64,000 bases of DNA. Source: Streptomyces sp. NBC_01431. Lineage in GTDB: Bacteria; Actinomycetota; Actinomycetes; Streptomycetales; Streptomycetaceae. The stretch spans positions 5,518,001 to 5,582,000 of the forward strand of contig NZ_CP109496.1 of assembly GCF_036231355.1 (NCBI RefSeq). Direction: 5' to 3'. Shown here in pieces: positions 1 through 64,000 of this stretch. The notes beneath the pieces are model-generated. The model was not told the DNA's origin, searched no databases, and worked only from the letters and a program-made list of their open reading frames with translations. Position 1 is the stretch's first letter, and each line of letters opens with the position of its first letter. The position numbers and the translations under genes are program-made.

Positions 1-636
1 CGCACCGGCACCGTCGGCAAGCCGCTGCCCGGCACCGAGGTGCGGATCGCGGACGACGGCGAGATCCTGCTGCGCAGCCCCGGCATCATGCAGGGCTACC
101 ACGGGCTGCCCGAGAAGACCGCCGAAGTCCTGGAGCCCGACGGCTGGTTCCACACCGGCGACATCGGCGAGCTGTCCGCCGACGGCTACCTGCGCATCAC
201 CGACCGCAAGAAGGACCTCATCAAGACGTCGGGCGGCAAGTACATCGCGCCGGCCGAGGTCGAGGGCCAGTTCAAGGCGGTCTGCCCGTTCGTCTCCAAC
301 ATCCTGGTGCACGGTGCCGACCGGAACTTCTGCACCGCCCTGATCTCCCTGGACGAACCGACGATCCTCGGCTGGGCCAAGGAGCAGGGCATCGCGGGTT
401 CGTACGCCGACGTCGTGGCGGCCCCGCGCACGGCGGAGCTCATCGAGGGCTATGTGGCCCGTCTCAACGAGGGGCTCCAGCGCTGGCAGACGATCAAGAA
501 GTTCCGGCTCCTTCCGCGCGACCTGGACGTGGAGCACGGCGAGCTGACCCCCAGTCTGAAGCTGAAGCGACCGGTGGTGGAGCGCGAGTACCGCCCGCTG
601 ATCGAGGAGATGTACGCGGGCTCACGCGAGGCCTGA
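1..636 (+). CDS. Long-chain fatty-acid-CoA ligase, C-terminal part (5' truncated by window)
   Basis: The last 211 residues of an acyl-adenylate-forming enzyme that activates a fatty acid to acyl-AMP and then acyl-CoA in the cytoplasm. The frame is open from base 1, so the gene starts outside the window. Visible are the hinge stretch GWFHTGDIGEL, then DRKKDLIKTSGGKYIAP, and the C-terminal LTPSLKLKR, which is where the catalytic adenylation lysine lies in this family. The tail resembles the FadD15-type (FACS) ligases rather than NRPS adenylation domains: no carrier domain follows. It converges on the response-regulator gene with a 9-bp gap and no obvious terminator between them. Confidence 0.88.
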   Translation, partial: RTGTVGKPLPGTEVRIADDGEILLRSPGIMQGYHGLPEKTAEVLEPDGWFHTGDIGELSADGYLRITDRKKDLIKTSGGKYIAPAEVEGQFKAVCPFVSNILVHGADRNFCTALISLDEPTILGWAKEQGIAGSYADVVAAPRTAELIEGYVARLNEGLQRWQTIKKFRLLPRDLDVEHGELTPSLKLKRPVVEREYRPLIEEMYAGSREA

Positions 637-645
637 GCGGGCCGT

Positions 646-1226
646 TCACGGGGTGCTGCGAGCCCGCCCGAGGGCACGCAGCGCGTCGTGAAGGCGAGCC
701 ATCCGGTGGCGCAGCTCCGCCACCTCGCCCAGCTCTCCCCGGGCCAGCTGCTCCTCGATCGCGGTGAGCCGCTCGGCGATCTCGTCGAACCGGCGCTGCT
801 CGTCCGTCAGCATCCGCTCCAACTGCCGGTTCTTACGGTGCAGTTCGAGGAAGACGTTCACCTTGGCGCGCAGCACCCAGGGGTCGAAGGGCTTGGTGAG
901 GAAGTCCGCCGCGCCCGTCGCGTACCCGCGGAAGGCGTAGCCGTCGTCGTCGCTGCCGGTCAGGAAGATGATCGGCACGTTCTTCGTCTGGTCGAGCCGC
1001 TTGATGTTCGAGGCGGTCTCGAAGCCGTCCATGCCCGGCATCCGCACGTCGAGCAGGACCACCGCGAACTTCTGCCGCAGCAGCGCCTTCATCGCCTCCT
1101 CGCCCGAACGGGCCCGTACCAAAGGCTCGTTGAGGGAGCCGAGGACGGCCTCCAGGGCGATCAGGTTGTCCTCCATGTCGTCGACGAGGAGGATGCTCGC
1201 ACCATCGTGGAATGGTGCCCGAGTGC

Positions 1227-1230
<4 letters not shown>
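646..1230 (-). CDS. Response regulator: REC domain plus C-terminal coiled coil, no DNA-binding domain
   Basis: A 194-residue protein. Residues about 10-130 are a CheY-like receiver with the acidic pair (LLVDDMED), phospho-acceptor Asp (LLDVRMPGMDG), the switch Thr/Ser (FLTGSDD) and Lys (LTKPFDP). Residues about 135-185 are charged, heptad-like and probably coiled coil (LERMLTDEQRRFDEIAERL). There is no HTH or enzymatic output domain, so it probably works through protein contacts. The start is the ATG that overlaps the stop of the upstream hybrid kinase by 4 bp (ATGA), showing translational coupling; longer readings of this frame run back through the kinase gene and are not real. It is the likely phosphorelay partner of that kinase. 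Confidence 0.87.
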
Positions 1231-5390
<4,160 letters not shown>

Positions 5391-5464
5391 GTGGGCCCAC
5401 TTCGATGACTCGGCTCCAATGGGCCCGCTCAGTCTGTCACTGTCCCGATGCTGTGAGCGGTGCA

Positions 5465-7519
5465 ATGCGAGAACCCGTCAGGAGCGGCATCGTGGGATCC
5501 TTTCCAGGGCCGCGGGAGGGCCCGAACCGCCTGGTCCCGCCGCCCGGCTCCGACGAGCCGGGCGAAGCCGAGGCGCTGTCCGACGTATCCGCCGCGCCGG
5601 GACCGCGGGCATCCGCCCAGGCCTGCCCGACCGGTCCCGCCGCGCCAGGACCGCGGGCCGCCGCCGACGCCTGCCCGACCGCCCGCACCAGTCTGCCCGG
5701 CGACGCGCTCGCCCCCGGCGCCGCCCGGCGCTTCATCAGGGCCGTGCTCGCCGACTGGGCCGGGCTCGGCCCGTCCGCCGCTGGTCAAGTCCCGCCGATA
5801 TCCGTCGAGTTCGGGTCCGAGGCGGCTGTCGTCGTCAATGAACTCGTCACCAACGCGGTCGTCCACGCGGGCACCACGGTCGAGCTGCTGTGCCGTCTGG
5901 AGAGCGGCGGCGCCACGGAACCCGCCGCTCTCGTCATCGAGGTCTGCGACCACCACCCCTCCCGTGCGGTACGCGGCGCACCGCGGCGGGCCCGCGAGGA
6001 TCTCACCGCGTACGAGTCCGGGCGCGGCCTGCACATCGTCGCCGCCCTCGCCGAATGCTGGGGGGTCACGTACCGCACCGGGCGCAAAACCGTCTGGGCC
6101 CGCCTCCGCGTCGACGTCGGCGAGCCTTCGGAACCGCGACGAGGCCACCGCGACGAAGTGCTCCAACGCGGCCTGCACGCCGCCGGGATACTGGCCCCCG
6201 CCCCTTGCCGCGCCCCACGTGGTCCCGACCGGGACTGGATCCACCGAGGCGCGCTCTCCTTCCTCGCCGAGGCCTCCGACCTGCTGGCCGGACAGTTCGA
6301 CGAGGACCTGATCGCGGCGCTCGCCGGACAGCTCCTGGTGCCCCGGCTCGCCGACTGGTGCGCCATCTGGCTCGACGAGGAAGCGGGCGGCCCGCTTCTC
6401 GCGCCCCGCCTGGCCCGGGTCTGGCACGCGAAGGAGGCGGCCATCGAACCGCTGCGGGCCGCCGTCGAGAAGGAACCGCCGAGGCTGCCCGCCGCCGCGC
6501 GCGGCGGGCCGGTGCCGATGCCCTGGCCTGCGGCCGCCGAACTCGGCACGGACGGCGCCGCGTTGGCGTACCGCCTGGTCGCGGGCGGTCGCGACGTGGG
6601 CGCCCTGCTCATCGGCCGCGCCGGCGTGACGCACATCCCCGGCGAGATCACCGGCCTGATCGAGGACTTCGTGCGCCGGGTGGCCCTCGCGATCGGCGCG
6701 GCCCGCAAGTACACCCGGCAGGCCACCATCAGCAGGGTGCTCCAGCGCGGCCTGCTGCCCAGCCGGGTCGCCGAGATCCCCGGCATCGACAGCGCCTTCG
6801 TGTACGAGCCGAGCAACGAGGCACTGGCGGGCGGCGACTTCTACGACGTGTTCCCCGGCACCGACGGACGCTGGTGCTTCGTGCTCGGCGACGTCCAGGG
6901 CAGCGGCCCCGAGGCCGCCGTGGTGACCGGCCTCGCCCGGCCCTGGCTGCGGCTGCTCGCCCGCGAGGGGTACGCGGTGCACGAGGTGCTCAACCGGCTC
7001 AACCAGCTGCTAGTGGACGACGCCACCGAGGCGGCCGGGGCGGCGGTCCACCTCGCGACGGCGGGGCCCGCAGCGGAGGCCGACGGCCCGCAGTCCCGCT
7101 TCCTCTCCCTGCTGTACGGCGAGCTGGTGCCGGACGCCGGCGGCGGCTCGGTGCGCTGCACCCTGGCCAGCGCCGGACATCCGCTGCCCCTGCTGCTGCG
7201 GCCCGACGGCTCGGTGCGGGCGGCCGCGGTCCCGCAGATCCTGCTCGGCGTCATCGAGGGGGCGCGCTACGAGAGCGAGAGCCTCGACCTGACCCCCGGC
7301 GACACCCTGCTGTGCGTGACGGACGGGGTGACCGAGCGGCGCTCGGGACCGCGCCTGTTCGACGACGCCGACGGGCTCGCCGTGGTCCTGGCCGGGTGCG
7401 CCGGCCTGCCCGCGGCCGCGGTGGCGGGGCGGATCAAGCAGGCGGTGTACGAGTTCGGCGACACCCCGCCCGCCGACGACCTGGCGCTGCTCGTGCTCCG
7501 GATCGGGGCCGGGCGATGA
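5465..7519 (+). CDS. PP2C (SpoIIE-type) serine/threonine phosphatase with N-terminal anti-sigma-type ATPase and GAF-like domain
   Basis: 684 residues. The first ~75 are low complexity with a 14-residue duplication (APGPRA..ACPT twice). Residues ~80-220 are an RsbW-like HATPase_c fold with the N-box [11 protein letters not shown] and the G-box [12 protein letters not shown]-like sensor occupies ~255-420. The C-terminal ~240 residues are a PP2C/SpoIIE phosphatase with the metal-binding [14 protein letters not shown] and DGVTE motifs. Such proteins switch partner anti-sigma-factor antagonists by phosphorylation and dephosphorylation. The ATG at 5465 is preceded by GAGCGG; an upstream GTG/ATG at 5405 is possible but would overlap the divergent kinase start. 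Pairing with the adjacent hybrid kinase suggests one stress-signalling module. Confidence 0.88.
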
Positions 7520-7547
7520 AGCCCCGCGCGTGCCGGACAATGGGGGC

Positions 7548-8780
7548 ATGCCTTCCGTACTGCCCGATGGTGAGCCCATGCCCGAGGACGGGTCACTGCC
7601 CCGCCATGCCCTGGAGGGCGCCGGGGAGCGGCCGCTCGGGTTCTACCTGCACGTTCCGTACTGCGCGACGCGCTGCGGCTACTGCGACTTCAACACGTAC
7701 ACGGCCAGTGAGCTGGTGGGCAAGGGCGGCGTCCTCGCCTCCCGCGACAACTACGCCGACATGGTCGTCGAGGAGATCCGTCTCGCCCGCAAGGTGCTCG
7801 CCGACGACCCGCGACCGGTGCGCACCGTGTTCGTCGGCGGCGGCACGCCCACCCTGCTCGCCGCGGGCGACCTGGTGCGGATGCTCGCGGCGGTACGCGA
7901 CGAGTTCGGCCTGGCGAAGGACGCGGAGGTCACGACCGAGGCGAACCCCGAGTCGGTGGACCCCGCGTATCTGGCCGAGCTGCGGGCCGGCGGCTTCAAC
8001 CGGGTCTCCTTCGGCATGCAGAGCGCCCGTCAGCACGTCCTGAAGGTCCTGGACCGCACCCACACGCCCGGCCGCCCCGAGGCGTGCGTCGCCGAGGCGC
8101 GGGCGGCGGGCTTCGAGCACGTCAACCTGGACCTGATCTACGGCACCCCGGGTGAGAGCGACGAGGACTGGCGGGCCTCGCTCGCGGCGGCCGTCGGCGC
8201 CGGCCCCGACCACATCAGCGCGTACGCCCTGATCGTGGAGGAGGGCACCCAGCTCGCCCGGCGGATCCGGCGCGGCGAGGTGCCGATGACGGACGACGAC
8301 GAGCACGCGGACCGCTACCTCATCGCCGACGAGGTGCTGTCGGCCGCCGGGTTCGACTGGTACGAGGTGTCGAACTGGGCCACCACCGGGGCCGGCCGCT
8401 GCCTGCACAACGAGCTGTACTGGCGCGGCGCCGACTGGTGGGGCGCCGGTCCGGGCGCGCACAGCCACGTGGGCGGGGTGCGCTGGTGGAACGTGAAGCA
8501 CCCGGGCGCGTACGCGGCGGCGCTGGCGGCGGGGCGCTCGCCGGGCGCGGGCCGGGAGGTCCTGGCCGCGGAGGACCGCCGGGTGGAACGCATCCTCCTG
8601 GAACTCCGCCTGCGCGAGGGCTGCCCCCTGACCCTGCTGCACCCGGCGGGCCTGGCGGCGGCGCGGCGCGCGGAGGAGGAGGGGCTGCTTGACGCGGCGT
8701 CCTTCGCGGCGGGGCGGGCCGTTCTGACCCTGCGCGGTCGGCTTTTGGCGGATGCGGTGGTTCGGGACCTGGTGGACTGA
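7548..8780 (+). CDS. hemW: HemW, radical SAM heme chaperone (coproporphyrinogen III oxidase-like)
   Basis: 410 residues. The radical SAM motif CATRCGYC (Cys about 39, 43, 46) binds the 4Fe-4S cluster; FVGGGTPTLL and NPESVD follow as in the HemN/HemW family, and DLIYGTPGES is typical. The Cys just before the cluster motif found in true HemN is absent, and the ~400-residue length also fits HemW, a heme-trafficking protein, rather than the oxidase. The start is the ATG at 7548 after GGGGGC; an upstream ATG at 7530 in the same frame has no better ribosome site. It follows the PP2C gene by 28 bp and precedes the hrcA-dnaJ block, a common Streptomyces order. Confidence 0.9.
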   Translation: MPSVLPDGEPMPEDGSLPRHALEGAGERPLGFYLHVPYCATRCGYCDFNTYTASELVGKGGVLASRDNYADMVVEEIRLARKVLADDPRPVRTVFVGGGTPTLLAAGDLVRMLAAVRDEFGLAKDAEVTTEANPESVDPAYLAELRAGGFNRVSFGMQSARQHVLKVLDRTHTPGRPEACVAEARAAGFEHVNLDLIYGTPGESDEDWRASLAAAVGAGPDHISAYALIVEEGTQLARRIRRGEVPMTDDDEHADRYLIADEVLSAAGFDWYEVSNWATTGAGRCLHNELYWRGADWWGAGPGAHSHVGGVRWWNVKHPGAYAAALAAGRSPGAGREVLAAEDRRVERILLELRLREGCPLTLLHPAGLAAARRAEEEGLLDAASFAAGRAVLTLRGRLLADAVVRDLVD

Positions 8781-8791
8781 GCGGGGCGGGG

Positions 8792-8903
8792 GTGGCTGCT
8801 CGCGCAGTTCCCCGCGCCACTAACCCCGCCTTCGGCCTCGGGCCGTGCGTGGCTCTCGCGCAGTTCCCCGCGCCCCTTAAGTAGCCCGTTTTCGGCCTCG
8901 GGG
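8792..8903. repeat. Tandem pair of a ~55-bp Streptomyces-type intergenic repeat
   Basis: Two imperfect copies (8792-8842 and 8849-8903). Each contains TCGCGCAGTTCCCCGCGCC followed about 12-15 bases later by TTCGGCCTCGGG. A third, shorter copy lies after glyS at 47120. They fill the 135-bp gap between hemW and the DUF3097 gene. Function unknown; no open frame or clear terminator. Confidence 0.8.
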
Positions 8904-8915
8904 CGTGGGGGAGGG

Positions 8916-9734
8916 CTACGGCGCGGTCACGAAGTCGATCAGGTGCTCCACCGAGCCCAGCAGCGACGGATCCAGGTCCTTGTACGACCGCACCTTCGAC
9001 AGGACGTGCTGCCACGCGGCGCCCGTGTTCTCCGGCCAGCCAAGCGCCCGGCAAACGCCCGTCTTCCAGTCCTCGCCGCGCGGCACCCGCGGCCACCCCG
9101 CGATGCCCACCGAGGACGGTTTCACCGCCTCCCACACGTCGATGTACGGGTGGCCGACGATCAGAACGTCCGCGTCCGTCACCGACGCCGCGATGCGGGA
9201 CTCCTTCGAGCCCGGGACCAGGTGGTCCACCAGGACACCGAGGCGGGCGTCCGGGCCGGGGGAGAACTCGGCGACGATCGCCGGGAGGTCGTCGATGCCC
9301 TCCAGGTACTCCACGACCACGCCCTCGATGCGCAGGTCGTCGCCCCACACCTTCTCCACCAGTTCCGCGTCGTGGCGGCCCTCGACATAGATCCGGCCCG
9401 CCCGCGCGACCCGGGCCCGCGCGCCCGGTACCGCCAGCGATCCGGACGCGGTGCGGGCGGTGCGGGCCGGGGCGGCCGCGGAGGGGCGTACGAGCGTGAC
9501 CACCTTGCCCTCAAGAAGGAAGCCGCGGGGCGCGAGCGGGAAGACGCGGTGCTTGCCGAAACGGTCCTCCAGGGTGACCGTCGGCCCCTCGGCCGTCTTC
9601 TCGCAGCGGACCACGGCTCCGCAGAACCCGGTGGAGACCTCCTCCACGACGAGATCGGCCTCGGCGGCGACCTCGGGCGCGGGGGTCTGCTTCTTCTTCC
9701 AGGGGGGCGTCAGGTCAGGGCTGTAGCTGCGCAT
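8916..9734 (-). CDS. DUF3097 family protein (conserved actinobacterial, possibly Toprim-like)
   Basis: 272 residues. It matches the DUF3097 family of actinobacteria from its start MRSYSPDLTPPWKKK and from the central block IYVEGRHDAELVEKVWG, GVLVDHLVPGSKE and VLIVGHPYIDVWEAV. The EGxxDA, VDH and GHPYID motifs look like the Glu and Asp-x-Asp arrangement of Toprim folds, but this is my inference from the pattern, not an established function. The start at 9734 is supported by the conserved N-terminus. A partial second copy of its first 11 codons lies 113 bp upstream (see findings). It is convergent with hemW across the repeat-filled gap. Confidence 0.8.
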   Translation of the reverse strand: MRSYSPDLTPPWKKKQTPAPEVAAEADLVVEEVSTGFCGAVVRCEKTAEGPTVTLEDRFGKHRVFPLAPRGFLLEGKVVTLVRPSAAAPARTARTASGSLAVPGARARVARAGRIYVEGRHDAELVEKVWGDDLRIEGVVVEYLEGIDDLPAIVAEFSPGPDARLGVLVDHLVPGSKESRIAASVTDADVLIVGHPYIDVWEAVKPSSVGIAGWPRVPRGEDWKTGVCRALGWPENTGAAWQHVLSKVRSYKDLDPSLLGSVEHLIDFVTAP

Positions 9735-9847
9735 GGCCTCATTATTCGGGGCGGTTGGGCGAGGGGCGCTTGCGGCCGGGGGTCCGGGGGTTGACCCCCG
9801 GGGGATGCAGCCAGGGGGGGCGTGAGATCGGGGCTGTATCTGCGCAT
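9702..9847 (-). repeat. Duplicated 5' end of the DUF3097 gene
   Basis: The first 33 bases of the gene (9734-9702) recur at 9847-9815 with about four differences. The upstream copy reads MRRYSPDLTPP and then diverges into an unrelated 45-residue frame ending at 9710, overlapping the true start. Most differences are synonymous. Between the copies lies a GC-rich hairpin, CCGGGGGT-TG-ACCCCCGG at 9784-9801. Confidence 0.8.
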
Positions 9848-9872
9848 TCGCATGACAATACGGCTGAGCGGG

Positions 9873-10595
9873 CTACGACATGCCGAATCTCGCGGCGAGT
9901 TGGTCGCGCTGGGCGCGCACGAACGCCGCGTCCACCGCCGCCCCGTGCCCGGGTACGTACACCGCGTCCTCGCCGCCCAGCGAGAGCAGCCGGTCCAGGG
10001 CGGCCGGCCAGCGCGAGACCACCGCGTCGGGCCCCGCCTGCGGCTCGCCCGACTCCTCGACCAGGTCGCCGCAGAAGACGACCTCGGGCCACCCGCCACT
10101 CGCGGGGACCAGGACCGCGAGGTCGTGCCCGCTGTGACCGGGCCCCACGTTGGCGAGCAGCACCTGGCGGCCGCCCAGGTCAAGGGTCCACTCCCCGCAC
10201 ACCGCGTGGTGCGGCCGGACCAGCACGTCGGCGGCCTCGGCGGCCGCTTCGTCGGACACGCCCTGGCTCACCGCGTCGGCGCGCATCTCGTCGCCGTCCA
10301 GGGCGCGCTCGATCCCGACCGCTCCGTACACCTCGGCGCCGGCGAAGACCGCCGTGCCCAGGACGTGGTCGAAGTGCGGATGGCTGAGTGCGATGTGGGT
10401 CACTCTGCGGCCGAACAGGGCCTCCGCCTGGGCCCGGAGTTCGGCGCCCTCCTGAAGGGTCGAGCCCGTGTCGTAAAGGAGGAGTCCGTGCTCTCCGGCG
10501 ACGAGTCCGGCCGTGGCGTCCCAGCCGGGCAGGCGTCTGCGGCCCACTCCGTCACCCAGCCGCTCCCAGCCGAAGTCTTCCCAACTGACGTCCAT
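9873..10595 (-). CDS. MBL-fold metallo-hydrolase
   Basis: 240 residues of the metallo-beta-lactamase superfamily. The zinc-binding signature SHPHFDH (residues ~93-99), then PGHSGHD and FCGDLVEE, and a C-terminal YVPGHG supply the HxHxDH, His, Asp and His ligands of a two-metal hydrolase. Substrate unknown; the family includes glyoxalase II-like enzymes, lactonases and quinolone-pathway enzymes, and nothing here separates them. The start at 10595 is the first Met. It is divergent from hrcA, with the CIRCE element and hrcA promoter in the 156-bp gap, so a shared regulatory region is possible but not shown. Confidence 0.82.
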   Translation of the reverse strand: MDVSWEDFGWERLGDGVGRRRLPGWDATAGLVAGEHGLLLYDTGSTLQEGAELRAQAEALFGRRVTHIALSHPHFDHVLGTAVFAGAEVYGAVGIERALDGDEMRADAVSQGVSDEAAAEAADVLVRPHHAVCGEWTLDLGGRQVLLANVGPGHSGHDLAVLVPASGGWPEVVFCGDLVEESGEPQAGPDAVVSRWPAALDRLLSLGGEDAVYVPGHGAAVDAAFVRAQRDQLAARFGMS

Positions 10596-10653
10596 GACGC
10601 GACGCTATCCGCAATCGGCCGGTGACGTCGCACGGTAGCGTGGTCGGCCGCCC

Positions 10654-10684
10654 TTGCTAGGGGCGTACCGGTCGGCCGTACACT
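10654..10684 (+). promoter_or_regulatory. Probable hrcA promoter
   Basis: TTGCTA (10654-10659) and TACACT (10679-10684) are spaced 19 bp apart, resembling -35 and -10 boxes of the principal sigma factor. A start about 7 bases downstream would put the CIRCE operator at roughly +8 to +34, where HrcA would block elongation or initiation. Confidence 0.45.
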
Positions 10685-10697
10685 GGCCGGGGGATTG

Positions 10698-10724
10698 CTG
10701 GCACTCGAAGACAGTGAGTGCCAA
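10698..10724 (+). promoter_or_regulatory. CIRCE operator of hrcA-dnaJ
   Basis: CTGGCACTC, nine-base spacer, GAGTGCCAA. This keeps the canonical 9-9-9 layout of the CIRCE element (consensus TTAGCACTC-N9-GAGTGCTAA) bound by HrcA, and lies directly upstream of hrcA, implying autoregulation and heat-shock control. Confidence 0.93.
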
Positions 10725-10751
10725 AACGGACGGCAACTGGAGGTGTGCGCG

Positions 10752-11771
10752 GTGCTCAGTGAACGCAGGCTCGAGGTGTTGCGCGCCATCGTCCAGGACT
10801 ATGTCGGCACCGAGGAGCCGGTGGGGTCCAAGGCCCTGACCGAGCGGCACGCACTGGGCGTCTCGCCGGCGACCGTACGCAACGACATGGCCGTACTGGA
10901 GGAGGAGGGCTTCATCGCCCAACCCCACACCAGCGCCGGCCGGATCCCGACCGACAAGGGCTACCGGCTCTTCGTCGACCGGCTCGCGGGCGTCAAGCCC
11001 CTGTCGTCGCCCGAGCGCCGGGCGATCCAGAACTTCCTGGACAGCGCCGTCGACCTGGACGACGTCGTCGCCCGTACGGTGCGGCTGCTCGCGCAGCTGA
11101 CCCGGCAGGTGGCGGTCGTGCAGTACCCGTCGCTGACCCGCTCGACCGTGCGTCATGTGGAGCTTCTCTCACTCGCCCCGGCCCGGCTGATGCTGGTGCT
11201 GATCACCGACACCGGGCGGGTCGAGCAGCGCATGGTCGACTGCCCGGCGCCGTTCGGCGAGGCCTCGCTCGCGGACCTGCGGGCCCGGCTCAACGCACGG
11301 GTGGTGGGACGCCGCTTCGCGGACGTACCGCAGCTGGTGCAGGACCTGCCGGAGTCCTTTGAACCGGAGGACCGAGGAACCGTTTCGACGGTCCTCGCCA
11401 CCCTCCTCGAAACCCTGGTCGAAGAGACCGAGGAGCGGCTGATGATCGGCGGCACCGCCAATCTCACCCGCTTCGGACACGACTTCCCGCTGACCATCCG
11501 GCCGGTGCTGGAGGCACTTGAGGAGCAGGTCGTGCTCCTCAAGCTGCTCGGCGAGGCCAAGGAATCAGGCATGACCGTACGCATCGGGCACGAGAACAAC
11601 GCCCATGAAGGACTGAACTCCACGTCCGTCGTATCGGTCGGCTACGGTTCCGGCGGCGAGGCGGTCGCCAAACTCGGCGTGGTCGGACCGACCCGCATGG
11701 ATTACCCCGGAACGATGGGAGCGGTACGCGCAGTGGCACGTTACGTCGGACAGATCCTGGCGGAGTCGTAA
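10752..11771 (+). CDS. hrcA: HrcA, heat-shock repressor binding CIRCE
   Basis: 339 residues. The N-terminal winged helix ([26 protein letters not shown], then [19 protein letters not shown] and [14 protein letters not shown]) is diagnostic of HrcA. The start is the GTG at 10752, preceded by GGAGGTG at the right distance; an in-frame start at 10695 would lie on top of the CIRCE operator and is rejected. HrcA represses chaperone genes and is itself stabilised by GroEL. The gene stops one base before the dnaJ start, so the two form an operon. Confidence 0.95.
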
Positions 11772-12908
11772 GTGGCCACGGACTACTACGCCGTACTCGG
11801 CGTGCGCCGCGACGCATCACAGGACGAGATCAAGAAGGCCTTCCGCAGGCTGGCCCGCGAACTCCACCCGGATGTGAATCCGGACCCGAAGACGCAGGAG
11901 CGCTTCAAGGAGATCAACGCCGCCTACGAGGTCCTCTCCGACCCGCAGAAGAAGCAGGTCTACGACCTCGGCGGCGATCCGCTGTCGTCGTCGGGCGGCG
12001 GCGGGGCCGGAGGCTTCGGAGCCGGTGGCTTCGGCAACTTCTCGGACATCATGGACGCCTTCTTCGGCACGGCGTCGCAGCGCGGACCGCGCTCGCGCAC
12101 CCGCCGCGGCCAGGACGCCATGATCCGCCTGGAGATCGACCTCAACGAGGCGGCCTTCGGCACCACCAAGGAGATCCAGGTCGACACCGCAGTGGTGTGT
12201 ACGACCTGTTCGGGCGAGGGCGCCGCTCCCGGTACATCCGCGCAGACCTGTGACATGTGCCGTGGCCGCGGCGAGGTGTCCCAGGTCACCCGGTCCTTCC
12301 TGGGCCAGGTCATGACCTCGCGCCCGTGCCCCCAGTGCCAGGGCTTCGGCACCGTGGTCCCCACCCCGTGCCCGGAGTGCGCGGGCGACGGCCGCATCCG
12401 GTCGCGCCGCACCCTCACGGTGAAGATCCCGGCCGGTGTCGACAACGGCACCCGGATCCAGCTCGCGGGCGAGGGCGAGGTCGGCCCCGGCGGCGGCCCT
12501 GCCGGCGACTTGTACGTGGAGATCCACGAGCTGCCGCACGACGTGTTCCAGCGCCGCGGCGACGATCTGCACTGCACGGTCACCATCCCCATGACGGCGG
12601 CGTCGCTCGGCACGAAGGTGCCGCTCCAGACGCTCGACGGCATGGAGGAGGTGGACATCCGGCCGGGCACCCAGTCCGGCCAGTCCATCCCGCTGCACGG
12701 CCGCGGCATCACGCATCTGCGCGGCGGCGGCCGGGGCGACCTCATCGTCCACGTCGAGGTCCTGACCCCGAGCAAGCTCGACCCCCAGCAGGAGGACCTG
12801 CTGCGCCAGCTGGCGAAACTCCGCGGTGAGGAACGCCCCACGGGCCAGTTCCAGCCCGGCCAGCAGGGGCTGTTCTCGCGTCTGAAGGACGCGTTCAACG
12901 GGCGCTGA
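11772..12908 (+). CDS. dnaJ: DnaJ (second DnaJ type), Hsp70 co-chaperone
   Basis: 378 residues starting at GTG immediately after the hrcA stop. J domain at residues 1-68 with the essential HPD; a Gly/Phe-rich linker (GGGGAGGFGAGGFGNF); the zinc region with four CxxCxGxG repeats (CTTCSGEG, CDMCRGRG, CPQCQGFG, CPECAGDG); and the C-terminal substrate-binding sandwich. It stimulates DnaK ATPase and delivers unfolded clients. Linkage to hrcA rather than dnaK-grpE is the usual position of the Streptomyces DnaJ2 paralogue. A strong terminator follows. Confidence 0.95.
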   Translation: MATDYYAVLGVRRDASQDEIKKAFRRLARELHPDVNPDPKTQERFKEINAAYEVLSDPQKKQVYDLGGDPLSSSGGGGAGGFGAGGFGNFSDIMDAFFGTASQRGPRSRTRRGQDAMIRLEIDLNEAAFGTTKEIQVDTAVVCTTCSGEGAAPGTSAQTCDMCRGRGEVSQVTRSFLGQVMTSRPCPQCQGFGTVVPTPCPECAGDGRIRSRRTLTVKIPAGVDNGTRIQLAGEGEVGPGGGPAGDLYVEIHELPHDVFQRRGDDLHCTVTIPMTAASLGTKVPLQTLDGMEEVDIRPGTQSGQSIPLHGRGITHLRGGGRGDLIVHVEVLTPSKLDPQQEDLLRQLAKLRGEERPTGQFQPGQQGLFSRLKDAFNGR

Positions 12909-12915
12909 GCCGACA

Positions 12916-12956
12916 ACGAAGAGGGGCCGGGGTACAACACCCCGGCCCCTCTTCGT
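12916..12956 (+). terminator. Rho-independent-type terminator after dnaJ
   Basis: A perfect 18-bp inverted repeat (12916-12933 and 12939-12956) with a five-base ACAAC loop, eight bases past the dnaJ stop. There is no long T run, as is usual in high-GC actinomycetes. Confidence 0.9.
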
Positions 12957-13088
12957 GCTCCGGGGGTCCGGGGGGCTCCGGGGCTCCGGGAGTAAGAACC
13001 GGACGCCGTCGACGAGGGTGGCCGACCTCACGACCCCGGGCGGAAGAGGCGATTCGGTGCGAGAGCCCCCACATGGCACCATGCGAGC

Positions 13089-14180
13089 ATGGCTTTGACC
13101 GATCTCTGCCGGTATCCGATCGTGCAGGCGCCCATGGCGGGCGGCGCCTCCGGTCCGGCACTGGCCGCAGCCGTCTCCGAGGCCGGCGGGCTCGGATTCC
13201 TGGCCGCCGGGTACAAGACCGCCGACGGCATGTACGAGGAGATCAAGCAGGTGCGCGGGCTGACGAACCAGCCCTTCGGAGTCAACCTGTTCATGCCCCA
13301 GGACCCGCACACCGACCCCGCCGCCATCGAGGTCTACCGCCATCAGCTGGCCGGCGAGGCCTCCTGGTACGAGACCCCGCTGGGCGACGCCGACGCCGGG
13401 GGCGACGACAACTACGAGGCCAAGCTGGCGATCCTGCGCGAGGACCCGGTGCCGGTGGTGTCCTTCACCTTCGGCTGTCCCGAGCGCGCGGTGTTCGACG
13501 CCTTCGCGAAGGCCGGTACGTACACGATCGTCACCGTGACCACCCCCGAGGAGGCCCAGGCCGCACAGTGGGCCGGGGCGGACGCGGTGTGTGTGCAAGG
13601 CGTCGAGGCGGGCGGCCACCAGGGCACCTACCATGACGATCCGCAGACCGGCGGGGCGGCCATCGGACTGCTCACCCTGATCGCACTCGTCAAGGAGACG
13701 GTCCAGCTGCCGATCGTCGCGGCGGGCGGCCTGATGCGCGGCGCGCAGATCGCGGCGGTCCTTGCGGCGGGCGCGGAAGCGGCGCAGCTCGGCACGGCGT
13801 TCCTGGTCTGCCCGGAGTCGGGCGCGAACGTCCTGCACAAGCAGGCGATGACCAACCCCCTTTTCGTGCGCACGGAGTTGACGAGGGCGTTCTCGGGGCG
13901 GCCCGCGCGCGGCCTGGTGAACCGTTTCATGCGGGAGCACGGGCCCTACGCCCCCGCCGCCTATCCCCAGGTGCACCAGCTCACCGCGGGCCTGCGCAAG
14001 GCCGCGGCCGGGGCCGGTGATGCCCAGGGCATGGCGCTCTGGGCCGGGCAGGGCCACCGGCTCGCCCGGGAGCTTCCGGCCGCGCGCCTTGTCGAGGTGC
14101 TGGTCGGCGAACTCGACGCCGCGGGCGCCGAGTTGACCGCGACACTGCAGAATCTGAGGAACATGAGGAGTACGCCATGA
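13089..14180 (+). CDS. Nitronate monooxygenase (2-nitropropane dioxygenase-like flavoenzyme)
   Basis: 363 residues, TIM-barrel FMN enzyme. YPIVQAPMAGG at the N-terminus, the central VCVQGVEAGGHQGTY containing the catalytic His region, and PIVAAGGLMRGAQIAAVLAAGAEAAQLGTAFL, the FMN-phosphate loop, are characteristic. It would oxidise nitronates such as propionate-3-nitronate to the aldehyde or semialdehyde with O2. The stop overlaps the rsmE start by ATGA, so the two are translated together, although a functional link is not obvious. Family assignment is firm; the physiological substrate is unknown. Confidence 0.88.
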   Translation: MALTDLCRYPIVQAPMAGGASGPALAAAVSEAGGLGFLAAGYKTADGMYEEIKQVRGLTNQPFGVNLFMPQDPHTDPAAIEVYRHQLAGEASWYETPLGDADAGGDDNYEAKLAILREDPVPVVSFTFGCPERAVFDAFAKAGTYTIVTVTTPEEAQAAQWAGADAVCVQGVEAGGHQGTYHDDPQTGGAAIGLLTLIALVKETVQLPIVAAGGLMRGAQIAAVLAAGAEAAQLGTAFLVCPESGANVLHKQAMTNPLFVRTELTRAFSGRPARGLVNRFMREHGPYAPAAYPQVHQLTAGLRKAAAGAGDAQGMALWAGQGHRLARELPAARLVEVLVGELDAAGAELTATLQNLRNMRSTP

Positions 14181-14920
14181 CCGCCCCGGTCTTCGTCGTC
14201 GACAAGGTGCCCGGCGGCGGCGAGTTCGTCCTGGACGGGGCGGAGGGCAGGCACGCCGTCTCCGTCAAGCGGCTGCGCGCGGACGAGGAGGTGACCCTGA
14301 CCGACGGCGCCGGGAACTGGGCGGACGCCGTGGTGGTGGCGGCCGAGGGCAAGGACCGCCTGACCGTGCGGATCACCGGGTGTGAGACCGAGGACGAGCC
14401 CGCGGTACGAATCACCGTGGTGCAGGCGTTGCCCAAGGGTGACCGGGGCGAGGTCGCCGTGGAGACGATGACCGAGACGGGTGTCGACGCGATCGTGCCG
14501 TGGCAGGCCGCGCGCTGCATCACCCAGTGGAAGGGCGAGCGCGGCCTCAAGTCCCTTGCGAAATGGCGCAGTACGGCCCGGGAGGCGGGCAAGCAGTCGC
14601 GCCGGGTGCGCTTCGTGGACGTACGCGAGGCGATGACCACCAAGCAGGTGGCGGCGCTGCTGGCAGGCGCCGACCTGGCGGTGGTCCTGCACGAGGACCC
14701 CGCCCACACCTCGGGTGCCCTGGCCACGGCCGACCTGCCCGAGCGCGGCGAGATCGTCCTGGTGGTGGGCCCGGAGGGGGGTGTCTCTCCGGAGGAACTG
14801 GCCACGTTCACCGACGCCGGCGCGAAACCGTACCGGCTGGGCAGCAGCGTGCTGCGCACGTCGACGGCGGGCACGGTGGCGGCGGCCCTGCTGATGGGAC
14901 GTACGGGGCGCTGGTCGTAG
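14177..14920 (+). CDS. rsmE: RsmE, 16S rRNA m3U1498 methyltransferase
   Basis: 247 residues of the SPOUT superfamily. The N-terminal PUA-like domain contains GRHAVSVKRLRADEEVTLTDGAG; the SAM-binding trefoil knot is VLVVGPEGGVSPEEL followed by LGSSVLRTSTAGTVAAALL. The enzyme methylates N3 of U1498 in 16S rRNA in assembled 30S subunits. The ATG overlaps the previous stop. Length matches the family (about 240-250). Confidence 0.93.
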   Translation: MTAPVFVVDKVPGGGEFVLDGAEGRHAVSVKRLRADEEVTLTDGAGNWADAVVVAAEGKDRLTVRITGCETEDEPAVRITVVQALPKGDRGEVAVETMTETGVDAIVPWQAARCITQWKGERGLKSLAKWRSTAREAGKQSRRVRFVDVREAMTTKQVAALLAGADLAVVLHEDPAHTSGALATADLPERGEIVLVVGPEGGVSPEELATFTDAGAKPYRLGSSVLRTSTAGTVAAALLMGRTGRWS

Positions 14921-14924
14921 CGCC

Positions 14925-15065
14925 GGAGGCGCCCGCGGGGTGACGAGGCCCCGCGGGGTGAAGTGGCCCCGGCGGCAGTGAAGAGGGCGTGGCGGGGAAG
15001 TGGCGTCGGCGGGTGAAGAAGGCCCGGCCGGGGGACGAAGTGGCGCCTGCGGGCGAAACCCGGGC
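14925..15065. repeat. Degenerate ~20-bp tandem repeats downstream of rsmE
   Basis: About seven loosely similar units of 16-21 bp built on CGGGGTGAAGTGGC (for example GCGGGGTGACGAGGC, GCGGGGTGAAGTGGC, GGCGGGTGAAGAAGGC). They occupy most of the 285-bp gap before the lipoprotein gene. No gene or clear terminator is seen in the gap. Confidence 0.55.
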
Positions 15066-15205
15066 TCTCATGGGGCCCTCTCGCCGCCTGGGCCCCGGGG
15101 GAGTTCGCGGAACGGAGACCCGTGCCGCCCGGCGCACCCGGGACGGACGGGAGTTGGCCGCAAGGGGTCTACCGCGCGCGGGGCCACGCTGGCACCCTGA
15201 CCCTC

Positions 15206-15709
15206 ATGGGGGCAACGAGATCGCACCGCTCGGTACTCGCGCTGGCCGCCGCGGCCCTGACGACGGCGGGAGTGGCGGCCTGCGACCCCGTCGGCGGGCT
15301 CGACTCCGCCACCGTCGCGATCACCACGGACCAGACCGCGACCACCGCCCTGGAACACCAGCACGTAAACGTGCAGTGGCTGACCTGCAACGCGAACCTC
15401 AACGGCGCCGCCGGCGCGACCCCTTCGGCGGGCAGCACCACCAAGCAGGTCGCCGATGTCAGCTGCCAGGGCGAGACCAAGGACGGCAAGCGGATCACCG
15501 TCGACGGAAGGGTCACGCAGGAGGTCCAGGGCCGCTGTGTCAAGGGCGACCTGACGGCCAAGGTCGCAGGCAGGACCGTCTTCCGCGTCAGTGCCCTGGG
15601 CAATTGCGACGCCCCCGCCCCGACCACGGGCCCCTCGGCCCCCGGCCCGCGCGGCAACCCCACGGTCACGGTGACCGTCACGGTGACGGAGTCCTTCCGC
15701 GGCAAGTAG
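15206..15709 (+). CDS. Small secreted lipoprotein, function unknown
   Basis: 167 residues. A signal peptide (MGATRSHRSVLALAAAALTT) ends in the lipobox VAAC followed by Asp, predicting lipid anchoring outside the membrane. The mature part has four further Cys (WLTCNANLNG, DVSCQGE, GRCVKGD, LGNCDAP) that could form two disulfides, and ends in a TVTVTVTVT stretch. No family recognised. The ATG at 15206 is chosen because it directly precedes the signal peptide; the frame is open further upstream to 15122. Tandem repeats begin two bases after its stop codon. Confidence 0.72.
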   Translation: MGATRSHRSVLALAAAALTTAGVAACDPVGGLDSATVAITTDQTATTALEHQHVNVQWLTCNANLNGAAGATPSAGSTTKQVADVSCQGETKDGKRITVDGRVTQEVQGRCVKGDLTAKVAGRTVFRVSALGNCDAPAPTTGPSAPGPRGNPTVTVTVTVTESFRGK

Positions 15710-15710
15710 C

Positions 15711-15889
15711 CCCGACCCGGGGCACATCGCACCCCCTCGCCCTATGGCGGGTGGCTCGCGATCCGGGCCATACGGCCCCCTCCGCCTTCTTGTCGGGGGC
15801 CCCGACCCGGGCACATCGGCACCCTTCTCGCTTCATGGCGGGCGGCCCGACCCGGGCACATCGGCCCCCTCGCCTCATGGTGCGAAGCC
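15711..15889. repeat. Four tandem copies of a ~45-bp repeat
   Basis: Units 15711-15756, 15757-15800, 15801-15845 and 15846-15889 (46, 44, 45, 44 bp). Each follows the pattern CCCGACCCGGGCACATCGG ... CCCCTCGCC ... CATGGCGGG; the second is the most diverged. They fill the gap between the lipoprotein gene and the HIT gene. A weaker fifth copy may follow to about 15935. Confidence 0.85.
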
Positions 15890-16031
15890 CATGGCGGACG
15901 ACCCCGGCGTCCGGCACACCGCCCCCGGCGCGCCCGGTCGAGCGTGTCGAGCAGGGGGCGCGGGCGCCGGGTGGGCGCGAAGCTCAGTAGCATGCGGTCA
16001 ACTGATCGACGCGACGTAGGAGGACTGGACC

Positions 16032-16391
16032 GTGGCCGGAGAGCCGCAGGCCGACTGCCTGTTCTGCAAGATCGTCTCGGGCGATGTCCCGGCGACCGTG
16101 GTCCGGGAGACCGAGACGACCGTTGCCTTCCGCGACATCAACCCCCAGGCGCCGACCCACGTCCTGGTCATTCCCAAGGTCCACTACCCGGACGCCGCCG
16201 CGCTCGCCGCCGCCGAACCGGCGGTCCTCGTGGACGTGGTGCGCGAGGCCGGGGAGGTCGCCCACGAGGACAAGGTGGACGGGACCGGCTACCGGGTCGT
16301 CTTCAACACCGGCAGCGGCGCCGGGCAGACCGTCTTCCACGCCCATGCGCACGTCCTGGGCGGCCGCGGCCTCCAGTGGCCGCCCGGCTAG
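16032..16391 (+). CDS. HIT-family nucleotide hydrolase/phosphoramidase
   Basis: 119 residues. [14 protein letters not shown] at the N-terminus and the histidine triad [10 protein letters not shown] near the C-terminus identify the HINT branch (purine nucleoside phosphoramidase type, AMP-lysine or related substrates). The Cys pair in the first motif fits zinc-containing HIT proteins, although the second ligand set is incomplete. The GTG start at 16032 follows AGGAGG. It lies 41 bp upstream of rnz and is probably co-transcribed with it. Confidence 0.88.
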
Positions 16392-16432
16392 CGGGGCGCA
16401 CAGGCAACCACCGGACGAACAGGCGATCAACC

Positions 16433-17344
16433 GTGTCCGTACGTGAATTGGTGGTGCTCGGCACCGCCAGCCAGGTTCCCACCCGGCACCGAAACCACAA
16501 CGGCTATCTGCTGCGCTGGGACGGCGAGGGCATCCTCTTCGACCCCGGCGAGGGCACCCAGCGGCAGATGCTGCGGGCTGGGGTCGCAGCCCACGACATC
16601 AACCGGATCTGCGTCACACACTTCCACGGCGACCATTCGCTGGGCCTGGCCGGGGTGATTCAGCGGATCAACCTCGACCGGGTCCCGCACCCCGTCACCG
16701 CGCACTACCCGCTCAGCGGCGAGCACTTCTTCGAGCGACTGCGGTACGCCACCGCCTACCGCGAGTCCGTGCAGCTCGTGCAGCAGCCGGTCGCGGGCGA
16801 CAGGGCGGTGCCGGCCACGACGGCCTCGTACACCCTGGAGGCCCGCAGGCTGTCGCATCCCGTCGAGTCGTACGGCTACCGGATCGTCGAACCGGACGGC
16901 CGGCGGATACTGCCCGCGCTGCTCGCCGAGCGCGGCATCAAAGGCCCCGACGTGGGGCGCCTCCAGCGCGAGGGCGAGCTGAACGGCGTCACCCTGGACG
17001 AGGTGAGCGAGATCCGGCGCGGGCAGCGGTTCGCGTTCGTCATGGACACCCGGCTCTGCGCGGGCGTGACCGAGCTCGCGGACGGCTGCGACATGCTGGT
17101 CATCGAGTCGACCTTCCTCGACGGTGACCTCCAACTGGCCGAGGATCACGGTCACTTGACGGCGGGTCAGGCGGGTGCGGTGGCCCGTGACGCCGGTGTG
17201 CGCCACCTCGTCCTCACCCATTTCTCGCAGCGGTACTCCGACCCCGAGGAGTTCGAGCGGCAGGCACGCGCCGCCGGATTCGAGGGCGAACTGACCGTCG
17301 CCGCCGACCTGGTACGGGTCCCGCTGCCAAAACGCACCCCCTAG
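16433..17344 (+). CDS. rnz: Ribonuclease Z (tRNA 3'-end endonuclease)
   Basis: 303 residues of the MBL superfamily. [22 protein letters not shown] is the RNase Z N-terminus; [13 protein letters not shown] is the zinc-binding HxHx[11 protein letters not shown] supplies the metal-bridging Asp; and LTHFSQRY the last His in the HFSxRY motif typical of RNase Z. It cleaves pre-tRNA 3' of the discriminator base. The start is a GTG at 16433 giving [10 protein letters not shown]; there is no strong SD, so coupling to the HIT gene is likely. Confidence 0.9.
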
Positions 17345-17394
17345 CCCCACCCCCTTGCTCCACCCCCTGGCCCCACCCCCTGGAAAGTCCCCCC

Positions 17395-18393
17395 ATGCCC
17401 CTCCCCAAGGCCGAACTCCACCTCCACATCGAAGGCACCCTCGAACCAGAGCTGGCCTTCGAGCTGGCCGCGCGCAACGGCATCGAGCTGCCGTACGCCG
17501 ACACCGAGGCGCTGCGCAAGGCGTACCTCTTCGAGGACCTGCAGTCCTTCCTCAACCTGTACTACTCGCTGATGACGGTGCTGCGGACCGAGGACGACTT
17601 CGCGGCGCTCGCCGACGCGTATCTGACCCGGGCCGCCGCGCAGGGCGTGCGGCACGCCGAGATCTTCTTCGACCCGCAGGCGCACATCGCGCGCGGAGTG
17701 GCGATGGGCACGGTGGTGGAGGGCCTGTGGCGGGCCCTGTCCACCAGCGAGGAGCGCCACGGCGTCTCCACCCGGCTCATCCTCTGCTTCCTGCGGGACG
17801 AGTCCGCGGAGTCGGCGATGCTCACGCTGGAGGCGGCGCGGCCGTACCTGGACCGGATCACGGCGGTCGGGCTCGACTCGGCGGAGGTCGGCCACCCGCC
17901 GGCCAAGTTCCGCGAGGTGTACGAGGCGGCGGCCGCGCTCGGGCTGCGGCGGGTCGCGCACGCGGGGGAGGAGGGGCCACCGGAGTACATCACGGAGGCG
18001 CTGGACCTCCTCGGGGTCGAGCGCGTCGACCACGGCTTGCGAGCCCTGGAGGACCCGGCGCTGGTCGCCCGCCTGTCCCGCGACCGGATCCCGCTGACGT
18101 TGTGCCCGCTGTCGAACGTCCGCCTGCGGGCCGTCGACACGCTGGAGGAGCATCCGCTGCCCGCGATGATGGAGGCGGGCCTGCTGTGCACGGTCAACTC
18201 CGACGACCCGGCGTATTTCGGGGGCTATGTCGGCGACGCGTTCCACGCGGTGCACGAGACGCTGGGTCTCGACCGGGAGCGCCTGAGGGAACTGGCGAGG
18301 AACTCCTTCGAGGCGTCGTTCCTGGAGGACGCGGAGGGGCTGCGGGAGCGGTACCTGGCGGAGGTGGAGGCGTACGACTTCGACGCGGAGTAG
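17395..18393 (+). CDS. Adenosine-deaminase-superfamily enzyme, adenine deaminase-like
   Basis: 332 residues, metal-dependent TIM-barrel deaminase. The N-terminal HLHIEGTLEPE supplies the two His ligands; HAGEEGPPEYI has the catalytic Glu; VDHG and NSDDPAYFGGY the remaining His and Asp ligands. True adenosine deaminases usually carry HxHLDG; the IEGTLEP and DDPAYFGGY forms are those of the adenine deaminase/Aah1-like subgroup, so adenine to hypoxanthine is the more likely reaction. This subgroup call is inference from motif memory. It starts at ATG 17395 and sits 50 bp after rnz. Confidence 0.85.
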   Translation: MPLPKAELHLHIEGTLEPELAFELAARNGIELPYADTEALRKAYLFEDLQSFLNLYYSLMTVLRTEDDFAALADAYLTRAAAQGVRHAEIFFDPQAHIARGVAMGTVVEGLWRALSTSEERHGVSTRLILCFLRDESAESAMLTLEAARPYLDRITAVGLDSAEVGHPPAKFREVYEAAAALGLRRVAHAGEEGPPEYITEALDLLGVERVDHGLRALEDPALVARLSRDRIPLTLCPLSNVRLRAVDTLEEHPLPAMMEAGLLCTVNSDDPAYFGGYVGDAFHAVHETLGLDRERLRELARNSFEASFLEDAEGLRERYLAEVEAYDFDAE

Positions 18394-18414
18394 CTCCGCG
18401 GGGTGGGGCGCGGA

Positions 18415-18453
18415 GGGTGCGGGGGTGCGGGGGTGCCCCGCGCCCCCGCACCC
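18415..18453. terminator. Terminator between the deaminase gene and the converging MFS gene
   Basis: Inverted repeat GGGTGCGGGGGTGCGG (18415-18430) and CCGCGCCCCCGCACCC (18438-18453) with one mismatch and a seven-base loop, followed by TTTGATC. It could serve both converging genes. Confidence 0.75.
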
Positions 18454-18471
18454 TTTGATCGGGTAAGGGAA

Positions 18472-19773
18472 TCAGGACGCCAGGACCTTGCGGCGGCGCC
18501 TGGCTCGTGAGCCGATCGGGATCTCCGCCACCTCCTGCTCGGGCACACCGATCTGCGGCAGCAGCGCTGACGACGCCCCCGCCCGCCCGGCGACCACCGC
18601 CGCCGGCGCACCACCGCGCCGCCGAATGGACCCGGGAACCAGTGGCCGTCCAGCCGTGTGCAGCGCCACCGCGGCCATCGGCGCCGCGATCAGGAGCAGC
18701 AGCGCGCACAGCACGAGCCCCATCACCCGGTACCCCGCGTACTGCGACAGCAGGCTGCCGGTGACCGGCCCGCAGGCCACCCCCAGCGAGGACGCCGACC
18801 CGGCGAGCACCGCCCAGCGCCCGCGGGGGTCGAGCGAGGCGGACAGCCCGATCAGGTAGGACAGCACGACCGGGTAGAAGACGTTCCAGAGGATCTCGCC
18901 GCTCGCGAACGACACGAGCCCGTGCGCCGACGAACTCGCCACGATGCAGCACGCGATGACCGCCGTACCCGCCCCGATCGGCACCGCCCGGCCGAGCCGG
19001 GCCCCGAGTGCCCCCGCGCCGAGCACCCCGAGCAGCCCCGCGCCGAGCGCCACCGCGAAGACCATGCCCACGGTGACCTCGCTCAGACCGGCCTGGGTGA
19101 GCCCGATCCGCCCGCTCACTCCCCACAGCGCGTTCTGCGCGAGCGACCAGCAGAGCATCGTCACGGCCAGCACCGTGCCGGAACGGCGGTGCGGGAGATC
19201 GGCGCCCACCGCCTCCACCGGACGGCTCGCGGCGCCGTACGCACCCGGAAGCCGCCCCGCGGCCGGCCATACCAGCGCCGCCACCACCGCGATCGCGGCC
19301 AGCGGGGTCGCGTGGCCGCCGCCGAGGTGCGGGATCGTCAGATAGAGCGCGCCCGCGGTGGCGGAGACCGAGAGCAGCCCCAGCGTGGACGCCCGGTGCG
19401 GGTCGCGCTGGGCGGCGATGCCGGCCGCGGCCACCGCCGTCGCCGTGCCCGAGCCGAGGCCGCCGACGATCGCGCCCGCGACGACGAGCGGGACGAGGGT
19501 GGTCAGCGCGGCGGCACCGTACCCGGTGATCGCGAGGAGCAGGCCGAGTCTGGCGAGGCGGCGCGGCCCGTGCCGCTCGACCTGCGAGGCCAGCGTGAAG
19601 CCGGCCGTCGCCGAGCTCAACAGCAGGGTGGAGCCGACCAGTCCGGCCGCGGCGGGAGAGAGTCCAAGGCCCGCCGAGAGACGGCCGACGACGGTGGGAA
19701 GGAGGTATGCGGCGAGGTAGCCGGCGGTGAAGACGGCGACCAGGGGCCAGGCGGCACGAGGGCGTGCGGACAT
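18472..19773 (-). CDS. MFS transporter, 12-TM type
   Basis: About 433 residues, largely hydrophobic with alternating Ala/Gly/Leu helices. The frame opens with MSARPRAAWPLVAVFTAGYLAAYLLPTVVGRL, a typical first MFS helix, and a basic loop RHGPRRLARLG between TM2 and TM3 corresponds to the family's GxxxDRxGRR loop. The C-terminus is Arg-rich and cytoplasmic. Substrate unknown. The frame is open back to 20160, but only the ATG at 19773 starts at the first membrane helix. It is divergent from the glucarate dehydratase gene, so sugar-acid export or uptake is conceivable but unproven. Confidence 0.8.
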   Translation of the reverse strand: MSARPRAAWPLVAVFTAGYLAAYLLPTVVGRLSAGLGLSPAAAGLVGSTLLLSSATAGFTLASQVERHGPRRLARLGLLLAITGYGAAALTTLVPLVVAGAIVGGLGSGTATAVAAAGIAAQRDPHRASTLGLLSVSATAGALYLTIPHLGGGHATPLAAIAVVAALVWPAAGRLPGAYGAASRPVEAVGADLPHRRSGTVLAVTMLCWSLAQNALWGVSGRIGLTQAGLSEVTVGMVFAVALGAGLLGVLGAGALGARLGRAVPIGAGTAVIACCIVASSSAHGLVSFASGEILWNVFYPVVLSYLIGLSASLDPRGRWAVLAGSASSLGVACGPVTGSLLSQYAGYRVMGLVLCALLLLIAAPMAAVALHTAGRPLVPGSIRRRGGAPAAVVAGRAGASSALLPQIGVPEQEVAEIPIGSRARRRRKVLAS

Positions 19774-19895
19774 GGGCGTTCCAAGGAACAGTGCCCGTGG
19801 GGCAGGGAGGTCAAAGAGGGGGGATGCGCCCGGTGTTGTGTGGAACGCGGCCCAATTTGTATCAAGCGCCCCGAGTGCGCGAAAAGCCGAGAGGG

Positions 19896-19911
19896 TGTGA
19901 TCTGGGTCACG
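19896..19911. promoter_or_regulatory. CRP-like dyad between MFS and glucarate dehydratase genes
   Basis: TGTGA-TCTGGG-TCACG, an exact fit to the general CRP half-site pair TGTGA-N6-TCAC and to the GTG-N6-GNCAC form reported for Streptomyces Crp. It lies 123 bp upstream of the MFS start and about 130 bp upstream of gudD. Confidence 0.45.
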
Positions 19912-20000
19912 TTTCGTTTGGGGTGGATTCCCGTCGGGTAGACGAGCGAATTTCATGCGGGGGAAGGGAGTTGGGGCGACCCGGCCGGGGTCCCGGACTC

Positions 20001-20030
20001 TTGACGTCGTCGCGTTCACATACCTAGTCT
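20001..20030 (+). promoter_or_regulatory. Probable promoter of the glucarate dehydratase gene
   Basis: TTGACG (20001-20006), 18-bp spacer, TAGTCT (20025-20030). Transcription would begin near 20037, two bases before the ATG at 20039, so a leaderless mRNA is possible. Confidence 0.55.
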
Positions 20031-20038
20031 TCATTTCT

Positions 20039-21388
20039 ATGGATGGACAATCGAATGAGTGGGACGGCATGCCGCGTACCGGCGCGCAGAGGTCATGGGC
20101 CCGCCGGATCGCCGAGGTGCGCCTCACTCCCGTCCTCATCTCCGACCCCCCGCTCCTCAACGTCCAGGGCGTGCACCAGCCCTACACCCCCCGGCTGGTG
20201 GTCGAGGTTGTCACCGCCGACGGGGTGACCGGGCTCGGCGAGACATACGGCGACACGAAGTACCTCGAACTCGCCCGCCCCTATGCCGCCGCCCTGGTCG
20301 GTCACGACATCGCCGATCTCAACCAGTTGTTCACGCTAGTGAACAAGATCGGAGTCGATGGCTCCCGGGTCGACACCTCGGTCGACGTGGGCGGGCTGCG
20401 TGGCGTCCAGACCGCCGACAAGCTGCGCCTGTCCGTGGCCTCCGCCTTCGAGGTGGCCTGCCTGGACGCGCTCGGCAAGATCCAGGGCGTGCCCGTGCAC
20501 ACGCTGCTCGGCGGCAAGGTGCGCGACAGCGTGGAGTACAGCGCCTACCTCTTCTACCGCTGGGCCGAACACCCGGGCGGCGCCGGGCAGAAGGACGGCT
20601 GGGGCGCGGCCCTGGACCCGGCCGGGATCGTTGAGCAGGCCCGCCGCTTCGTGCGCGAGCACGGCTTTCGCTCCTTCAAGCTCAAGGGCGGTGTCTTCCC
20701 GCCCGAGCAGGAGGTGGCCGCGATCCGCGCGCTGGCCGAGGCCTTCCCCGGCCACCCGCTCCGGCTCGACCCCAACGGCGGCTGGACCCCGCGGACCTCG
20801 CTCCGGGTCGCCGCCGACCTCGCGGACGTACTCGAATACCTGGAGGACCCGGCGCCGGGCACGCCCGCGATGGCCGAGGTGTCACGGGGTACGTCGGTCC
20901 CGCTCGCCACCAACATGTGCGTGACGACCTTCCCGGAGATCAGGGAGGCGTTCTCGACCGACGCCGTCCAGGTGGTCCTGTCCGACCACCACTACTGGGG
21001 CGGGCTGCGCAACACGCGTGAACTCGCCGCGATCTGCCGGGTGTTCGGGGTGGGCCTGTCCATGCACTCCAACACCCACATGGGGATCAGCCTCGCCGCG
21101 ATGACCCACGTGGCGGCGACCGTCCCCAACCTCGACTACGCCTGCGACAGCCACTACCCCTGGCAGACGGAGGACGTGATCACCGCCCGCCACACCTTCC
21201 GCTCGGGCCGCCTGCCCGTCGGTGACGCCCCCGGCCTCGGCGTCGAACTCGACCGGGAGGCCCTCGCCCGCCTGAACCGGCGCTGGCTGGACGACGACGG
21301 TGCGCTGCGGGACCGCGACGACGCGGCGGCGATGCGCAGGGCGCCGGGACACGAGCACTGGACGACTCCGGCGCTGCCGCGCTGGTAG
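20039..21388 (+). CDS. gudD: Glucarate dehydratase (enolase superfamily)
   Basis: About 449 residues. FKLKGGVFPPEQE (catalytic KxK), LRLDPNGGWTP (metal Asp/Asn) and MHSNTHMGISLAAMTH (catalytic His) are the glucarate-dehydratase signature within the mandelate racemase-like enolase superfamily. It dehydrates D-glucarate (and L-idarate) to 5-keto-4-deoxyglucarate. Two starts compete: ATG 20039, close to the likely transcription start, and ATG 20069 (MPRTGAQ), preceded by GTGGGACGGC. No other glucarate-pathway gene is adjacent. Confidence 0.88.
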   Translation: MDGQSNEWDGMPRTGAQRSWARRIAEVRLTPVLISDPPLLNVQGVHQPYTPRLVVEVVTADGVTGLGETYGDTKYLELARPYAAALVGHDIADLNQLFTLVNKIGVDGSRVDTSVDVGGLRGVQTADKLRLSVASAFEVACLDALGKIQGVPVHTLLGGKVRDSVEYSAYLFYRWAEHPGGAGQKDGWGAALDPAGIVEQARRFVREHGFRSFKLKGGVFPPEQEVAAIRALAEAFPGHPLRLDPNGGWTPRTSLRVAADLADVLEYLEDPAPGTPAMAEVSRGTSVPLATNMCVTTFPEIREAFSTDAVQVVLSDHHYWGGLRNTRELAAICRVFGVGLSMHSNTHMGISLAAMTHVAATVPNLDYACDSHYPWQTEDVITARHTFRSGRLPVGDAPGLGVELDREALARLNRRWLDDDGALRDRDDAAAMRRAPGHEHWTTPALPRW

Positions 21389-21469
21389 GGAGGCCGGAGC
21401 GCCGGGCGGGCCGCCGCGCGCGTACATCGGGCAGACTTGCCAGATCTGTACGCGAACGGAGAGCCCGCC

Positions 21470-22669
21470 GTGACCACACCACCCAGCAGAGAGCAGCCGC
21501 CCCGCCACTCGCACCACACGTACTCCCCGGCCGGTTCCGCGGACGAACGTCAGCACCTCGCGGGCACCGACACGCCCGCCGAGCGGCGGCCGTCCTCCCG
21601 CCTCGACCCGCTCGACGGGCTGCGCGACCCGCGCGACCCGCCCTGCGACGTCTTCCTGACCGGCACGGTCTTCCTCGACATCATCTTCACCGGGCTCGAC
21701 TCGGCCCCGGTGCGCGGCACCGAGTCCTGGGCGCGCGGCATGGGGTCGAGCCCCGGTGGCGTCGCCAACATGGCGACCGCGCTCGCCCGCCTCGGCCTGC
21801 GCACCTCGCTGGCCGCGGCCTTCGGCGACGACCACTACGGCGAATACTGCTGGGACGCGCTCGAACAGGGCGAGGGCATCGACCTGTCCCTGTCGCGCAC
21901 CGTGCCCGGCTGGCACTCGCCGGTCACCGTCTCCATGGCGTACGAGGGCGAACGCACGATGGTCTCGCACGGCCACGAGGCCCCCCACGAGCTCTCCGCG
22001 CCCAGCTGCCCGCCCCGCGCCCGAGCCGCGGTCGCCTCCCTGGAGCCCGGCCGCCACGAGGAGTGGATCGCGGACGCCGCGCGAACCGGTGCGCGGATCT
22101 TCGCGGACGTGGGCTGGGACGACACCGGCCGCTGGGACCTGGCGGGCCTCGCCGACCTCGAACACTGCGAGGCGTTCCTGCCCAACGCGGCCGAGGCGAT
22201 GCGCTACACCCGTACCGACTGCCCGCGGGCCGCCGCCCGAGCCCTGGCCGACAAGGTGCCGCTCGCGGTGGTCACGCTGGGGCCCGAGGGGGCGTACGCG
22301 GTGGACGGGGCGAGCGGAGAGACCGCCGACGTGCCCGCGATCGCCGTCGAGGCGCTCGATCCGACCGGGGCGGGCGATGTGTTCGTCGCGGGGTTCGTCA
22401 CCGGCACCCTGGCCGGCTGGCCGCTCGCGGACCGGCTCGCCTTCGCGGGGCTCACGGCCGCGCTGTCGGTCCAGGAGTTCGGGGGCTCGCTGTCGGCGCC
22501 GGGGTGGGCGGAGATCGCGGGGTGGTGGGAGCGGATCCGCACCTACGAGGCCCAGGACCCCTCGGCCCTGCGCCGCTACGCCTTCCTGACCGACCTCCTG
22601 CCGGGCGCGGCCCGAACCTGGCCACTGCGCAGGGCGGTCCCCACGATCGGCTTCCGCCGCCCCGCCTGA
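21470..22669 (+). CDS. PfkB-family carbohydrate kinase
   Basis: 399 residues of the ribokinase family. After a low-complexity N-terminus come VFLTGTVFLDIIF, the first PfkB signature SSPGGVANMATALARLG (sugar binding) and the second, DPTGAGDVFVAGF, which holds the anion hole and catalytic Asp. The natural sugar is unknown; the ~60-residue N-terminal extension is unusual. The start is the GTG at 21470 after GGAGAG; a TTG at 21437 has no ribosome site. It follows gudD by 81 bp in the same direction, which suggests linked sugar catabolism. Confidence 0.83.
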   Translation: MTTPPSREQPPRHSHHTYSPAGSADERQHLAGTDTPAERRPSSRLDPLDGLRDPRDPPCDVFLTGTVFLDIIFTGLDSAPVRGTESWARGMGSSPGGVANMATALARLGLRTSLAAAFGDDHYGEYCWDALEQGEGIDLSLSRTVPGWHSPVTVSMAYEGERTMVSHGHEAPHELSAPSCPPRARAAVASLEPGRHEEWIADAARTGARIFADVGWDDTGRWDLAGLADLEHCEAFLPNAAEAMRYTRTDCPRAAARALADKVPLAVVTLGPEGAYAVDGASGETADVPAIAVEALDPTGAGDVFVAGFVTGTLAGWPLADRLAFAGLTAALSVQEFGGSLSAPGWAEIAGWWERIRTYEAQDPSALRRYAFLTDLLPGAARTWPLRRAVPTIGFRRPA

Positions 22670-22692
22670 TGCCGCCCGGCCTGATGCCGCCC
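22664..22692. repeat. 14-bp tandem duplication at the PfkB gene end
   Basis: GCCTGATGCCGCCC occurs at 22664-22677 and again at 22679-22692. The first copy contains the stop codon. Probably a replication-slippage scar. Confidence 0.8.
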
Positions 22693-22815
22693 CCCAGACC
22701 GGGGTGGAAAACCCCTCGGCGTGCCACGCGGCAAGTCGTACGCTTGGGTATCCAGAGGCTCTCGAGCAGCGAGAACCCTGCAACGGGAGGTATGTGCAGG
22801 CCACAGAGCCGGCCC

Positions 22816-24930
22816 ATGACTCAGACACCCACACACCCGCAGGCGCACGCCCAGATCACCATCCCGGCCAAGCACCCCATGGTGACCATCCTGGGTTCGA
22901 GCGATTCCTTGCTGCGCGTGATCGAAACGGCCTTCCCGTCGGCCGACATCCACGTACGGGGCAATCTGATCAGCGCTGTGGGAGAGGCGACGGAAGTCGC
23001 CCTCATCCAGCGCCTGTTCGACGAGATGATGCTGGTGCTCCGCACCGGGCAGCCGATGACGGAGGACGCAGTGGAACGCTCGATCGCCATGCTCCGGGCG
23101 AACGGTGGGGCAAACGGCGGTGACGGCAACGGTCACCACGAGACGCCCGCCGAAGTGCTCACCCAGAACATCCTCTCCAGCCGCGGCCGCACCATCCGCC
23201 CCAAGACCCTCAACCAGAAGCGGTACGTCGACGCGATCGACAAGCACACGATCGTGTTCGGCATCGGTCCCGCGGGCACCGGCAAGACCTATCTCGCCAT
23301 GGCCAAGGCGGTCCAGGCCCTGCAGTCCAAGCAGGTCACCCGGATCATCCTGACCAGGCCGGCCGTGGAGGCCGGCGAGCGGCTCGGCTTCCTGCCCGGC
23401 ACGCTCTACGAGAAGATCGACCCGTATCTGCGCCCGCTCTACGACGCCCTGCACGACATGCTCGACCCGGACTCGATCCCGCGGCTGATGGCGGCGGGGA
23501 CGATCGAGGTGGCGCCGCTGGCGTATATGCGCGGCCGCTCGCAGCCCGTCTTCACGAACGTCCTCACGCCAGACGGGTGGCGCCCCATCGGGGACCTTCA
23601 GGTGGGCGACCTGGTCATCGGGTCCAACGGCGAGCCGACCCCCGTCCTCGGCGTGTACCCGCAGGGTGAGAAGGACATCTACCGCGTCTCGGCCCAGGAC
23701 GGTTCGTGGACGCTGTGCTGCGGCGAGCACCTGTGGACGGTCAGGACGCGCGACGACAAGCGCCGCGACAAGCCGTGGAGGGTCCTGGAAACCCAGGAGA
23801 TGATCGGGAACCTGCGTGCGGCCCATGCCCGGCGGTTCGAGTTGCCGATGCTCACCGCGCCGGTCAGCTTCCCGGAGCGCGAAGTACCCATGGACCCGTA
23901 TGCGCTAGGACTGCTCCTCGGTGACGGTTGCCTGACGGGATCCACCACTCCGTCCTTCGCCACCGAGGACGCCGAGCTCGCTCAGGCGTTGGAGGCTGCC
24001 CTCCCGGGAGTCTCCGTCCGGCACAAGGGCGGCCCCGACTACGTTCTCAACAGGGTGAAGTCGCCCGGCGGCGTGGTGACCCTGGAGAACCCGGTGACCG
24101 GCATGCTTCGCGAGCTGGATTTGGTCGGCACTCGCGCGCACTCCAAGTTCGTGCCGAACGACTATCTGTACAACACGGCAGAGGTCCGCCTTGCTGTCCT
24201 CCAGGGCCTGCTCGACTCCGACGGCGGCCCCGTCACGCAGAACGACCGCACATGCCGCATCCAGTACTCGACCGCATCGATCGTCCTGCGGGACGACGTC
24301 ATTGCGCTCGTCCAGTCCCTGGGCGGTGTCGCCTACACCCGGCGCCGACCGGCCGAGGGGCGGAAGCAGGGCAGTGCCCTGGCCGCCCACCGATACGACT
24401 CCCACGTTGTCGACATCCGTCTCCCCGAAGGCATCGAGCCCTTCCGCCTCGCTCGCAAGCGCGATGCGTACCACGCGGCCGGAGGCGGCGGGCGTCCGAT
24501 GCGTTTCATCGACGCGATCGAGCCCGCAGGCCGCGAGGAGGCGGTCTGCATCCAGGTGGCGGCGGAGGACTCGCTGTATGTCACGCAGGACTACCTGCTG
24601 ACGCACAACACGCTCAACGACGCGTTCATCATCCTCGACGAGGCGCAGAACACCAGCGCCGAGCAGATGAAGATGTTCCTCACCAGGCTCGGCTTCGATT
24701 CGAAGATCGTCATCACCGGCGACGTCACCCAGGTCGACCTCCCGAACGGGACGAAGAGCGGTCTGCGCCAGGTCCAGGACATCCTGGACGGCGTGGATGA
24801 CGTGCACTTCTCCCGGCTCACCTCGCAGGATGTCGTACGGCACAAGCTCGTCGGCCGTATCGTCGACGCGTACGAGAGGTACGACAGCCGGCCGGACCAG
24901 AACGGTCAGGGCGGCCGAAACGGGAAGTAG
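22816..24930 (+). CDS. phoH: PhoH-like ATPase containing an in-frame intein
   Basis: 704 codons encoding a 347-residue PhoH interrupted by a 357-residue intein (residues 242-598). N-extein: Walker A GPAGTGKT at 151-158, then [17 protein letters not shown] and PLAYMRGR. C-extein: [16 protein letters not shown] with Walker B at 605-609, and [12 protein letters not shown]. Spliced, the protein matches an ordinary PhoH (RNA-associated ATPase/putative helicase, whose neighbour YbeY acts in rRNA maturation). Start: ATG 22816 by family convention; ATG 22792 is also in frame but only 2 bases from GGGAGG. First gene of the phoH-ybeY-CNNM-mmcQ operon. Confidence 0.95.
23539..24609 (+). mobile_element. 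Intein with LAGLIDADG homing endonuclease, inside PhoH
   Basis: 357 residues from Ser1 ([14 protein letters not shown]) to the terminal His-Asn, with Thr as the +1 extein residue (LLTHN then TLNDAF). Block A is intact; block B reads TLCCGEHLW, with His64 but Cys in place of the usual Thr of TxxH. Endonuclease motifs [10 protein letters not shown] (121-130) and [11 protein letters not shown] (219-229) keep both acidic residues. Block [11 protein letters not shown] has the penultimate His. All residues for splicing appear present. Hand-counted lines inside are 58-62% GC, but flanking lines vary 55-77%, so composition alone does not mark it as foreign. Confidence 0.93.
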
Positions 24931-24943
24931 AGCAGAGCGCACC

Positions 24944-25444
24944 ATGTCGATCGACGTCAACAACGAGTCCGGAACCGAGGTCGACGAGCAGGCGATCCTC
25001 GACATCGCCCGCTACGCGCTCACGCGGATGCGGATCCACCCGCTCTCCGAACTCTCGGTGATCGTCGTGGACGCCGAGGCCATGGAGCAGCTGCACATCC
25101 AGTGGATGGACCTGCCGGGCCCCACCGATGTCATGTCCTTCCCGATGGACGAGCTGCGGCCGCCGACGAAGGACGACGACGCGGAGCCCCCGCAGGGGCT
25201 CCTCGGTGACATCGTCCTGTGCCCCGAGGTCGCCAAGCAGCAGGGCGAGGACGCCGAGACGCGGCACTCCATGGACGAGGAGCTCCAACTCCTCACCGTC
25301 CACGGGGTGTTGCACCTGCTCGGCTACGACCACGAGGAGCCGGACGAGAAGGCCGAGATGTTCGGTCTCCAGGCGGCGATCGTCGACGGCTGGCGCGCGG
25401 AGAAGGGCCTGACGGGTCCCTCCCCGGCGCCGACCGTCTCATGA
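24944..25444 (+). CDS. ybeY: YbeY, endoribonuclease for rRNA maturation
   Basis: 166 residues. The metal-binding [11 protein letters not shown] motif (His-x3-His-x5-His) near residue 125 and the [11 protein letters not shown] and [12 protein letters not shown] blocks are those of the UPF0054/YbeY family. It processes the 3' end of 16S rRNA and takes part in ribosome quality control. It follows phoH by 13 bp, the classical phoH-ybeY pairing, and its stop overlaps the next start (ATGA). Confidence 0.93.
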
Positions 25445-26736
25445 CCGGGCAGCTGATCGCGGGGGCCGTCGCGCTGGTTGTCGTCGCCTGGCTGGCGGCC
25501 TGCGCCGAGGCGGGCATCGCCCGCATCTCCTCCTTCCGCGCGGACGAGGCGGTGCGCACCGGCCGGCGCGGCAGCGCCAGGCTCGCCGAGATCGCCGCCG
25601 ACCCCACGCGCTACCTCAACGTGGCCCTGCTCGTCCGGGTCGCCTGCGAGATGGCGGCGGGGGTCCTCGTCACGTACGTGTGCCTCAACGAGTTCGGCGA
25701 GACCTGGACCGCGCTGCTCGTCGCGATCGCGGTGATGGTCCTCGTCTCGTACGTCGCCGTCGGCGTCTCGCCCCGCACCATCGGGCGCCAGCACCCGCTG
25801 AACACCGCGACGGTGGCCGCGTACGTGCTGCTGCCGCTGGCCAGGATCATGGGGCCGATCCCGCAGCTCCTGATCCTGCTCGGCAATGCGCTGACCCCCG
25901 GAAAGGGCTTCCGCAAGGGCCCGTTCGCCTCCGAGGCGGAGCTGCGGGCGATGGTCGACCTCGCCGAGCAGGAGTCGCTGATCGAGGACGACGAGCGCCG
26001 GATGGTGCACTCGGTGTTCGAGCTGGGCGACACCCTGGTGCGCGAGGTCATGGTGCCGCGCACCGACCTCGTCTGCATCGAGCGGTACAAGACGATCCGC
26101 CAGGCCCTCACCCTCGCGCTGCGCTCGGGCTTCTCGCGCATCCCGGTGACCGGCGAGAACGAGGACGACGTCGTCGGGATCGTCTACTTGAAGGACCTGG
26201 TGCGCAAGACGCACATCAACCGGGACTCCGAGGCCGACCTGGTGTCCACCGCGATGCGGCCCGCCGCCTTCGTGCCCGACACCAAGAACGCCGGTGACCT
26301 GCTGCGCGAGATGCAGCAGCAGCGCAGCCACGTTGCGGTCGTCATCGACGAGTACGGCGGCACCGCGGGCATCGTCACCATCGAGGACATCCTGGAGGAG
26401 ATCGTCGGCGAGATCACCGACGAGTACGACCGCGAACTGCCGCCGGTGACCGAGCTGGCGGACGGCTGCTTCCGGGTCACCGCCCGGCTCGACATCGGCG
26501 ACCTGGGCGAGCTGTTCGGGTTCGACGAGTTCGACGACGAGGATGTCGAGACGGTCGGCGGGCTGCTCGCCAAATCGCTCGGCAGGGTGCCGATCGCGGG
26601 TGCGTCGGCGGTGGTGGAGCTGCCGGACGGCCGGGAGCTGCGGCTGACCGCCGAGTCCCCGGCCGGTCGCCGCAACAAGATCGTCACCGTGTTGGTGGAG
26701 CCGTCGAAGGCCGGAGAGAAGGAGGGCGCGGAGTGA
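25441..26736 (+). CDS. CNNM/CorC-type membrane protein (hemolysin family)
   Basis: 431 residues. The N-terminal ~140 residues hold about four membrane helices (DUF21/CNNM domain). Two CBS domains follow at ~195-320 ([62 protein letters not shown]), then a CorC_HlyC domain (~345-425). The family is linked to Mg2+ or Co2+ export and was misnamed hemolysin. The ATG overlaps the ybeY stop by 4 bp. Confidence 0.9.
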
Positions 26737-27086
26737 CACCGCAGCAACTGAGGGCGTTCTGCCTGGAGTTCAACGCGACGACCGAGGAGTTTCCGTTCAA
26801 CCCGGAGACCTCGGTCTTCAAGGTGCTCGGGAAGGTGTTCGCGCTGAGCGCCCTTGACGGGAAGCCGCTCAGCGTCAACCTCAAGTGCGACCCGGACGAC
26901 GCGGTCAGGCTGCGCGAGGAGCACGCGGCGATCGTGCCCGGCTACCACATGAACAAGCGGCACTGGAACACCGTGAACGTGGCCGAGCTCCCGGACCGGC
27001 TGGTCCGGGAGCTCATCGAGGACTCGTACGACCTGGTGGTCGCCGGTCTGCCGAAGGCCGAGCGGCTCCGGCTCGACCGGGCCTGA
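26733..27086 (+). CDS. MmcQ/YjbR family protein
   Basis: 117 residues. EFPFNPETSVFKVLGKVFAL, LSVNLKCDPD, VPGYHMNKRHWNTV and LIEDSYDLVVAGLPK are typical of the MmcQ/YjbR (CyaY-like fold) family, thought to bind nucleic acid. The GTG start overlaps the preceding stop (GTGA), so this closes the phoH operon. It converges with the MFS gene with only a few bases between the stop codons. Confidence 0.88.
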   Translation: MTPQQLRAFCLEFNATTEEFPFNPETSVFKVLGKVFALSALDGKPLSVNLKCDPDDAVRLREEHAAIVPGYHMNKRHWNTVNVAELPDRLVRELIEDSYDLVVAGLPKAERLRLDRA

Positions 27087-27090
27087 CTCC

Positions 27091-28524
27091 TCAAGCCCGT
27101 GCGCGGCCGCGCAGGCCGAGACCGATCAGGGCGGCGGCCGCGATCACGATCACCGCGTCGATCGCGAGCACCGTACGCACTCCGTCGAACAGCGAGGCCT
27201 GCGTGGTGGCGAGCACGCCGAGCAGCGGGATGCCGACGGTCAGGCCGACCTGCTGGGTGGTGGTGACGAGCCCGGTCGCCAGGCCCTGCTCCTCGTTCGG
27301 GACACCGCTGGTCACGGTCACGCCGTACGAGATGATCGCCCCGAGGTGGCACATGCTGGCCAGCGAGACGGCGACGGTGGCGAGCAGGGCGCCCGAGTCG
27401 GTGCCCAGACCCAGGAGGGCGCCGACGAACAGGCCCTGGCCGAGCAGCGAGGCGACCAGTACGCGCCGGGAGCCGAAGCGGCCGATGAGCTTGGCGGCGT
27501 AGGAGCCGGCGAAGGCCGAGGCGACGCCCTGGATGCCGAAGATCAGGCCGGTCTCGAAGGACGACAGGCCCAGGGTCTCCTGGAGGTAGAGGGTCAGGAC
27601 GAAGACGACCGTCGACATCATCGAGAAGGTGACCAGGCCGCCCAGGTTGCCCCAGGCGACCGTGCGGCGCTTGAGCATCGGCAGCGAGACCAGCGGGGCC
27701 TGCGCCTTCGACTCGACGACCACGAAGGCGGCCAGCAGAGCGAGGCCCGCGAGCAGGGTGCCCCACACGTCCACGCCGCCGAAGCCGCGCTGGGCCGCCG
27801 TCGACAGGGCGTAGATCACCGCGAGCAGACCGCCGGTGACGGTGACGGCGCCGGGCACGTCCAGGCGCGGCCGCTCGGGGGTGCGGGACTCGGGCAGCAG
27901 GCCGGGGGCGAGGGCAAGCACGATCGCCGCGAAGGCCACGAGCAGGCCCATCGTGGAGCGCCAGCCCAGGGTGTCGGTCATGACGCCGCCCAGGACCATG
28001 CCCGTGGTGTAGCCGAGCGACAGCAGCGTTCCGGAGATGCCCAGCGCCTTGTCGCGCAGCGGTCCCTCGGGGAACGTCGTGGTCAGCAGTGACATGCCGG
28101 TCGGCACGATGACCGCGGCACCCAGGCCCTGGAGGGCGCGCCCGGTCAGGAAGGACGCGGGGCTCCAGGCGAGGGTGGCGAGCAGCGAGGCAGCGCCGAA
28201 CACCGCGAGGCCGGTCAGGAACAGCTTCTTGCGGCCGAAGAGGTCGGCCGCGCGGCCGAAGAGCAGCAGGAAGCCGCCCGAGGGCAGCGCGAACGCTGTG
28301 ACCGCCCACTGGAGCGCGGACTGGTTCAGACCCAGGTCCTTGCCGAGCGCCGGCAGCGCCACGTTCAGTACGGAGAAGTCGAGCGCCACCATGAACTGGG
28401 CGGCGCAGAGCACGAACAGGACCAGTCTGGCCCGGCCGCTGAGCCGGGCGCCTTCGGAGGAGTCCCGCAAGGAGGGGGCCGCCGTGTCGGGCCCGGTGAT
28501 TGTCGTCTGGGTATCGATCGCCAT
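27091..28524 (-). CDS. MFS drug efflux transporter (DHA2-like)
   Basis: About 477 residues with 12-14 hydrophobic helices. The first helix AAQFMVALDFSVLNVALPAL with its D-x-V-LNVALP signature, the TM2-3 loop GRAADLFGRKKLFLTG, and motif C GLGAAVIVPTGMSLLTTTF mark proton-driven drug exporters of the EmrB/QacA group. The ATG at 28524 is preceded by GAAGG at 8 bases; the GTG at 28530 is too close to it. It is divergent from an XRE regulator 89 bp away that probably controls it. It interrupts the usual phoH-to-era gene neighbourhood. Confidence 0.85.
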   Translation of the reverse strand: MAIDTQTTITGPDTAAPSLRDSSEGARLSGRARLVLFVLCAAQFMVALDFSVLNVALPALGKDLGLNQSALQWAVTAFALPSGGFLLLFGRAADLFGRKKLFLTGLAVFGAASLLATLAWSPASFLTGRALQGLGAAVIVPTGMSLLTTTFPEGPLRDKALGISGTLLSLGYTTGMVLGGVMTDTLGWRSTMGLLVAFAAIVLALAPGLLPESRTPERPRLDVPGAVTVTGGLLAVIYALSTAAQRGFGGVDVWGTLLAGLALLAAFVVVESKAQAPLVSLPMLKRRTVAWGNLGGLVTFSMMSTVVFVLTLYLQETLGLSSFETGLIFGIQGVASAFAGSYAAKLIGRFGSRRVLVASLLGQGLFVGALLGLGTDSGALLATVAVSLASMCHLGAIISYGVTVTSGVPNEEQGLATGLVTTTQQVGLTVGIPLLGVLATTQASLFDGVRTVLAIDAVIVIAAAALIGLGLRGRARA

Positions 28525-28613
28525 GGCCACTACCTTCGCGGCCCGGGAATGCCCGTGGAGAGTGGGAACTTATCCTGTTGCTGGCACCACCAGGCAGCCG
28601 ACAGGGGGAGTTC
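28525..28613. promoter_or_regulatory. Divergent regulatory region of the first MFS/XRE pair
   Basis: Contains CTTATCCTGTTG and the inverted pair CTGG-CACCA-CCAG (28581-28593). The second XRE/MFS pair (54212-54322) has CTTATCCTGGTAG and a similar CTGG-type dyad in the same place, which suggests a shared operator type. Confidence 0.45.
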
Positions 28614-29486
28614 GTGGCTACACCGATCGACCAGCACCGCCGGAGCGAACTGCGCGAGTTCCTGATGAGCAGGCGGGCCCGGATCACCCCGGCCCAGGCC
28701 GGGCTGCCCGACGGCGGGGCCCGCCGCCGCACCCCGGGGCTGCGCCGCGAGGAGGTCGCCGTGCTCGCCGGGGTGGGCGTCTCCTGGTACCAGTGGCTGG
28801 AGCAGGGCCGGGACATCACCGTGTCGCCGCAGGTCCTGGAGGCGGTCGGCCGGGTGCTCCAGCTGACCAGCGCCGAGCGCCGCCACCTGTACGTCCTGGC
28901 CGGGCTCAACCCGCCGGCGCCCGAGGTCGACCCGGCCAACACCAACATGTGCCAGGGCCTGCAACGCCTGATCGACGCGTGGATGCCGTTCCCCGCGCAC
29001 ATCATGGACGCGTACTGGAACACCGTGATGTACAACGACGCGGCTGCCCTGGTGCTGGGGATGCGGCCGGAGATCGTGCAGAACTGCCTGCTCGCGTTCT
29101 TCACCGACCCCATCTACCGGGCCCGCTCCAAGCGGTGGGAGGAGATCGCCTGCAACGTCGTCGCCCAGTTCCGGGCGGCCTGCTCGGAACGGCCCGAGGA
29201 CGACGGGTTCCGCGCGATCGTGGCGGAGGCGAAGGAGCGCAGCCCCGAGTTCGCGGAGCTGTGGGAGCGGCGCGACATCCAGCCCGGCGGGCAGCTCCAG
29301 AAAGAGATGGAGCACCCGGTCGTCGGCACCCTGCACGTCGAGTCGACCCAACTGCGCGTCCCGGCCCGCCCGGACCTGGTGATCGTCCTGCACACCCCGC
29401 TGCCGAACACCGACACCGCCGAGAAACTGGAGTGGCTCACCTCGCCGGAGGGCAGGCGCGGCTCCATGTACCCGATCGCCGGCTGA
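28614..29486 (+). CDS. XRE-family regulator, MmyB-like ligand-binding type
   Basis: 290 residues. The N-terminal helix-turn-helix (LREFLMSRRARITPAQAGLP, RRRTPGLRREEVAVLAGVGVSWYQWLEQGRDITVSPQVLEAVGRVL) and a C-terminal MmyB-like domain (about 105-270) identify the common actinobacterial repressor/activator type that sits next to exporters or oxidoreductases. The GTG at 28614 follows AGGGGGAG; the longer reading from 28500 overlaps the MFS gene. It is about the same length and layout as the regulator at 54323. Confidence 0.87.
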   Translation: MATPIDQHRRSELREFLMSRRARITPAQAGLPDGGARRRTPGLRREEVAVLAGVGVSWYQWLEQGRDITVSPQVLEAVGRVLQLTSAERRHLYVLAGLNPPAPEVDPANTNMCQGLQRLIDAWMPFPAHIMDAYWNTVMYNDAAALVLGMRPEIVQNCLLAFFTDPIYRARSKRWEEIACNVVAQFRAACSERPEDDGFRAIVAEAKERSPEFAELWERRDIQPGGQLQKEMEHPVVGTLHVESTQLRVPARPDLVIVLHTPLPNTDTAEKLEWLTSPEGRRGSMYPIAG

Positions 29487-29532
29487 CCGGCCGGTGCGCC
29501 GCTGTTGCGGCCCCACTCCTTATGCTCGGGGC

Positions 29533-29877
29533 ATGACTGAGAGCACCGAACTCGACCCCGAGGACCGCAAGATCATCACGCTCGCGCGCAGCGCACGGGC
29601 CCGCAACGGCGTGGCCGAGGGTGCCGCTGTGCGCGACGAGACCGGGCGCACCTACGTCGCGGGCACGGTCGAGCTGGCCTCGCTGAAACTCTCCGCGCTG
29701 CGGACCGCCGTCGCGATGGCCGTGGCCAGCGGTGCGAAGTCCCTGGAGGCGGCGGCCGTGGTGACCGGGGCGGGGCAGCCCACGGACGCGGACCTCGCGG
29801 CGGTACGGGACCTGGGCGGGCCGGACACCCCGGTGCTGCTCGCGGGCCCGGACGGCGAGCTGAGGGACACCTTCTGA
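29533..29877 (+). CDS. Cytidine-deaminase-like protein lacking catalytic residues
   Basis: 114 residues aligning with cytidine deaminase: GAAVRDETGRTYVAGTVELASL corresponds to the substrate strand, but the zinc/catalytic motif C-A-E-R-T-A is S-A-L-R-T-A here (residues about 54-59), and the later P-C-x-x-C motif is missing (QPTDADLAAV instead). The protein should therefore not bind zinc or deaminate. It keeps the fold signature and a normal start (ATG 29533). It lies on the era side of the accessory block, where Streptomyces often has a cdd-like gene. Probably a regulatory or structural descendant rather than a damaged gene, since the frame is intact. Confidence 0.75.
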   Translation: MTESTELDPEDRKIITLARSARARNGVAEGAAVRDETGRTYVAGTVELASLKLSALRTAVAMAVASGAKSLEAAAVVTGAGQPTDADLAAVRDLGGPDTPVLLAGPDGELRDTF

Positions 29878-29894
29878 GCTGAGCAACGGCCTCG

Positions 29895-29925
29895 CCGCAC
29901 GCTCACGCCCCGAAGCGGCGTGCGG
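29895..29925 (+). terminator. Possible terminator after the cytidine-deaminase-like gene
   Basis: CCGCACGC (29895-29902) and GCGTGCGG (29918-29925) form a perfect 8-bp stem with a 15-base loop, 17 bases after the stop. The remaining gap to 30345 holds a dyad (30074-30088) and no gene I can support. Confidence 0.55.
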
Positions 29926-30073
29926 AACCGGGTGGGCAACCGCGTGGGCAACCCCGCACGGTTCGCGGCCGACCCGGCGCCCGGCCGGGGCGGCCTCAGG
30001 CAGGACTCTTAACAATCAACGCGGCACCCCTTGTAATCCACAGCCGCCCGCGCATCAATGGACGACAGTCGAT

Positions 30074-30088
30074 CCGACGGTCCGTCAG
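30074..30088. promoter_or_regulatory. Dyad CYGAYGG-type upstream of the secreted-protein cluster
   Basis: CCGACGGTCCGTCAG, with GACGG-T-CCGTC perfectly symmetrical. It resembles the CTGATGGGTCATCAG dyad at 30948 that lies in the promoter of the next gene of the cluster, differing mainly by transitions. Confidence 0.4.
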
Positions 30089-30345
30089 ATTCGCGGGCGG
30101 ACCGGCACGGGGTGCAGAGCCGCAGCCCCGCGCCGGGGAGCGCCCGGTGGGTCGGGGCCGAGCCGGCCCGTGACCCACCGGGCGCACCCCAGGTCGGACG
30201 CGCTCCCTCCGCGCAGTCACGCAGCCCCTGTTTCGCCATGCCCGCACGCCCGCGCACCCGTGCACGTGGGCTGCCGGGGACTGCCGCGCGGTCGTGTGTC
30301 GATGATGCGGCAGACGATCAACTCCCTGTAAAGGGAAGGGGAATC

Positions 30346-30831
30346 ATGCGTAGGAGCACCCTCAGGCCGGTCGCGCGGGCCGCACTCGCCGCAGGGGCGG
30401 TGGCCGTGGCGGGCCTCGCCTTCGCGCCGGGCGCCGCCGCCGTCTCGCCCGGCTCGGCGACCGCCACGTACGACTGCGGGAGCTGGGGCGGTGGCAGTGC
30501 CACGCTCACCGCGACCCAGAGCGGCACGGCCGCCACCATCACGCTGACCTCGGCCGTCACCACACCGGTCGCCGTCGGCGCCAACCAGATCAGCGCGAAC
30601 CTGACCCTCGCCAAGGGCGCCGGGGGCACCACCGTGTTCAGCGGCACGGCCAACCCCGCGCTGAGCGCGGGCGACCCGGTCACGATGGGCCCGCTGAACG
30701 GGACCGTCGCCTCGGGCGACAGCCTGGATTCGTACTTCGGCGGTACCGCCCTGTCGATGACGATCTTCGGGATCACGGTGAACTGCGACGCGACGACCTC
30801 GCAGGCGCCGGGGCCGTTCGTCTTCGACTGA
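30346..30831 (+). CDS. Small secreted beta-rich protein of the WxL-like cluster
   Basis: 161 residues. A signal peptide (MRRSTLRPVARAALAAGAVAVAGLAFAPGAAA) precedes a Ser/Thr/Gly-rich mature domain with two Cys (YDCGSWGG and VNCDATT) that could form one disulfide. The pattern of short alternating hydrophobic strands suggests a beta-sandwich. No family recognised with confidence. Start ATG 30346 after GGAAGGGG. It is followed by a terminator-like hairpin, then a promoter for the next secreted protein. Position suggests that it works with the two WxL-type genes downstream. Confidence 0.72.
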   Translation: MRRSTLRPVARAALAAGAVAVAGLAFAPGAAAVSPGSATATYDCGSWGGGSATLTATQSGTAATITLTSAVTTPVAVGANQISANLTLAKGAGGTTVFSGTANPALSAGDPVTMGPLNGTVASGDSLDSYFGGTALSMTIFGITVNCDATTSQAPGPFVFD

Positions 30832-30863
30832 CCCCGCCGGGTGGAGCCACCCATCGCGGAGCG

Positions 30864-30892
30864 AGCCGGTGCCGTCCCGGGCGGTACCGGCT
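30864..30892 (+). terminator. Terminator after the small secreted protein
   Basis: AGCCGGTGCCG (30864-30874) and CGGTACCGGCT (30882-30892), one G-T type mismatch, seven-base loop, followed by TTTCG. Confidence 0.7.
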
Positions 30893-30937
30893 TTCGTGTG
30901 TGCGTGCCCTCACCAAGTGGCGTGAAATGCCAGGATC

Positions 30938-41367: not shown

Positions 41368-42213
41368 ATGGCAGTACGCGGAATCCTGGGCGGGCGGTCC
41401 CGGCGCGACTACAAGACCCCCGAGCCCCACCCCTCGGGCGCGGTGCCGCCGAAGATCCCGGCCGAACTGGTGCCGAACCACGTCGCCTGCGTCATGGACG
41501 GCAACGGTCGCTGGGCCAAGGAGCGCGGGCTTCCGCGCACCGAGGGGCACAAGGTCGGCGAGGGCGTCGTCCTCGACGTGCTCAAGGGCTGTCTCGAGAT
41601 GGGCGTCAAGAACCTCTCCCTGTACGCCTTCTCGACCGAGAACTGGAAGCGCTCGCCCGAAGAGGTCCGCTTCCTGATGAACTTCAACCGCGATGTCATC
41701 CGCCGTCGGCGGGATGAGATGGACGAACTGGGCATCCGGATCCGGTGGGTGGGCCGCATGCCCAAGATGTGGAAGTCGGTCGTCCAGGAGCTCCAGGTCG
41801 CCCAGGAGCAGACCGTCGGCAACGACGCCATGACGCTCTACTTCTGCGTCAACTACGGTGGCCGCGCCGAGGTCGCGGACGCGGCGCAGGCCATCGCGCG
41901 CGACGTCGCGGCCGGGAAGCTCGACCCGTCGAAGGTCAATGAGAAGACGTTCGCGAAGTACCTGTACTACCCGGACATGCCGGACGTCGATCTGTTCCTG
42001 CGGCCCAGTGGCGAGCAGCGCACCTCCAACTACCTGATCTGGCAGTCGAGTTACGCCGAGATGGTGTTCCAGGACGTGCTGTGGCCGGACTTCGACCGTC
42101 GCGACCTGTGGCGGGCCTGCCTGGAGTTCGCCTCCCGCGACCGGCGCTTCGGCGGTGCCATCCCGAACGAGGCGCTGGCCGCGCTGGACAAGAGCGGCGA
42201 CCTGCCCCGGTAG
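41368..42213 (+). CDS. uppS: Isoprenyl transferase (undecaprenyl/decaprenyl diphosphate synthase type)
   Basis: 281 residues. [24 protein letters not shown] carries the Asp of the catalytic DGNGRWA motif; [14 protein letters not shown], and [25 protein letters not shown] and [10 protein letters not shown] complete the cis-prenyltransferase family. It makes the lipid carrier for peptidoglycan. Chain length cannot be set by eye. Start ATG 41368. Confidence 0.93.
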
Positions 42214-42230
42214 CGGCGCGGGTCACGACA

Positions 42231-42258
42231 GAGCGGCGACACCGCGGTGTCGCCGCTC
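42231..42258. terminator. Bidirectional terminator between uppS and zur
   Basis: Perfect 28-bp palindrome GAGCGGCGACACCG / CGGTGTCGCCGCTC, 17 bases after the uppS stop and between converging genes. Confidence 0.85.
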
Positions 42259-42310
42259 CGTCCGAAGCCCCTTGGCGGGTCGCCCGAAGGGGGCTGGAGG
42301 GGGAAACCCC

Positions 42311-42748
42311 CTACGAGCCCCCGGGGTTGGCGCACGCCGCGCATGTGCCGAAGATTTCCACCGTGTGGGCCACGTTCACATAGCCGTGCGCCGACGCGAT
42401 CGACTCCGCCCACTTCTCCACGGCCGGCCCCTCGACCTCCACCGCCTTGCCGCACACCCGGCACACCAGGTGATGGTGGTGGTCGCCCGAGGAGCAGCGC
42501 CGGTACACCGACTCTCCGTCGTTCGTGCGCAGCACATCCACCTCGCCCGCGTCCGCGAGGGACTGGAGGGTGCGGTAGACGGTGGTCAGGCCTACCGAGT
42601 CACCCCGGTGCTTGAGCATGTCGTGCAGCTCCTGCGCGCTGCGGAACTCGTCCACCTCGTCCAGCGCCGCCGCCACCGCGGCACGCTGCCGGGTCGACCG
42701 GCCTCGTACGGGGGCGGTATTCGATCCACCGAGTGGCGCTGTCGTCAC
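42311..42748 (-). CDS. zur: Zur, zinc-responsive Fur-family repressor
   Basis: 145 residues. RSTRQRAAVAAALDEVDEFRSAQELHDML and LTTVYRTLQSLADAGEVDVLR form the winged helix; SSGDHHHHLVCRVCGKAVE and FGTCAAC carry the His cluster and the two CxxC structural zinc pairs. Linkage to znuACB makes it a zinc rather than iron sensor. GTG start 42748 after AGGAGG. Last gene of the znuA-znuC-znuB-zur run. Confidence 0.92.
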   Translation of the reverse strand: MTTAPLGGSNTAPVRGRSTRQRAAVAAALDEVDEFRSAQELHDMLKHRGDSVGLTTVYRTLQSLADAGEVDVLRTNDGESVYRRCSSGDHHHHLVCRVCGKAVEVEGPAVEKWAESIASAHGYVNVAHTVEIFGTCAACANPGGS

Positions 42749-42807
42749 AGGTGCCTCCTAGCCTTGACCCGTACAAACCTTCCTCGGGCCATTGTGCCAG
42801 CTCCCGC

Positions 42808-43710
42808 TCAGGCCGTGACCTCGCCGGCCGGAGCCTTTGCCGGGGCGGGCACGTCGAGGCCGCACTCGCCCTCGGCCTGCGCGGCCGCCCCGGCCCGCGC
42901 CCGTCGCCTGGCGAGCGGGGTCGCCAGCGCCGTCAGGACGATGAAGATCGCGATGGTGAAGAGCACGATGACGGCGCCCGGCGGTACGTCCTGGTAGTAC
43001 GTGACCACCGTGCCGCTCAGCGTCACCGTCACCCCGATCGCCACCGCGATGGCGAAGGTCAGCGCGAAGCTGCGGGACAGCTGCTGGGCGGCCGCGACCG
43101 GCACCACCATCAGTGCGCTCACCAGCAGCAGGCCGACCACCCGCATCGCCACGGTCACCGTGACCGCCGCCGTGACGGCCGTCAGAAGGTTCAGGGCGCG
43201 CACCGGCAGACCCGTCACCCGTGCGAACTCCTCGTCCTGGCTGACCGCGAACAGCTGCCGCCGCAGGCCGACCGTGACCATGAGCACGAACGCCGCGAGG
43301 AAGCCGATCGCCCACACGTCGGACGGCGAGACCGTGGACAGGGAGCCGAAGAGGTAGGAGCTCAGGTTGGCCGTCGAGCCGCCCGGCGCGAGGTTGATGA
43401 AGAGCACACCGCCCGCCATGCCGCCGTAGAACAGCATGGCCAGCGCGATGTCGCCGCGCGTCTTGCCGTACCAGCGGATCAGTTCCATCGTGACCGCGCC
43501 GAGCACGGAGATGAGCGTGGCCATCCATACCGGTGAGGTGGACAGCAGGAAGCCGAGGCCCACGCCCGTCATCGCCACATGGCCGATGCCGTCGCCCATC
43601 AGGGCCTGGCGGCGCTGGACGAGGTAGATGCCGACGGCGGGCGCGGTGATCCCGACGAGGACCGCGGCGATCAACGCCCGTTGCATGAAGGGGGAGTTCA
43701 GGAGTTCCAT
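42808..43710 (-). CDS. znuB: ZnuB, zinc ABC transporter permease
   Basis: About 300 residues, eight or more hydrophobic segments. MQRALIAAVLVGITAPAVGIYLVQRRQALMGDGIGHVAMTGVGLG, and GLLLVSALMVVPVAAAQQLSRSF are the ABC-3 family (ZnuB/MntB) signature. ATG at 43710 or 43713, two to five bases after the znuC stop (TGATCATGATGG), so translation is coupled. The acidic/Ala-rich C-terminal tail is cytoplasmic. It imports zinc with ZnuC and ZnuA. Confidence 0.9.
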   Translation of the reverse strand: MELLNSPFMQRALIAAVLVGITAPAVGIYLVQRRQALMGDGIGHVAMTGVGLGFLLSTSPVWMATLISVLGAVTMELIRWYGKTRGDIALAMLFYGGMAGGVLFINLAPGGSTANLSSYLFGSLSTVSPSDVWAIGFLAAFVLMVTVGLRRQLFAVSQDEEFARVTGLPVRALNLLTAVTAAVTVTVAMRVVGLLLVSALMVVPVAAAQQLSRSFALTFAIAVAIGVTVTLSGTVVTYYQDVPPGAVIVLFTIAIFIVLTALATPLARRRARAGAAAQAEGECGLDVPAPAKAPAGEVTA

Positions 43711-43715
43711 CATGA

Positions 43716-44474
43716 TCAGCTCAGCAGTCCCGTGCGTACCGGCTCGGCGGCCGTGTGCGGATGTACGTGGTCGTGGCCGGGCAGAGCGTGCTGTCCCACG
43801 GCCTTCGGCGGCGGTCCGTCGTGCGCGACACAACCGTCGCGCAGCACCACCGCCCGGTCGATCAGCGGCTCAAGGGGGCCCAGTTCGTGCAGGACGAGCA
43901 GGACGGACGCACCCGCGGCGACCTGTTCGCGCAGGGTGGCCGCGAGGATCTCCTGGCTCTCGATGTCGACGCCCGCCATCGGCTCGTCCATGATCAGGAG
44001 CTCCGGCTCGGCCGCCAACGCCCGTGCTATCAGGACGCGTTGGTGCTGGCCGCCCGATAGGGCGTCCACGGAGTCCTTCACCCGGTCGGCCAGGCCTACC
44101 GCGGCGATCGCCCGGTCGACGGCCTCGCGGTCGGTCCTGCGCAGAATTCCGAAGCGGGTCCGCGACAGGCGCCCGGAGGAGACGACCTCGCGGATCGTGG
44201 CGGGCACCCCGCCCGCGGCGGTGGTGCGCTGCGGTACGTAGCCGACCCGCCCCCAGTCGCGAAAGCGGCGCCGCGGGGTTCCGAAGATCTCCACCGAGCC
44301 GCCGCTGACCGGCACCTGCCCGATGATCGTCCGTATCGCGGTGGACTTGCCCGAGCCGTTCGCGCCGAGCAGTGCGACGACCTCGCCGCGGTGGACGGCC
44401 AGGTCGATGCCGCGCAGGACCGGGCGCGAGCCGAGCTCGGCCGTCACCTTGGTGAGCGATATGACGGGCTCCAT
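43716..44474 (-). CDS. znuC: ZnuC, zinc ABC transporter ATPase
   Basis: 252 residues. Walker A LLGANGSGKST, signature ALSGGQHQRVLIARAL, Walker B ELLIMDEP, switch His in LLVLHELG. The C-terminal GQHALPGHDHVHPHTAAEP is His-rich as in zinc transporters. The ATG at 44474 follows GGAGG at the right distance; a GTG at 44510 has no ribosome site. It shares the leader GGAGGCACCTGT with zur. Confidence 0.92.
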   Translation of the reverse strand: MEPVISLTKVTAELGSRPVLRGIDLAVHRGEVVALLGANGSGKSTAIRTIIGQVPVSGGSVEIFGTPRRRFRDWGRVGYVPQRTTAAGGVPATIREVVSSGRLSRTRFGILRRTDREAVDRAIAAVGLADRVKDSVDALSGGQHQRVLIARALAAEPELLIMDEPMAGVDIESQEILAATLREQVAAGASVLLVLHELGPLEPLIDRAVVLRDGCVAHDGPPPKAVGQHALPGHDHVHPHTAAEPVRTGLLS

Positions 44475-44506
44475 GACAGGTGCCTCCAATGCGGAAGGGC
44501 GGATGG

Positions 44507-45499
44507 TCACTTGGTGCCGAGTGCCGTCGTGAGGGCCGTGAGGTTGGACCGCATCACCGAGAAGTAGTCGGTGCCCTTCGACTTGTCGGTGATGCCCTCA
44601 AGGGGGTCGAGCACATCAGTCCTGAGGGCGGCGTCCGACGCCAGGGTCTTGGCGGTCTTGTCGCTGACCAGCGTTTCGTAGAAGACGGTCGAGACGCCGT
44701 CGGCCTTCGCCATCTTCTGGAGGTCCTTGATCCGGGCCGGGCTCGGCTCGGACTCGGGGTCGAGGCCGTTGATGGCCTCCTCGGTCAGCCCGTAGCGCTC
44801 GGCGAGGTAGCCGAAGGCGGCGTGGGTGGTGATGAAGACCCGCGACTTCAGGGCCTTGTTCTTCAGGGCGTCGGCGTACTCCTTGTCGAGGCCGCCGAGC
44901 TTGGTCACCACGGCGTCGGTGTTCTTCTTGTAGTCCGCCGCGTGGGCCGGGTCGGCCTTCGCCAGGGCCGCGCCGACGCCCTTGGCGACCTCTGCGTACT
45001 TCACCGGGTCCAGCCAGATGTGCGGGTCGTCGCCGGGCCTCGCGTGGCTGTGGCCGTCGTGGCTCTCATCGCCGGTGGTGTGGTCGTGTGCGGCGGCGTG
45101 CCCGCCCACTTCGTTGCCGTGCCGCTCCATCGTCGTGAGCGCGGACACGTCGATCTTCGTCTTGAGGTCGGCCTGCTTGACGGCCGCGTCGACCGCGGGC
45201 TGGAGCCCCTTGAGGTAGACGACGGCGTCGGCGTCGTTGAGCTGCGCGGTCTGCTTGGCGCTGATCTCCAGGTCGTGCGGCTCCACACCCGGCTTCGTCA
45301 GGTTGGAGACCGAGACGTGGCTCCCGCCGATCTGCTCAGCCAGGAACTGCATCGGGTAGAACGACGCCACCACGTCCAGCTTGCCGTCGCCGTTCTTCTT
45401 GCCCGCCGCGGCGCCCGAGCCGCACGCCGTGAGGGCGGTGAGGCCGAGGAGGACGGCGCAGGGGAGCGCGACCGCCGGTATGAGGCGTCGTATGTTCAT
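44507..45499 (-). CDS. znuA: ZnuA, zinc-binding lipoprotein
   Basis: 330 residues. Signal peptide with lipobox LTAC (MNIRRLIPAVALPCAVLLGLTALTAC); VVASFYPMQFLAEQIGG, then a His loop HGNEVGGHAAAHDHTTGDESHDGHSHA and DDPHIWLDPVKY, characteristic of the cluster A-I zinc family. The His-rich loop and the adjacent permease and ATPase identify zinc as the substrate. Start ATG 45499, with two Zur-like boxes just upstream. Divergent from glyS. Confidence 0.92.
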   Translation of the reverse strand: MNIRRLIPAVALPCAVLLGLTALTACGSGAAAGKKNGDGKLDVVASFYPMQFLAEQIGGSHVSVSNLTKPGVEPHDLEISAKQTAQLNDADAVVYLKGLQPAVDAAVKQADLKTKIDVSALTTMERHGNEVGGHAAAHDHTTGDESHDGHSHARPGDDPHIWLDPVKYAEVAKGVGAALAKADPAHAADYKKNTDAVVTKLGGLDKEYADALKNKALKSRVFITTHAAFGYLAERYGLTEEAINGLDPESEPSPARIKDLQKMAKADGVSTVFYETLVSDKTAKTLASDAALRTDVLDPLEGITDKSKGTDYFSVMRSNLTALTTALGTK

Positions 45500-45536
45500 G
45501 ACATCCATTTTCATCAAAGATGGAAACGGTTGTCAA
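45499..45536. promoter_or_regulatory. Two Zur-box-like dyads and -35 of znuA
   Basis: TGACATCCATTTTCA (45499-45513; reverse TGAAAATGGATGTCA) and TGGAAACGGTTGTCA (45521-45535), 22 bp apart, both near the Streptomyces Zur pattern TGAAAATGATTTTCA. The second overlaps TTGACA read on the minus strand (45536-45531), the likely -35. Confidence 0.6.
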
Positions 45537-45671
45537 TAATCGGGACCGGAGCCCCGTCGACGGGCCTCGCGCGGTATCCGATTTGATAGAGGGGGTGCGG
45601 CCGCCGCTAATCTGAGACCTTCGCCGTTACCGCTTAGTCCCCCTGTTCGTCGTCGTAATGAAGAGAGCACC

Positions 45672-47054
<1,383 letters not shown>

Positions 47055-47119
47055 GGGGGTTCACCTCCGGAGGCTTTGCCCCCGGACCCCCGTGATGTTC
47101 GTTCGTCTGCGGGCGGGTC

Positions 47120-47150
47120 GTGGCTGGTCGCGCAGTTGCCCGCGCCCCTT
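47120..47150. repeat. Third copy of the intergenic GCGCAGTTCCCCGCGCC repeat
   Basis: GTGGCTGGTCGCGCAGTTGC and following CCGCGCCCCTT, one base change from the core at 8792 and 8849. It is preceded by CTCCGGAGGCTTTGCCCCCG, another GC-rich dyad, about 10 bases past the glyS stop. Confidence 0.7.
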
Positions 47151-47163
47151 CTTGCGGCATCGC

Positions 47164-47196
47164 GAAGCCCCGGGTCCTTCAGGAGCCCGGGGCTTC
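47164..47196. terminator. Bidirectional terminator after glyS
   Basis: GAAGCCCCGGG (47164-47174) and CCCGGGGCTTC (47186-47196), perfect 11-bp stem with an 11-base loop, between converging genes. Confidence 0.85.
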
Positions 47197-47216
47197 TGCC
47201 GTGCCTGGTAAGGGAG

Positions 47217-47642
47217 TTACGGCTTGCGCAGGGCAACCGCCGCACAGAGCGCCGCCATCGGCAGCTCCGCCGCCAGCGCCAGGGTGAGGGCGGTGGCCAG
47301 CTCGCTGCCCGGGGCCGCCGTCGTCACGTCGAACCAGGCGTCCATCACCAGGAGCGCCGCCGTCGCCGCGGCGACCTGCGCGACCCGCGGGTCGTTCCTC
47401 CGCAGCAGCACACCCGTGCCGGTCAGGCCCACCGCGAGCAGCGCGTCCAGACCGATCCACGCCGTCGACCAGTTGGAGACCTCGGTGGTCTGCGGCATCG
47501 TCTTGGCGAGCACCACCATCCACGGCACCAGCGCCACCCCGGCACCGGTGAGGACCGTCGCGAGGCGCGGCCGGCGCCGCAGCACTCCCCAAGTGCCCGC
47601 GACGGTACGGGACGTACGGATCTGCGGGGCGACCAGAGTCAT
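47217..47642 (-). CDS. Small integral membrane protein, function unknown
   Basis: 141 residues with about four hydrophobic helices (around residues 28-48, 60-80, 88-105, 112-138). Basic segment SRTVAGTWGVLRRRPRL before the first helix would stay in the cytoplasm. No family recognised. Start ATG 47642 gives the most natural N-terminus. Convergent with glyS and divergent from the histidine kinase gene, with a 177-bp region in between. Confidence 0.7.
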   Translation of the reverse strand: MTLVAPQIRTSRTVAGTWGVLRRRPRLATVLTGAGVALVPWMVVLAKTMPQTTEVSNWSTAWIGLDALLAVGLTGTGVLLRRNDPRVAQVAAATAALLVMDAWFDVTTAAPGSELATALTLALAAELPMAALCAAVALRKP

Positions 47643-47819
47643 GGCGGCGGGCTCCTTCCGGCCCGGCGGTCCATCCGTCCGAGCACAGCAACAAGACTCG
47701 CCTCAACAGCGGCCGAGGTCAGTAACGCGGCTGTCCGAACCGGGGGTGGTGCTGGCTATACCCCCGGCCGGGCAGCAGGGTGATGGCAGCGCTCCGACCA
47801 GCCCAACTACGCTGTGCAC

Positions 47820-49067
47820 ATGGCAACTCCCGGGCCGCTGCGGCGCGCGTACCACTGGACCGCCGCGCACGCACCGTGGTCGGCGTGGGCCTGGCGCAAC
47901 ACCACCCTCGTGGTGGCCGCCGTACCCCTGTCGGTGCCCAGCGCGCTCGCTCTCGCCTACACGTTCTCCAACCCCAAGCACATCTTCAGGATGCTGGCCT
48001 TCGTGCTTGTGCTGTGCCCGCTGCTCACCGCGCTCCAGCGCAGCCGCTTCTGGTCGCTCACCGGCCATGACATCCCGCAGATCCAGTGGGCCGAACGCTG
48101 GTACCGCTGGCGCGGGTTGGTCGCGAGACTGCGCGCCGAGTCGACCTGGCGGCAGTACGGCTACCACCTGGTGATCTCCCCGCTCGCCGCGGTCGGCGGC
48201 GCCCTGGTCGTGCTCGGCTGGGTCGCCGGGGCCGTCCTGGCCCTCTTCTACTCCTGGGTGTGGGCGCTGCCCGAGGAGTACCGGCCCATGGGCTGGACCA
48301 AGGCCTTCGACGTGATGACGGTGTGCGGCGTCCTGCTGCTGATCGCCATGCCCTGGTTCGCGGCCCTCGTCGCGGGGCTTGACGCCCGCGCCGCCACCGT
48401 CCTGCTCGGCCCCAACCGGGCCAAGGAACTGGAACGCCGGGTCGAGGACCTCGCCGAGAGCCGGGCCGACATCCTGGACGCCGCCGACCTGGAGCGGCGC
48501 CGCATCGAGCGGGACCTGCACGACGGCGCCCAGCAGCGCCTGGTCTCCCTCGCCATGAACCTCGGCATCGCCCGCGCCACCCTCACCGATCTGCCGCCCG
48601 AAGCACGGGCCGTCATCGACGAGGCGCACCGCGAGGCGAAGGAAGCCATCGAGGAACTCAGCAACCTGGTACGCGGGCTGCACCCGGCCGTCCTGGAGGA
48701 CCGCGGCCTTGACGCCGCGATCTCCGGCATCGCGGCCCGCGCCCCCTTCCCCGTCGAACTCACGGTGGCGCTGGCCCAACGGCCCTCGCCCACCGTCGAG
48801 GCCGTCGCCTACTTCGTCGTCTCCGAAACCCTCGCCAACGTCGCCAAGCACGCCCGTGCGACGCGCTGTTCCGTCCAGGTCCGCCGCCGCGCCGAACTCC
48901 TGACGATCACCGTCAGCGACAACGGGGTGGGCGGCGCCGACCCGGCGGCCGGCACCGGACTGCTCGGTCTGCGCAAGCGCGTAGGGTCGGTCGACGGAAC
49001 CATCAGGATCAACAGCCCCCTCGGGGGCCCGACCGTCATCACTGTGGAGCTGCCGTGCGGGCTGTGA
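47820..49067 (+). CDS. NarL-type sensor histidine kinase (HisKA_3), LiaS-like
   Basis: 415 residues. Four or so membrane helices in the first ~200 residues (including an N-terminal sensor DUF-like region and LLLIAMPWFAALVAGL), then ERRRIERDLHDGAQQRLVSLAMNLG with phospho-His, LRGLHPAVLEDRGLDAAI, and HATPase_c with NVAKHARA and DNGVGGADP..GTGLLGLRKRV. It signals to the next gene's regulator. ATG 47820 is chosen over a GTG six bases upstream. Confidence 0.88.
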   Translation: MATPGPLRRAYHWTAAHAPWSAWAWRNTTLVVAAVPLSVPSALALAYTFSNPKHIFRMLAFVLVLCPLLTALQRSRFWSLTGHDIPQIQWAERWYRWRGLVARLRAESTWRQYGYHLVISPLAAVGGALVVLGWVAGAVLALFYSWVWALPEEYRPMGWTKAFDVMTVCGVLLLIAMPWFAALVAGLDARAATVLLGPNRAKELERRVEDLAESRADILDAADLERRRIERDLHDGAQQRLVSLAMNLGIARATLTDLPPEARAVIDEAHREAKEAIEELSNLVRGLHPAVLEDRGLDAAISGIAARAPFPVELTVALAQRPSPTVEAVAYFVVSETLANVAKHARATRCSVQVRRRAELLTITVSDNGVGGADPAAGTGLLGLRKRVGSVDGTIRINSPLGGPTVITVELPCGL

Positions 49068-49711
49068 TCGCCGAGGATTCGGTGCTGTTGCGGATAGGAC
49101 TCGTCAAGGTCCTGGAAATGGCCGGGTTCGAGGTCGCCGCCGAGGCCGGGGACGCCGAGAGCCTGCTCACGGCCGTCGAGGAACACCGGCCCACACTGGC
49201 GCTCGTCGACGTCCGGATGCCGCCGGGCTTCACGGACGAGGGCGTCCGCGCCGCCCTGATGATTCGTCAGCAATGGCCGGGGACCGCGGTGTTGCTGCTC
49301 TCGCAGTACGTCGAGGAGCGGTACGCGGCGGATCTGCTCGCCACCCAGACCGGCGGCATCGGCTACCTGCTGAAGCAACGGGTCGCCGACGTCGAGGAGT
49401 TCGTGGACGCCCTCAAGCGCGTCGCGGCCGGCGGCACCGCGCTGGACCCGCAGGTCGTCGCCCAGCTGCTGCTTCGCCGCGGCGGCGGTCCCGACCCGCT
49501 GGAACGCCTCACCCCGCGCGAACGCGAAGTCCTCGCGTTGATGGCCGAAGGCCGCTCCAACGCCGGGATCGCCGCCGAACTCGTCGTCAGCGAGAGCGCG
49601 GTGGCCAAGCACATCAACAACATCTTCGCCAAGCTGGACCTGCCGGTCGCCGACGGCGACCACCGCCGGGTCCTCGCCGTCCTGCGCTTCCTGGACGGCG
49701 GACCGTCGTGA
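49055..49711 (+). CDS. NarL/LuxR-family response regulator
   Basis: 218 residues. Receiver with IAEDSVLLR and LALVDVRMPP (phospho-Asp), Ser/Lys at VLLLSQYVE and LLKQRVAD; C-terminal LuxR HTH LTPREREVLALMAEGRSNAGIAAELVVSESAVAKHINNIFAKL. The GTG start at 49055 lies 13 bp inside the kinase gene, so the two are coupled. It likely controls the downstream DUF4097 gene and targets elsewhere. Confidence 0.9.
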   Translation: MRAVIAEDSVLLRIGLVKVLEMAGFEVAAEAGDAESLLTAVEEHRPTLALVDVRMPPGFTDEGVRAALMIRQQWPGTAVLLLSQYVEERYAADLLATQTGGIGYLLKQRVADVEEFVDALKRVAAGGTALDPQVVAQLLLRRGGGPDPLERLTPREREVLALMAEGRSNAGIAAELVVSESAVAKHINNIFAKLDLPVADGDHRRVLAVLRFLDGGPS

Positions 49712-50547
49712 CCGCGACCGAGCAGCGCGGGGCGGCCGGGCCGAGGGGGACCGCCGAGCGCCCCCGCCACCGCGCGGCCTGGACCATCACGGCGATCTTC
49801 GCCGCGTTGTTCGTCGTGGCGCCCTTCGGGGGCTCGGTCCTGGCCGACGCCCTCAGCCGGACCGAAGAGTACGAGAGTCCCGGCAACCACGTGCGCCATC
49901 CGGTCTCCGCCGTCGAGGTGGACGCCGGGTCCGCCCAGATCACCGTCACCCCCGGCGCAGACAACGAGGTGGCGATGGGTGGTCGGCTCACCTGGTCGAT
50001 GAAGCGCCCCAAGGTCGAGCGGCAGTGGGACGGCGACACCCTCAAGGTGCACACCCGGTGCAACGGTTTCGTGGACACCTACCTCCAGAACTGCTCGATC
50101 GAGCTCAACCTGACCGTCCCCGCCGGGGTCCGCCTGAAGGTGGTCGGCGGCTCCGGCGAGATCAAGGTCCGCGACCTGGCCGGACCGGTCGACATCAAGG
50201 GCGGCTCCGGCCGCATCAAGGTGCGCGGACTCAAGGGCACGGTCAAGGCCTCGGTCGGCTCCGGTGAACTCGAAGCCGCTCAACTCGCCTCATCCGAAGC
50301 CGACTTGAGGGCGGGATCCGGTACCGTCGACGCCGACTTCACCGTTCCGCCGCACCGCGTGAAGGCCTTGGCCGGATCGGGCGCCGTCTCGCTCACCGTG
50401 CCGGGGCCAACCCGCTACCGGGTCGAGGGGGGATCGGGATCGGGGGGTCGCAGCATCCAGCAGGAACTGACCGACGACAACTCGGACCGGGTCCTCGACG
50501 TCAGCAGCGGCTCCGGATCGGTGACGGTCGGCTACCCGGGCTGGTGA
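49708..50547 (+). CDS. Membrane-anchored DUF4097-type beta-helix protein
   Basis: 279 residues. A single N-terminal helix (AWTITAIFAALFVVAPFGGSVLA) anchors the protein, followed by repetitive short strands VGGSGEIKVRDLAGPVDIKGGSGRIKVRGLKGTVKASVGSGELEAAQ, the DUF4097 right-handed beta pattern. In Firmicute LiaGFSR loci LiaG has this fold, so kinase-regulator-DUF4097 here is a similar cell-envelope-stress layout. GTG start overlaps the regulator stop (GTGA). Confidence 0.8.
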   Translation: MTATEQRGAAGPRGTAERPRHRAAWTITAIFAALFVVAPFGGSVLADALSRTEEYESPGNHVRHPVSAVEVDAGSAQITVTPGADNEVAMGGRLTWSMKRPKVERQWDGDTLKVHTRCNGFVDTYLQNCSIELNLTVPAGVRLKVVGGSGEIKVRDLAGPVDIKGGSGRIKVRGLKGTVKASVGSGELEAAQLASSEADLRAGSGTVDADFTVPPHRVKALAGSGAVSLTVPGPTRYRVEGGSGSGGRSIQQELTDDNSDRVLDVSSGSGSVTVGYPGW

Positions 50548-50604
50548 CCCGGGGGCCGGCTGGGCGGGGCAAGAGGGGCGGGTCCGTGACATCGTGCGGG
50601 GCGC

Positions 50605-51201
50605 TCACCTCTTCAACCCCCGCAACAGCAGATCCACCACCGCCCCGAACTCCTCCCCGATGGACGGGCGCGACCACTCCGCCGCGTACACCGGGTCGTG
50701 GAAGCGGCCGGTGGCGTCGAACACGGCCCGCGCCGAGACGGCGGGCGACTCGTACGGGATGGTGAACTCGCCCCGGGAGACGCCGAGTTGGATGATCTCG
50801 CGGAGCTGGTCCACCAGCTCCGCGATGTGCTCCTCCACGACCCGGCTGTTCTCCCGCAGCAATACCTCGTACGTCTGGAACAGCTCCGGATCGTCGCCCG
50901 CCTTGTGCAGCTTGGCCTGGAACAGCTCGCTCAGCCACAGGTGCAGCACATCGGCCGACGCCAGGTCCTCGCGGGTCGCGATGGCGCGCAGCAGGTCCGT
51001 CGAACGGTTCAGCCACCGCTCGGTCACCGCCTCGCGCAGCGCGGCCTTCGTACGGAAGTGGCGGTAGACACTGCCGTGGCTCACGCCGAGCTGGCGCGCG
51101 ACGTCGACGACCGTGGCCTTCGCCGGTCCGTGGCGGCGCAGCACCTCCTCGGTCGCGACCAGGATGCGCTCGGCGGTCAGTGGTTCCGTACTCATGGCCA
51201 T
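50605..51201 (-). CDS. TetR-family regulator
   Basis: 198 residues. ERILVATEEVLRRHGPAKATVVDVARQLGVSHGSVYRHFRTKAALREAV is the TetR DNA-binding domain; the rest is a helical ligand and dimer domain. ATG at 51201 or 51195; AGGT precedes the former at 6-7 bases. It lies 92 bp downstream of the aldo/keto reductase on the same strand and is probably co-transcribed with it, so the operator at 52342 may be its binding site (inference). Confidence 0.87.
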   Translation of the reverse strand: MAMSTEPLTAERILVATEEVLRRHGPAKATVVDVARQLGVSHGSVYRHFRTKAALREAVTERWLNRSTDLLRAIATREDLASADVLHLWLSELFQAKLHKAGDDPELFQTYEVLLRENSRVVEEHIAELVDQLREIIQLGVSRGEFTIPYESPAVSARAVFDATGRFHDPVYAAEWSRPSIGEEFGAVVDLLLRGLKR

Positions 51202-51293
51202 GACGTTACCTGCCCCTCAGGACGGCCGGCCGGGCCCGTGGACAACTGTCCGGCCAGGCAGAACGAGGCCGTAAGCGGCCCATGCCCGTGGGC

Positions 51294-52298
51294 TCAGTGC
51301 TCGCTGTCCAGGTGGGCCATCTGGGCCGCGGGGTAGCGGTCGCCCGCGGCCGCGCCGGCCGGCACCGCGGCCTCGATCGCAGCGAGGTCGTCGGCGCTGA
51401 GGTCCACGTCCAGCGCGCCGAGCGCCTCGGTCAGCCGGTCCCGGCGGCGCGCGCCGACCAGCGGCACGATGTCCTCACCGCGCGAGAGCACCCAGGCGAT
51501 GGCGATCTGCGCGACCGAGACGCCCTTCTGCTCGGCGATCTTCCGCAGCGCCTCGACCAGACCGAGGTTGTGCCGGAGGTTCTCGCCCTGGAAGCGCGGG
51601 CTCATGCCGCGGAAGTCGCCCGCGGCCAGCTGCCGGTCCGGCGAGAAGTGCCCGCTGATGAGACCGCGCGAGAGGACCCCGTACGCGGTGACACCGATGC
51701 CGAGCTCGCGGGCGGTCGGCAGGATCTCGTCCTCGATGCCGCGCGAGATCAGCGAGTACTCGATCTGGAGGTCCGAGATCGGGGTCACCGCGGCGGCCCG
51801 GCGCAGGGTGGCCGCGCCGACCTCGGAGAGCCCGACGTGGCGTACGTGGCCGGCTTCGACCAGCTCGGCGATGGCGCCGACGGTCTCCTCGATCGGCACG
51901 TTCTCGTCGACCCGGGCGATCCGGTAGACGTCGATGTGGTCGACGCCGAGGCGCTGGAGGGAGTACGCGGCGAAGTTCTTGACCGCGGCCGGCCGGCCGT
52001 CGTACCCGGACCAGCCGCCCTCCGGGTCGCGCAGGGCACCGAACTTGACGCTGGTCAGCGCCCGCTCGCGGGCCGCGGCGGGGGCGCTGCGCAGCGCTTC
52101 GCCGATCAGCATCTCGTTGTGGCCCATCGCGTAGAAGTCGCCGGTGTCGAGAAGTGTGACGCCGGCGTCGAGCGCGGCATGGATCGTGGCGATGGACTCG
52201 CCGCGGTCCGCCGTTCCGTACAGCGCGGACATGCCCATGCAGCCGAGTCCGAGTGCGGAGGTGCGGGGGCCGGTGGTGCCGAGGGTGCGGGTTCGCAT
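51294..52298 (-). CDS. Aldo/keto reductase
   Basis: 334 residues, (beta/alpha)8 NADPH oxidoreductase. LGLGCMGMSALYGTADRGESIATIHAALDAGVTLLDTGDFYAMGHNEMLIGEAL holds the catalytic Asp and Tyr (the FYAMGHNE stretch), and SVKFG the Lys. VGLSEVG, IEYSLISRG and VPLVGARR match the AKR family (AKR13-like). It reduces aldehydes or ketones; the true substrate is unknown. Start ATG 52298 after AAGGAG. A strong operator lies 44-75 bp upstream. Confidence 0.9.
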   Translation of the reverse strand: MRTRTLGTTGPRTSALGLGCMGMSALYGTADRGESIATIHAALDAGVTLLDTGDFYAMGHNEMLIGEALRSAPAAARERALTSVKFGALRDPEGGWSGYDGRPAAVKNFAAYSLQRLGVDHIDVYRIARVDENVPIEETVGAIAELVEAGHVRHVGLSEVGAATLRRAAAVTPISDLQIEYSLISRGIEDEILPTARELGIGVTAYGVLSRGLISGHFSPDRQLAAGDFRGMSPRFQGENLRHNLGLVEALRKIAEQKGVSVAQIAIAWVLSRGEDIVPLVGARRRDRLTEALGALDVDLSADDLAAIEAAVPAGAAAGDRYPAAQMAHLDSEH

Positions 52299-52341
52299 GA
52301 GGGCTCCTTGGAGTGGGGTGTGACTCCATCACCATGACATG

Positions 52342-52388
52342 ACAGATGACAGATTTCAATATCTGTCATCTGTTAATTGTCATCTGTC
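52342..52388. promoter_or_regulatory. Operator with 13-bp perfect arms upstream of the aldo/keto reductase
   Basis: ACAGATGACAGAT (52342-52354), six-base TTCAAT, ATCTGTCATCTGT (52361-52373), a perfect inverted repeat. The half-site TGTCATCTGT occurs again at 52379-52388. It is AT-richer than its surroundings. A TetR-type dimer or pair of dimers is the likely ligand. Confidence 0.8.
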
Positions 52389-52478
52389 TCGGTGTCATGG
52401 TGTCGGGCATGACGTCGGCCTCGTCGGCACCGGGAAAATTGGTACGAGCACCCTCCTTTCTCCGGGTACCGTCGCCCC

Positions 52479-52661
52479 ATGGCTAAGAGGAACAACCTGC
52501 TCGGTGTCGGTGGACAGCGAAAGAAGGTGTCTCGCAACGGAGACCAGGGCTCGGTCCAGGGGAGCGCGGTCGACCGGAAGGCGGCCGTGGACAAGAAGGA
52601 GGAGCTGCTGCGCAAGATGCGCGAGCGCGCCAACCCCACGGCGGAGTCGAGCGAGAGCTGA
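52479..52661 (+). CDS. DUF6243-type small basic protein
   Basis: 60 residues, strongly charged (MAKRNNLLGVGGQRKKVSRN...), with a predicted helix VDKKEELLRKMRERA. It resembles the small DUF6243 proteins of Streptomyces; function unknown. Start ATG 52479. Divergent from the aldo/keto reductase gene and followed by a strong terminator. Confidence 0.72.
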   Translation: MAKRNNLLGVGGQRKKVSRNGDQGSVQGSAVDRKAAVDKKEELLRKMRERANPTAESSES

Positions 52662-52670
52662 TCCGAAGAC

Positions 52671-52719
52671 GGCGAAGGGCCCGGACCGTGCCACTGGCAC
52701 CTGGTCCGGGCCCTTCGCC
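52671..52719. terminator. Bidirectional terminator after the DUF6243 gene
   Basis: GGCGAAGGGCCCGGACC (52671-52687) and GGTCCGGGCCCTTCGCC (52703-52719), perfect 17-bp stem; the 15-base loop contains GTGCCA-C-TGGCAC, which extends the fold. Confidence 0.9.
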
Positions 52720-52762
52720 GTACCGCTCACCCTCCCCGGGCGGGGCGCCGAAGCGCGGGCTC

Positions 52763-54211
52763 TCACCGCATGACACGCGGCAGCCGCAGGCTCAGCAGAG
52801 CCGTCAGCGCGATCATGCCGAGCTGCACGAGGAGCGTGATGACGAGCGCGTCGCGCATGCCCATCGTTGGTGCGAGGGCCAGGAAGAGACTGCCGAGGGT
52901 GGCGACGCCGAGGGCGAGCGCCGACTGCTGGGTGGTGACCACCACTCCGCTGCCCACCCCGGCCCGGTCGGCCGGTACGTCGGAGAGCATCAGCCGGATG
53001 AGGACCGGCAGTTGGAGACCCTGGCCCAGTCCGGCGATGGCGACGCCGGGGGCGAGTTCGGTGATCGTCAGGCCCGACCAGTCGCGCCACACCGTGAGCG
53101 CGATGAGGGCCACGCCCACCGCCTGGAGCACCCCGCCCGCCGTCACGATCCGGGTGCCGAACCGGCCGATGAGCCGGGGCCCGGCGAGCGAGGCGGCGAA
53201 GAAGGCGAGCGCCATCGGCACCAGGGCGAGACCGGCGGCCACCGGCCCCATCCGCAGGCCCTGCTGCAACACCACGGCGATCACGAACATGAAGCCGCTG
53301 AAGCCGATCGAGAACGGCAGCACCAGGACCAGACCGCGCCGCAGCGAATGCAGTTCGAGCAGGCTCGGCGGCACCAGCGGAGTCTGCCCGCGCCGGTCCG
53401 CACCCCGCTCCACCATGAAGAATGCGACAGCCGCGAAGGGGAACACGGCAAGCGAGACCCAGGTCCACAGCGGCCAGCCCGCCGCCCGCCCCTCGGTCAG
53501 CGGAAGCAGCAGCGAGACGAGGGAGACCGCGAGGAGCAGCGTGCCGGGCACGTCGATGCCGGCCGGGCGTTCCGAGCGGGTCTCCGGAACCGTACGGGCC
53601 GTGAGGAACAGGCCGAGGACGGCGACCGGCACGTTCACCAGGAACACCGAGCGCCAGCCGGAGCCGGCCACATCGGCCGCGACCAGTACGCCGCCGAGTA
53701 TCTGGCCGGCCACCATGGACAGGCCCGCGGTCGCCCCGTACAGGCTCATCGCCCTGGCCCGGCGCGGGCCCTGGGTGGTGGCCTGGATGGTGGCGAGCAC
53801 CTGCGGCATCATCAGTGCGGCCGCGGCACCCTGTGCCACCCGCGCCCCGACCAGCGTCCAGGCGGTGGGCGCGAGGCCGCAGGCGAGTGAGGTGAGGCCG
53901 AAGGCCGCCATCCCGATCAGGAACAGCCGGCGCCGGCCCGCCATGTCGCCGAGGCGTCCGCCGAGCACGAGCAGGACGGCGTAGGCGACGCCGTATCCGG
54001 CCACGACCAGCTCCAGCATGGCCGGGCCCGCCGCGAGGTCGCTGTCCATCGAGGGCAGCGCGACATTGACGATGAAGAAGTCGATCAGCGGGAGTGCCGC
54101 GCCGAGCAGTACCGTGAACAGCCCGAGCGGGCCGATCACTGCCCCATGTTGGGTGACAGGGACCGAAGTTGTGGAAGGGTGGGAGATCGTCCGTACCGTT
54201 GTTTCACTCAC
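52763..54211 (-). CDS. MFS drug efflux transporter (DHA2-like), second module
   Basis: 482 residues, 12-14 helices. LLGAALPLIDFFIVNVALPSMDSDL is the first-helix signature, LGGRLGDMAGRRRLFLIG the TM2-3 loop, and GAAAALMMPQVLATIQ motif C. Likely a proton-coupled exporter. GTG start 54211 (MSETTVRTIS); GGAGG lies 12 bases upstream. A TTA codon exists a few bases before this start but is not in the gene. Divergent from the XRE regulator at 54323. Confidence 0.85.
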   Translation of the reverse strand: MSETTVRTISHPSTTSVPVTQHGAVIGPLGLFTVLLGAALPLIDFFIVNVALPSMDSDLAAGPAMLELVVAGYGVAYAVLLVLGGRLGDMAGRRRLFLIGMAAFGLTSLACGLAPTAWTLVGARVAQGAAAALMMPQVLATIQATTQGPRRARAMSLYGATAGLSMVAGQILGGVLVAADVAGSGWRSVFLVNVPVAVLGLFLTARTVPETRSERPAGIDVPGTLLLAVSLVSLLLPLTEGRAAGWPLWTWVSLAVFPFAAVAFFMVERGADRRGQTPLVPPSLLELHSLRRGLVLVLPFSIGFSGFMFVIAVVLQQGLRMGPVAAGLALVPMALAFFAASLAGPRLIGRFGTRIVTAGGVLQAVGVALIALTVWRDWSGLTITELAPGVAIAGLGQGLQLPVLIRLMLSDVPADRAGVGSGVVVTTQQSALALGVATLGSLFLALAPTMGMRDALVITLLVQLGMIALTALLSLRLPRVMR

Positions 54212-54322
54212 GGGTAAGACGATCCTCCACTGCTCAGCCTGGTACCAGAGTCTCCTTATCCTGGTAGAACCACTACCTGGCAACCGGCTGACAACCCCTC
54301 GCCGGTGGGGCACCCTGAAGTC
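54212..54322. promoter_or_regulatory. Divergent regulatory region of the second MFS/XRE pair
   Basis: Perfect palindrome CTGGTACCAG (54239-54248) and dyad CCTGGTAG-AACCA-CTACCTGG (54260-54280, 7 of 8 arm bases). CTTATCCTGGTAG is shared with the first XRE/MFS pair (28525-28613). Confidence 0.6.
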
Positions 54323-55198
54323 ATGACCACTGTGGCCCCGGCGAGCGATGTCCGCCGCCATGAGCTGGCGGAATTCCTGCGCAGCCGACGCGAACGCATC
54401 ACCCCCGAGCAGGTCGGCCTCCCACGCGGCAGGCGCCGGCGCACCCCGGGCCTGCGCCGCGAGGAGGTCGCCCAGCTCTCCGCCGTCGGTGTCACCTGGT
54501 ACACCTGGCTGGAGCAGGCCCGCGACATCCAGGTTTCTCCGCAGGTCCTGGACGCGCTGGCGCGCGCCCTGCTGCTCGACTCCAGCGAGCGCAGCCACCT
54601 CTTCGCGCTGGCGGGCGCGCTCGACCCGGCGCCGAACACGGCCTGCCCGAGCGTGACCCCGGCGCTGCGCGCGATGCTCGACCAGCTGGGGCCGATTCCG
54701 GCCTGCGTCCAGAACAGCCGGTACGACATCCTCGCGTACAACAAGACCTACGGGCGGCTGCTCTGCGATCTCGACGCGCTGCCGCCCGAGGACCGCAACT
54801 GCCTGTGGCTGGCCTTCACCAACGACGACTGGCGGGGCTCGGTCGTCGACGTCGCCGAGACGAACCGGGTGATGGCCGCCAAGTTCCGCGCCTCGATGGC
54901 CGAGCACCTCGCCGAGCCGGCCTGGAAGGCGCTGCTGGCCCGGCTTGAGAACGCCTCGCCGGAGTTCCGCGAGATCTGGGCCCGGCACGAGGTGGTCGGC
55001 CAGAGCGGCAAGCTGAAGTACCTGCGCAACACGCACGTCGGCCTGCTGTACGTGGAGCACAGCAATCTGTGGCTCGGCCCGTCGGCGGGTCCGCGCCTTG
55101 TGACCTACGTGCCGGTGGACGAGGAGAGCCGCCAACGCCTGGAAGAACTCCAGGAGTTGGCGGAATCCGGTCAGGCGTTGGCGTCCGCGGGGGTCTGA
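54323..55198 (+). CDS. XRE-family regulator, MmyB-like ligand-binding type, second module
   Basis: 291 residues. LAEFLRSRRERITPEQVGLPRGRRRRTPGLRREEVAQLSAVGVTWYTWLEQARDIQVSPQVLDALARALL is the DNA-binding part; the remainder is an MmyB-like ligand domain ending in a charged ALASAGV. Closely similar in layout to the 28614 regulator. Start ATG 54323. Its 3' end overlaps the converging MFS gene by 28 bp. Confidence 0.87.
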   Translation: MTTVAPASDVRRHELAEFLRSRRERITPEQVGLPRGRRRRTPGLRREEVAQLSAVGVTWYTWLEQARDIQVSPQVLDALARALLLDSSERSHLFALAGALDPAPNTACPSVTPALRAMLDQLGPIPACVQNSRYDILAYNKTYGRLLCDLDALPPEDRNCLWLAFTNDDWRGSVVDVAETNRVMAAKFRASMAEHLAEPAWKALLARLENASPEFREIWARHEVVGQSGKLKYLRNTHVGLLYVEHSNLWLGPSAGPRLVTYVPVDEESRQRLEELQELAESGQALASAGV

Positions 55199-56631
55199 GC
55201 GACCGGGGCCCGATGACGTTCGGCGGCGCGCAGCGCCGAGGCGCGCGCCCACCGCCCGCTGGTCGCGAGGCCCACGCACAGCACGCTCAGACCGCAGCCC
55301 GTGATGATCCACCAGGCGGGCCGGGCCGCCCCGGCGAAGGCGTCGGCGTACCCGCCGGACGCGACGCCCGCCATGCCGCCCGCGAGCACCGCGCCGATCA
55401 CCGCGACCCCCAGGGTCTGGCCGATCTGGCGGCTGGTGGAGGCGACCGCGGCGGCCACGCCGGCCTGGGAGCGGGGCATTCCGGAGACGGCGGTGTTGGT
55501 GATGGGCGCGTTCACCATGCCGAAGCCGAGGCCGAACAGGACGTACCCGGTGAACAGCAGAGCCGTGGTGCGCTGCGCGTCGAAGGCCGCGAACAGCACC
55601 CCGCTGGTGGCCATCGCGATCCCCGCGATCAGCAGGGAAAGACGCGGCCCCCGGCTGCCGACCAGACGCCCCGACAGCGGCGCGCAGACGAAGGTGAGCG
55701 CGGCCATCGGCAGCATGTAGAGCCCGGCGTTCAGCGCGCTCAGGCCGCGGGCGTTTTGGAGGTACAGGGTGTTGAGGAAGAGGAACCCGCTGAGCGCGGC
55801 GAACGCCGACACCGCTATGACGGTGGCGCCGCTGAACGGGGCGCTGCGGAAGAAGCGCAGGTCGATGAGGGGTTCGGTGCGCCGGGGCTCGTACAGCAGG
55901 AGCCCCGCGAGCGCGGCCAGCGCGATCACGACGAAGACCACGATCTGCGGCGAGTCCCATCCGGAGCCGGGCGCCTCGATGATCGCGTACGTCAGTGAGC
56001 CGAGCAGTGCGATGACCAGGAGCTGGCCGACCGGGTCCGGGCGGCGCTGCTTGGGCGCGCGCGACTCGGGGATGTAGCGCCAGGTCAGGAAGAGGGCGAG
56101 CAGGCCGACCGGCAGGTTGAGCCAGAAGATCGAGCGCCAGCCGACCGACTCGACCAGGACGCCGCCGACGATCGGGCCCGCGGCCATCGATATGCCGACG
56201 ACACCGCCCCAGACGCCGATGGCGCGGGCGCGCTCGCGGGGGTCGGTGAAGGTGTTGGTGATGATCGACATGGCCACCGGGTTGAGCATCGAGCCACCGA
56301 CCGCCTGCACCATCCGGAAGGCCACCAGGGAGTCCAGATTGGGGGCCAGCGAGCAGAGTACGGAGCCGATGGTGAACAGGACGAGGCCCGCCTTGAAGAC
56401 CCTGCGCCGGCCGATCCGGTCGGCGGTGGAGCCCGACAGCATCAGGAGCGAGGCGAGGACGAGGGTGTACGCGTCGATCGTCCACTGCATGCCGGAGACG
56501 CCGGCGTGCAGTTCCTTCTGCATGGAGGGGAGGGCAACGTTGAGGACGGTGTTGTCGAGGCTGACGATCAGCAGGCTCATGCAGCAGATCGCCAGGATGA
56601 GCATCCGTCGGCGGTGGGTCGGCTCGGGCAT
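55171..56631 (-). CDS. MFS transporter (DHA2-like), EmrB/QacA type
   Basis: 486 residues. LIVSLDNTVLNVALPSMQKEL, SGSTADRIGRRRVFKAG and QAVGGSMLNPVAMSIITNTF are the standard motifs of 14-helix drug antiporters. Start ATG 56631, after TACTAT at -10 position but with only GAAG at 2 bases, so initiation may be leaderless. It converges with the XRE gene and its last codons overlap that gene's 3' end. Confidence 0.85.
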   Translation of the reverse strand: MPEPTHRRRMLILAICCMSLLIVSLDNTVLNVALPSMQKELHAGVSGMQWTIDAYTLVLASLLMLSGSTADRIGRRRVFKAGLVLFTIGSVLCSLAPNLDSLVAFRMVQAVGGSMLNPVAMSIITNTFTDPRERARAIGVWGGVVGISMAAGPIVGGVLVESVGWRSIFWLNLPVGLLALFLTWRYIPESRAPKQRRPDPVGQLLVIALLGSLTYAIIEAPGSGWDSPQIVVFVVIALAALAGLLLYEPRRTEPLIDLRFFRSAPFSGATVIAVSAFAALSGFLFLNTLYLQNARGLSALNAGLYMLPMAALTFVCAPLSGRLVGSRGPRLSLLIAGIAMATSGVLFAAFDAQRTTALLFTGYVLFGLGFGMVNAPITNTAVSGMPRSQAGVAAAVASTSRQIGQTLGVAVIGAVLAGGMAGVASGGYADAFAGAARPAWWIITGCGLSVLCVGLATSGRWARASALRAAERHRAPVAQTPADANA

Positions 56632-56774
56632 GGCTTCGATAGTACGCCTAACTAATGAACAGCTGTCGATGCGGCCCTGGTGGTGACGATCCCGGTATCC
56701 GCGGCACCGGTCTTCGCGCGCCCGTTGTCCACAGCCCCCGAGGGGGCACTGTCGGCATGCGCGACAATGAACAG

Positions 56775-57902
56775 ATGACCACGCTCTCCATCGGCCCGTA
56801 CACCGTGCAGCCGCCCGTGGTGCTCGCACCCATGGCCGGCATCACCAACGCTCCGTTCCGCACCCTGTGCCGCGAGTTCAGCGGCGGCAAGGGACTGTTC
56901 GTCAGCGAGATGATCACGACGCGGGCGCTGGTCGAGCGCAACGAGAAGACCATGCAGCTCATCCACTTCGACAAGACCGAGACCCCGCGCTCGATCCAGC
57001 TCTACGGTGTGGACCCGGTCACCGTCGGCAAGGCCGTCCGCATGATCGTGGACGAGGACCTGGCCGACCACATCGACCTCAACTTCGGTTGCCCGGTGCC
57101 CAAGGTGACCCGCAAGGGCGGCGGCTCGGCCCTGCCCTACAAGCGGCCGCTGCTGCGCGCGATCCTGCACGAGGCGGTGTCGGGCGCCGGGGACCTGCCG
57201 GTCACCATGAAGATGCGCAAAGGCATCGACGACGACCACATCACCTTCCTGGACGCCGGCCGGATCGCCGTCGAGGAGGGCGTCACGGCGATCGCCCTGC
57301 ACGGGCGCACCGCCGCCCAGCACTACGGCGGCACCGCCGACTGGGACGCCATCGCGCGCCTCAAGGAGCACGTCCCGGAGATCCCGGTGCTCGGCAACGG
57401 CGACATCTGGTCCGCCGAGGACGCGCTGCGCATGGTCAAGGAGACCGGTTGCGACGGCGTGGTGGTCGGCCGTGGCTGCCTGGGGCGGCCCTGGCTGTTC
57501 GGCGACCTGGTGGCCGCGTTCGAGGGCGCGGATTCGTTCGCGCGGCCCACGCTGCGCACGGTGTCCGAGGTGATGCTGCGGCACGCGACGCTGCTCGGCG
57601 AGTGGATCGGCGACGAGACCCGCGGTGTGATCGACTTCCGCAAGCACGTGGCCTGGTACCTCAAGGGGTTCTCGGTCGGCTCGCAGCTGCGCAAGAGCCT
57701 GGCGATCACCTCGTCCCTGGACGAGCTGGGCGCTCAGTTGAGCGAGCTGGATCTGGAGCAGCCGTGGCCCGACGGCGCGGACGGCCCGCGCGGCAGAACG
57801 TCCGGAAACAACCGGGTCGTCCTGCCCGACGGCTGGCTGAAGGACCCCTATGACTGCTCCGGGATCAGCATGGAAGCCGAGCTCGACACCTCGGGCGGCT
57901 GA
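56775..57902 (+). CDS. dus: tRNA-dihydrouridine synthase (DusB-like)
   Basis: 375 residues, FMN TIM barrel. PPVVLAPMAGITNAPFRTLCREF, the catalytic Cys in NFGCPVPKVTRKGGGSAL, MKMRKGI, ALHGRTAAQHYGGTADW and GNGDIWSAEDALRM...GRGCLGRPWLF give the Dus family. It reduces uridine to dihydrouridine in tRNA. Start ATG 56775; an in-frame ATG at 56757 is possible. Confidence 0.92.
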   Translation: MTTLSIGPYTVQPPVVLAPMAGITNAPFRTLCREFSGGKGLFVSEMITTRALVERNEKTMQLIHFDKTETPRSIQLYGVDPVTVGKAVRMIVDEDLADHIDLNFGCPVPKVTRKGGGSALPYKRPLLRAILHEAVSGAGDLPVTMKMRKGIDDDHITFLDAGRIAVEEGVTAIALHGRTAAQHYGGTADWDAIARLKEHVPEIPVLGNGDIWSAEDALRMVKETGCDGVVVGRGCLGRPWLFGDLVAAFEGADSFARPTLRTVSEVMLRHATLLGEWIGDETRGVIDFRKHVAWYLKGFSVGSQLRKSLAITSSLDELGAQLSELDLEQPWPDGADGPRGRTSGNNRVVLPDGWLKDPYDCSGISMEAELDTSGG

Positions 57903-58034
57903 TCCGGGACCGGTCCGGACCTGTCCACGCGGCCGTCCGAAGGCTGGAATTCCGCTGGATTGACCGCGTGATTCTCGCCACCCCTGATAGGGGTTGCGCT
58001 CAGATGAGCACTTTACGCGTGGTTGCACCTCTGA

Positions 58035-58061
58035 AAGGGGTGGCACTCAGTGCCACCCCTT
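58035..58061 (+). terminator. Terminator in the dus-ppdK gap
   Basis: AAGGGGTGGCACT and AGTGCCACCCCTT, 13-bp perfect arms with one centre base, followed by CTGTGTT. It resembles a CIRCE half-site in GCACTC but has the wrong spacing. Confidence 0.8.
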
Positions 58062-58065
58062 CTGT

Positions 58066-58153
58066 GTTCAAGTAGTGAACTCATATGTCGAGAGAGATGC
58101 TCAGGTGAGCGGGATATGGGGCTTCCTTTGTCTTTTCCCTTCAAGTGGTGAAG
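58066..58153. repeat. Two 15-bp dyads in the ppdK upstream region
   Basis: GTTCAAGTAGTGAAC (58066-58080) and CTTCAAGTGGTGAAG (58139-58153), each palindromic around AGTAG/AGTGG and 73 bp apart. They may bind a regulator of ppdK. Confidence 0.55.
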
Positions 58154-58179
58154 GGATGGTCCGGGCCTTCGTTACGCGC

Positions 58180-58263
58180 CAGTCACTTTCGATCTGGTGG
58201 CGGACGGGTGGTTAAGCCCCCGTGACGCGCAAGTGGACGTACCCAGACACCTTCGATCTGGGT
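58180..58263. repeat. Direct repeat near the ppdK promoter
   Basis: CAGTCACTTTCGATCTGG (58180-58197) and CAGACACCTTCGATCTGG (58243-58260), 16 of 18 identical, 63 bp apart. The second is followed by GTATGTTCC, a possible -10. Confidence 0.6.
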
Positions 58264-58313
58264 ATGTTCCTCGCCGTCAGGGCAGCCACCGCGGATTCGA
58301 GGAGTCGAGACCC

Positions 58314-61037
<2,724 letters not shown>

Positions 61038-61104
61038 GACCCCGGAGCCGCCGCCGGGTCCCCGACCCTCAACACCGATCCGGCGGCGGCTTCGGAACAC
61101 CAAG

Positions 61105-61139
61105 AAGGGGCGGCACCCTGTGCGGGGGTGCCGCCCCTT
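61105..61139 (+). terminator. Terminator after ppdK
   Basis: AAGGGGCGGCACCC (61105-61118) and GGGTGCCGCCCCTT (61126-61139), perfect 14-bp stem with a seven-base loop, then TT. Confidence 0.88.
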
Positions 61140-61230
61140 TTGCTGTCCCGCCGCGCCCTCCGGAAGGCGGTAAGCGTTCGCCGACTGCGAGGGCTGTACG
61201 CGCCGCAGGTGTGCGAGCGCTTAATTCCTG

Positions 61231-61260
61231 TTGAATGGCGGACATTTAACGGGGTAGTGG
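61231..61260 (+). promoter_or_regulatory. Weak promoter-like pair upstream of the orphan hairpin
   Basis: TTGAAT (61231-61236) and TAGTGG (61255-61260), 18 bp apart, in an AT-richer patch. Initiation near 61267 would transcribe only the hairpin that follows. Confidence 0.25.
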
Positions 61261-61269
61261 CCGGAAATG

Positions 61270-61311
61270 CAGAGTGCGGTTCACGGATCCCCACCCGTGA
61301 ACCGCACTCTG
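61270..61311. other. Orphan 17-bp perfect inverted repeat in a 557-bp gap
   Basis: CAGAGTGCGGTTCACGG (61270-61286) and CCGTGAACCGCACTCTG (61295-61311), eight-base loop ATCCCCAC. It lies 130 bp beyond the ppdK terminator, 280 bp before the next gene. The gap (61038-61594) has no other gene I can support. Confidence 0.8.
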
Positions 61312-61546
61312 TCAACCGCGTCGAGCACGGAGCCGCCACCTACGCCCACCGCCGCCAGAGCCTGTGAAGCCCCCCACGGTCTTCGCAGAATCTTTCCGGT
61401 TGGCTCGGTGTCGTGCCCGACGAGGTACAGCTTTCCTTCCCCGGGGGCCCGTCCGCGAGGCCTTTCAACTGTGGCTGAAAGGCCCGTGGTCACGGGCAGT
61501 GACGGGAGGCATACTCAGTCGAGTCGGGCGGGGGATCAATTGCGGC

Positions 61547-61575
61547 TGCAACACAAGGCAACAAGTTGCAACACA
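61547..61575. promoter_or_regulatory. Direct repeats before the ArsR-type gene
   Basis: TGCAACACA occurs at 61547-61555 and 61567-61575, 20 bp apart (two helical turns), with GTTGCAAC palindromic at the second. A likely autoregulatory operator of the regulator 20 bp downstream. Confidence 0.5.
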
Positions 61576-61594
61576 CTGGACAGGTGGGGTTTCC

Positions 61595-62626
61595 GTGCTG
61601 CGCATTCATTTCACCGGCGAAGATCTGGCCCGGCTCCGTATGGCGCCGGGTCCTGACACGCTGTGGGAAACGATTCTCAGCTTTCATCGCTTAAGGGACC
61701 GGCGGGGTGCCTCGGTATTCGGCGAATGGCGACAGGAAACTCGGGCCCGGTTGAGCGGGGAAACGCGATTGCTCTCCGCAATCGTTCCGTGTCGGGGGTA
61801 TTTCCCAGACTTCCTTACGCCGCCGCGGGGTCCGCATTCCCTGGAATCCGGTCTGGAGCGAATCCGGGAGACCGAACCCGAACGGCTGAACGAGGAACTC
61901 TCCCGGCTGCCCGGCGGCCGTCCGGCCACCGGCTGGGGGGCCGCGCTCGCCGAGGGGGCGAACGGTCAACTCGGACGCCTCGCCGATGTGTTGGGCGCCT
62001 ACCACCAGGCGGCAGTCTCCCCGTACTGGGCGCACATACAGACCCGCGTCGACGCCGACCGGGCGGCCCGCGGCCGGGCGCTGCTGGACGGCGGTGCGGG
62101 CGAACTCCTCGCCTCGTTGCCGCCGATGCTGCGCTGGCGCGACCCCGTCCTGGAGGCCGACTATCCGGTGGACCGCGAACTGCACCTGGACGGACGGGGG
62201 TTGCTGCTCCAGCCGTCGTTCTTCTGCCGCCGCACCCCGGTCGCCCTCCAGGACCCGAAGCTGCCGCCGGTGCTCGTCTACCCGGTGACGCACACCCAGG
62301 CCCCGTACGAGTCCCCGCCGGGCCCCGAACGCGCGTCCTCGCTCGGCCGACTGGTCGGTCACACCCGCTCCAGCGTGCTCCAGTCCATCGGGAACGGCTG
62401 CACCACCAGTGAACTCGCCCGCAGGGCAGGCGTGTCGCTCGCCTCCGCCAGCCAGCACGCCGGCGTCCTGCGCGACGCCGGCCTCCTGGTCACGCTGCGG
62501 CACGGCAACTCCGTATTGCATACGCTGACCCCGCTCGGCTCCGCGCTGCTGTGCGGGGGGCCGCCACGCGGGCCGCAGCGCCGTCAGTCGTCGATCCCCG
62601 AGCGCTCCACGCCGGCCACGATGTAG
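61595..62626 (+). CDS. ArsR-type winged-helix regulator (DUF5937-like N-terminal region), contains a TTA codon
   Basis: 343 residues. The C-terminal ~70 residues (SVLQSIGNGCTTSELARRAGVSLASASQHAGVLRDAGLLVTLRHGNSVLHTLTPLG) are an ArsR-type winged helix; the N-terminal ~260 residues match the long Streptomyces ArsR-like proteins with a sensor-like domain (DUF5937-like). GTG start 61595 after AGGTGGGG; the frame is open to 61364 but without coding logic. Leu33 is encoded by TTA (61691-61693). Its 3' end overlaps the converging ABC permease gene by 43 bp. The signal is unknown; it may control the sugar transporter. Confidence 0.78.
   Translation: MLRIHFTGEDLARLRMAPGPDTLWETILSFHRLRDRRGASVFGEWRQETRARLSGETRLLSAIVPCRGYFPDFLTPPRGPHSLESGLERIRETEPERLNEELSRLPGGRPATGWGAALAEGANGQLGRLADVLGAYHQAAVSPYWAHIQTRVDADRAARGRALLDGGAGELLASLPPMLRWRDPVLEADYPVDRELHLDGRGLLLQPSFFCRRTPVALQDPKLPPVLVYPVTHTQAPYESPPGPERASSLGRLVGHTRSSVLQSIGNGCTTSELARRAGVSLASASQHAGVLRDAGLLVTLRHGNSVLHTLTPLGSALLCGGPPRGPQRRQSSIPERSTPATM
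61691..61693 (+). other. TTA codon in the ArsR-type gene (bldA-dependence candidate)
   Basis: TTA, in frame with GTG 61595 (residue 33), within CGC-TTA-AGG. In Streptomyces TTA codons need the bldA tRNA and often mark developmental or secondary-metabolism regulators. It is the only one I noticed among the genes called here. Confidence 0.75.
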
Positions 62627-63450
62627 CGCTGGAGCAGCAGGAAGACCAGGACCAGCGGGACGATCGAGACGGCCGCCGCGACGAACAGCTCGTGCAGGTG
62701 GACCACTTGGGCGGTGGTGAAGGTGGAGAGGGCGACCTGCACCGTCCAGGAGTCCCGGTCCTGGCCGATGACCAGCGGCCACAGAAAGGAATTCCAGGCA
62801 CCGATGAACACAATGGTCCCTACGGCCGCGAAGACCGGACGCGCATTGGGCACGACGATCCTCCAGTAGGTACGCCAATAGCCGAGTCCGTCGACGCGGG
62901 CCGCATCCTCAAGCTCTTGTGGAAATCCCGTGAAGTACTGGCGGAGGACGAAGCACGCGAAGCCGGAGAACAGGGTGGGGACGATCAGGCCGCGCAAGCT
63001 CGACACCCACCCGAGGGAGGAAACGAGAACGAAACTTGGTACGAACGTGACCGCCGCGGGAACCATCAGCGTCCCGATCACCGCGTAGAAGACCTGGTTG
63101 GCGAAGCGGTAGGGGATGCGGGCGAGACCGTACCCGGCGAGCGAGGCGAACAGCAGGGTGCCGACGGTCGTGGCGACGGCGATCAGCGCCGAGTTGAGCA
63201 GCGAGCGGGCCATCGGGACCGCCGGGTCGTCGAAGAGCTCGCGCACGTTCGACCAGTGCAGGGTGGCGGGGAAGAACGTCCACTCCGGCGAGGTGATGTC
63301 CTGCTCGGCGGCCAGGCCGTTGCGGACCAGGAGGTAGAAGGGGACCAGGAACAGCAGGGCGAGGGCGACGAGGATCACCCGGCGCAGGGCCCGCCCCGCG
63401 CGTACCAGGGCGTCCTCGGGCCCGGAACCGGTCCGGCTCGGGGTGGTCAT
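62584..63450 (-). CDS. Carbohydrate ABC transporter permease (MalG-like)
   Basis: 288 residues, six hydrophobic helices. The EAA loop EDAARVDGLGYWRTYWRIVVPNARP identifies an ABC-1 sugar permease of the MalG type. It pairs with the upstream permease: ATG 63450 overlaps its stop by ATGA. The C-terminal end overlaps the ArsR gene. No binding protein or ATPase is in the window; they may lie beyond its end. Confidence 0.87.
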   Translation of the reverse strand: MTTPSRTGSGPEDALVRAGRALRRVILVALALLFLVPFYLLVRNGLAAEQDITSPEWTFFPATLHWSNVRELFDDPAVPMARSLLNSALIAVATTVGTLLFASLAGYGLARIPYRFANQVFYAVIGTLMVPAAVTFVPSFVLVSSLGWVSSLRGLIVPTLFSGFACFVLRQYFTGFPQELEDAARVDGLGYWRTYWRIVVPNARPVFAAVGTIVFIGAWNSFLWPLVIGQDRDSWTVQVALSTFTTAQVVHLHELFVAAAVSIVPLVLVFLLLQRYIVAGVERSGIDD

Positions 63451-64000
63451 CAGTCGGCCTCCTTCCTGCCCAGGCCGAACCAGCGGGCCTGAAACACCGT
63501 TACCACCGCGATGATCAGCGCGAGGATCACCGCGCCCGCGCTGCCCATCCCGAGGTTCTGCCCCTGACCGAGCGCGGTGTAGTAGAGGTAGACCAGCGGC
63601 GGGCGGGCGTAGGGCGGATAGCCGCGGGCGTCCGAGAGCAGGTTGTAGAACTCGTCGAAGGCCTGGAAGGCGTTGATGACCAGCAGCAGCACCACCGCGA
63701 TCGAGGTGGTGCGCAGCTGCGGGAAGGTGATGTGGCGGAACACCTGCCAGCCGGGCCGTGCGCCGTCGACGGCGGCCGCCTCGTACAGGCGGGGGCTGAT
63801 CCGCTGGAGCCCGGCGAGGAACAGGATCATGTAGAACCCGGCCTGGAGCCACAGGCGTACGGTCACGATGACCAGCCAGTACCAGGGCGGATGGGTCGTG
63901 GAGAGCCAGGCCGTCTGGTCGGCGCCGAACCAGCCGAGCACGGTGTTCGCGAGCCCGAACCGCACCCCGCTGAAGATCGACAGCTTCCAGATCAGCGCGG
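63450..64000 (-). CDS. Carbohydrate ABC transporter permease (MalF-like), N-terminus beyond the window
   Basis: About 183 residues of a MalF-type permease; the reading frame continues upstream past 64000. EAAAVDGARPGWQVFRHITFPQLR is the EAA loop and several helices are visible (for example YWLVIVTVRLWLQAGFYMILFLAG). It forms the membrane channel with the MalG-like protein. Substrate is unknown. Confidence 0.85.
   Translation of the reverse strand, partial: ALIWKLSIFSGVRFGLANTVLGWFGADQTAWLSTTHPPWYWLVIVTVRLWLQAGFYMILFLAGLQRISPRLYEAAAVDGARPGWQVFRHITFPQLRTTSIAVVLLLVINAFQAFDEFYNLLSDARGYPPYARPPLVYLYYTALGQGQNLGMGSAGAVILALIIAVVTVFQARWFGLGRKEAD

Follow-up and report, generated by a model that had tools for sequence, protein, structure and literature searches.

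The phoH gene of Streptomyces sp. NBC_01431 is interrupted by a long insertion, which raises the question of whether this is an intein and, if so, which of its residues starts splicing and how it reached a chromosomal gene. We analysed a window of 64,000 nucleotides around the gene (contig NZ_CP109496.1, positions 5,518,001 to 5,582,000), to which the coordinates below refer. The sequence comparisons make it very probable that the insertion is a mobile class 3 (WCT) intein, allelic with those of mycobacterial PhoH proteins, whose splicing would be started by Cys337 and whose LAGLIDADG endonuclease would support homing.

An in-frame insertion beside Walker B of PhoH

The phoH frame runs on the + strand from an ATG at 22816 to a stop codon ending at 24930 and encodes 704 amino acids. 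Its translation, together with Pfam, separates an N-extein of 241 residues (22816..23538, + strand) that holds Walker A and ends in YMRGR from a C-extein of 106 residues and the stop codon (24610..24930, + strand) that starts at TLND and carries Walker B. Between them lie 357 codons in frame (23539-24609). Joining the flanks gives a PhoH of 347 residues (241+106), and Pfam detects PhoH in the host as two stretches, one on either side of the insert (E 7e-91). The initial annotation had described exactly this 357-residue insert and 347-residue host, which the translation bears out, and its expected products of ~38 kDa (spliced PhoH) and ~39 kDa (intein) agree with calculated masses of 37.9 and 39.1 kDa. 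It had also placed the site six residues ahead of Walker B; this holds for the hydrophobic strand, which starts at about position 6 past the junction, but not for the Asp-Glu pair at positions 10-11. Base composition does not mark the insert, with 68.3% GC against 67.1% and 63.2% in the exteins. A chance origin is ruled out because 144 distinct sequences share the same codon boundary and related genomes have an unbroken site; removal of the insert thus restores a conserved host, PhoH being unbroken in 341 of 392 Streptomyces genomes.

Downstream of phoH are ybeY (24944..25444, + strand; Pfam YbeY, E 4e-36), whose ATG lies 13 bases past the phoH stop codon, and a gene for a CNNM/CBS/CorC_HlyC protein. 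A second PhoH-family gene is present elsewhere in the same 8.98 Mb genome as one unbroken match with no insert. No Rfam family reached threshold in the window.

A HINT splicing fold with a LAGLIDADG endonuclease

Alignment, Pfam, the predicted structure and Foldseek together delimit a class 3-type (WCT) intein of 357 residues, from Ser1 to His356-Asn357 (23539..24609, + strand). Pfam finds LAGLIDADG_3 in the insert (E 9e-9, residues 215-277) and Hom_end_hint at E 4e-4, below its curated cut-off. The predicted structure (mean pLDDT 89.9, pTM 0.90) has PI-SceI, the yeast VMA1 intein, as its best Foldseek match (E 4e-18), a broad match at ~16% identity in which the architecture of splicing and LAGLIDADG parts is shared. 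PI-SceI is a class 1 intein. After the endonuclease-bearing inteins, the HINT matches are the class 3 inteins MchDnaB1 (6riy, 6rix) and M. smegmatis DnaBi1 (6bs8), which cover ~100 columns of the splicing domain, together with a gp41-1 engineered to WCT (6riz). By sequence, a profile built from 40 homologues finds gp41-1, PI-SceI and the class 3 DnaB inteins in PDB. The HINT fold with blocks A, B, F and G is thus recognised by profile, predicted structure and Foldseek. M. smegmatis DnaBi1 and M. chimaera DnaB1 have the class 3 signature and the HINT fold in common with the intein of the window but differ in their host, DnaB, and DnaBi1 is described as having Ala1 and no endonuclease (PMC6195587).

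Two LAGLIDADG motifs are present, the first of ten residues (23899..23928, + strand; acid D129, recognised from the sequence and the allele alignment) and the second reading LQGLLDSDG (24199..24225, + strand; acid D228). The complete intein, its His-Asn/Thr+1 end and both intact endonuclease acids, as proposed in the initial annotation, are all found in the sequence, and the element is a real, complete and probably active intein.

Conserved residues point to class 3 splicing

Ser1 (codon TCG, 23539..23541, + strand) had been taken as the splicing nucleophile. Three further residues point to another mechanism and were overlooked in that first reading: Trp66, Cys337 and Thr355. Trp66 (B:12) lies in block B, CGEHLW (23719..23736, + strand; numbering of PMC5222942), with Cys61 (B:7) and His64 (B:10), in the order H64-L-W66. 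Cys337 (F:4; 24547..24549, + strand) sits in VCIQV and is the predicted initiating nucleophile. Thr355 (G:5) opens the THN end with His356 and Asn357 (24601..24609, + strand), followed by Thr+1. As worded in PMC5222942, Trp B:12, Cys F:4 and Thr G:5 mark class 3 inteins and an N-terminal nucleophile is not required. Class 3 is elsewhere defined as lacking a nucleophile at residue 1 (PMC5050341), more strictly as having no class 1 nucleophile at residue 1 (PMC3196547), or more broadly as having no Cys1 together with Cys at F:4 (PMC7891396).

For comparison we gathered alleles from 392 Streptomyces genomes, 394 genomes of the class, a scan of named genomes (the best 80 of 90 loci) and one plasmid-collection record. 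After removal of seven rows of duplicate DNA and of two loci (L072, L075) from genomes already represented, 144 distinct inteins at the identical PhoH site remained, an uneven sample in that the named set came from a mycobacterial query (best 80 of 90) and one allele with an in-frame TGA (G375) was left out. The regexes behind nearly all rows set no requirement for Ala or Ser at residue 1. They missed six of 77 rows (L052, L057-L061), of which L052 was added by eye and the other five lie in other host proteins, and they missed L100 and L101, which read AFMRGR and were likewise added by eye.

His64, Trp66, Cys337, Thr355, His356 and Asn357 are invariant in 144 of 144 alleles, so that the WCT triplet W66/C337/T355 is complete throughout. 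Residue 1 shows 127 Ala, 17 Ser and nothing else; residue +1 shows 143 Thr and one Ser; and B:7 shows 88 Cys, 55 Ser and one Thr. The initial annotation had noted Cys in place of Thr in block B (CCGEH) as unusual. The Cys is real, but it is no oddity, since a B:7 residue other than Thr is normal for class 3 and occurs in 143 of 144 alleles. The lone allele with Ser+1 (L052, junction THN/SLND) also has Ser1.

An ordinary class 1 intein, with the first ester made by Ser1, would account for Ser1 itself, His B:10, the His-Asn end and Thr+1, all of which are present. Ser1 is a legitimate class 1 nucleophile, and this speaks against a class 3 explanation under the strict wording, which excludes it. 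A class 1 nucleophile is, on the other hand, not conserved here: Ala1 occurs in 127 of the 144 alleles with the remaining catalytic residues kept, alleles 87-91% identical to that of the window include both Ala1 and Ser1, and the F:4 Cys, the B:12 Trp and the near-absence of Thr at B:7 hold across the set. We consider class 1 splicing very unlikely. The WCT signature and the prevalence of Ala1 disfavour Ser1 as the nucleophile; most likely that reading is wrong and Cys337 is the first splicing nucleophile. Since Ser1 breaks the strict wording and the broader ones are satisfied, we file the element as a WCT-family PhoH intein for which a class 3 mechanism is inferred, with Ser1 presumably a tolerated alternative to the prevailing Ala1 rather than a required nucleophile.

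A further reading is that Ser1 and Cys337 can each start splicing, a class 1 entry having been added to a class 3 intein. PhoH class 3 inteins would then repeatedly gain Ser1, and the Ser1 alleles, that of the window included, would be natural two-entry inteins bridging classes 1 and 3. Ser is the sole alternative to Ala among the 144 alleles. A quick tree of the inteins, from which residue 1 was left out, calls for 16 or more changes to place the 17 Ser rows and does not tell their direction; it is weakly resolved (60 of 141 inner branches open), so this count is rough. The Ser1 codons are AGY in 10 of 17 cases, whereas other Ala-majority columns have AGY in 27 of 129 (Fisher p 0.002, ignoring relatedness), as though Ser1 did not simply stem from a recent single-step mutation of GCN. 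Shuffled labels, by contrast, give a mean of 16.4 changes, with 84 of 200 shuffles at 16 or fewer, so that the scatter of Ser1 is what drift would yield; inspection of the active-site surroundings by eye shows no residue that clearly tracks Ser1, which also occurs in some viral class 3 relatives. Two-entry splicing therefore seems improbable to us, though if it were true the Ala1 sisters would be ready-made controls. For the preferred class 3 reading, the recurrence of Ala1/Ser1 changes on the tree means that nature has repeatedly made the equivalent of an S1A substitution or its reverse.

The intein belongs to a known allelic family

The PhoH intein of the window forms one family with inteins described earlier in the PhoH genes of mycobacteria. 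PhoH inteins have been published for M. fortuitum and M. xenopi (PMC6195587) and for M. smegmatis (PMC7360933); they share the host protein with that of the window and are assigned to class 3 in a figure legend. Whether such inteins were already catalogued had been left as a check in the initial annotation, and it is answered by these reports and by the best 80 of 90 named loci, all 80 of which have a clearly homologous intein at the same insertion point in PhoH (78 by regex, two by eye). Their hosts are Mycobacterium, Mycolicibacterium, Nocardia, Gordonia, Skermania, Lentzea, Kutzneria, Saccharothrix, Longimycelium, Nonomuraea, Thermoactinospora, Actinacidiphila, Streptomyces and one unclassified Mycobacteriaceae MAG.

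The named Mycobacterium and Mycolicibacterium loci, which come from species other than M. fortuitum, M. xenopi and M. smegmatis, have the intein at the insertion point of the window but differ at its first residue, with Ala1 in 28 of 28 (regex count) against Ser1 here. Identity to the intein of the window is 67% for L043 and 65% for L045, two alleles whose DNA equals that of named mycobacterial records. Likewise, five loci of the genus-wide search (L015, L019, L028, L029 and L030) match named Streptomyces records exactly in their intein DNA, from which the genus Streptomyces was deduced. Ser1 among these best 80 of 90 named loci is found in two of 22 Streptomyces and two of eight Nonomuraea loci. 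A same-site PhoH with a Ser1 intein is also encoded on an 11.85 Mb record of Nonomuraea gerenzanensis (L093, NZ_LT559118.1) that is filed as a plasmid but looks chromosomal. In the titles and abstract openings of the literature on PhoH inteins and on actinobacterial inteins we found no Streptomyces PhoH intein, which is not a claim that none has been described.

Streptomyces also carries a different type of intein, represented by L058-L060, whose host looks by eye like RecG; the C-extein of L058 matches Pfam DEAD and Helicase_C. These inteins show the WCT residues and LAGLIDADG motifs by eye at ~40% identity to the intein of the window but have Ala1 and are inserted after the Walker A lysine. 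Many rows of 36-44% identity from the Streptomyces search may be helicase-type inteins of this kind.

Patchy occupation and selection in Streptomyces

The PhoH site is occupied in 51 of the 392 Streptomyces genomes and empty in 341. The occupied genomes comprise 50 read at the site and G375, which is 55% complete, has an in-frame TGA and was judged from neighbouring PhoH pieces; the empty ones comprise 336 found unbroken by the site pattern and five with an unbroken PhoH by profile, and by eye no genome is in both lists. A PhoH tree with 51 occupied and 50 empty rows implies 28 or more changes of occupancy. Shuffled labels give a mean of 33.9 changes, with 5 of 300 shuffles reaching 28; the changes are somewhat fewer than under shuffling, so part of the pattern is inherited. 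One occupied genome (L028) neighbours an empty one (L212) on this tree at ~3% divergence.

Median dN/dS over the 51 Streptomyces rows is 0.17 for the endonuclease, 0.08 for the splicing part and 0.14 for the N-extein. Both LAGLIDADG acids are kept in 137 of the 144 alleles, which makes homing plausible. Over the same 51 rows, the median dS of the intein (0.66 and 0.88) exceeds that of the N-extein (0.44), a difference that we leave unexplained.

Shorter forms of the intein occur elsewhere (16 of 144 alleles have at most 347 residues) and one or both endonuclease acids are lost in seven of 144, as might be expected if the insertion were a decayed, non-splicing element kept as a domain. An open frame, invariant splicing residues and purifying selection on the splicing part all argue the other way, as does the fact that the insertion breaks PhoH beside Walker B, and we regard such decay in the window as scarcely credible. 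Six PhoH inteins of 280-308 residues (L174, L172, L157, L164, L165 and L166) have shortened endonuclease parts and are possible stages of decay; L166, L172 and L174 each lack a catalytic acid. Taken together, patchy occupation, selection, kept acids and shortened forms would fit a homing cycle of gain and loss.

Discordance between intein and extein was rejected as proof of transfer inside Streptomyces. Three pairs gave AU p values of 0.40, 0.61 and 0.54, and for two of these the constrained tree scored better than the unconstrained quick tree. Nor was any intein clearly younger than its extein in the 12 lowest-ranking pairs shown for intein dS minus extein dS. Given these AU tests and dS values, patchiness is the one line of evidence for movement inside Streptomyces.

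A viral PhoH with an intein at the same site

Among the best 80 of 395 viral relatives, one is a member of the PhoH-site group. It is a PhoH on a viral contig (L215, IMGVR_UViG_3300029915_000731, 1063-2781) with a WCT intein of 333 residues and Ala1, 52% identical to that of the window and inserted at the same point (MRGR^TLNN); Pfam detects PhoH in its C-extein. PHROGs assigns genes of this contig to a UvsX-like recombinase, a DNA polymerase exonuclease subunit and a nucleoside deoxyribosyltransferase. A search of the record for Terminase_6N gave no match, and the sole annotated-phage match of a neighbouring gene is in the 309 kb phage Tunturi_5. The WCT regex is passed by 78 of the best 80 of 395 viral loci, and in 75 of these 80 the insertion follows Gly-Lys, as it would just past Walker A; the viral PhoH is therefore exceptional in sharing the Walker B site with the bacterial alleles. 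On these sequences a phage route for the PhoH intein is plausible.

Annotated phages yield 535 records that match the intein, all below 60% identity, the top ones at 37-38% among the 40 matches listed. The lone PhoH label in those 40 belongs to GX15bay (L092, MK557849.1) and was rejected: by eye there are no PhoH Walker motifs around the intein, the label seems wrong, and the protein, which carries a WCT intein, looks portal-type. Another viral WCT intein (L219, IMGVR_UViG_3300005264_000005, 1501-2544) has Ser1 and lies after a Walker A lysine in a host that is PhoH-like by eye; it is at most a candidate PhoH, Pfam having found nothing in the two flank pieces.

In the 40 viral rows that start at residue 1 this residue is Ala in 32 and Ser in eight, a biased count, because local alignment with a Ser1 query favours well-scoring letters. 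Thirteen rows that match from residue 2 have Gly, Asp, Glu, Gln, Pro or Met at residue 1 (gapless offset). Some viral relatives thus seem freer at this residue than the 144 PhoH alleles, and, the viral counts being biased, we draw no support from an apparent restriction to Ala and Ser. Phage Catera (Gp206) reportedly has a class 3 intein with Ser1, treated by Tori and Perler in 2011.

Splicing as a possible regulatory switch

The initial annotation had suggested that splicing could gate PhoH and the coupled ybeY, an idea on which analogy alone bears. The intein might act as a switch, with oxidants or zinc blocking Cys337, so that mature PhoH would be delayed and the function of the phoH-ybeY operon affected. 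This is suggested by analogy with the class 3 intein DnaBi1, reported to be inhibited by peroxide and zinc (PMC6195587, PMC7360933), and by Cys61, a position that holds cysteine in 88 of 144 alleles and is perhaps close to Cys337. Yet position 61 is Ser in 55 of the alleles, and none of the cysteines (60, 61, 131, 239, 337) is near residue 48, the redox partner in DnaBi1. The 341 congeners with no intein and the uninterrupted second PhoH-family gene of the genome also weigh against such a role, which we find doubtful.

Proposed mechanism

Alongside the insertion, WCT signature, allelism, patchy occupation, purifying selection and phage allele found in the sequences, we infer splicing, the order of its steps, DNA cleavage and the direction of transfer as follows. 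Cys337 (F:4) would attack the Arg(-1)-Ser1 bond; His64 and Thr355 would complete its triad, and Trp66 would pack alongside. The N-extein would then move to Thr+1, and cyclisation of Asn357 would leave the two exteins ligated as a normal PhoH. A phoH gene that lacks the intein is probably cleaved at MRGR/TLND by the LAGLIDADG domain, a cut that would spread the intein, and phages whose PhoH is interrupted at the same point could plausibly carry it.

This reading would correct the mechanism of an intein that is widespread in actinomycetes and would be misread by the rules of class 1. A phage origin has been proposed for class 3 inteins (PMC3196547), and a phage PhoH allele at the identical site fits that proposal for a chromosomal bacterial gene. 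What remains of interest beyond the known family is that Ala and Ser recurrently replace each other in a class 3 intein: alleles with Ala1 and Ser1 at ~90% identity and a fixed WCT triplet form a natural mutation series for the role of residue 1, and the same series could probe how class 3 inteins descended from those of class 1.
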